A stretch of DNA of 34,946 nt, taken from Myxococcota bacterium. GTDB taxonomy: Bacteria; Myxococcota_A; Polyangia; HGW-17. Location: assembly GCA_018821305.1 (NCBI GenBank), contig JAHJMN010000140.1:1-34946 (forward strand), in the 5' to 3' direction. A program made the translations under genes and the position numbers. Shown here one piece after another: positions 1-34,946 of the stretch (its first letter is position 1; each line of letters begins with the position of its first letter). A model generated the notes under the pieces. It did not search any database, had not been told where the DNA came from, and was given only the letters and a program-made list of their open reading frames with translations.

Positions 1-20
1 TCAAATCAACTATGATTACT

Positions 21-69
21 ATGTCCTGATTATGGATTTTAGATAATAATAGGCTTTTGCAGGACACAG
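21..69. repeat. degenerate family B miniature inverted repeat
   Basis: The arms ATGTCCTG (21-28) and CAGGACACAG (60-69) match the inner ends of the family B consensus seen about ten times in the window. The outer TAGTT/AACTA ends are not preserved. Confidence 0.45.
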
Positions 70-140
70 CCAGCTTGAGTTTGTGGTCTGTAAAACTGAA
101 TTTTCAAGTTTTTGACGTATTTTAACACATGGCATTAAAA

Positions 141-180
141 GCTTCCGCGCTTCGCTGCGCGAGAGCTATAGTTGAATTTA
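141..180 (-). repeat. REP-like palindromic repeat, copy C1
   Basis: A GC-rich palindrome (CGCGC-TTCGCT-GCGCG core) is followed by CTATAGTTGAATTTA. An almost identical copy lies in the opposite orientation at 19132-19174; the only internal difference is two extra bases before CTATAG. In the 19132 copy it encodes the C-terminus of the peptidase gene. Confidence 0.75.
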
Positions 181-260
181 CTGATAACCTGTTAGGATTT
201 TTCCGAAAATCCTTCATGAAACAAATAGCAGGGAACGAAAACTGGCTTGGAGGGTGCAAG

Positions 261-395
261 ATGTACAAGATCGTTGATGATAAACAAACATCAGTTGATC
301 TCAAATATTGCTTTCAATATTCTGCACATCGCACAGAAAAACACTCTTATGAAGACTGTCCTTTTTTAATTTTTCGGTCCCGGAGGTTTCAATGA
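261..395 (+). CDS. possible 44-aa leader ORF (weak)
   Basis: A 44-codon frame starts at an ATG preceded by a strong ribosome-binding site (GGAGGG, 5 nt spacing) and ends in TGA overlapping the ATG of the next gene by four bases (ATGA). That arrangement suggests translational coupling. The product begins MYKIVDDKQTSVDLKYC and has no motif I recognise. Its last codons run through the next gene's own ribosome-binding site, so the frame may be fortuitous. The longer frame starting at 129 begins inside a dispersed repeat and is less credible. Confidence 0.25.
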   Translation: MYKIVDDKQTSVDLKYCFQYSAHRTEKHSYEDCPFLIFRSRRFQ

Positions 396-847
396 AGTAC
401 TTTTTCCTTTTGATTCCCCTTTTAGTATTCTCCATAGTCCTGAGTGGCTGCTATTCTCAAATAGCCATCGCTCCAAATCAATTGGAGTATGTCAATAATG
501 ATTATAACAAGAGTGATGTGATCAGGGTGAGAAACAAATCCGGAAAGCTCGTGAATATTAATAAAAAAGAGCCCATAAAAGTTACATTTGTGAACGGCAA
601 ATCTTATGTATTCGAGTATCCATATGAGTTCAGTCTCCACAAAAACGCACATACCTTTCGTGTCTATTCGAAGAATCACCCCGATATGTATTTTTCAATT
701 GCCTCAATTCGTTCAGTCTCTATACGCACTAACTCCACTGCCGCGGACACAATCTATGGTTTTTTATATTTGCTGCCTTTTCTTCCTTTTATACCTATAG
801 CCGTTATTTTCTCCATATTCAGTACCCCTCAGTCCCATCATGATTGA
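392..847 (+). CDS. small lipoprotein with hydrophobic C-terminus
   Basis: The 151-aa product has a lipoprotein signal peptide: hydrophobic residues 3-16, then the lipobox L-S-G-C with Cys20 as the lipidated residue. The middle (about 35-110) is polar and beta-rich in appearance, and residues 118-143 form a long hydrophobic stretch ending with Pro-Gln-Ser-His-His-Asp. A GGAGG ribosome-binding site lies 8 nt before the ATG. The combination of an N-terminal lipid anchor and a C-terminal membrane-like segment is slightly unusual. I do not recognise a family, and no neighbour suggests a role. Confidence 0.8.
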   Translation: MKYFFLLIPLLVFSIVLSGCYSQIAIAPNQLEYVNNDYNKSDVIRVRNKSGKLVNINKKEPIKVTFVNGKSYVFEYPYEFSLHKNAHTFRVYSKNHPDMYFSIASIRSVSIRTNSTAADTIYGFLYLLPFLPFIPIAVIFSIFSTPQSHHD

Positions 848-1067
848 TTTTTTCAATGGGCTCATTCGTGAAGCATTTCCTGTAAACGTTTTACTATCAT
901 AGGCCTACAGAACCGGGGATAGAAATTTTTCCTTCGTCAGAATCTTACTGAAAATTCTTTTTCAGAAAAAGAACATAAAAAATGCAACTCTCTTGAAGGT
1001 TCATCGAAAATAAATAGTGCGGGATAAACCCGGGGTTAACTTTAATTTTTTAAAAAGGAGTATTCAA

Positions 1068-1298
1068 ATGAAAATCAGAAAAAACAAATTCCATAAAATT
1101 CCAGTGCCGGAAAATACTGTTTATACTAAACTCCCCAATGGAGGACATATGATGACACCGGTAGGAATGATTCCTGAAAGCATTCTCGAAGATTTTTCTG
1201 CAGGAAAATATACGGAAGATGAGATCTATGAAATTTATTTAAGTTGTTCTCAGAAGTTTTATGAAGGCAATCCAAATATATTTAGTTTTTCCTGGTAA
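1068..1298 (+). CDS. small protein of unknown function (76 aa)
   Basis: The start chosen is the ATG preceded by AAAGGAG with 8 nt spacing; an upstream in-frame GTG at 1017 has no ribosome-binding site. The product opens with a basic stretch (MKIRKNKFHKIPVPEN), has a central Gly/Met-rich segment around 25-34, and ends with an acidic helix-like part and an aromatic tail (FSFSW). There is one Cys near residue 60 and no signal peptide. It could be a small regulator or a peptide precursor, but nothing in the neighbourhood decides this. The strong ribosome-binding site and gene-like composition support expression. Confidence 0.6.
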   Translation: MKIRKNKFHKIPVPENTVYTKLPNGGHMMTPVGMIPESILEDFSAGKYTEDEIYEIYLSCSQKFYEGNPNIFSFSW

Positions 1299-1366
1299 TC
1301 GAACAGTCAAAGATTCGAGCAGTCAAAATAGTGAATGTGTCATCAAACCATTAAAAGAAGGCGGTT

Positions 1367-1438
1367 TAGTTCGTGTCCTGAAATTCAATTTTTATCAAAA
1401 TTGAGCATGTTTACGAAAACATGCTATTCAGAACACTA
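1367..1438. repeat. family B miniature repeat with internal hairpins
   Basis: The left end is TAGTTCGTGTCCTG and the right end a degenerate TTCAGAACACTA. The interior carries two nested hairpins: TCAATTTT/AAAATTGA, and a perfect 9-bp stem AGCATGTTT/AAACATGCT with a 4-nt loop (1404-1425). The transcript would fold strongly. Confidence 0.7.
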
Positions 1439-1462
1439 CAATAATTTCAAGGTCTTCATTCT

Positions 1463-1708
1463 TAGACCGCTTGCGGAGTAATACGATTGTGACTCGTTTT
1501 AAAGAAATGCTTCAGGAATGAGCCCCCTGTTTTCCTGTTCCTGCTACTGATTTCCTGGGCCCTGTATTTTTTTAACAGAAACTCAGGTAGGCAGGCAAAC
1601 AGGATCAGGTTCAGGTCATAAACATTCAACATCAAAGCATAATTACAAATGGCAGGATGAAAACATTCACTTTTCCCGTTTCGATCCTTTTATTCCGCAA
1701 GCGGTTTA
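1463..1708 (+). repeat. family A MITE-like element, complete copy
   Basis: This 246-bp element has terminal inverted repeats: TAGACCGCTTGCGGAGTAA at the left, and TTATTCCGCAAGCGGTTTA at the right, which is nearly its reverse complement. Internal landmarks shared with the other copies are TGACTCGTTTTAAAGAAATG, AATGAGCCCCCTG, CAGGCAAACAGG, and ACATTCAACATCAA. It has no coding capacity. The ends start and finish with TA, as expected for Tc1/mariner-IS630-type insertion. Confidence 0.8.
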
Positions 1709-1768
1709 ATGTCCTGTGTCCAAATTTGATGTAGACTTGAAAAGATCTTATTTCAGGACATTAACTAA
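1707..1768. repeat. family B miniature repeat
   Basis: The left arm ATGTCCTG directly follows the family A right end and shares its TA. The right arm is the canonical CAGGACATTAACTA at 1755-1768. The interior is AT-rich and non-coding. Confidence 0.7.
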
Positions 1769-1810
1769 TTAACATGGGCACTGTTGTAAAATCCCCTGTG
1801 GGGTGTTAGT

Positions 1811-4129
1811 TCAGTTCAGGATTTTCAGGCAGAGATCGGTTACGAAGGAGGCGTTTTTTGCGAATCCGTCGGCTCCGAATTTTATGGCGAGATCCGACGT
1901 CATGGATGCTCCACCACAGATGAGTTTAGCATTGATATCAGCGGCTTTGAGGGCAGCGGCTACTTCTGAAACGCGTCCCACTGTTGTGGTCATCATTGCG
2001 CTAAGTCCAATGATGTCAGGTTTGAGTTCCAGCGCTTTTTCAACAATTTTCTGGGCGGAGATGTCTTTTCCAAGATCGATAACTTCAAAACCGCCAGTTT
2101 TAAGCACGGTTCCAACGATTTTTTTACCGATATCATGAACATCGCCTTCAACAGTAGCCAGCAGAACACGGCCTTTTGACTCTACTTCTCCCGCTAAAAG
2201 GGAGTTCAGGTGGTCAAAAGACAGTTGAGAAGTCTGGGCTGCCAAAAGCAGATGTGGCAGGTAGATCTTTCCATTGCCATACAGGATGCCGATTTCCTCC
2301 ATTGCTTTTCCAAGGATTTCCTGACTGACGATTACCGGATCATTAATATTGCAGAGATCTTTAATTTCTTTCAGAAGTTTCTCGGCGTTTCCTTCCAGAA
2401 GAATGTTTACAAGGGGATTTTCACTTACTCTCACATCAGCTCTGGTGAGTTTCTTGCCTGCCAAAGAAAGTGTTCCGTAGAGGCAACCCATGACGAATTC
2501 ATCGCCGGGATTCATAATGGCACTCGTAAGACCGCGATCCAGTGCCTGAGTCAGGAAAGTTCCATTCAAATAACTGCGATCCGGCATGCCGAAACTGAGG
2601 TTTGAAAGCCCGCAGGTGGTTTTGATTCCTTCTTCATTTAGAAGTTTGAACGTTTCCAGCGTTACAGAGGGATCTTTCCCGGCCCCAAAACTCATGACAA
2701 GGGCATCGGCTAAAACGCGATGTCGTGAAATACCTGCATCTTCGAGAATCCGGATACCTTCCATAATGACGTCAAAACGACCACGGGCGGTTTCGGGAAT
2801 TTCTTTTCCCATGGCTAACAGGACAAGCATTCCACCGTACTTTTTAAGAATTTCAATGCGGCGAGGCAGGTTTTTGTCCGTTACCCGGGCACTGTTTAAA
2901 AGAGGACGTCCACTGTAGTGTCTGGCGGCCAGTTCCATCATTGATGGCGTCTGTATATCCAGCGATAACGGAAGTGACGAAGCCCGATCCAGTTCATTGA
3001 TAACTTTTACAAAATGCTCAGGTGTGAGGAGTTTTTCAATGCCAAGGTTTGTATCCAGAACTGTGGCGCCTTGAAGCTTCTGGGAAGCAGCTTCATCAAG
3101 AACCTGAGAGAAGTTCATGTCCACAATTTGTTTTTGAAAACGATCACGTCCTGCGGGATTGATACGTTCACCGATGGTTATGAACGGATCCATGGTCGCG
3201 ATGGCCGTGCGGCTGGTTATAATTTGGACGGGAGTTCTTGCAGTCTTGAGGTTCCGACCAGAAGTTGCGAAGTGGCTGATAAGCTTAATATGATCGGGAC
3301 TTGTGCCACAGCAGCCGCCAATGATCCGGCATCCAGCGCTGATGAAATCCTCCGTGTACATGGCGAAATCTTCCGGTGTTTCATTATATGTGAGTTTGAC
3401 ACCGTCAAAAATCGGAGCACCTGCATTGGGTTCCACGCTGAGGGGTTTAGAAGTGTGTGTGGCTATTTTGCGAATTATATCAAGGCTTACTGCGGGACCA
3501 ACACTGCAGTTTATTCCGATGACATCGCAGTCGAGATCATCAAAAAGGGCAGCATAGGCTTCCGGTGGTGTTCCTGTAACGGACCGGAAAGTTTCATCAA
3601 ATGTCATGTGAACAATCAGGGGCAGATCCGGTGAAGCTTCGCGAACACCTAAAAGCGCCGCTTTAAGTTCTTTGATATCGCTCATGGTTTCGATGATTAA
3701 TCCGTCAACACCTTCACTGGCAAGAATGGATGCCTGAGTCCGGAAAATGTCCACGCATGCATCAAAATCCATGGTTCCCGCAGGCACGGGAAACTCACCA
3801 CAACTGGACATATCACCGAAAACAAGGGTTTCTCTGCCTCCCGCTCTCCTGGCAACAGCAACAGCTGTGCGATTTATTGCGATCATATCCTTTTCGTGAC
3901 CGAGGGCTCTTAATTTGAGGGAGTTGGCACTGAATGTGTTTGTGAGGATAATATTACTACCAGCTTCAACGTAACTCCGATGAACTTTTTCCACAGCTTC
4001 GGGATTCTGGAGATTAAGCACTTCTCCGGGGATGCCTCCAAACCCCAGCTTCATAAACTGAGTGCCGTAGCCACCGTCGAGGACTAAAACTTTTTTGTCA
4101 AGTATATCAAGAAATTCACTGCGTTTCAT
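1811..4129 (-). CDS. metH: cobalamin-dependent methionine synthase, catalytic part (no reactivation domain)
   Basis: The 772-aa protein transfers a methyl group from methyltetrahydrofolate to homocysteine through cobalamin. Domain order is: homocysteine S-methyltransferase barrel (about 1-300, start LDGGYGTQ, zinc-site motifs GINCSVGP and GGCCGTSPDHI); methyltetrahydrofolate-binding barrel (about 315-570, TIGERINPAGR); cobalamin cap (about 575-655); and B12-binding Rossmann domain ending the protein, with GDVHDIGKKI carrying the cobalt-ligand His (about residue 665). It stops there, so the C-terminal AdoMet reactivation domain of E. coli MetH is absent; that domain is encoded by the overlapping upstream gene. 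The ATG at 4129 overlaps that gene's stop (ATGA), suggesting coupling; another in-frame ATG lies at 4138. Confidence 0.93.
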   Translation of the reverse strand: MKRSEFLDILDKKVLVLDGGYGTQFMKLGFGGIPGEVLNLQNPEAVEKVHRSYVEAGSNIILTNTFSANSLKLRALGHEKDMIAINRTAVAVARRAGGRETLVFGDMSSCGEFPVPAGTMDFDACVDIFRTQASILASEGVDGLIIETMSDIKELKAALLGVREASPDLPLIVHMTFDETFRSVTGTPPEAYAALFDDLDCDVIGINCSVGPAVSLDIIRKIATHTSKPLSVEPNAGAPIFDGVKLTYNETPEDFAMYTEDFISAGCRIIGGCCGTSPDHIKLISHFATSGRNLKTARTPVQIITSRTAIATMDPFITIGERINPAGRDRFQKQIVDMNFSQVLDEAASQKLQGATVLDTNLGIEKLLTPEHFVKVINELDRASSLPLSLDIQTPSMMELAARHYSGRPLLNSARVTDKNLPRRIEILKKYGGMLVLLAMGKEIPETARGRFDVIMEGIRILEDAGISRHRVLADALVMSFGAGKDPSVTLETFKLLNEEGIKTTCGLSNLSFGMPDRSYLNGTFLTQALDRGLTSAIMNPGDEFVMGCLYGTLSLAGKKLTRADVRVSENPLVNILLEGNAEKLLKEIKDLCNINDPVIVSQEILGKAMEEIGILYGNGKIYLPHLLLAAQTSQLSFDHLNSLLAGEVESKGRVLLATVEGDVHDIGKKIVGTVLKTGGFEVIDLGKDISAQKIVEKALELKPDIIGLSAMMTTTVGRVSEVAAALKAADINAKLICGGASMTSDLAIKFGADGFAKNASFVTDLCLKILN

Positions 4130-4680
4130 GCGTACCATCCGATCATACAGGTAGTGGACTTAACGGGGGTGAGAATTCCCGTTTCAGAATGTGCATTTAT
4201 ACAAGGAACATTCAGAAATTCAAGAAAACTCCGGTTGATATTAACGGCAATATCTCCATAACCCGGGGAAAACCGTATAGTGCCTTCGCCATTTTCATTT
4301 CTCAAAACAGTGTCAAAAGCATCATTGAGGGCCTCAAGACTTTCTGATGACCAGGCATCAAGCAGTTGTGAATCTAAAACCATATTCCGGCTCATGTAAT
4401 CCTGAATTCGGTCATCAACGGCTAAACCGAGGGTGGAGGCAAACAGCGTAATGCGCTTTGCTCCGGCGAACTTACCCGGGATGAATGTCTGTGGAACTGC
4501 ACTTATATCAAGGGTTTCAAAGTAAATCGCAGGATTTACCAGAGTCAAACCCTCTTTATATATGGCGTCAACTATGCGGCGAAGAGGGTCATCAGATTCA
4601 AGTTGCCCTGTAATTCTCGCACGGTTCAGATAATGTTTTTTAAGGGGCATCAAATCTATTTTTTGTGGTATGTATTCCAT
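4126..4680 (-). CDS. stand-alone methionine synthase activation-domain protein
   Basis: The 184-aa product resembles the C-terminal AdoMet-binding reactivation domain of MetH. Near residue 135 it has R-F-S-P-G-Y-G-D, matching the RxxPGY AdoMet-binding motif. Its end, GILTPVKSTTCMIGW, matches the domain's conserved TPxKS segment. It would reductively remethylate inactive cob(II)alamin on the neighbouring MetH core using AdoMet and an electron donor. The gene is translationally coupled to that core. ATG 4680 was chosen; a TTG at 4716 would extend it into the divergent metF start region. Only 25 bp separate the two divergent start codons. Confidence 0.85.
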   Translation of the reverse strand: MEYIPQKIDLMPLKKHYLNRARITGQLESDDPLRRIVDAIYKEGLTLVNPAIYFETLDISAVPQTFIPGKFAGAKRITLFASTLGLAVDDRIQDYMSRNMVLDSQLLDAWSSESLEALNDAFDTVLRNENGEGTIRFSPGYGDIAVNINRSFLEFLNVPCINAHSETGILTPVKSTTCMIGWYA

Positions 4681-4705
4681 GGGATTCTTTTTACAGGTGA
4701 TCAAA

Positions 4706-5608
4706 GTGTTAATCAAGGATCAGTTAAATAAAGGTACAACTTTCAGTTTCGAATTTTTTCCGCCGAAAAGTTCCAGCACCAGTTTGGAGCTTTACAGCAC
4801 GATAAAAGCTTTGAACCGGCTCAAACCGTCTTTTGTATCAATTACATACGGTGCCGGAGGCTCCACAAGGGCACTTACTCATGAACTCGTGGTCAAACTT
4901 GCCTCGGAACACGAATTCAATGTAGCATCACATCTTACGTGTGTAGGCTCTTCAGCGGATGAAATTCATGAAATTCTAAACCGTTACAGTGCAGCAGGAA
5001 TCTGTAATATTATGGCTCTTCGAGGAGATCCTCCGGATTTTCGCCAGGGCTTTTCAGCACCGACAGGCGGTTTTGAGCGGGCAACGCAGTTGGTTTCATT
5101 TATACGAAATCATTTTCCATCCATGGGAATAGGTGTGGCAGCTTATCCTGAAGGGCATCCGGAAACTCCAGATAGATTGAAAGAAATTGAATATCTCAAA
5201 GCTAAGGTTGATGCTGGAGCGGATTACATCTGTACTCAACTGTTTTTCGACAATCACGATTTCTATGATTTTTGCGAACGTTGTGAAATAGCCGGGATTA
5301 AAGTTCCAATCCTTGCGGGAATTATGCCAGTAACAACAATCAAAATGATGAGACGTATGTCGTCTTTAGCCCTTGGAACACACATTCCTGCCAGACTCCT
5401 GCGATCTCTGGTCCGGGCTGAAAGTGATGATTACGTTGAAAAAGTCGGTATTCATTGGGCCACGGAACAGGTACGAGATCTTCTTGACAATAAAGTCCGC
5501 GGAATTCATTTCTACACTCTCAACAAAAGCCTCGCCACATTAAGAATCTACGAAAACCTTGGCGTAAACTCCTCCGAAGGCCTCTCCGGTGAGAAGTATT
5601 TTATTTAG
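4706..5608 (+). CDS. metF: methylenetetrahydrofolate reductase
   Basis: The 300-aa protein reduces 5,10-methylenetetrahydrofolate to 5-methyltetrahydrofolate, the methyl donor for the divergent MetH, using FAD. It has the family signature FSFEFFPPKS at the N-terminus, SITYGAGGSTR, HLTCVGSS, NIMALRGDPP, and AAYPEGHPE, and GADYICTQLFFDN. The full barrel is present. The GTG at 4706 has an AGGTGA ribosome-binding site 5 nt upstream and fits the family N-terminus; the in-frame ATGs at 4670 and 4679 lie further upstream and lack one. The stop codon TAG (5606-5608) is the first three bases of a family B repeat. Confidence 0.93.
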   Translation: MLIKDQLNKGTTFSFEFFPPKSSSTSLELYSTIKALNRLKPSFVSITYGAGGSTRALTHELVVKLASEHEFNVASHLTCVGSSADEIHEILNRYSAAGICNIMALRGDPPDFRQGFSAPTGGFERATQLVSFIRNHFPSMGIGVAAYPEGHPETPDRLKEIEYLKAKVDAGADYICTQLFFDNHDFYDFCERCEIAGIKVPILAGIMPVTTIKMMRRMSSLALGTHIPARLLRSLVRAESDDYVEKVGIHWATEQVRDLLDNKVRGIHFYTLNKSLATLRIYENLGVNSSEGLSGEKYFI

Positions 5609-5671
5609 TTAATGTCCTGTAATACGATCTTTTCAAGTTTTCACCAAAATTCAATTTCAGGACACGAACTA
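5606..5671. repeat. family B miniature repeat overlapping the metF stop
   Basis: The ends are TAGTTAATGTCCTG and CAGGACACGAACTA. The TAG of the left end is the metF stop codon. The left 40 bases closely match the truncated copy at 12246. Confidence 0.85.
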
Positions 5672-5673
5672 TT

Positions 5674-5737
5674 TAGTTACTGTCCTGAAATACCGAAAAT
5701 CAAATTTTTCGCCCGATTTTTGCTCAGGACAGTAACC
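5674..5737 (+). repeat. family B miniature repeat, 64-bp subtype
   Basis: The ends are TAGTTACTGTCCTG and CAGGACAGTAACC. An inverted copy of the same length with only a few differences lies at 19187-19250. The shared sequence extends beyond this end into CGCAAG. Confidence 0.85.
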
Positions 5738-5758
5738 GCAAGATGTTGAAAATATTAC

Positions 5759-5819
5759 TAGTGGCCTGTTAGGATTTTTAATAAAATCCTTCGCAAAGCG
5801 AATTACAGGACACGAACTA
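5759..5819. repeat. family B miniature repeat with AGGATTTT hairpin
   Basis: The left end is a degenerate TAGTGGCCTG and the right end CAGGACACGAACTA. The interior GGATTTTTAATAAAATCC can form a hairpin and is followed by TTCGCAAAGCGAA. The same interior occurs at 18461-18516. It lies between convergent genes and could act as a bidirectional terminator. Confidence 0.75.
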
Positions 5820-5850
5820 TTTAGTACAATTCTCTACAGTTCGCGAAGCG

Positions 5851-6714
5851 TTAACCACAACCTTTTAATGATGATGGATTTCCAAGCCCAGCATTTCTCA
5901 GGGCGGTAGCAAGAGCTCTATCTGAACTGTACCCGAGACTGCCAGCTATCTGGTTTACAGTTGTATTTTTTGCATTAAAAAAACTTATTGCATGACTCAG
6001 TCTTACCCGGTTCAGATATGAGCGCAGTGAAGTATGGGAGTCAGGCATTCCCATGATTTTAAGAAGTTCGGACATCTGCCGGCGAGCCTGACGCTCACTA
6101 ATTTCCAGTCTTTGTATGAAGTCGATCCACATGGGGCTTGTGGATAGATTACAAAGTGCTTTTGATAAAACTGAAGCAATAGGGGCTAATTGAGCAAGGG
6201 CTGGATCGTTGAATGCGTCATTAACAAAAGTCTCAAGCAGAGAGCGGTCAGGGATATCAGTAAGGGATAAAAGCCTGAAAAACTCATTTGCGCTGGCACT
6301 TTGCTCTTTTGATAAATTCTCAAGGCACGAAAAAACCGAAGGAAGATAAAGTCGAGAGATCTGCCCGAAAGTAGTGTCGTGTGAATCCAGGCATTCCCAT
6401 TCAATAACGAGAAGTTTTACTTCAGTTCCTTCCCATAATTCGCCACCACTTCCCGTCTTCTCATAAACAGTATCGCCAGGGAAAAGAGTGTACACTTTTC
6501 CGTTTCGGATAATTGAATATTCTCCTTTCAAAACGACAGTCTGTTGAACTCTGCTTGAACGAAGTGAGGTAAGGGGAGAAGGAAGACTTGTTTTATCGAC
6601 ATTGTTAAAACGAGCTCCGGCAGTGTAAATACGGATATTTTTCCCTGCGTGCAGAGAATAATTTCGCATAACTTCAGTGTCTGAAAGTTGAATCTGACGA
6701 TAAACATGGATCAT
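5851..6714 (-). CDS. AraC-family transcriptional regulator
   Basis: The 287-aa protein has a beta-rich, cupin-like N-terminal sensor half (about 15-120, including NGKVYTLFPGDTVYEKTGSG). The C-terminal DNA-binding half has two helix-turn-helix units: the first around IQRLEISERQARRQMSEL, the second around TTVNQIAGSLGYSSDRALA. The spacing (helix, RVRLSHAISFF linker helix, second HTH) matches the AraC/XylS fold. The usual FSxxFKxxxGxxPxxYR end is altered to DRALATALRNAGLGNPSS. The ligand is unknown. The gene is isolated between repeats and is transcribed away from the membrane-protein gene's promoter side, so its target cannot be inferred. A GGAG lies about 13 nt before the ATG. Confidence 0.8.
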   Translation of the reverse strand: MIHVYRQIQLSDTEVMRNYSLHAGKNIRIYTAGARFNNVDKTSLPSPLTSLRSSRVQQTVVLKGEYSIIRNGKVYTLFPGDTVYEKTGSGGELWEGTEVKLLVIEWECLDSHDTTFGQISRLYLPSVFSCLENLSKEQSASANEFFRLLSLTDIPDRSLLETFVNDAFNDPALAQLAPIASVLSKALCNLSTSPMWIDFIQRLEISERQARRQMSELLKIMGMPDSHTSLRSYLNRVRLSHAISFFNAKNTTVNQIAGSLGYSSDRALATALRNAGLGNPSSLKGCG

Positions 6715-6790
6715 GCCGGATTTTTGCTCCGTATGAATAATATCCTTATTTCAATTAAAATCAATAGGGTGGTAAAATCGAAAAACTATC

Positions 6791-6846
6791 TAGTTCGTGT
6801 CCTGAAATTTAATTTTTGTCAAAATTGAATTACAGGACATTAAATA
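6791..6846. repeat. family B miniature repeat
   Basis: The left end is TAGTTCGTGTCCTG (6791-6804) and the right end CAGGACATTAAAT. The internal hairpin AATTTTTGTCAAAATT resembles the one at 1367. The stop codon of the next gene lies two bases beyond the right end. Confidence 0.8.
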
Positions 6847-6847
6847 T

Positions 6848-7783
6848 CTATTTTATTGCGATTGCGGGGGGACAGGACGATGGGTTTTTGCGTGCTCCTG
6901 ATCGAGACATTTCGGTTTTGAGCCGCTCCCAGAATCGATCAATCTCCACCTGGGCCCGGGCGGCTCCCTTGTGATGCACTCCGTCACATGATATTTTATC
7001 TTTAAAAATTTTCCCACTTGTACTGCACACAAATCGCGGAGTAGTAGTGCATTGACGGGAATCGCATCGCTGCTCTAATATTAACCCAAGACGGGCAAGG
7101 GTATCCTGGTAATCATCAAACCAAATGTTTTTCCAGTTTTTTGAAGATACATAAATTTCAAATAAGCCGGATTCTTTGTTGAGACTGTCAAGAGAAGCAA
7201 TCCCCGGTTCTTTTTTATTTGAAATTAAACGGGGTAATACTTTGTATATATCCTGAGCACAATAGTTAAAAACGGTGTTTATTTTAACGGGAGTTGTTTT
7301 ATCTACCCGGTTTGTCGCTCCAAATGTAAAGAGCGAAAGGAACAAAACAAAGTTAGTTGCAAGATTTCGGGAAAAACCTTTTCTTTCTGGCATTTTTTTC
7401 GAGAGGATTGAACCAGCATAAACGCAGGAGACGGCAATCATAGGCAGGGCAATTAAATCCGTATAATCGATAACGCGCCCGATGTTAAGAATGCCCAGAG
7501 AATTCCACGCGGATATAACTGGGTTTGCCAGCGGCGATTTGAATAAACAAAAACTGACAGCCGTTAAAATGTGAATTACTTTGATATAACGCGGAAAAAT
7601 CGCCGTGAGGGCAAGTGGGAAAATAAAAAGTCCCGCAAAATCACTCAATTTACCAGTGATCCAGTTTCCGAAGATTCCCTTAAGTAAAAAATCATTCAGT
7701 ATCAGAATAAACAGAGAAAGGAGAAATCCCCATGAAAGAAATATTGCCGAATATCGCTCAGCCCTTGTTTTAATAATTTTCAT
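6848..7783 (-). CDS. conserved membrane protein of unknown function
   Basis: The 311-aa product has about four transmembrane segments in its first 170 residues (near 10-35, 43-65, 70-90 and 115-135) and another hydrophobic helix near 145-160. A soluble, presumably extracytoplasmic C-terminal half with several Cys follows. The motif N-x-I-T-G-K-L-S-D-F-A-G-L in the first loop is one I recall from uncharacterised membrane proteins of delta-group bacteria, but I know no function for it. The ATG at 7783 has a GAGG ribosome-binding site 5 nt upstream; an upstream start at 7846 would run into a repeat. It is monocistronic by position. Confidence 0.65.
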   Translation of the reverse strand: MKIIKTRAERYSAIFLSWGFLLSLFILILNDFLLKGIFGNWITGKLSDFAGLFIFPLALTAIFPRYIKVIHILTAVSFCLFKSPLANPVISAWNSLGILNIGRVIDYTDLIALPMIAVSCVYAGSILSKKMPERKGFSRNLATNFVLFLSLFTFGATNRVDKTTPVKINTVFNYCAQDIYKVLPRLISNKKEPGIASLDSLNKESGLFEIYVSSKNWKNIWFDDYQDTLARLGLILEQRCDSRQCTTTPRFVCSTSGKIFKDKISCDGVHHKGAARAQVEIDRFWERLKTEMSRSGARKNPSSCPPAIAIK

Positions 7784-7838
7784 AATATCCTCAACATTTT
7801 GAATCAAAGATCGCGGAAAGCATTGAAAAACTGTATTA

Positions 7839-7852
7839 CAGGACATTAACTA
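7839..7852. repeat. half of a family B repeat
   Basis: Only the right arm, CAGGACATTAACTA, is present. The remaining gap up to 8076 shows no gene. Confidence 0.6.
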
Positions 7853-8076
7853 CATAAAACAAATTTGTAATTCAAGTACATAGAATCGGACATCAAGAGC
7901 ATTACGCAGTTGGTAAGCACAAATGAATTTAGCTTTTTTAGACAAGTGTCAGTTCAAAAATTAATCTTTTGCAGGGTATGGAGTTAGTGGAAAACAAAAT
8001 CCTGAAATTTGGATAAAAGACTTTGATTACGCGACAATTGCGCTAAAATACATAGGTTTGGCTTTATGAGGAAAAT

Positions 8077-9870
8077 ATGAAAATAACATTTATTTCTTTG
8101 CTTTTGCTGTTTTCGTTGGGTTGTCAGGATTCTCCAAGCAACACTTTCAATAATTCGAACAATACAAATTCGAATATTATAAACAATTCAAATAACAGTA
8201 ATAATTCTAACAATACGAACACCAATAATCTGAACAACTCCAACAATACAAATGAGACCGATACGGATGGTGATGGTGTCCCCGATCGGCTTGATCCATG
8301 TCCCCTTGACAATCCTGATGATTCGGACTTCGACGGAGTTTGTGATTCAAACGATAAGTGTCCCGGTGGAAACGATACCATAGATACTGATGGTGATGGT
8401 ATTCCGGATTTCTGCGATATCTGCCCCCTGGATAACCCTGATGATTCTGACAATGACGGAGTTTGTGATTCCGATGATGCCTGCCCGGGTCATGACGATA
8501 ATGTTGATACTGACGGCGACGGGAATCCCGACGGTTGCGATATCTGCCCCGGAGGTGATGACAATATTGACTCTGACGGTGATGGTGTTCCTGATGGTTG
8601 CGATATCTGCCCCCTTGATAACTCTGATGATTCTGACAATGACGGAGTTTGTGATTCCGATGATATCTGCCCCGGAGGTGATGACAATATTGACTCTGAC
8701 GGTGATGGTATTCCGGATTTCTGCGACTCAGTACTTCCGGGGAATTATACCTTCACTCGAATCCCTGCGGCAAACATCAATAAACTTTCTCATGTGGCGA
8801 TGGGTCCTGATAACAGTTTCTTCATTGCTCTCGAAAGCTATAACCGCGTTTTAATTTATGATTTAGCGTCTTCTACTTACACTATAACGGACATTCACAC
8901 TTCCAGTGGAAATATTTATTTCGAAGATCTCGTCTTCAGTCCCGACGGCACTTATGCTCTTTTTACAGGGTATCGCGATACATCCACAGGCGATGATGGT
9001 GTTGTTTTCCGGTTTGATACCCAGGCCTGGAAAGCGGGTATGTCTAATCCTGCGGCAGCCATCACTGAAGTTGATCTCACTGTTAATGCATTTGTACCAG
9101 AAGCCATAAGCGCCGTTGTATTTGCAACGAACGGCAAAACTTACATAAGTGCCCGAAAGAACAGTTACAGTTACATTTATTATCTGTTTGAACTTGATGT
9201 GGATACGGGAATTATATCCCAACTTGCAGCCTCCGCTTCTTCTGCGGGATGTCAGGGAATGACTGAAGTAAATAATGAATACGGTGATTGGGGGCTGCTT
9301 ACCGTTTGCGGGATAAACGGATATGATGCCTTTTATTATACGGAGGTAGCCGGCACCGGTGAACTCAGGACAAACCTCGGAAACAATAATCTTGGAAACT
9401 CCTTTTCAACTCAGGCTCATCCCGGAGGAGACTATGCTCTTGTAATAAGCTGGTCAGGGGATGCGGTTTATCGTTTTGAAGCGGGTCTCATGAACGGCTA
9501 CAGCGATGCCCCAAGATTTTCTACCCGGCGCCTGCGTCGTGTAGTTTTTCAACCAAATGGGAGCCGTGCTTTGATTCTAGGAACAAAAATGACAATCAGC
9601 GGAAACAGTTTTGGCACCGTCATCGAATTCCGCGATGATTTCTATAGTTGCCCGCAACCACTGACTTCAAACTGTGATCTAACGGAAGTTTCTATACCGG
9701 CATTCGGCTCTGCACCCTGGATAGCGCCGGACTCCACATCTCTGGAAGATGCCAGTTGGCGAAAGGATTGTGACGGTGGAATTATCGTCGGGGGATATTC
9801 AAGTTATTCCACAAACTACAGTTTCATTGCCACATTCCAGCTTAATACAGGTATATCCTGCAACTGGTAA
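8077..9870 (+). CDS. lipoprotein with thrombospondin type 3 repeats and a propeller-like domain
   Basis: The 597-aa product has a lipobox (F-S-L-G-C, Cys16), then an Asn/Ser/Thr linker to about residue 60. Eight or so calcium-binding thrombospondin type 3 motifs follow (about 62-215, each D-x-D-G-D-G-x-x-D, with regularly placed Cys and Pro). The C-terminal 380 residues contain beta-strand repeats such as SPDGTYALFTG and FQPNGSRALILG, and look like a beta-propeller. Known relatives of this layout are surface-exposed, calcium-stabilised proteins. DNA-level near-identity between the segments near 8454-8592 and 8637-8712 points to recent repeat duplication. A GAGGA ribosome-binding site lies 4 nt before the ATG. 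Confidence 0.85.
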   Translation: MKITFISLLLLFSLGCQDSPSNTFNNSNNTNSNIINNSNNSNNSNNTNTNNLNNSNNTNETDTDGDGVPDRLDPCPLDNPDDSDFDGVCDSNDKCPGGNDTIDTDGDGIPDFCDICPLDNPDDSDNDGVCDSDDACPGHDDNVDTDGDGNPDGCDICPGGDDNIDSDGDGVPDGCDICPLDNSDDSDNDGVCDSDDICPGGDDNIDSDGDGIPDFCDSVLPGNYTFTRIPAANINKLSHVAMGPDNSFFIALESYNRVLIYDLASSTYTITDIHTSSGNIYFEDLVFSPDGTYALFTGYRDTSTGDDGVVFRFDTQAWKAGMSNPAAAITEVDLTVNAFVPEAISAVVFATNGKTYISARKNSYSYIYYLFELDVDTGIISQLAASASSAGCQGMTEVNNEYGDWGLLTVCGINGYDAFYYTEVAGTGELRTNLGNNNLGNSFSTQAHPGGDYALVISWSGDAVYRFEAGLMNGYSDAPRFSTRRLRRVVFQPNGSRALILGTKMTISGNSFGTVIEFRDDFYSCPQPLTSNCDLTEVSIPAFGSAPWIAPDSTSLEDASWRKDCDGGIIVGGYSSYSTNYSFIATFQLNTGISCNW

Positions 9871-10010
9871 TCCAAGACCCAATGCTGATTCCCTGTTTGC
9901 CTGGTCCTGCTTCTGATTACCTATACCCTGATTTTTAACAGGCATGCAGGCAAACAGGAGGTAGCATTAATTACAGGGTGTAAATATATAATATCAATTA
10001 ATAATTTCAA
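9871..10010 (+). repeat. degenerate family A element between convergent genes
   Basis: Internal family A landmarks are present (CCTGCTTCTGATTACCT, TTTTTAACAGG, CAGGCAAACAGGA, TATCAATTAATAATT) without clear terminal inverted repeats. CCTGTTTGCCTG and CAGGCAAACAGG form a perfect 12-bp inverted pair, so the copy could serve as a bidirectional terminator for the two flanking convergent genes. Confidence 0.65.
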
Positions 10011-10029
10011 ATTCTCAGCAAAGCAGGGA

Positions 10030-10950
10030 TTAAAGGCAGAGGTCCCAACTATCTGATGCAGGTTGACACATAGTTGATTCGGGACATTCACCAAATGGGA
10101 AATCACAGAGTTTAATACACGATGGTTCATCAGAATTGAGGGCCATACAGATGTTGCCGGGAACACAGTCAGAAACATCCGTGCACCTTGAATTGGTTTC
10201 AAGGGTACCTAGCTCTGCAATGCATACTGGAGGGTCATTTTCCCGGGCATAACAGTGCTGGTTTTCCATAGGGCACCCGGAATCTGCAATCGGGTCACAG
10301 GGGCAATATCCAAGGTAGTAGCAGTCAGTATCTTCGCAGTCTGTCAGGCCATCGCCATCGTTGTCAAGGCCGTCGGTACAATCCCATTCCATGCCGGCAC
10401 CACAATATTGTGTGTCCTGTGCGCAGTCTGGATCAGCGCAGTCAATGAAACCGTCACCATCATTGTCGATGCCATCACCACAATGTTCTAACACGGGACC
10501 GCAATCATCGGCGCAGTCGGTATCTTCACAATCTGTATAACCATCGTCATCGTTGTCGATGCCATCATCGCAGATTTCCGCTGGCTTTTCGCAGTGTTCG
10601 TGACCAAGACAGTCCTGATCATCACAGTCAATGTACCCGTCATTATCGTTGTCCGTTTCATCATTACAAATTTCACGGTCATCACATTCATTATCGCAAT
10701 CAGCATCTTTACAGTCCGTAAATCCGTCATTATCGTTGTCGATTCCGTCATTACAGATTTCCACAGGATTGCAGGCTTGAGTTTCAAAACAGTCCTGATC
10801 ATTACAATCAATAAACCCGTCGTTGTCGTTATCAATTCCGTCGTCACAGGCAGTTTCAATCCATGGATTAGTTGACGTATCGTCATCGCAAGAAGGGAAA
10901 AAAGTAAGGGAGAACATGATAATCATAATGTATGACAGAACAGTTTTCAT
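10030..10950 (-). CDS. MopE-like Cys/Asp-repeat lipoprotein
   Basis: The 306-aa product has a lipoprotein signal (F-F-P-S-C, Cys21). Six tandem units of about 30 residues follow, with the pattern C-x-D-G-x-D-N-D-x-D-G-x-x-D-C-x-D-x-D-C (about 33-220). The last 80 residues are Cys-rich. The repeat matches the putative metal-binding motif of the MopE family, common in Myxococcota surface proteins. In MopE itself a related protein binds copper, but here I infer only calcium or other metal binding. It is convergent with another Asp-repeat lipoprotein. An AAAGGAAA ribosome-binding site precedes the ATG. Confidence 0.85.
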
Positions 10951-11046
10951 TGAAATTTCCTTTCATTGTACGATCAATCTTTATCCTGAATTTCTAATTT
11001 ATCAAGAAACAAAAGAGGAAGGCAGGAAGGCACTTAAATCTGCAAA

Positions 11047-12228
11047 TTATTCACACTGTTCGAGCATCATGGCGACGCTTTCGCCGCCACCAATGCACAG
11101 GGAAGCCATTCCACGGGCAGCTTTATTGTGTTTCATAGCGTAGATGAGGGTTGTGAGAATACGGGCTCCGGAAGCACCGATGGGGTGCCCAATGGCTACG
11201 GCACCACCGCGGATATTCACTTTTTCGTGGGGAATGTTGAAATCCTTCATGGAGTTAAGGGTTACGAAACTGAAGGCTTCATTGATTTCGTAAAGGTCAA
11301 CTTCCTCCGGTTTGACTTTTGTTTTTTCAAAAACTCTTTTCATCGCCCCCGTCGGCGCCGTGGTGAAGAAAGTTGGGGAGTGACTGAAACCAGCGTGTCC
11401 GGTTATTGCAGCCAGTGGTGTAATGCCGAGTTCTTTTGCTTTTTCCTCGCTCATTATGACGAAAGCGGCAGCACCATCATTAATCGAACTCGCATTTGCA
11501 GCGGTTACTGCACCATCGGGAGTAAAAGCTGCCCGCAGGCCGGGAATCTTTGCAAAATCAACGGCAGCGGGACCTTCATCCGTATCAAAAACCAGTGGAT
11601 TACCCTTTCTCTGGGGTATTTCCACGGGGACGATTTCATCTTTGAAGACACCTTCGGAAATTGCTTTCTGGGCTCGACGATAACTTTCTGCCGCAAAGTC
11701 ATCCTGCATCTGCCTTGTGCATTCGTTCACTGAAGAAGCATGATCTGCCAGGGCTCCCATATGCTTTTTCGAATAAACATCCCAGAGGCCGTCGTTGACC
11801 ATTGTGTCAATTATTTCACCGTTGCCCATGCGATATCCCGCCCGGGCTTTAGGAAGAGCGTAGGGGGCCATGGTCATGTTTTCCATGCCACCGGCAATGA
11901 TGATGTCATAATCCCCAGATCGGATCATTTGATCCGCCAGCATTACGGACTTCAGACCGCTACCGCAAACTTTATTGATAGTCAGTGCCTGAACAGAATC
12001 TGGTAAGCCTGCCCCTAAAATAGCCTGCCTTGCGGGGCTCTGACCTGTGCCTCCGGAAAGTACGCACCCCATGATGCAGTATTCGACGGAAGAACCTTCA
12101 ATGCCAGCTCGTTTAACGGCTTCGGCAATAACAATGGAACCGAGTTTTGTGGCGGGGATGTTACTCAGGGCTCCCTGAAAACTTCCCACCGGTGTTCTTA
12201 CTGCACTGACGATAACTGATTTTCTCAT
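11047..12228 (-). CDS. acetyl-CoA acetyltransferase (thiolase)
   Basis: The 393-aa protein condenses two acetyl-CoA to acetoacetyl-CoA or runs the reverse cleavage. The thiolase signatures are in order: nucleophile Cys88 in NKVCGSGLK, the GGMENM loop, NASSINDGAAA, NEAFSF, the catalytic His in GHPIGASGAR, and the C-terminal Cys in CIGGGE. The usual CxGGGxG end is slightly altered (CIGGGESVAM). Length is normal for AtoB/PhaA. No partner beta-oxidation or polyhydroxybutyrate genes are adjacent, so the pathway is open. An RBS (GGAGG) lies close upstream of the ATG. Confidence 0.93.
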   Translation of the reverse strand: MRKSVIVSAVRTPVGSFQGALSNIPATKLGSIVIAEAVKRAGIEGSSVEYCIMGCVLSGGTGQSPARQAILGAGLPDSVQALTINKVCGSGLKSVMLADQMIRSGDYDIIIAGGMENMTMAPYALPKARAGYRMGNGEIIDTMVNDGLWDVYSKKHMGALADHASSVNECTRQMQDDFAAESYRRAQKAISEGVFKDEIVPVEIPQRKGNPLVFDTDEGPAAVDFAKIPGLRAAFTPDGAVTAANASSINDGAAAFVIMSEEKAKELGITPLAAITGHAGFSHSPTFFTTAPTGAMKRVFEKTKVKPEEVDLYEINEAFSFVTLNSMKDFNIPHEKVNIRGGAVAIGHPIGASGARILTTLIYAMKHNKAARGMASLCIGGGESVAMMLEQCE

Positions 12229-12245
12229 GTTTCCTCCGGTTGTTG

Positions 12246-12290
12246 AGTTAATGTCCTGTCATACGATCTTTTCACGTTAACACCAACTTG
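12246..12290. repeat. truncated family B repeat
   Basis: The left end AGTTAATGTCCTG and about 30 following bases (ATACGATCTTTTCACGTT) match the copy at 5606. No right arm is present. Confidence 0.7.
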
Positions 12291-12420
12291 GGAAAGCCTT
12301 AAACATCCAGGTAAATAACTCAAGGAAAATTTGAAGGCGGTCGCTTTTTTTCATGGAATGAATTTTTTTCAAAAAAACAAAAAAAAGATTTCCATTATGC
12401 GCAAACAATTGGAAAATTGA

Positions 12421-12448
12421 TTGTCTTTTCCACTTTAATCAGTATCTT
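12421..12448 (+). promoter_or_regulatory. candidate promoter of the peptide-modification operon
   Basis: TTGTCT (12421-12426), a 16-bp gap and TATCTT (12443-12448) form a plausible sigma-70-type promoter. It sits about 28 bp before the cyclophilin start codon, in an AT-rich gap that contains long A and T runs. No experimental support is available. Confidence 0.35.
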
Positions 12449-12475
12449 ATCTCCCCAGTGGAGGTATTTTTTATC

Positions 12476-13228
12476 ATGAAAAATTTATTCAAATTCAGTA
12501 TTTTAGTTAGTTTATTGTTCTCATTGGGCTGCAGTGGAAAGTCTGAAAAGGAAAACAAGTCTCCGAAAGCAGATCAGGAAAAACCTGTAAAAAGCAATGA
12601 TGGACTTGTGGTTTCAATGAATTCGGATTCGATGAAAGCTGTTAAAAAGGTTGACATTAAGCCACCAGCGCCGATGGCTAAACCTGCACCGAAACCTTAC
12701 GTTCACCCAAAACCGACTCCCGGAAATCCTATTGTAGTTATTGAAACAAATATGGGGACTATTGAAGTTGAGCTTTTTAAAAATAAAGCTCCCATTTCAA
12801 CAGCTAATTTTATTAAATATGTTGAGGCAAAGTTCTACGACGGAACAATTTTCCATCGTATTAAAGATGATTTTATGATTCAGGGGGGCGGATTTAAAGA
12901 AGATCTCACGGAAAAAGCAGGGAAGTTTCCTCCTATTAAGAATGAAGCGGATAACGGACTTTCAAACACTCGCGGAACAATCGCCATGGCAAGAACAAAC
13001 GTGGTGGACAGTGCCACAGCGCAATTCTTTATTAATGTTGTTGATAATAAACGGCTTGATCATCGTGGCCCCGGTCGACGTTTCGGCTATGCAGTTTTTG
13101 GTCAGGTTATCAAGGGTATGGAAATTGCTGATAAAATAAAAGATATTCCTCGCGTAAACAAAGGAGGACCATTTTTATGGTTCCCTTCACAGATGGTAAT
13201 AATTAAAAAGGTTGAACTTAAGAAATGA
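12476..13228 (+). CDS. lipoprotein cyclophilin-type peptidyl-prolyl isomerase
   Basis: The 250-aa product has a lipobox (L-F-S-L-G-C, Cys19), a Lys/Pro-rich spacer to about residue 80, and then a single cyclophilin domain. The domain shows [16 protein letters not shown], the catalytic segment [32 protein letters not shown], and [14 protein letters not shown]. It would catalyse proline cis-trans isomerisation in the periplasm or at the outer membrane. The ATG at 12476 follows GGAGG by 12 nt; a GTG at 12458 is less likely. Its stop overlaps the start of the kinase-like gene (ATGA), so it is probably the first gene of the RiPP-like operon. Whether it works on the peptide is unknown. Confidence 0.88.
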
Positions 13229-14049
13229 TTTCCAACTACGTCCTTGATGTCGGTCAGGGATTTTCAATTTGTGGCATAAATATCATAAATGAAAAGAGAG
13301 TTGAGGGGATTTTTAATGGCATTACACCCGCATATGCTGAGAAGTTTCGGGTAAATGATTTCTCCAGTTCATCCTGCGAAGTGCGCATTTTTCTTGAGAA
13401 ATCTCAGAGAGCAGAATGTTTTAACAATGATCCTCTGACGAGAGTTCATTGTAACATGGACGGACCGGAAGTTGTCTGGTCCACTTCTTCCTGGTGCTTC
13501 AGAACTAACGAAAATTATACGGAATTCTATGGCTTTTACCGCGATACCGTTGATGGATGGTTTGGCGCTGTCAGGGCTGCTTTAGCTCTGCACCTGATTT
13601 ATGAAGAAAAGGGCGTTTTACTACATGCTTCATCGGGTTTTTTTAATGACCGCATCTATATTATCATCGGTCGGAGTGGCGCTGGAAAAACCACAGCTAT
13701 AAAGAATTTTCCGGGAATTGTTATTCAAGATGAGATTACGGGACTCAGGGTTGATAGCGAATTGCGGGCCTGGCCGACCCCGTTTGGCGGCGAACTGGAA
13801 AAAGGTTCTGATCACGCTGGAAAAGTGATTTTCGTCACTTTAGATAAAACTGATATCGACAGTGTCGGAGAGACAACGGCCAATCACTTCCTTCCTCTCA
13901 GTCAGAGTACAGTTTTTCCCGGCGGTCCAGAGGAGATAAATTCAAAATTTCTTAAATTGATTGAAAAAATCGTGGATTCAAGTATTTTAATACCAGTTTG
14001 TGCAACAATGAACAGCGGATTCTGGTATCTGCTTAAAGATTTGGCATAA
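13225..14049 (+). CDS. HPr kinase-like P-loop protein
   Basis: The 274-aa protein has a C-terminal half resembling HPr kinase/phosphorylase-like proteins found next to peptide-modification genes: [10 protein letters not shown] (His134), a Walker A motif G-R-S-G-A-G-K-T (149-156), and an acidic residue pair in VIQDE (Asp169), then TPFGGE. The N-terminal half (1-115) is not recognisable. It lacks the typical HPr-kinase partner genes (ptsH, ptsI), and its overlaps with the cyclophilin gene upstream and the PqqD-like gene downstream tie it to RiPP biosynthesis. Homologues in some lasso clusters phosphorylate a C-terminal Ser; the precursor at 18536 ends Ser-Ser-Ile, so such a role is conceivable but inferred. 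Confidence 0.75.
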
Positions 14050-14315
14050 TGACAAAATACATTATAAAAACAGGTGTTTCGATCAAGTCCTTTGGTGAAG
14101 AAATGTACATTATTTCACCCGGGGAAGGTTATATACATAATTTAAATTTTACTGCCGCAAGGGTGGTTGAGTTGTTTCGAGAAGGTTTTTCATCCCAACA
14201 GGTTCTTGAAAAAATGGCTCAGGAATACGACGTGGAGGAGTCCGAATTAAGAAAAGATTTGGATGAAATAACTGCGCTCCTTTGTGAAAAAGGAATTCTT
14301 GAAGCTCATGAGTAA
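14049..14315 (+). CDS. PqqD-like RiPP recognition protein
   Basis: The 88-aa protein matches the PqqD/RRE fold, a winged-helix domain that binds RiPP leader peptides and presents them to modifying enzymes. Visible landmarks are the N-terminal strands (YIISPGEGYIHNLN), the N-x-T-A-A-R turn leading into an amphipathic helix (TAARVVELFREGFSSQQV), the EYDVEESELRKDLDEI helix and the final LLCEKGIL. Its start shares one base with the stop of the kinase-like gene, and its end overlaps the radical SAM gene by eight bases. This is typical of PqqD-like/radical SAM pairs. Confidence 0.88.
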   Translation: MTKYIIKTGVSIKSFGEEMYIISPGEGYIHNLNFTAARVVELFREGFSSQQVLEKMAQEYDVEESELRKDLDEITALLCEKGILEAHE

Positions 14316-15318
14316 CCTGTGGGAAACCTATCTTCGGAAAAGCCTCGACCATGGGAATCTACTATCGCTCTCTCTTGAAATAACTGATTTTTGCAATTTT
14401 AATTGTGTTCATTGTTATAAAATTCGTGAATCCAATTATATGTCAACGGATTTGTTTGAAAGAATTCTTGACGAAGCATGTTCACTTAATGTGACAAGTC
14501 TTAGTTTTAATGGTGGAGAACCACTTAAGCACAAGGAAATTAATTCTTTTATCGAAAAAGCTCTGCGCCGTGGGCTTTTTGTAACGGTTTTATCAAACGG
14601 ATCAGAAATCAAATCTATAATAGATCGGGATCTTCTTAAATCACAGGCTCTGCGATGGCAGATCAGCCTTTACGGAAGTGATGAGTCTTCCTGTCAGGAA
14701 ATAATCCGTCGAAAGGGAATGTGGAACAGAGTTATCGAATCACTGGAACTTCTAAAAGAAACAGGCGCTTTAGCAAGTGTTACTCTTTCCCTTCTTAATG
14801 TATCAGGACACGACCCCCGGATTGCTTTGGAATTAATAAAAAAAATGGGCTTCAGATGGCAACTTACGGAAATAATCTCTGTCAGAGAAAACGGAGATGT
14901 TTTTCCCCACGGTTATAGACCATCAGATGAAACTATTGCAGAATTTTACAAATACGCCCCAATAGAAAGTAATCTGGTTGAAGAATGTAATCTTCCGGGA
15001 TATGCCTGCGGTGCGGGTGTTACAACTCTGGCTATTAAAACAAACGGAGATGTGCTTCCGTGTCTGACTGTAAACTATTTTCTTGGAAATATTTTCGAAA
15101 ACAGTGTAAAAACTGTTTTAGAAAGCGGGAAACTTGCCGAATTCAGAGAAATGAACCGGATACCACACGATTGCAGGCAGTGCGATTTTTTCGATTTCTG
15201 CCCCCGCTGCCCGGGCATTGCCCTCATGGAAACGGGCCGTATAAACGGTGTGGTGAAGGAAAACTGTCGCATAGCGGCAATTAAAAGTAAAAATTTGGTT
15301 TACTCTGAAAAAAAGTGA
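14308..15318 (+). CDS. radical SAM/SPASM peptide-modifying enzyme
   Basis: The 336-aa enzyme has the radical SAM motif C-x3-C-x2-C (Cys29, Cys33, Cys36) binding the [4Fe-4S] cluster that cleaves AdoMet, then SFNGGEPL. A C-terminal SPASM region has Cys in CNLPGYACGAG, VLPC, CRQCDFFDFCPRC, and a final NCRIA, enough to bind auxiliary clusters. Relatives with a PqqD-like partner modify RiPP precursors by forming C-C or thioether bonds. ATG 14308 overlaps the PqqD-like stop; the upstream GTG at 14284 lacks a ribosome-binding site. The likely substrate is the two-Cys peptide encoded at 18536. The bond formed cannot be read from sequence. Confidence 0.88.
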   Translation: MSNLWETYLRKSLDHGNLLSLSLEITDFCNFNCVHCYKIRESNYMSTDLFERILDEACSLNVTSLSFNGGEPLKHKEINSFIEKALRRGLFVTVLSNGSEIKSIIDRDLLKSQALRWQISLYGSDESSCQEIIRRKGMWNRVIESLELLKETGALASVTLSLLNVSGHDPRIALELIKKMGFRWQLTEIISVRENGDVFPHGYRPSDETIAEFYKYAPIESNLVEECNLPGYACGAGVTTLAIKTNGDVLPCLTVNYFLGNIFENSVKTVLESGKLAEFREMNRIPHDCRQCDFFDFCPRCPGIALMETGRINGVVKENCRIAAIKSKNLVYSEKK

Positions 15319-15359
15319 TCTACACTGTTAGGCAAAGTTTAAACTACCGGAGGTATAAT

Positions 15360-18300
15360 ATGAAAAAACTGTTCCTGATCATGTTAATGGCATCCATGGC
15401 AATTTTTAGTTGCGACGATGACGATGACACAAACAATAATAACTCAAACAACACCAACAACACCAATTGTGCCTGCGGTATAACTATCGATACAATCAAC
15501 GGTGTTAATCTCGATGAGGTTACTCTTTTGACTGCTGGGCAGGATGATCAGAACGCTGAAATGGATGGCTTCCAGATCACTGTCACTGTTTCCGTATCCA
15601 CCGAGGCAAGTTGTATTCCTCCGGACGGTGCAGAAGTTACTCTTACAGGGGGGCTGGAAAATGCCACAGGAACTCTCAGTGGAAATACTGTCACTTTCAA
15701 TGATTACACGATTCCATCCGGAGCCGGGATTCTCAATCTGAGAGCGATTGTTCCAAATTGTCAGTCAGAACCTACGGATATCCGCCTTTCAACAGCGGGG
15801 ATTCCTGAATGTATGATATACAGCGGAATTGAATCCAACGAAATCTATGTTTGCCCCGACGACGATCTCGTTCCAAACCAGATTGGTCTTCAGCGGGTTG
15901 TAACTGTTCGCTGCGTCGATGTCGCTTCCGGCACTAATGTGGCATTCAACGTAAATGGTAACCTTCAGGCAACGGAGTCTCTCAGTGTCGGCGGTGAAGC
16001 GCAGGCTGTTATCACCCTCCCTGTAACTGGAATTTGTGAAAATTCCATCAATGTTTCCATATCCGTTGATACTGGAAGTGGTGTGCTCACTGATTCTGTT
16101 TCGACGGGGGAATCCTGTTGTGAAGGTGTTGTCCCCTGTTCGTTGGGCTGGGTTGAAGGAACTCACTATGTCACTGGAACTCCTGTAGGCCAGGACACAA
16201 TGAACAAAACCACAGATATGGATGCTGTTACCGCTGGTCATCAGGCTTCATTTTCCGTGACGACCCTTGCGGAATTCACCGATGACGTTGCAATTTTAGC
16301 TGATAACGGTAGTGGAACATTTACTGAAATATGCCGTGAAAACTCCATAAGCGGCAATACTGCTACTTTCGATTGTACGGTTCCTGACGGAACGGTTGCA
16401 ATTAAACCTGTTTGTTATCAGGCAACTACAGAAATTGAAGATCCTTCTCAAATACATCATGTGTATGTTGATACCGTTGCTCCGGGATGTTCCAACGATT
16501 TCAGTTGCACAGTCTCAAACTATCATGAAGTTGATATTGACTGTTCATGGACTCTTCCGGGCACCGCGGGTGTTGATGAAGTCTTAGCTGATACAGAAGT
16601 GAGATATACATCAAACTATGATCAGGCCGGTTGCCTTGCAGATTCCAGCGGTATTTTCTCCGGCGGATGGGCTTCCCTTGATGAAGTTCCCGGAAGTTCT
16701 GCTCTTTCCGGTGGTGATCCCGGGGATTTCGTTTCTCAGGTATTTACTCCCTTCGTTCCCAGTTCCGGGTACTGCATAGGTACCAAGGTTATGGATATGG
16801 CAGGAAACCTCAGTGAATGTACGGCAACTTCCTGGACAGGAAGTGTTTATCCCGATTATTTAACTATCGAAGGTCAACTCAATCAAACTCAGTTCGGAAG
16901 TGCTGTTACCGGTGTTGACTTAAACTGCGACGGTCGTAAAGATCTCGTTGTCGGAGCACCTAATGGTTATGCAGATGCCGGATGTACTGCTGGCATGTGT
17001 ACAGGTGATGGTCTTGTTTACGTATTTTTTGCCAAGGAAACTGGCGGATACAATGCAACGCCGGATTTGACACTGGTTTATGATGTACCGGCAGTAGCAG
17101 GAAACACCTCATATGTTTACTTTGGACTCAGTGTTCAAGGTATTGGTAATTTCACACAGCATATTGATGATGGCACAAATGACTCCGTTGCCTGTGAAGA
17201 TCTGGCCATAGGCGCTCTCTGGGATTTCCAGGATGATCCGTCTACCTGGTTGCTACCCGGTGCTGTTTATGTACTCAAAGGTCGTCCTCAGGCCCGCTGG
17301 ACAGCGTCTGAATACCATACGGCAAATAATGCTGCTAATGGCTTTGATCTTGTGATCAGATACGACGCTACTGATTATGCAGATTACTGGTATTATTTTG
17401 AAGAATTTGGACACAGGATTGCTGCCATCGGTAACTTTAACGGCGATGCATATGGTGATATTGCTATCAGTGCTCCTGGGGCAATGCCCTCCGGTGCCGT
17501 ATACGTTATGAATTCATTTGCTGTGCCCTTTAAAAGCGGCACCAGTGATCCTGTAATTCGCTTTGCTCCCGATGATATGGATGCCGCAATTCTTGGAACA
17601 GCAAGCATAAATAATGCGGATCCTGACCTTGCCGCATACGAAAATCTTGGTGAAAGTATGTCTGCCCTTGGAGATCTCAATGGTGACGGACTTGACGATT
17701 TCATTATCGGTGCTCCCGGGTGCAACTCCGGTTTAGGTTATCAAGCGGGTAAAGCATTCATAGTGATGGGTGGTCAATCTGGAATTATTGACACTGCAAC
17801 TTATTCTGGAACGGGCCTTGTTACAATTACTCAGGATGCTCTCGTTTCTGGAACTGACTGCTTTGGATGGGCTGTTGCAGGAATCGGTGATTTCAATGAT
17901 GACGGTTACAATGACTTAGCAATTTCCGACAAAGGATATGACAGACCATCCACCAACGCTTATTCTGAAGGTGGTGTGTTTGTTTTCTTCGGTGATGGCA
18001 GTGTTGCAGATATGACAACTGCCTCTGCTTCCATGAAAATGCGCAGTGAATGGCCCCTTTCCACTGACGACAATTTCGGCCGGAGTGTTGCTCCAAGTGT
18101 GGGAACCTTGAACACACCAAAAGGTGACTTTAATAACGACGGAATTCCGGATCTTCTCATTGGAACACAGCATTTTGGAAGTTATCACGGAAGTGCATTT
18201 GTATGGTACGGAAACGGCGGTTACGTTGCGGATACAAATCCAACATCCTGGTTGACTTATGAGCAGGCTACTTTCTGGTTCCTGCCGGCGGGTCTTTACG

Positions 18301-18446
18301 GATACTGGGGTTACAATGTACGTTGGCTTGGTGATATTAACCTTGACGGTTACACGGATCTTGTAGTTGGCGATCCCGGTTGGGATAGTTTCTACGGTGG
18401 ACCAGGTGCAAATCCGCTCAAGGGGCGCGTTACGGTTATTTATTAA
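15360..18446 (+). CDS. large FG-GAP repeat lipoprotein
   Basis: The 1028-aa product has a lipobox (A-I-F-S-C, Cys18), an acidic then Asn-rich linker, and Cys-containing beta-rich domains to about residue 490. About seven FG-GAP repeats fill the rest, for example FGHRIAAIGNFNGDAYGD, LGDLNGDGLDDFIIGAPG, and FNDDGYNDLAIS, each with a calcium-binding D-x-N-x-D-G-x-x-D loop. This is the integrin-alpha type beta-propeller of surface proteins. A GGAGG ribosome-binding site lies 7 nt before the ATG; an upstream in-frame GTG at 15315 is unlikely. It follows the radical SAM gene by 41 bp on the same strand and precedes the precursor peptide. It may be co-transcribed, but I cannot say it belongs to the pathway. 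Confidence 0.85.
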   Translation: MKKLFLIMLMASMAIFSCDDDDDTNNNNSNNTNNTNCACGITIDTINGVNLDEVTLLTAGQDDQNAEMDGFQITVTVSVSTEASCIPPDGAEVTLTGGLENATGTLSGNTVTFNDYTIPSGAGILNLRAIVPNCQSEPTDIRLSTAGIPECMIYSGIESNEIYVCPDDDLVPNQIGLQRVVTVRCVDVASGTNVAFNVNGNLQATESLSVGGEAQAVITLPVTGICENSINVSISVDTGSGVLTDSVSTGESCCEGVVPCSLGWVEGTHYVTGTPVGQDTMNKTTDMDAVTAGHQASFSVTTLAEFTDDVAILADNGSGTFTEICRENSISGNTATFDCTVPDGTVAIKPVCYQATTEIEDPSQIHHVYVDTVAPGCSNDFSCTVSNYHEVDIDCSWTLPGTAGVDEVLADTEVRYTSNYDQAGCLADSSGIFSGGWASLDEVPGSSALSGGDPGDFVSQVFTPFVPSSGYCIGTKVMDMAGNLSECTATSWTGSVYPDYLTIEGQLNQTQFGSAVTGVDLNCDGRKDLVVGAPNGYADAGCTAGMCTGDGLVYVFFAKETGGYNATPDLTLVYDVPAVAGNTSYVYFGLSVQGIGNFTQHIDDGTNDSVACEDLAIGALWDFQDDPSTWLLPGAVYVLKGRPQARWTASEYHTANNAANGFDLVIRYDATDYADYWYYFEEFGHRIAAIGNFNGDAYGDIAISAPGAMPSGAVYVMNSFAVPFKSGTSDPVIRFAPDDMDAAILGTASINNADPDLAAYENLGESMSALGDLNGDGLDDFIIGAPGCNSGLGYQAGKAFIVMGGQSGIIDTATYSGTGLVTITQDALVSGTDCFGWAVAGIGDFNDDGYNDLAISDKGYDRPSTNAYSEGGVFVFFGDGSVADMTTASASMKMRSEWPLSTDDNFGRSVAPSVGTLNTPKGDFNNDGIPDLLIGTQHFGSYHGSAFVWYGNGGYVADTNPTSWLTYEQATFWFLPAGLYGYWGYNVRWLGDINLDGYTDLVVGDPGWDSFYGGPGANPLKGRVTVIY

Positions 18447-18460
18447 ATTTCAATCCGGAA

Positions 18461-18516
18461 GAGTCAGGATTTTTAATAAAATCCTTCGCGAAGCTAATTT
18501 CAGGACTCGAACTATT
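18461..18516. repeat. family B repeat variant with AGGATTTT hairpin
   Basis: The ends are GAGTCAGG and CAGGACTCGAACTA. The interior hairpin GGATTTTTAATAAAATCC and TTCGCGAAGC match the copy at 5759. It lies between the FG-GAP gene and the precursor peptide gene, and could lower read-through or protect the upstream mRNA. Confidence 0.7.
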
Positions 18517-18535
18517 AGATTTGAAAGGATTTAAT

Positions 18536-18685
18536 ATGGCTGAACAAAAAGATAAGAAAAAGTATGAAAAACCTGTAATAATTACGGAAAAAATAGTTAC
18601 CGAAGACGCGTTTGGTGGATGCACTATGGCCGTAGCCGGTGAATGCGGAAGACCTCCACGCTTAGTAATTATTTCCTCAATATAA
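18536..18685 (+). CDS. putative RiPP precursor peptide (49 aa)
   Basis: A 49-codon gene lies in a gap between larger genes. It starts with ATG 7 nt after GAAAGGA and ends with TAA. The N-terminal leader is Lys-rich with K-K-Y-E-K-P-V-I and then T-E-K-I. The Tyr-x-x-Pro placement resembles leaders bound by PqqD-like/RRE proteins. The tail holds two Cys (29 and 37) in F-G-G-C-T-M-A-V-A-G-E-C-G, then R-P-P-R and a hydrophobic end I-I-S-S-I. No signal peptide is present. Its position, with the PqqD-like, radical SAM and kinase-like genes upstream and the S26-like peptidase 82 bp downstream, makes it the best substrate candidate. The cleavage site might follow the Ala-Phe-Gly-Gly region, but this is a guess. 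Confidence 0.75.
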   Translation: MAEQKDKKKYEKPVIITEKIVTEDAFGGCTMAVAGECGRPPRLVIISSI

Positions 18686-18766
18686 ACTTTTTTCAGAGTG
18701 GTTTATTTCAGAAATTGTAATAACAATCTGAGATTATTCAGATCCAATCTGACCGAAAGTTGTTTG

Positions 18767-19177
18767 ATGAATTTCAGGTATTTCAAGGTTGTTTCGGGTT
18801 CAATGAATCCTGCTCTCAAAATTGGTGACATTGTTGCTGTAATAGCTTCCAGAAAATATAAAGCCGGTTCAGTAGTTGTTTTTAAACGGGGAGGATACTG
18901 TGTTCATCGAATTCACGTGAACTTACCTTTTTTTAAAATAATTCTTGAAAAGGGTGATGCATCTCCTCATGTTACTGTGGTAAAGTATCGTGATATAATC
19001 GGAGTTGTTGAAATGCCAAATGTGGCGGTTTCCGTTAATTTTATAACTCAACTCAATAGAATCATTTCATTGGGTATAAGCAAATTGGTTCGTTTTCAGA
19101 AGTCGGGCTCAGTTAGTTCGTTTTCTAGTAATAAATTCAACTATAGCGCTCTCGCGCAGCGAAGCGCGGAAGCGTAA
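18767..19177 (+). CDS. S26/S24-like serine-lysine peptidase
   Basis: The 136-aa protein resembles the signal peptidase/LexA-type fold. The nucleophile is in V-S-G-S-M (Ser12 before Met), followed by KIGDIVAV. The general-base Lys40 is in VVVFKRGG, then YCVHRI and LEKGDASP, the usual order of box B to box E motifs. There is no N-terminal transmembrane anchor, so it may act in the cytoplasm. Similar small peptidases accompany PqqD-like genes, which suggests leader removal from the 18536 peptide (inferred). ATG 18767 aligns with the family start; a GTG at 18698 would add 23 residues without a ribosome-binding site. The last 15 residues, including N-Y-S-A-L-A-Q-R-S-A-E-A, come from a dispersed repeat that also supplies the stop. 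Confidence 0.78.
   Translation: MNFRYFKVVSGSMNPALKIGDIVAVIASRKYKAGSVVVFKRGGYCVHRIHVNLPFFKIILEKGDASPHVTVVKYRDIIGVVEMPNVAVSVNFITQLNRIISLGISKLVRFQKSGSVSSFSSNKFNYSALAQRSAEA
19132..19174 (+). repeat. REP-like palindromic repeat, copy C2
   Basis: This is an inverted copy of the element at 141-180, with core CGCGCAGCGAAGCGCG. It lies inside the 3' end of the peptidase gene and reads as its C-terminus. Confidence 0.75.
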
Positions 19178-19186
19178 GCACCTTGC

Positions 19187-19250
19187 GGTTACTGTCCTGA
19201 GCAAAAAATCGGCAAAAAATTTGATTTCCGGTATTTCAGGACAGTAACTA
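19187..19250 (-). repeat. family B miniature repeat, 64-bp subtype
   Basis: This is the inverted near-identical copy of 5674-5737, with ends GGTTACTGTCCTG and CAGGACAGTAACTA. It lies 36 bp before the coaE start. Confidence 0.85.
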
Positions 19251-19286
19251 AGTTAATGTAACCCAAGGGAGTCTTTAAATCAGAAT

Positions 19287-19907
19287 ATGGAATATTCCGG
19301 TAAATATAAAATAATCGGCCTCACCGGTTGCATCGGAAGTGGAAAATCCACGGTAGGTAGGCTACTGGAATCCATGGGTTTTCGGCGTGTTGATGCTGAT
19401 GAGCTCAGTCGAAGTGTTATGAACAGGAATCTGGACCTTATTAACCAACTTGTCGATGAATTTGGTCCTTCAGTGATTAATAACAGTGGCAGTCTTGACC
19501 GCCGAGCTCTCGCGCAAATCGTTTTTTCCAGCGACCTCGCACTGAAAAGACTTGAAGATATTGTACATCCGGTAATAGAAAAGGAAGCTCTGATTCAACT
19601 TGGAAATGGTCCATGGCCTGTGGTTTTTGAGGTCCCGCTTTTGTTTCAGACAAAACAGGATCGTCACACGGATCTCACGGTGGTGGTAAAAAGTCCCGTA
19701 GATCTCCGGATGCAGCGGGTTATTGTACGGGATTCATCGGATGAAGCATCTTTCAATGCCCGAAACAGCAGACAGAATTCCGAGGACTGGCTTTTAGAAA
19801 GATGTGATGTGGTAATTTTAAATCAAGGATCACTTGATGATCTGACCAACCGTGTACGCCGGTTTGCCGATGACCTGATATCGGATAGTATTGCCGGAAT
19901 TTACTGA
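19287..19907 (+). CDS. coaE: dephospho-CoA kinase
   Basis: The 206-aa enzyme phosphorylates dephospho-CoA at the ribose 3'-hydroxyl, the last step of coenzyme A synthesis. It shows the Walker A motif GCIGSGKST (14-22), RRVDADELSR, LDRRALAQIVF, the family signature HPVI, and VFEVPLLFQT. Length matches the family. The best Shine-Dalgarno (AAGGGAG) is about 16 nt before the ATG, which is long. The next gene starts 19 bp downstream, so the two are probably co-transcribed. Confidence 0.92.
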   Translation: MEYSGKYKIIGLTGCIGSGKSTVGRLLESMGFRRVDADELSRSVMNRNLDLINQLVDEFGPSVINNSGSLDRRALAQIVFSSDLALKRLEDIVHPVIEKEALIQLGNGPWPVVFEVPLLFQTKQDRHTDLTVVVKSPVDLRMQRVIVRDSSDEASFNARNSRQNSEDWLLERCDVVILNQGSLDDLTNRVRRFADDLISDSIAGIY

Positions 19908-19926
19908 AAAGAAAATTAAATCTCCC

Positions 19927-21495
19927 ATGTATCTCGATTCCAGCAAGTATATTTACAGGCTTCAGGAAGCTTTTGTTTATACAGTCCTGGTACAAATTTA
20001 TGGATCTGAGAGAGTATTATGGAATCCTGTACCTTCGCCTGTTGAACTGGATGCGGATTTCGTAGTCACGAAAGTTGATTCATCGCCGGAATCGGTTTTC
20101 TGTATAACACACCAGAGTTCACAAAACGCTCATCAGGCAAAAGCCTGGCGGGATATGCATGAACTTTTTCTGTACAGGAGTAAACTTCCAGAAATTAAAA
20201 CAGTAAGGATTCTGTTTGGAAAAGAGACCGCCAGAGGTTGGCATCACATACTTGAGCGGTTTTTTGATTTCAACTTCGTTACAGGAGATTATAGTATTTC
20301 TATCATAATTGATAATCTAATCAACAGCTTGATAGAGAAACATGGCCTTGACAATTCGAACAGATTCTGGGTTGATGTAATAAACACACTGTCGGATCAA
20401 ACCCCGGTCCTGAAATTTGCAGGAATTCTTAAAAAGGGAATGACTCAGGAGGCAGATCATAAACTATTAGCGGAATTATCTAGAAGAGGGCATTACAATA
20501 AATTGTTTCTTCCCAGTGTCCTGCGTCGTGCTGTTGCTTTCAGCGGTATTACAGGAATTACAGAACCAGAAAAATTTAATCCTGCGGGGAGAAAACCTTT
20601 TGTTGAAAAGACAGTTTTTGGAAATCGTATCGAACCGCAATACCGCGAATGGATTGAGTCCTCGATATCGTACACCGACTGTAAGCTTTTTAAATATATT
20701 ACATCCCGGGGGTATGAGGAGATGACCGTCTATCGAAAGCGCAGTACAAATATCAAGTGCTTTATTGATACAGCGGAAAAAAGTATTCGTCTTTTCAAAA
20801 ATAATGATTGGACTGGTCTTGAAAAACTTCATTATGATGGATTCAAGTTAGTTGATAAGTGTGGAGGAAACCCCCTGTGGCTTGGTTTGAGATATTATTT
20901 AAGATCAACACGAGGTGACAGTTACGGTTCTTCCTGGCTGTGTAAAGAGGCGGGAATTCACACGGGAGTAGCCAATCTTTTCAGTATTAGTAAGATTTTT
21001 ACGGGAGAGTCCGATGACTTTCCAACGGAAGTATTCAGCGTTCTTGTTAAAACTGTAGTTGAATCAGTAAAATACCCGCCTTGTGGTTCAGAGATTTTCA
21101 GGATAATACTTTTTGAAGAAGCTATAAAATCAAGACACCTGGAGCCACTCTTTTGGATTATTGAAAAATTTTGTAATTTTCAGGGGCAATTAAGTACCGT
21201 TGCAACGGTGATTGATCCCGGGGGTAAAACAGGAACCATCAGGGGTTATGTGTTTAAGGAAATGTTTTTCTACTGGAAAACTGCCTTTGATGGTCATCGA
21301 GACAAAACAAAAGAAATGGCCGGCAGAGGAATGGCTCTGGCTCTTTCTGAGAATCCCTTTATCAGGAGGGTTCTGCTTTTGGACGGTTCATTTACGGGAC
21401 GTGATATTGAAACTCTTGCCCGTAGCGGGTGGACAGATATTTTCAGTGTTTCGGATTTAGATTCTTTACGTTGTTTTATTGGGGAATTTCATTGA
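19927..21495 (+). CDS. protein of unknown function, possible nuclease-like N-terminus
   Basis: I do not recognise the family of this 522-aa protein. Residues 25-115 contain a D-A-D-F strand, then VFCITH, then WRDMHELFLYR and KTVRILFG. This faintly recalls restriction-endonuclease-like (PD-(D/E)XK) domains that have an ITH...W-R-x-x-x-E-L segment; the exact catalytic triad is not clear. The remaining 400 residues are helical-looking with no repeats or membrane segments. No DNA methyltransferase is nearby. ATG 19927 was chosen; a TTG at 19891 would overlap coaE. It sits between two housekeeping genes (coaE and valS), which would be an odd place for a defence enzyme. Confidence 0.6.
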   Translation: MYLDSSKYIYRLQEAFVYTVLVQIYGSERVLWNPVPSPVELDADFVVTKVDSSPESVFCITHQSSQNAHQAKAWRDMHELFLYRSKLPEIKTVRILFGKETARGWHHILERFFDFNFVTGDYSISIIIDNLINSLIEKHGLDNSNRFWVDVINTLSDQTPVLKFAGILKKGMTQEADHKLLAELSRRGHYNKLFLPSVLRRAVAFSGITGITEPEKFNPAGRKPFVEKTVFGNRIEPQYREWIESSISYTDCKLFKYITSRGYEEMTVYRKRSTNIKCFIDTAEKSIRLFKNNDWTGLEKLHYDGFKLVDKCGGNPLWLGLRYYLRSTRGDSYGSSWLCKEAGIHTGVANLFSISKIFTGESDDFPTEVFSVLVKTVVESVKYPPCGSEIFRIILFEEAIKSRHLEPLFWIIEKFCNFQGQLSTVATVIDPGGKTGTIRGYVFKEMFFYWKTAFDGHRDKTKEMAGRGMALALSENPFIRRVLLLDGSFTGRDIETLARSGWTDIFSVSDLDSLRCFIGEFH

Positions 21496-21518
21496 CAAAC
21501 ATTTATTTAACACATAAT
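21492..21518 (+). promoter_or_regulatory. candidate promoter for valS
   Basis: TTGACA (21492-21497) overlaps the stop codon of the upstream gene. It is followed after 15 bp by CATAAT (21513-21518). The short spacer makes this uncertain, but the -35 is a perfect consensus in the only gap before valS. Confidence 0.4.
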
Positions 21519-21535
21519 TGCTGATGTGCGCATGG

Positions 21536-21562
21536 GTCCTGAATCCCGCAGGACACGAACTA
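21536..21562. repeat. minimal family B repeat before valS
   Basis: Only the two arms remain: GTCCTG, a 7-base middle, and CAGGACACGAACTA. The right arm directly abuts the valS ribosome-binding site (AAGGAG), so the 5' untranslated RNA could fold here. Confidence 0.75.
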
Positions 21563-21575
21563 CAAGGAGATTATT

Positions 21576-24504
<2,929 letters not shown>

Positions 24505-24512
<8 letters not shown>

Positions 24513-25242
24513 CGAAAAAACTGCTAAAATCAGAAATCTTATTAAATTGCCAGCGGATCCCGGAGATTGGGAATTTACCTCAGTTCTTATTTCAAGACCG
24601 ATTAATTTTTTGATCCTTCATGTAATAGGGGACTTGAAATTTATAACTCCGAATCTTGTTACTTTAGCTGGTTTTGGGTGTTTTCTGGCCGCCAGTGGGT
24701 TCATCTGGTCTAATCCCGGGGCAAGATTTCTAATTGCAGCATTGCTTTTTGCACGACTGATACTTGATGATCTTGATGGAATGCTCGCCCGATATCGTGG
24801 AGGTGGGTCCAGTTTCGGTTCTTATCTTGATAAAGTGACAGATATAATAGGTTTTTTTGTTTTCTTTACTGTGCTTGGATATGTTGTGTACCGACAAACT
24901 TCAACACCGTGGCCCCTTATTGTGTCGTCAGCGGGAATTTTTGGCCTCATGGGGACTGGCTATGTGAAATGGGTTGTTGCTTCCATGATAGCGAAAGCGC
25001 CAACAACAAATTCACCTCAAGCTTTAAAGGTTGGGCCCTTAAGAGTACTTTTGACGCTCATGTTTATTAAGATCTGGGCAGTTAATGAATGCGATATCTT
25101 TCTATTTTCAATAATTTTTATCCTTTTTGGTTTTCCAGTTAAAATTTTGTTATATATCCTCGCGACAACTCAGATTCTTCAATTTAGTGCAATGCTTGTA
25201 ATACGTGGACTTCAAGCTGCAGGTGCAGATAAAAAGCGGTAA
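24505..25242 (+). CDS. CDP-alcohol phosphatidyltransferase family membrane protein
   Basis: The 245-aa integral membrane enzyme has the complete family motif D-G-x2-A-R-x8-G-x3-D-x3-D (DDLDGMLARYRGGG, then GSYLDKVTD), near residues 90-115. It also has about five hydrophobic helices. Such enzymes join a CDP-activated lipid to an alcohol such as glycerol phosphate, inositol phosphate, serine or choline. The acceptor cannot be told from sequence. ATG 24505 overlaps the end of valS by eight bases and has AAGG 6 nt upstream, so the gene is co-transcribed with valS. Confidence 0.88.
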
Positions 25243-25660
25243 GACAGTGAACAAATTTCAGGAAATGCTACAGCAATGAGCCCATCGCATTCCGCTGCGT
25301 GAAATTGCCTACCTGATTGTCCCCTTGCATTTTTGCAAAGCAAAAATTGCCTCACTGTTCCTGCTACTGATTTCCAGTGCTCCTGTATATTTTACAGGTA
25401 GTCAGGTATGCAGGAAAACAGGTTCAGGATCAGCGGTTAAACATTCAACATCAATGCATAATTACAAAAATGGAATAAGCTTTTTAGATTTCTATCCTTT
25501 TACTCCGAAAGCGGTTTAGTTCGCGACAACAGGTAGGAAGTCATCAAAACAGGGAGTCAGGGGCAGGGGTGTTTACTTTGAAGGTAAGTGTTTGCAGACA
25601 CGAAATAAAAAGTGGAAATATCTGTAAAAAAAAAACATGATGTGTAAAAATACATGAATT
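25243..25660. other. intergenic stretch dominated by a family A element
   Basis: There is no gene. A family A copy fills 25246-25518. The remainder up to the next gene is A-rich, with a run of ten A just before 25640 and no clear promoter. Confidence 0.75.
25246..25518 (+). repeat. family A element with palindromic insert
   Basis: The right end ACTCCGAAAGCGGTTTA and the interior match other copies (GCTACTGATTTCC, AACATTCAACATCAATGC). The left terminal repeat is degenerate. A palindrome TTGCATTTTTGCAAAGCAAA continuing to 25350 is inserted at 25325. The identical insert occurs at the same internal site in the copy at 34640. Confidence 0.75.
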
Positions 25661-26104
25661 ATGAAGTATCTGCTTTGGTTTTCCATACTTTTATCAGGTT
25701 GCATGAAAACAACTGTTGATGTTCCCTGTAATGGTACGGAAAAAATGCTGACGATTTACCCGGGCACAAATCGTATTATAAAAATAAATCCAGATAAGTG
25801 CATGAAAAGTATTGATATTGGTATAGATCATGATCTTCCATCCCAATCTGTAAATCTATTTTTAAAAAGAGAATCAGGAAAAATGAGTGCCATGAAGGGG
25901 ATCACAGGCATGAAGCAGATTCTGTGTGGAGTCGAGACCAATGGTCAGATTGCGATTGAAATTGCTCCCGTCAGTATTTTTTCTGCTGTAAAAATTAGCG
26001 TCAGAATAGAGAAATCTCCTTCGGGAATGTGCAATATTAAAAGTCCCGTTTCCGATGATTTTGTTGCGTTAAAAAAATTAATATACAGGCAGTTCAGGTA
26101 TTAA
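25661..26104 (+). CDS. small lipoprotein of unknown function
   Basis: The 147-aa product has a short lipoprotein signal ending in the lipobox L-L-S-G-C (Cys14). The mature part contains four further Cys (about 23, 47, 89 and 126) that could pair in the periplasm, and is otherwise beta-rich. I see no recognisable domain. The ribosome-binding site is weak. It ends 3 bp before the histidine kinase gene, so the two probably share a transcript, and the lipoprotein could be an accessory or sensing partner of the kinase (inferred). Confidence 0.72.
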   Translation: MKYLLWFSILLSGCMKTTVDVPCNGTEKMLTIYPGTNRIIKINPDKCMKSIDIGIDHDLPSQSVNLFLKRESGKMSAMKGITGMKQILCGVETNGQIAIEIAPVSIFSAVKISVRIEKSPSGMCNIKSPVSDDFVALKKLIYRQFRY

Positions 26105-26107
26105 CTG

Positions 26108-27484
26108 ATGAAAAAATATATGACTTATATTATCTGGGTTTTCGTATTGACTCTGCCGATATTAACAATTCTCACGCATAGAGCGGGAATGTCAAAACGA
26201 ACCAGTGAAGATGTAGTTCTCTCTTTTGCAAGGTCTCTCAAAGTAATCGAAACCGCGCGGAAAAAAATTACTGCGGATCGTATCGGGCGCTACTTTCAGA
26301 AAAATGATTTTCCCTATTTGATAAAAGGCGATGGTTATCAATTTTCAGGTAATCTGACGGATAGTTATAAGAAAATCCTGTTTAAATGCATAAAATCAAT
26401 CGAAAAAAAAGATGGTGAATTGATTTATAAAAATGGGAGAGCTCGATGTTTCGAAATCTCAAGGATTTCTATTGCATGGATAGAAAGAGGAAAAACAGGG
26501 CTTTCTATTTCCTCAATATTATTATTTTTAATTTCACTTATTCCTGCTCTTATTCTGGGTTGGTTTTTTTATCAGGAAAGAAGTAAAAGTAAGTATTTGA
26601 AAATATTGGCTCATAAAGCACGACAGATGGCTAGAGGTACTCTGCCTCGTCTTGATAGATACACGGGAGTCTCACAGGAATTAGTAGAAATTACAGATGC
26701 TTTTGCTGTGATGACAGCTTCTCTGTATGAAGCCCAGCAAATGTTGGAAGAAAAAGTAGAAGAAGTTGAAAATCAGAAACTGAAACTTGAGCTGCATCAG
26801 AACCAGATAATCGCAAGAGAAAAACTTGTATCCATTGGGGAGATGGCAGCCGGGGTTGCTCACGAAATTGGAAATCCTGTTGCGGCACTTATGGGTATGA
26901 GAGATCTTTTAGAAGATGAAAACTGCGATGAAGAAAAGAAGTATACACTGAGTTTGATGAAGGAAGAACTTGAACGAATACATAGCCTTATTCAACGAAT
27001 GATGGATGTACTATCTCCCGCGGGGCAGGATACTTCCGAATCTTATCTTAAAGATATACTAAATAATGCAACTGAAATATCCTCCCATCATAAAGCGTTG
27101 CGGGAAGTTGAATTTAAATTGGAAAAAATACCTGAGGATATCCTGGTAAACCAATTGGTTCTACAAGTCTTTTTGAATCTTTTCATTAACAGTGGAAACG
27201 CCATGAATGGAAAAGGACAAATTACAGTTTCCTTTGATAAAACCACTGATACAGCGCTTGTTACTGTGAAAGATACTGGGCCAGGGGTAAAGGAAGAGGA
27301 TATGCAGCGAATTTTCGAACCTTTTTATACAGGAAAACTAACAGCGGACAGTCATGGTCTTGGTTTAAGTACAAGTTTGATGATTATGAGTAAAGCAGGC
27401 GGAGCAATCCGATGTGTCAAATCGGATGCCGGGGCCAAGTTCATTCTCGAATTTCCCCTTAAATCCAGACCGCTTCCAGCATAA
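26108..27484 (+). CDS. membrane sensor histidine kinase
   Basis: The 458-aa protein has a transmembrane helix at about 5-22, an extracytoplasmic sensor domain of about 110 residues, a second helix at about 137-160, and a HAMP-like region and coiled coil to 245. The phospho-acceptor box is GEMAAGVAHEIGNPVAAL. The ATPase domain has N box NLFINSGNAM, G1 box DTGPGV, F box FEPFYTGK and G2 box HGLGLSTS. It would autophosphorylate on His in response to an envelope signal. No response regulator is adjacent, so it is an orphan by position. Its last five residues and stop lie in the left end of a family A repeat. Confidence 0.9.
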   Translation: MKKYMTYIIWVFVLTLPILTILTHRAGMSKRTSEDVVLSFARSLKVIETARKKITADRIGRYFQKNDFPYLIKGDGYQFSGNLTDSYKKILFKCIKSIEKKDGELIYKNGRARCFEISRISIAWIERGKTGLSISSILLFLISLIPALILGWFFYQERSKSKYLKILAHKARQMARGTLPRLDRYTGVSQELVEITDAFAVMTASLYEAQQMLEEKVEEVENQKLKLELHQNQIIAREKLVSIGEMAAGVAHEIGNPVAALMGMRDLLEDENCDEEKKYTLSLMKEELERIHSLIQRMMDVLSPAGQDTSESYLKDILNNATEISSHHKALREVEFKLEKIPEDILVNQLVLQVFLNLFINSGNAMNGKGQITVSFDKTTDTALVTVKDTGPGVKEEDMQRIFEPFYTGKLTADSHGLGLSTSLMIMSKAGGAIRCVKSDAGAKFILEFPLKSRPLPA

Positions 27485-27520
27485 AACGATAGTGACTCAT
27501 TTTAAAGAAAAGCTTCAGGA
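27466..27520 (+). repeat. partial family A element (left end)
   Basis: The pattern AGACCGCTTCC...AACGATAGTGACTCATTTTAAAG matches the left 55 bp of family A. The interior and right end are missing. It overlaps the histidine kinase 3' end. Confidence 0.7.
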
Positions 27521-27543
27521 AAAAGACGCTGATACAAATAATA

Positions 27544-28770
27544 TTATTGGAATTTTTCTTTTATTGCTATAATGACGTCAATTATTTCGAAAAAAGCATT
27601 AACCACTTCGGGATCAAAGTGCTTTCCGCTTTCTTCACGAATTAAATTGAAGATTTTTGAGTCCGGCCATTGATCTTTGTAACTTCTAACACTGCCAAGG
27701 GCATCAAAAACATCTGCCAATGCAGTAATTCTGGCAGTGATTGGGATTTCCTCACCTTTTTTGCCGGTACCAAGAGGAGGATCTTTCCCCGGGATATCAT
27801 TGAAATGACCGGGATATCCCGTCCCATCCCATTTTTCGTGGTGGTTAAGAGCTATTTCCCGGGAGAGACGATCCAGTTCATTGTTTGACGATATGAAAAG
27901 CCTTGCACCATAAATAGTGTGGTATTTCATTATGTTGTATTCTTCGTCATTCAATCGAGCAGGTTTCTTTAAAATAGCGTCACTGATTCCAATTTTGCCA
28001 ACGTCGTGAAGCATTGAAGCAAGGCGAATTATGTCTTTGTGTCGCTTTATTGTTTCAATGTCTATGCCGCGATTCAGAGCCCAGCGATGATAGATTTCTG
28101 CACTGTAGGCGCCAACTCTCTGAACATGTGCTCCCGTTTCTTTAGGATCCCGCAGCTCCGCCATCAACATCATTCGAAGTATCATTTCGCGGGTCATAAG
28201 ACCACGTTCAATTGCCATTGTTGCGTGTCTTCCAAAAAAGGAGATGTAAGGTTCCATTTCAGGCTGAAATGGACATACGTTGCCTTCTTCATCACGGCAA
28301 TTAATTATCTGGATAACGCCCACTACATTTCCTTGAAAGGTTTTGAGTGGTACCGTGAGCATACTTTGAGTATGGAAGCCTGTTTTTTCATCAAAACTGG
28401 AATTATGGTGAAACGGTAATTCTGGTGGAATATTATAAGCATCGTCGATAATAACCGGGTCGCCAGTATCTGCAACATAGCCTACAATACTATTCCGGTT
28501 TACGGGAATTTCGAGACTTGAATAAATATGTTTGTTGTTATGGCCCTGAGTATAGAGCTCATCATTGTGAACATAACTGAACTTCAGTTTGCTATTCTCC
28601 ACGAGAAAAATAGAACCAGCTACAGCTCTAGTTAACTTTCGTGATTCAAAAAGAATACGGTCTAAAATAGCGTCTATGTCTTTGAGAGCATTTAATTCTT
28701 CTGTTATTTCGAGAATATACCCAAGATTAAGGCCGCTATTTGGTCCCATCTGTTCAGGTGTCATCTTCAT
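27544..28770 (-). CDS. GAF/HD-GYP domain protein, probable cyclic-di-GMP phosphodiesterase
   Basis: The 408-aa cytoplasmic protein has a GAF sensor domain (about 20-185) and a C-terminal HD-GYP domain (about 215-400). The metal-binding and catalytic signatures are intact: ASMLHDVGKIGI, then HTIYGA, then LNHHEKWDGTGYP, and ITALADVFDALGS. HD-GYP proteins hydrolyse cyclic di-GMP to pGpG or GMP. There is no receiver domain, so control is probably through ligand binding to GAF. The gene follows the IHF/HU gene by 30 bp on the same strand and may be co-transcribed. ATG 28770 is used; another ATG at 28764 has an equally good ribosome-binding site (AGGGGA). Confidence 0.9.
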   Translation of the reverse strand: MKMTPEQMGPNSGLNLGYILEITEELNALKDIDAILDRILFESRKLTRAVAGSIFLVENSKLKFSYVHNDELYTQGHNNKHIYSSLEIPVNRNSIVGYVADTGDPVIIDDAYNIPPELPFHHNSSFDEKTGFHTQSMLTVPLKTFQGNVVGVIQIINCRDEEGNVCPFQPEMEPYISFFGRHATMAIERGLMTREMILRMMLMAELRDPKETGAHVQRVGAYSAEIYHRWALNRGIDIETIKRHKDIIRLASMLHDVGKIGISDAILKKPARLNDEEYNIMKYHTIYGARLFISSNNELDRLSREIALNHHEKWDGTGYPGHFNDIPGKDPPLGTGKKGEEIPITARITALADVFDALGSVRSYKDQWPDSKIFNLIREESGKHFDPEVVNAFFEIIDVIIAIKEKFQ

Positions 28771-28800
28771 CCCCTGAAACCTTGCCCTTGAAGCCCATGA

Positions 28801-29085
28801 TTATTTTTCATCGTTGAGGGTTTTTTTCAGAATCTGAGATGGTCTGAAAGTTAAAACCCTGCGGTCAACGATTTCAATGTTCTCACCGGTCTTGGGATTT
28901 CTTCCCGGTCTGGAACCTTTTGTACGGATTATGAAATTACCAAAACCACTGATTTTGATATTTTCTCCATTTTCAATTGTCTTTTTAAGAGTGTTGAAAA
29001 TGGCATCCACGAGTTCAGCCGCTTCTTTTTTTGCCAGTCCTGGTACACTTTCATAGACTTTATCGATGATGTCAGCCTTTGTCAT
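28801..29085 (-). CDS. IHF/HU-family DNA-binding protein
   Basis: The 94-aa DNA-bending protein starts MTKADIIDKVYE and has the family core ISGFGNFIIRTKGSRPGRNPKTGE followed by IVDRRVLTFRPSQILK. R-P-G-R-N-P-K-T-G-E with a following I resembles IHF alpha more than HU. A perfect GGAGG sits 6 nt before ATG 29085, so the longer frame from 29121 is not used. It has its own strong promoter with an overlapping inverted repeat and probably co-transcribes the HD-GYP gene. Confidence 0.92.
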   Translation of the reverse strand: MTKADIIDKVYESVPGLAKKEAAELVDAIFNTLKKTIENGENIKISGFGNFIIRTKGSRPGRNPKTGENIEIVDRRVLTFRPSQILKKTLNDEK

Positions 29086-29109
29086 TTTGACCTCCTGTCT
29101 TACGGCTAA

Positions 29110-29138
29110 ATAAAACAACACGTTGACACCGTTGTCAA
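29110..29138 (-). promoter_or_regulatory. promoter with inverted-repeat operator for the IHF/HU gene
   Basis: Read on the minus strand: TTGACA (29138-29133), a 17-bp spacer and TTTTAT (29115-29110). The -35 is one half of a perfect inverted repeat TTGACA-ACGG-TGTCAA (29123-29138), a possible operator. Autoregulation would fit the IHF family, but IHF sites are not palindromic, so another repressor is equally possible. Confidence 0.55.
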
Positions 29139-29364
29139 TTCCAAATTTCAGTAATTATTAATTTTTTTTTCCTTTTAAAAAAAAACCGGACTTTTAAAAA
29201 AAAAAATATGATAAAAAAGTTTAAAAAACCTTTTACTACCAAAAATTGGAAGGCAAAATCAATAATAAAATCAATAAACAGGTATTTGAAGTCTTGAAAA
29301 TAAGATAAAAAAATTACAAAAATTGCTTCATTATTAATACGCTTGTTAATTTTAAAAAATCTGA

Positions 29365-30366
29365 TCAAAAATCAATGAAAGGCATATCTGAGTACAGACA
29401 CCATGAAATAACGAGGTTTTCAAGTACAAGAAAATCATCAAATTGAGTGGATTTAAATAAAAGATCGCATTTATAAATTGTTCGGTGTCGCTGATAAAGC
29501 TCATCCATAGTGTATTTTTTTGTCATATAATTGAGTTTTGAACCCAGATAACCTGCTTGAGGATGAGGGGAGCCTGAGGCTTTCTGGTAAACCAGGAACC
29601 GAAGTTGTCTCGCAATCAGGGCAACAATATTAATTGGACTTTCATCCGCTTCCTTGAGTCGGGACAGGTGAATGAGTGAATTTTTGTAGTCTCTATCAAA
29701 TATGGAATCAATGAATTTAAAAACCGCAGCCTGAGCCGTTGTACCAATTGTTTCAAAAACATCGTCTGCAGTAACGTTTCTATCGTTATTTTTATAAAGG
29801 CTCAGTTTTTCGAGAGCAATCTGAATATCCTGATTTCCAATTACATCAATTACCAACTGAACAACGGACGGATCTGCCGAAAGCCCAAGATTTTTAAGTT
29901 CAGAGCGGATTACAGCACCCATGTGTTGTGCGTTTCCTGCTTCAAATTCGTGAAGATAGCCTTGCTTAATAAGTTCCTTAAAAAAGGATTTTTTCTTATC
30001 CACCGTATTGCCGATTAAAACGGCACAGGTGCTTTCCGATGGGTTTTTAATATATTCCGTATAGTGAACGAGCTCAGATACAGAAAGAAGATCAACATTT
30101 CGGACTTCCACAAGCCTGAGATCTCCAAGCATTGGGGCAGCATTGAAAGCGCTGATTATCTGAGATGCGGGAGTTTCTTTACCGTCATATTTTTCGTGAT
30201 TGAACTCGGCGGATATATCGTCTAAAAGATGTTTTCTCAGATTTTTTATAAATCTCTGTTTCAGGGTATGTTCATCGCCGAAAATTCCATAAACAGGAGA
30301 ATGATTTTCTTTTGAGACTGGTTGTTCTTTTGCAGGCTGTGATGATTTTTTTCTTTGAACTGCCAT
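29365..30366 (-). CDS. holA: DNA polymerase III subunit delta
   Basis: The 333-aa clamp-loader subunit opens the beta clamp. Family landmarks are PVYGIFGDEHTLKQRF near residue 25, DLRLVEVRNVD, NPSESTCAVLIG, the long helical middle IQIALEKLSLY, and the C-terminal collar domain IVALIARQLRFLVY. About 20 extra polar residues precede the usual start. No ribosome-binding site is visible before the ATG, and a predicted minus-strand promoter places the transcription start almost on the start codon, so the mRNA may be leaderless. Confidence 0.88.
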   Translation of the reverse strand: MAVQRKKSSQPAKEQPVSKENHSPVYGIFGDEHTLKQRFIKNLRKHLLDDISAEFNHEKYDGKETPASQIISAFNAAPMLGDLRLVEVRNVDLLSVSELVHYTEYIKNPSESTCAVLIGNTVDKKKSFFKELIKQGYLHEFEAGNAQHMGAVIRSELKNLGLSADPSVVQLVIDVIGNQDIQIALEKLSLYKNNDRNVTADDVFETIGTTAQAAVFKFIDSIFDRDYKNSLIHLSRLKEADESPINIVALIARQLRFLVYQKASGSPHPQAGYLGSKLNYMTKKYTMDELYQRHRTIYKCDLLFKSTQFDDFLVLENLVISWCLYSDMPFIDF

Positions 30367-30372
30367 GGCTAC

Positions 30373-30407
30373 AAGTTATTGACACCGGAGTTAATAATCA
30401 ATAATAA
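30373..30407. promoter_or_regulatory. overlapping divergent promoters of holA and the coiled-coil gene
   Basis: Plus strand: TTGACA (30379-30384), 17 bp, TAATAA (30402-30407). Minus strand: TTGATT (30401-30396), 17 bp, TAACTT (30378-30373). The two overlap face to face, so polymerase binding would be mutually exclusive. This is pattern-based only. Confidence 0.4.
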
Positions 30408-30441
30408 AAGTAACGGTGTCTTTTTCTCGGGAGTAGAAATA

Positions 30442-31008
30442 ATGAAATTAAAACTTATTTTCAAGTCATTTGGATGGATTCTGACGGGAATTCTGGCTGT
30501 AACTGCTCTTGTGGGTGGGGTATATATAGTAATGAATGCCTCTGAGCCGACTTTGCCACCAAGTGAAACGGAAATTGCCTCTCTCAAATCATCTTCAAAA
30601 ACAAAACCTCGAGGTACTGGAAAAACATATGGGGGTACAGGTCTGAAACTTGAATCTGAATCCGGTGGTAAGTTTATGAAGAATTCCCCGGGAAATAAAT
30701 CTAAAATTCCTATGATCTCGCCAATGATTCCAAATCGCACCGGTTCCTTTAACAAACTCCGGAGTGAGACCGAAGCGAAAAGCAAAGAAGAATATGATAA
30801 AATTCAGCAAGATCGTCGCGTTGATCGTGAGAAAAAGCGCTACGAACGGATGGACGAGAGAATTGAACGTCTTGAAAAAAGGCTTGAATCATTAAAAAAT
30901 AATAATGGAACTGAAGCCCAGATAAAAAGACTTGAAGGAAGCATAGACCGGCTGAAAAAACGTAAAAAAGAACTTCAAGAGAAACTTCAAAAGGATGGCG
31001 CCCTTTAG
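30442..31008 (+). CDS. membrane-anchored coiled-coil protein
   Basis: The 188-aa protein has one N-terminal transmembrane helix (about 10-31). A Ser/Lys/Gly-rich, probably disordered segment follows to about 110. The rest is a strongly charged coiled coil (about 115-185; heptads in IERLEKRLESLKN and IKRLEGSIDRLKKRKKEL). With Lys before the helix, the long part should lie outside the cytoplasm. No enzyme motif is visible. ATG 30442 follows GGGAG by 8 nt. The stop codon TAG is the first three bases of a family A repeat, so the original C-terminus may have been the same or slightly longer. Confidence 0.72.
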   Translation: MKLKLIFKSFGWILTGILAVTALVGGVYIVMNASEPTLPPSETEIASLKSSSKTKPRGTGKTYGGTGLKLESESGGKFMKNSPGNKSKIPMISPMIPNRTGSFNKLRSETEAKSKEEYDKIQQDRRVDREKKRYERMDERIERLEKRLESLKNNNGTEAQIKRLEGSIDRLKKRKKELQEKLQKDGAL

Positions 31009-31257
31009 ACCGCTTCTTTTGCAATATGATGGTGACTCATTTTAAAGTACTGCTTCAGGAATGAGCCCCCTGTTTTCCTGTTCCTGTTCCTGCTACTGAT
31101 TTCCTGTTTCCCTGAAATTTTTAAACAGGGACCCGGGTAGTCAGGCAAACAGGATCAGGATCAGGGCGTAAACATTCAATATCAATGAAAATTTACAAAG
31201 ACTGGAAGCAAATATTCACTTTTTAGATATCGATCCTTTTATTCCGCAAGCCCTTTA
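31006..31257 (+). repeat. family A element overlapping a stop codon
   Basis: The left end TAGACCGCTTCTTTTGC provides the stop of the upstream gene, and the right end is CCTTTTATTCCGCAAGC...TTTA. The interior landmarks are all present (AATGAGCCCCCTG, CAGGCAAACAGGATCAGG, ACATTCAATATCAATG). Confidence 0.8.
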
Positions 31258-31320
31258 AACCGCTTCTTTTGCAATACGATGGTGACTCGTTTTAAAGAAA
31301 TGCTTCAGGATCAGGGCGTA
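31256..31320 (+). repeat. internally deleted family A copy in tandem
   Basis: A second left end (TAAACCGCTTCTTTTGC...GACTCGTTTTAAAG) shares the TA with the copy before it. It then jumps from GCTTCAGGA directly to the internal segment CAGGATCAGGGCGTAACATT. The deletion lies between short CAGGA repeats. The 331-bp gap 31009-31339 holds nothing else. Confidence 0.7.
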
Positions 31321-31339
31321 ACATTAACATAACTTGAGC

Positions 31340-32875
31340 TTACAGTTCATAAATGCGGCAATCGGGCAGGGCTTTTTTTATTTTATCAACAGTACTTTTA
31401 TCAATACTTCCTTTAGTAATAAAGACCGTTCCAAGTTTTTTAAATTCCAGAAGTAGAGACAAGTCTTTGATTTTTGTGTTAGAAATTCTGAGAGTATTCA
31501 ATTCGCTGGAGTTTTTTAACGGTTTAAGGTCCATTACTTCCGTATCAGTTATTTCAAGCCACCAAATCTTTTTGTTACCTGTTAGAGGTTTGATATCTTT
31601 TATTAATGTTTTATTAAGATTAATGATACTCAGACTTGAGAATTTTCCAAGAACATCAATATTTCGTATCTTTGTATTGTCAGCATGGAGAATGCTGATA
31701 TTGTTAAGTTTTTCAAGAGGATAAAGAGATGTTACTAAAGTATATGATATTTCAAGGCGATTTAAATCCGAAAGTCCGGAAAGAGGTGTGAGATCCGATA
31801 CTTTTGTATGAGACAGTTCGAGGTTTTTAAGTTTTTTCATATGCCTCAGAGCAGAAATATCGGATATATTCGTTTTTGACAACCCGAGTCGCTCAACGTT
31901 TTTAAGCCCAGAAAGAGGATTTATATCAGTAAGATATGTGTTGCCGGTTAAAATCAGATATTTGATTTTCAGCAAGGCAGTTAAGGGTGTTAAGGATAGA
32001 ATTTTACTTTTCAGATTTTCAAGTTTTAGAGATTCCAGGTCCTTGAGTGGACTTAAAAAAGTCAGGTCTGAAGGAGCTGTCTCAGAAAGATCCAGAAACC
32101 TCAGGTCCTTCAGGGTAGATATAGATGAAAAATCCGTTAGTTGAGCATTACCTCGGAGAGAAAGTTGACTGACAGGCTTTCCTGCAATTTCCGGAATACT
32201 TTTCAAACCATTGTGAGTTAGATATAGAAATTGAATTTTATTGAGGTTTTTCAGCCAGGTTGTTGAAGGTATATCAACGGAGTCCATTGAAATTTCAATC
32301 AGGTTACTTAGATTACTCAAGGCTGATAAGTTACTTACTTTCACTGAATTAAAATGGATATGCTTTAATGAACTTAAGGAGGAAAGGGGCTCCAGATCAA
32401 TTACTTGAGGGCTTCCGGATTCTGAGTTTCTCACGAAAGAAATGTGTAAGTACTGTAAGTTATTAAGAACTTTAACTGGCGAAAGGTGAGTTATGTTTGG
32501 AGATAATAATTTCAGTTTTCGGACCCATGGGATATTCTGAACTGTGCTGAAATAGTCATCTGATATCAGAGGTCGGAAAACTATTGTGAGGTTTTTATAG
32601 TTTTTCTGCTTTTCGAGTTCTTTCTGAACCTTTTCAGTAACCAAACTGATGGTGCAAGAATTTTCATTGCAGACGATTTTGGTATCTTCGGGATTTGCTG
32701 CTTCGACGGAAATGAATTTCTTTTTCTCCGCAGGTTTTTCGGGTTTTTTTAGAACAGGTTTTGTTACAGGTACCGGTTCAGAAGTAAGTTCAGGGGATTT
32801 TTTTGAACTTTTCTTGCAGGAAGAAGCGATAAACGGGATAAGTATAAAAAAACTGATTATTATTTTATGGTTCAT
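31340..32875 (-). CDS. leucine-rich-repeat lipoprotein
   Basis: The 511-aa product has a lipobox (I-A-S-S-C, Cys20), a Lys/Pro-rich linker to about residue 60, and a small domain with two Cys. From about residue 115 to the end it has roughly sixteen leucine-rich repeats of 20-23 residues, for example LKNVERLGLSKTNISDISAL and LKNLELSHTKVSDLTPL. The repeat form L-x-x-L-x-L-x-x-T-x-I-x-D-I-x-x-L is the internalin type, used for protein binding. Cell-surface or periplasmic location is inferred from the anchor. AAGG lies 5 nt before the ATG. It may share a transcript with the DUF2279-like gene upstream, 74 bp away. Confidence 0.88.
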   Translation of the reverse strand: MNHKIIISFFILIPFIASSCKKSSKKSPELTSEPVPVTKPVLKKPEKPAEKKKFISVEAANPEDTKIVCNENSCTISLVTEKVQKELEKQKNYKNLTIVFRPLISDDYFSTVQNIPWVRKLKLLSPNITHLSPVKVLNNLQYLHISFVRNSESGSPQVIDLEPLSSLSSLKHIHFNSVKVSNLSALSNLSNLIEISMDSVDIPSTTWLKNLNKIQFLYLTHNGLKSIPEIAGKPVSQLSLRGNAQLTDFSSISTLKDLRFLDLSETAPSDLTFLSPLKDLESLKLENLKSKILSLTPLTALLKIKYLILTGNTYLTDINPLSGLKNVERLGLSKTNISDISALRHMKKLKNLELSHTKVSDLTPLSGLSDLNRLEISYTLVTSLYPLEKLNNISILHADNTKIRNIDVLGKFSSLSIINLNKTLIKDIKPLTGNKKIWWLEITDTEVMDLKPLKNSSELNTLRISNTKIKDLSLLLEFKKLGTVFITKGSIDKSTVDKIKKALPDCRIYEL

Positions 32876-32949
32876 TTTGCCTTACTTTCAAATACTGTGG
32901 AAAAAGCAATTTATGAATATCATAAATGGAAAGAAAATACAGAAAAAGT

Positions 32950-33948
32950 TCAGGGGTTTACGGGGTTTGCAGTTTGAGTTCCGAAACTTACTTTACCGTT
33001 TTTATTAAAATCCACATTGAAACCAACAGGGAAGGCCCCATTGAGATTTACAACTCTGAGAAAATTCACTGCGAATTTCTGACCCGTTGTCCGGTAGTAT
33101 TTTTCAGAGATCATTCGTGCAAAATCGAAGGAAAATCCGAAATATAGATTTCTGGATTCAAAATCCGAGACACCGCTTAATTCTTTGCTGCAGGCATCAT
33201 AGGGTTGGTAGCACCGGGTGAAGTAGCCAACATCAAGTCGGAAATATCGAAGAAAGGTATCTTTTACGAGGGGTATTCCACCTAGACGAATATTAATAGT
33301 TGCAAGTTGACCACTGTAATCGGTTGGAATATCGGTTTTATTTTTATTTTTATTGGAGGTAAATCCCGGTGAAGGGAATAAATATAATGAAAAATCAACG
33401 AGATTGTCAAACCAGGGGAATAACTCCTGACCTAATGCGATGAGAACACCCAGAGAATTAAAAACTATGTCCGTATAACTGAATCCGTAATCCGTTGCAA
33501 ATCCGTCTCCTATTTCTACTGCGATTCCTCCAAGCGTACTCAGGAGTGCACCTAAAAAGGCAGCTTTGGTGTGGTTCTCAGGAAAAACATGATCAAAATA
33601 ATATGTGAACATTTTTGTTCCAACGAAAAATGACCATGCATGACCGAGTTTGTCAGCGCCCCCATGGGTAGTTTTACTGGAAAACCACCCATCGGAGCTT
33701 GCTTTAAAGTGTGTTTGATCTCCCCATTCCCATAACTGCATTCCAACTAATGTAGCCAAAGTTGGGACGAAAAGAATTCCTCCCGTTACAGCCGCTGCGC
33801 GGTTTCGGGATAAGATGTTCGACTTTTTTTCCGCATGGTTTTTTGTATTCGTTTCGGCAGTAATTATAACGTGTTCTTTTTTCTCAGTTTCAGGCTTTTT
33901 TACAGGTGTTTGACTGAATAAAAAAGATAAAATAATAATAAAATTCAT
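32950..33948 (-). CDS. DUF2279-like membrane-associated protein
   Basis: The 332-aa protein has an N-terminal hydrophobic signal and a Lys/Glu-rich spacer, then a region resembling DUF2279 family proteins (about 95-190). This has D-K-L-G-H-A-W-S-F (about 99-107), then EIGDGFATDYGFSYTDIVFNSLGV. The C-terminal part (from about 215) looks beta-rich, ending NGKVSFGTQ. The family has no established function; members are exported. GGAG lies 7 nt before the ATG. The annotation is from remembered motif pattern, not a search. Confidence 0.7.
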   Translation of the reverse strand: MNFIIILSFLFSQTPVKKPETEKKEHVIITAETNTKNHAEKKSNILSRNRAAAVTGGILFVPTLATLVGMQLWEWGDQTHFKASSDGWFSSKTTHGGADKLGHAWSFFVGTKMFTYYFDHVFPENHTKAAFLGALLSTLGGIAVEIGDGFATDYGFSYTDIVFNSLGVLIALGQELFPWFDNLVDFSLYLFPSPGFTSNKNKNKTDIPTDYSGQLATINIRLGGIPLVKDTFLRYFRLDVGYFTRCYQPYDACSKELSGVSDFESRNLYFGFSFDFARMISEKYYRTTGQKFAVNFLRVVNLNGAFPVGFNVDFNKNGKVSFGTQTANPVNP

Positions 33949-34058
33949 AAAATATCTCCAGTCTCTGGAACATTAAACATTGCTACCAATGCATGACCCG
34001 GAAGATGTGGTTTATCAAATTGTGAACCTTTTTCAACTTACAATTGAAAATCAGGACG

Positions 34059-34080
34059 CGATCTGACTAATACCAGATCG
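34059..34080. promoter_or_regulatory. CGATCTG/CAGATCG inverted repeat
   Basis: A perfect 7-bp inverted repeat with an 8-nt centre (ACTAATAC). No T-run follows, so it is not a typical terminator. It could be an operator about 110 bp upstream of the minus-strand DUF2279-like gene. Confidence 0.35.
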
Positions 34081-34142
34081 TAATCGAGTAATACGGTTCT
34101 ATTGAACTCAATAAATAATACCCAGATTCACCTCCTGCGGTA

Positions 34143-34620
34143 TCAAAACCACCACGACGAAAACCAGGAGAACCGCGAGTAAAAACAGGAAAACCGCGAG
34201 GCAAAACAGAAGAACCGCGAGTGACGAAAAAGAACCGCGAGGAGAAAGCAAAGAGCCGCGAGGCAAGAGCAAATCACCGCGAGGAGAAAGCAAAAAGCCT
34301 CGAGGCAAGAGCAAATCACCGCGAGAAGCAAGCAAAGAACCGCGAGAAGCAAGCAAAGAACCGCGAGGAAAACTGAAGCGACCACTTTTAAAACTGAAAG
34401 AGCCGCGAGGCAAGAGCAAAGAACCGCGAGGAGCAAGCAAAGAACCGCGAGGAGCAAGCAAAGAACCGCGAGAAGCAAGCAAAGAACCGCGAGGAAAACT
34501 GAAACGACTACTTTCAAAACTGAAATAGCCGCGAGGAAAACAGAAACGACTACTTTCAAAACTGAAAGAGCCGTGACCAAAACAGAAAGAGCACGAGGAA
34601 AATTGAAATAGCCGTGACCA
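34143..34620. repeat. tandem array of 21-bp CCGCGAG units
   Basis: The best-preserved unit is CAAAGAACCGCGAGGAGCAA plus G, repeated around 34320-34370 and 34420-34495 with AGC/GAG variants. The flanking units are more diverged. A second motif, CTACTTTCAAAACTGAAA, occurs near 34515 and 34550, with a variant near 34380. CCGCGAG is the conserved core. The minus strand can be read as Leu-x-Pro-Arg-Gly-Ser-Leu heptads, but the start is TTG without a ribosome-binding site. Confidence 0.8.
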
Positions 34621-34639
34621 AAACTGAATAAATAACGAT

Positions 34640-34890
34640 TAGACCGCTTGCGGAGTAATACGATTGTGACTCGTTTTAAAGAAATGCTTCAGGAATGAGC
34701 CCCCTGTTTTCCCCTTGCATTTTTGCAAAGCAAAAATTGCCTCCCTGTTCCTGCTAGTGATTACCTGTTTGCCTGAAATTTTTTAACAGGGACTCAGGGT
34801 CTAACCATTCAATATCAATTAATAATTAAAAAGAACGTAATTTTTAATTCAATTTCCCAATTTCGACACTTTTATTTCGCAAGCGGTCTA
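34640..34890 (+). repeat. family A element with palindromic insert, complete copy
   Basis: The left end is TAGACCGCTTGCGGAGTAA and the right end TTATTTCGCAAGCGGTCTA, giving 13 perfectly inverted terminal bases. The palindrome at 34715-34740 is the same insert as in the copy at 25246. Confidence 0.82.
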
Positions 34891-34946
34891 TACCGTTTTC
34901 GGAGTAATAAGATTGTGAGTTATTCTAAAGAAAATCTTCAGGAGAA
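34889..34946 (+). repeat. family A element, left end only (window edge)
   Basis: TATACCGTTTTCGGAGTAAT and the following TTGTGAGTTATTCTAAAG match the family A left end. The copy shares its TA with the preceding element and runs off the window. Confidence 0.7.

Follow-up and report, generated by a model that had tools for sequence, protein, structure and literature searches.

Radical SAM and HprK-like kinase genes recur together beside a probable RiPP precursor across a bacterial phylum

The stretch of Myxococcota DNA analyzed here (34,946 nucleotides, hereafter "the window") contains a 49-codon frame, overlooked by routine gene calling and flanked on one side by the gene for a 1028-aa FG-GAP-repeat protein and on the other by a gene for an S26-type protease (table 1). 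From the sequence alone, this short frame had been proposed to encode a precursor peptide, with a good ribosome-binding site, a K-K-Y-E-K-P-V-I leader element and two Cys. All of these features are present: an AAGGA sequence precedes the ATG by 6 nt and the translation carries both the leader element and the Cys residues, at positions 29 and 37. Pfam and NCBIfam have no family for this 49-aa peptide, and none of the ten precursors scanned against NCBIfam matched a model there. Promoter-like sites are no commoner in the window than in shuffled sequence, and a plasmid search gave a sole, weak match within an MFS transporter. Elsewhere in the window are a cobalamin-dependent methionine synthase gene (1811-4138, minus strand) without the usual C-terminal part and a separate frame that overlaps it (4126-4716, minus strand) and has no Pfam match; together they are possibly a split MetH. 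Near the contig end (34160-34628) there is an array of 21-bp tandem repeats, with higher-order units of 126 bp, in which long open frames are preserved.

Table 1. Features of the precursor locus, with their positions in the window
Feature	Position	Strand	Basis
Cyclophilin-type peptidyl-prolyl isomerase, overlaps kinase start	12476..13228	+	Pfam, neighbourhood
HprK-like kinase, 274 aa, predicted PEPCK/HprK fold	13225..14049	+	homologues, motif, predicted fold
PqqD-type RRE / peptide chaperone, 88 aa	14049..14315	+	Pfam PF05402
Radical SAM/SPASM enzyme, 336 aa from ATG	14308..15318	+	Pfam, Cys conservation
Large FG-GAP-repeat protein, 1028 aa, lipoprotein-like N-terminus, directly upstream of precursor	15360..18446	+	Pfam, neighbourhood
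Shine-Dalgarno-like AAGGA, ATG 6 nt downstream	18525..18529	+	read from sequence
Precursor peptide gene, 49 aa, MAEQKDKKKYEKPVIITEKIVTEDAFGGCTMAVAGECGRPPRLVIISSI	18536..18685	+	translation, homology, codon comparison
Tyr10-x-x-Pro13 leader element (codons), invariant in 27/27 curated precursors	18563..18574	+	alignment
Core block AFGGCTMAVAGECGRPPR, 18 codons	18608..18661	+	codon comparison with same-genus homologue
Cys29, family-invariant, candidate radical SAM target	18620..18622	+	alignment
Cys37, second conserved Cys	18644..18646	+	alignment
Ser47-Ser48, candidate phosphorylation site, C-terminal Ser signature	18674..18679	+	inference from PMC8498205
S26B-type signal-peptidase-like protein, SGSM...VHR motif, candidate leader peptidase	18767..19177	+	Pfam, NCBIfam, motif

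An open frame of 49 codons is by itself unremarkable, and it is conservation that places this one beyond chance. A genome of the same genus (G001) has a copy of the precursor at the matching position (73% identity, E 4.6e-19). Between the two copies 19 codons differ synonymously and 14 non-synonymously, the differences at codon positions 1, 2 and 3 number 12, 10 and 25, and the NG86 estimates are 0.22 for dN and 2.9, a saturated value, for dS. In the block AFGGCTMAVAGECGRPPR there are 18 consecutive identical residues, with 11 silent changes and 0 amino-acid changes. The frame is under purifying selection and is a real gene. The maturation proteins of the same two genomes have diverged more than the precursor (33% identity for PqqD, 37% for the kinase and 43% for the radical SAM enzyme).

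The precursor belongs to a family that extends through the phylum. A profile of seven peptide sequences matched 42 of the 318 genomes of the class (E<=0.01), and a profile of 20 sequences matched 39 of 379 genomes sampled from the phylum (E<=0.001). The phylum has no fewer than 44 related precursors, characterized by Y-x-x-P, an invariant Cys and one further Cys. In the curated set, which comprises the 27 precursors with a readable cassette, Y10, P13, A25 and C29 never vary and no peptide has fewer than two Cys; the frame and its two Cys are therefore kept among the relatives, as would be expected of the precursor originally predicted. One exception to the leader element is a same-family peptide (L061 in G006), which adjoins FG-GAP and S26 genes and has YIKS where YxxP is expected. 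In the alignment of the curated precursors the core sequences differ strongly between families. Two styles of core can be recognized, RPEEAVLGxCK... and FETLALSC..., and the DAFGGC of the window is closer to the second. The C-terminal ends have a signature of their own: Ser is the last residue in 32 of 44 precursors, and Ser or Thr lies within the last three residues of all 27 curated ones, where the share of Ser elsewhere is 7.7% (about 8%), but since the sequences and loci are related by descent such tallies overstate the significance and a binomial probability would be unfair. The window's precursor itself ends in Ile and its family has the Ser one or two residues further in (SSI, SST, SSL, SSA, SAN); a few precursors have no Ser near the end (L164, ...ECAEL; L128, ...EDCIQL). 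The C-terminal Ser pattern nevertheless crosses families whose tails otherwise differ.

Nearly all the related precursors adjoin genes for an HprK-like kinase, a PqqD-type docking protein, a radical SAM/SPASM enzyme and an S26B-type protease. When the window and 26 fetched loci were scored for matches close to the peptide, using our own profiles built from the window's proteins, the kinase was found in 24, the radical SAM enzyme in 25, the S26 protease in 22, PqqD in 18 and the FG-GAP protein in 16. The same cassette is present in G001 and in two genomes of the same family (G002 and G003), and in genomes outside the class the same gene set again surrounds the peptide. In one genome (G009) it is split over two contigs, with kinase, PqqD and radical SAM genes on one and FG-GAP, precursor and S26 genes on the other, so that all the parts have been retained without close linkage. 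Next to the kinase start, or overlapping it, both the window's family and the split locus of G009 have a gene for a cyclophilin-type isomerase (seen in the window and in L032, L033, L036 and L142).

The scan of the phylum with the peptide profile and a separate scan with the TIGR04249 kinase model share contigs in six genomes (G429, G380, G372, G348, G164 and G055), and in four of these six the two matches are no more than about 2 kb apart. In named records, a scan with a five-member radical SAM alignment found relatives in Kofleriaceae and other Myxococcales assemblies. The same scan gave six distant matches (Nitrospirae, Patescibacteria and one Deltaproteobacteria record) without a kinase, PqqD or S26 match or a convincing precursor nearby, and hence no clear case beyond the phylum. 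One contig (G203:C563) begins at the gene of a true ScmC kinase (140.6 bits), after which come the genes for an S26-type protease and a transporter-like protein (L155, 69-3435); its precursor side is missing.

Genes for a radical SAM enzyme and for an HprK-type, probably peptide-directed, kinase thus recur in one cassette across the phylum. With a short frame under purifying selection, a conserved leader element, a variable core and a conserved linkage to maturation enzymes, the 49-codon frame very probably encodes a RiPP precursor that has its own enzyme set. Conservation and gene neighbourhood over many genera bear out the original prediction of a precursor with a PqqD-type and a radical SAM partner; its YxxP leader and its lack of a lasso cyclase have also stood, but it had overlooked the HprK-like kinase and the Ser signature at the C-terminus, as well as the protease of S26B type and the FG-GAP lipoprotein.

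The PqqD-type protein matches the PqqD family of Pfam (PF05402) with E 2.4e-12 and 47.4 bits against a cut-off of 23.4; in NCBIfam it is the lasso PqqD models that score best, at 1.6e-7 and below cut-off. The Tyr-x-x-Pro element had been likened to a leader feature recognized by lasso RREs, and it is indeed documented as such, with related W/Y/LxxP elements being used by the PqqD, FusE, McjB and StsC RREs (PMC12710340). Given the motif and this known use of YxxP, the first step of the pathway would be the binding of the YEKPVI leader strand by the PqqD-type protein. In the second, the radical SAM/SPASM enzyme would modify the core around Cys29 and Cys37, perhaps by a thioether or some other cross-link. 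This enzyme exceeds the cut-offs of PF04055 and PF13186, and its CxxxCxxC and SPASM-region Cys (29, 33, 36; 234, 252, 289, 292, 298, 301, 320) are invariant in 12 homologues. Its best NCBIfam relatives, which include SbtM, the ACGX system enzyme and ScmE, all match far below cut-off.

For the removal of the leader the S26B-type protein is the natural candidate, and this step, the last of four, would presumably fall to it. It has the S26 residues (SGSMNP...VHRI), and SM-x-P-type and HR motifs occur in nearly all of its homologues; no N-terminal membrane anchor was seen in the window's protein. In three relatives the nucleophile Ser is replaced by Cys (L036:3662-4054, SGCM; L075:3627-4121, GECM; L082:8742-9170, GGCM). 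The last codons of the window's protease gene coincide with one copy (19148-19173, plus strand) of an exact 26-bp repeat, GCTCTCGCGCAGCGAAGCGCGGAAGC, which is found again at 141-166 (minus strand) and has five copies in the genome. This copy is followed by a 13-nt inverted repeat (19188-19248), and the repeat is possibly a small dispersed element by which the C-terminus of the protease was changed.

The kinase of the window has the motif H134...G149-x-S-G-A-G-K155-T156...D169-E170, which fits the catalytic pattern H..GxxGxGK[ST]..D[DE]. Among 22 homologues H134, G154, K155 and T157 are common to all, and G149, G152, D169 and E/D170 are nearly invariant. By itself the window's protein matches only generic P-loop models and no HprK family or ScmC model; its link to HprK comes from its homologues, some of which match the ScmC, HprK-related kinase A and B and HPr kinase models, and from its fold. 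An AlphaFold2 model (mean pLDDT 75) aligns with PEP carboxykinase (Z 12.5, 234 residues, rmsd 3.9), HprK/P is found in the fold search with E of about 3e-3 and a probability of 0.99, and HprK appears in the kinase profile search with E 2.2e-5. The protein is thus predicted to have the PEPCK/HprK fold, and this superfamily is the one expected for HPr kinases. The family motif, H-G-G-G-K-S/T-D-E/D, agrees with the H-G-G-G-K-S-D-D of the lasso kinases; its last residue is Glu in the window and in many homologues, and Asp in BsfK (PMC10368454).

Lasso-peptide kinases phosphorylate Ser, usually the C-terminal one (PMC8498205), and assistance of the kinase by the RRE has been demonstrated experimentally for BsfK/BsfB1 (PMC10368454). 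Because of the C-terminal Ser signature and these lasso kinases with the same motif, we propose as a third step, and with slightly better than even confidence, that the kinase phosphorylates the C-terminal Ser, which in the window would be Ser48 or Ser47. The most serious competitor to this proposal accepts the radical SAM-modified precursor as real, but has the kinase act on another residue or another protein, or regulate the pathway in the manner of the classical HPr kinases. It draws on the absence of a C-terminal Ser from the window's precursor, on BsfK, which acts on core residue 3 (PMC10368454), and on the fold search, which puts PEPCK above HprK and so leaves the activity unreadable from the fold. 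Set against these are the 32 of 44 precursors that do end in Ser, the HprK-like kinase found in nearly all peptide-anchored loci and the lasso precedent; such a different target is a sizeable minority possibility.

The FG-GAP gene adjoins the precursor throughout one large branch that includes the window. It accompanies FETLALSC or DAFGGC cores and is absent from loci with RPEEAVLG cores, an association uncorrected for phylogeny. An FG-GAP gene next to the lasso cluster of Bradymonas was set aside as a border gene (PMC10368454), but because it recurs here it may belong to the system. We suggest tentatively that the lipoprotein is the envelope partner of the peptide product, which is the weakest step of the proposed pathway. 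More speculative still is the broader picture of doubly modified peptides throughout the phylum, altered by radical SAM chemistry at Cys and by a C-terminal phosphate, and held by, or signalling through, a dedicated envelope FG-GAP propeller lipoprotein. If this were true, the FG-GAP gene would be a working part of kinase-type RiPP systems. Its fixed place beside the precursor offers a first handle on the function of such peptides.

The peptide could instead give rise to a small redox cofactor, as PqqA does to PQQ and MftA to mycofactocin, possibly one that serves the FG-GAP propeller protein, and not be a secreted product. In the window's cassette no exporter was seen and a PqqD protein is combined with only one SPASM enzyme, the core hardly changes within the genus and the FG-GAP gene is fixed beside the precursor in one branch, all of which would suit a cofactor. 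But the cores vary strongly between families, unlike PqqA, the C-terminal Ser signature is ill-suited to a small cofactor and FG-GAP repeats are not known to form the quinoprotein propeller; we regard this origin as improbable.

A lasso peptide, or some degenerate form of one, is a far less probable product of the locus. The bsf lasso cluster too has a leader, of the form YxxPxL, a discrete RRE, a kinase and a bordering FG-GAP gene (PMC10368454), and lasso models are the best matches of the window's PqqD protein. But, as had been noted for the cyclase at the outset, a Pfam scan of the cassette genes found no asparagine-synthetase-like lasso cyclase and no B2 protease; in the genome, the B2 fold family (PF13471) matches only frames of about 560-595 aa away from the locus, and 25 loci have a radical SAM/SPASM gene instead. 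The assignment to a lasso cluster was therefore rejected. Least credible of all is that the short frame arose by chance, has nothing to do with the radical SAM cassette beside it or encodes a small regulatory protein: 49-codon frames commonly arise by chance, but this is contradicted by 18 codons with only silent changes and by dozens of homologues in matching positions.

The preferred reading, a RiPP precursor with its own enzymes, can be compared with four groups of known systems. The kinase-containing lasso clusters (paeninodin; ThcoK/SyanK; BsfK of Bradymonas sediminis) have in common with it the YxxP leader, a discrete PqqD-type RRE, an HPr-kinase homologue, a frequent C-terminal Ser and, in Bradymonas, a border FG-GAP gene (PMC8498205, PMC10368454); they differ in that the cassette has a radical SAM/SPASM enzyme, an S26B-type protease and a conserved core Cys, and neither cyclase nor B2 protease. 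The SynChlorMet cassette (ScmC TIGR04249, ScmE TIGR04250, ScmF TIGR04251) also combines an HprK-like protein, ScmC, with SPASM enzymes, and 13 of the 22 kinases match ScmC (E<=0.001). However, the window has one SPASM enzyme and not two, its radical SAM protein reaches 76 bits where the ScmE cut-off is 400 and its kinase has no ScmC match, so that it lacks the set of ScmC, ScmE and ScmF above cut-off; it has, in addition, an FG-GAP gene and an identified precursor. In the HPr-rel-A and HprK-related kinase B systems (TIGR04352, TIGR04353, TIGR04355) an HprK-like kinase is likewise paired with a PqqD-type protein, and 12 and 14 of the 22 kinases match (E<=0.001), but the window's PqqD reaches 16.5 bits against the TIGR04353 cut-off of 35, and the cassette differs further in its radical SAM enzyme and its Cys-containing precursor. 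Finally, the sactipeptides and ranthipeptides and the thio(seleno)oxazole SbtM systems resemble it in their SPASM-type radical SAM enzyme and Cys-containing core, a likeness seen in Cys conservation; SbtM is the best NCBIfam match of the window's enzyme (91.9 bits), but far below the cut-off of 350, and the kinase is a further difference.

Each of the parts is known, and in a literature search that covered few subscription papers we found no description of a kinase, PqqD and radical SAM system, nor of this combination with its substrate. In the literature examined, lasso peptide biosynthesis is the one setting in which HprK-type peptide kinases are proven; the present cassette, whose peptide substrate is identified, links an enzyme of this type to radical SAM peptide chemistry in many families of a single phylum. 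For related cassettes NCBIfam already offers models of the kinase, PqqD and SPASM proteins, and the precursors described here are substrates ready for making and testing.
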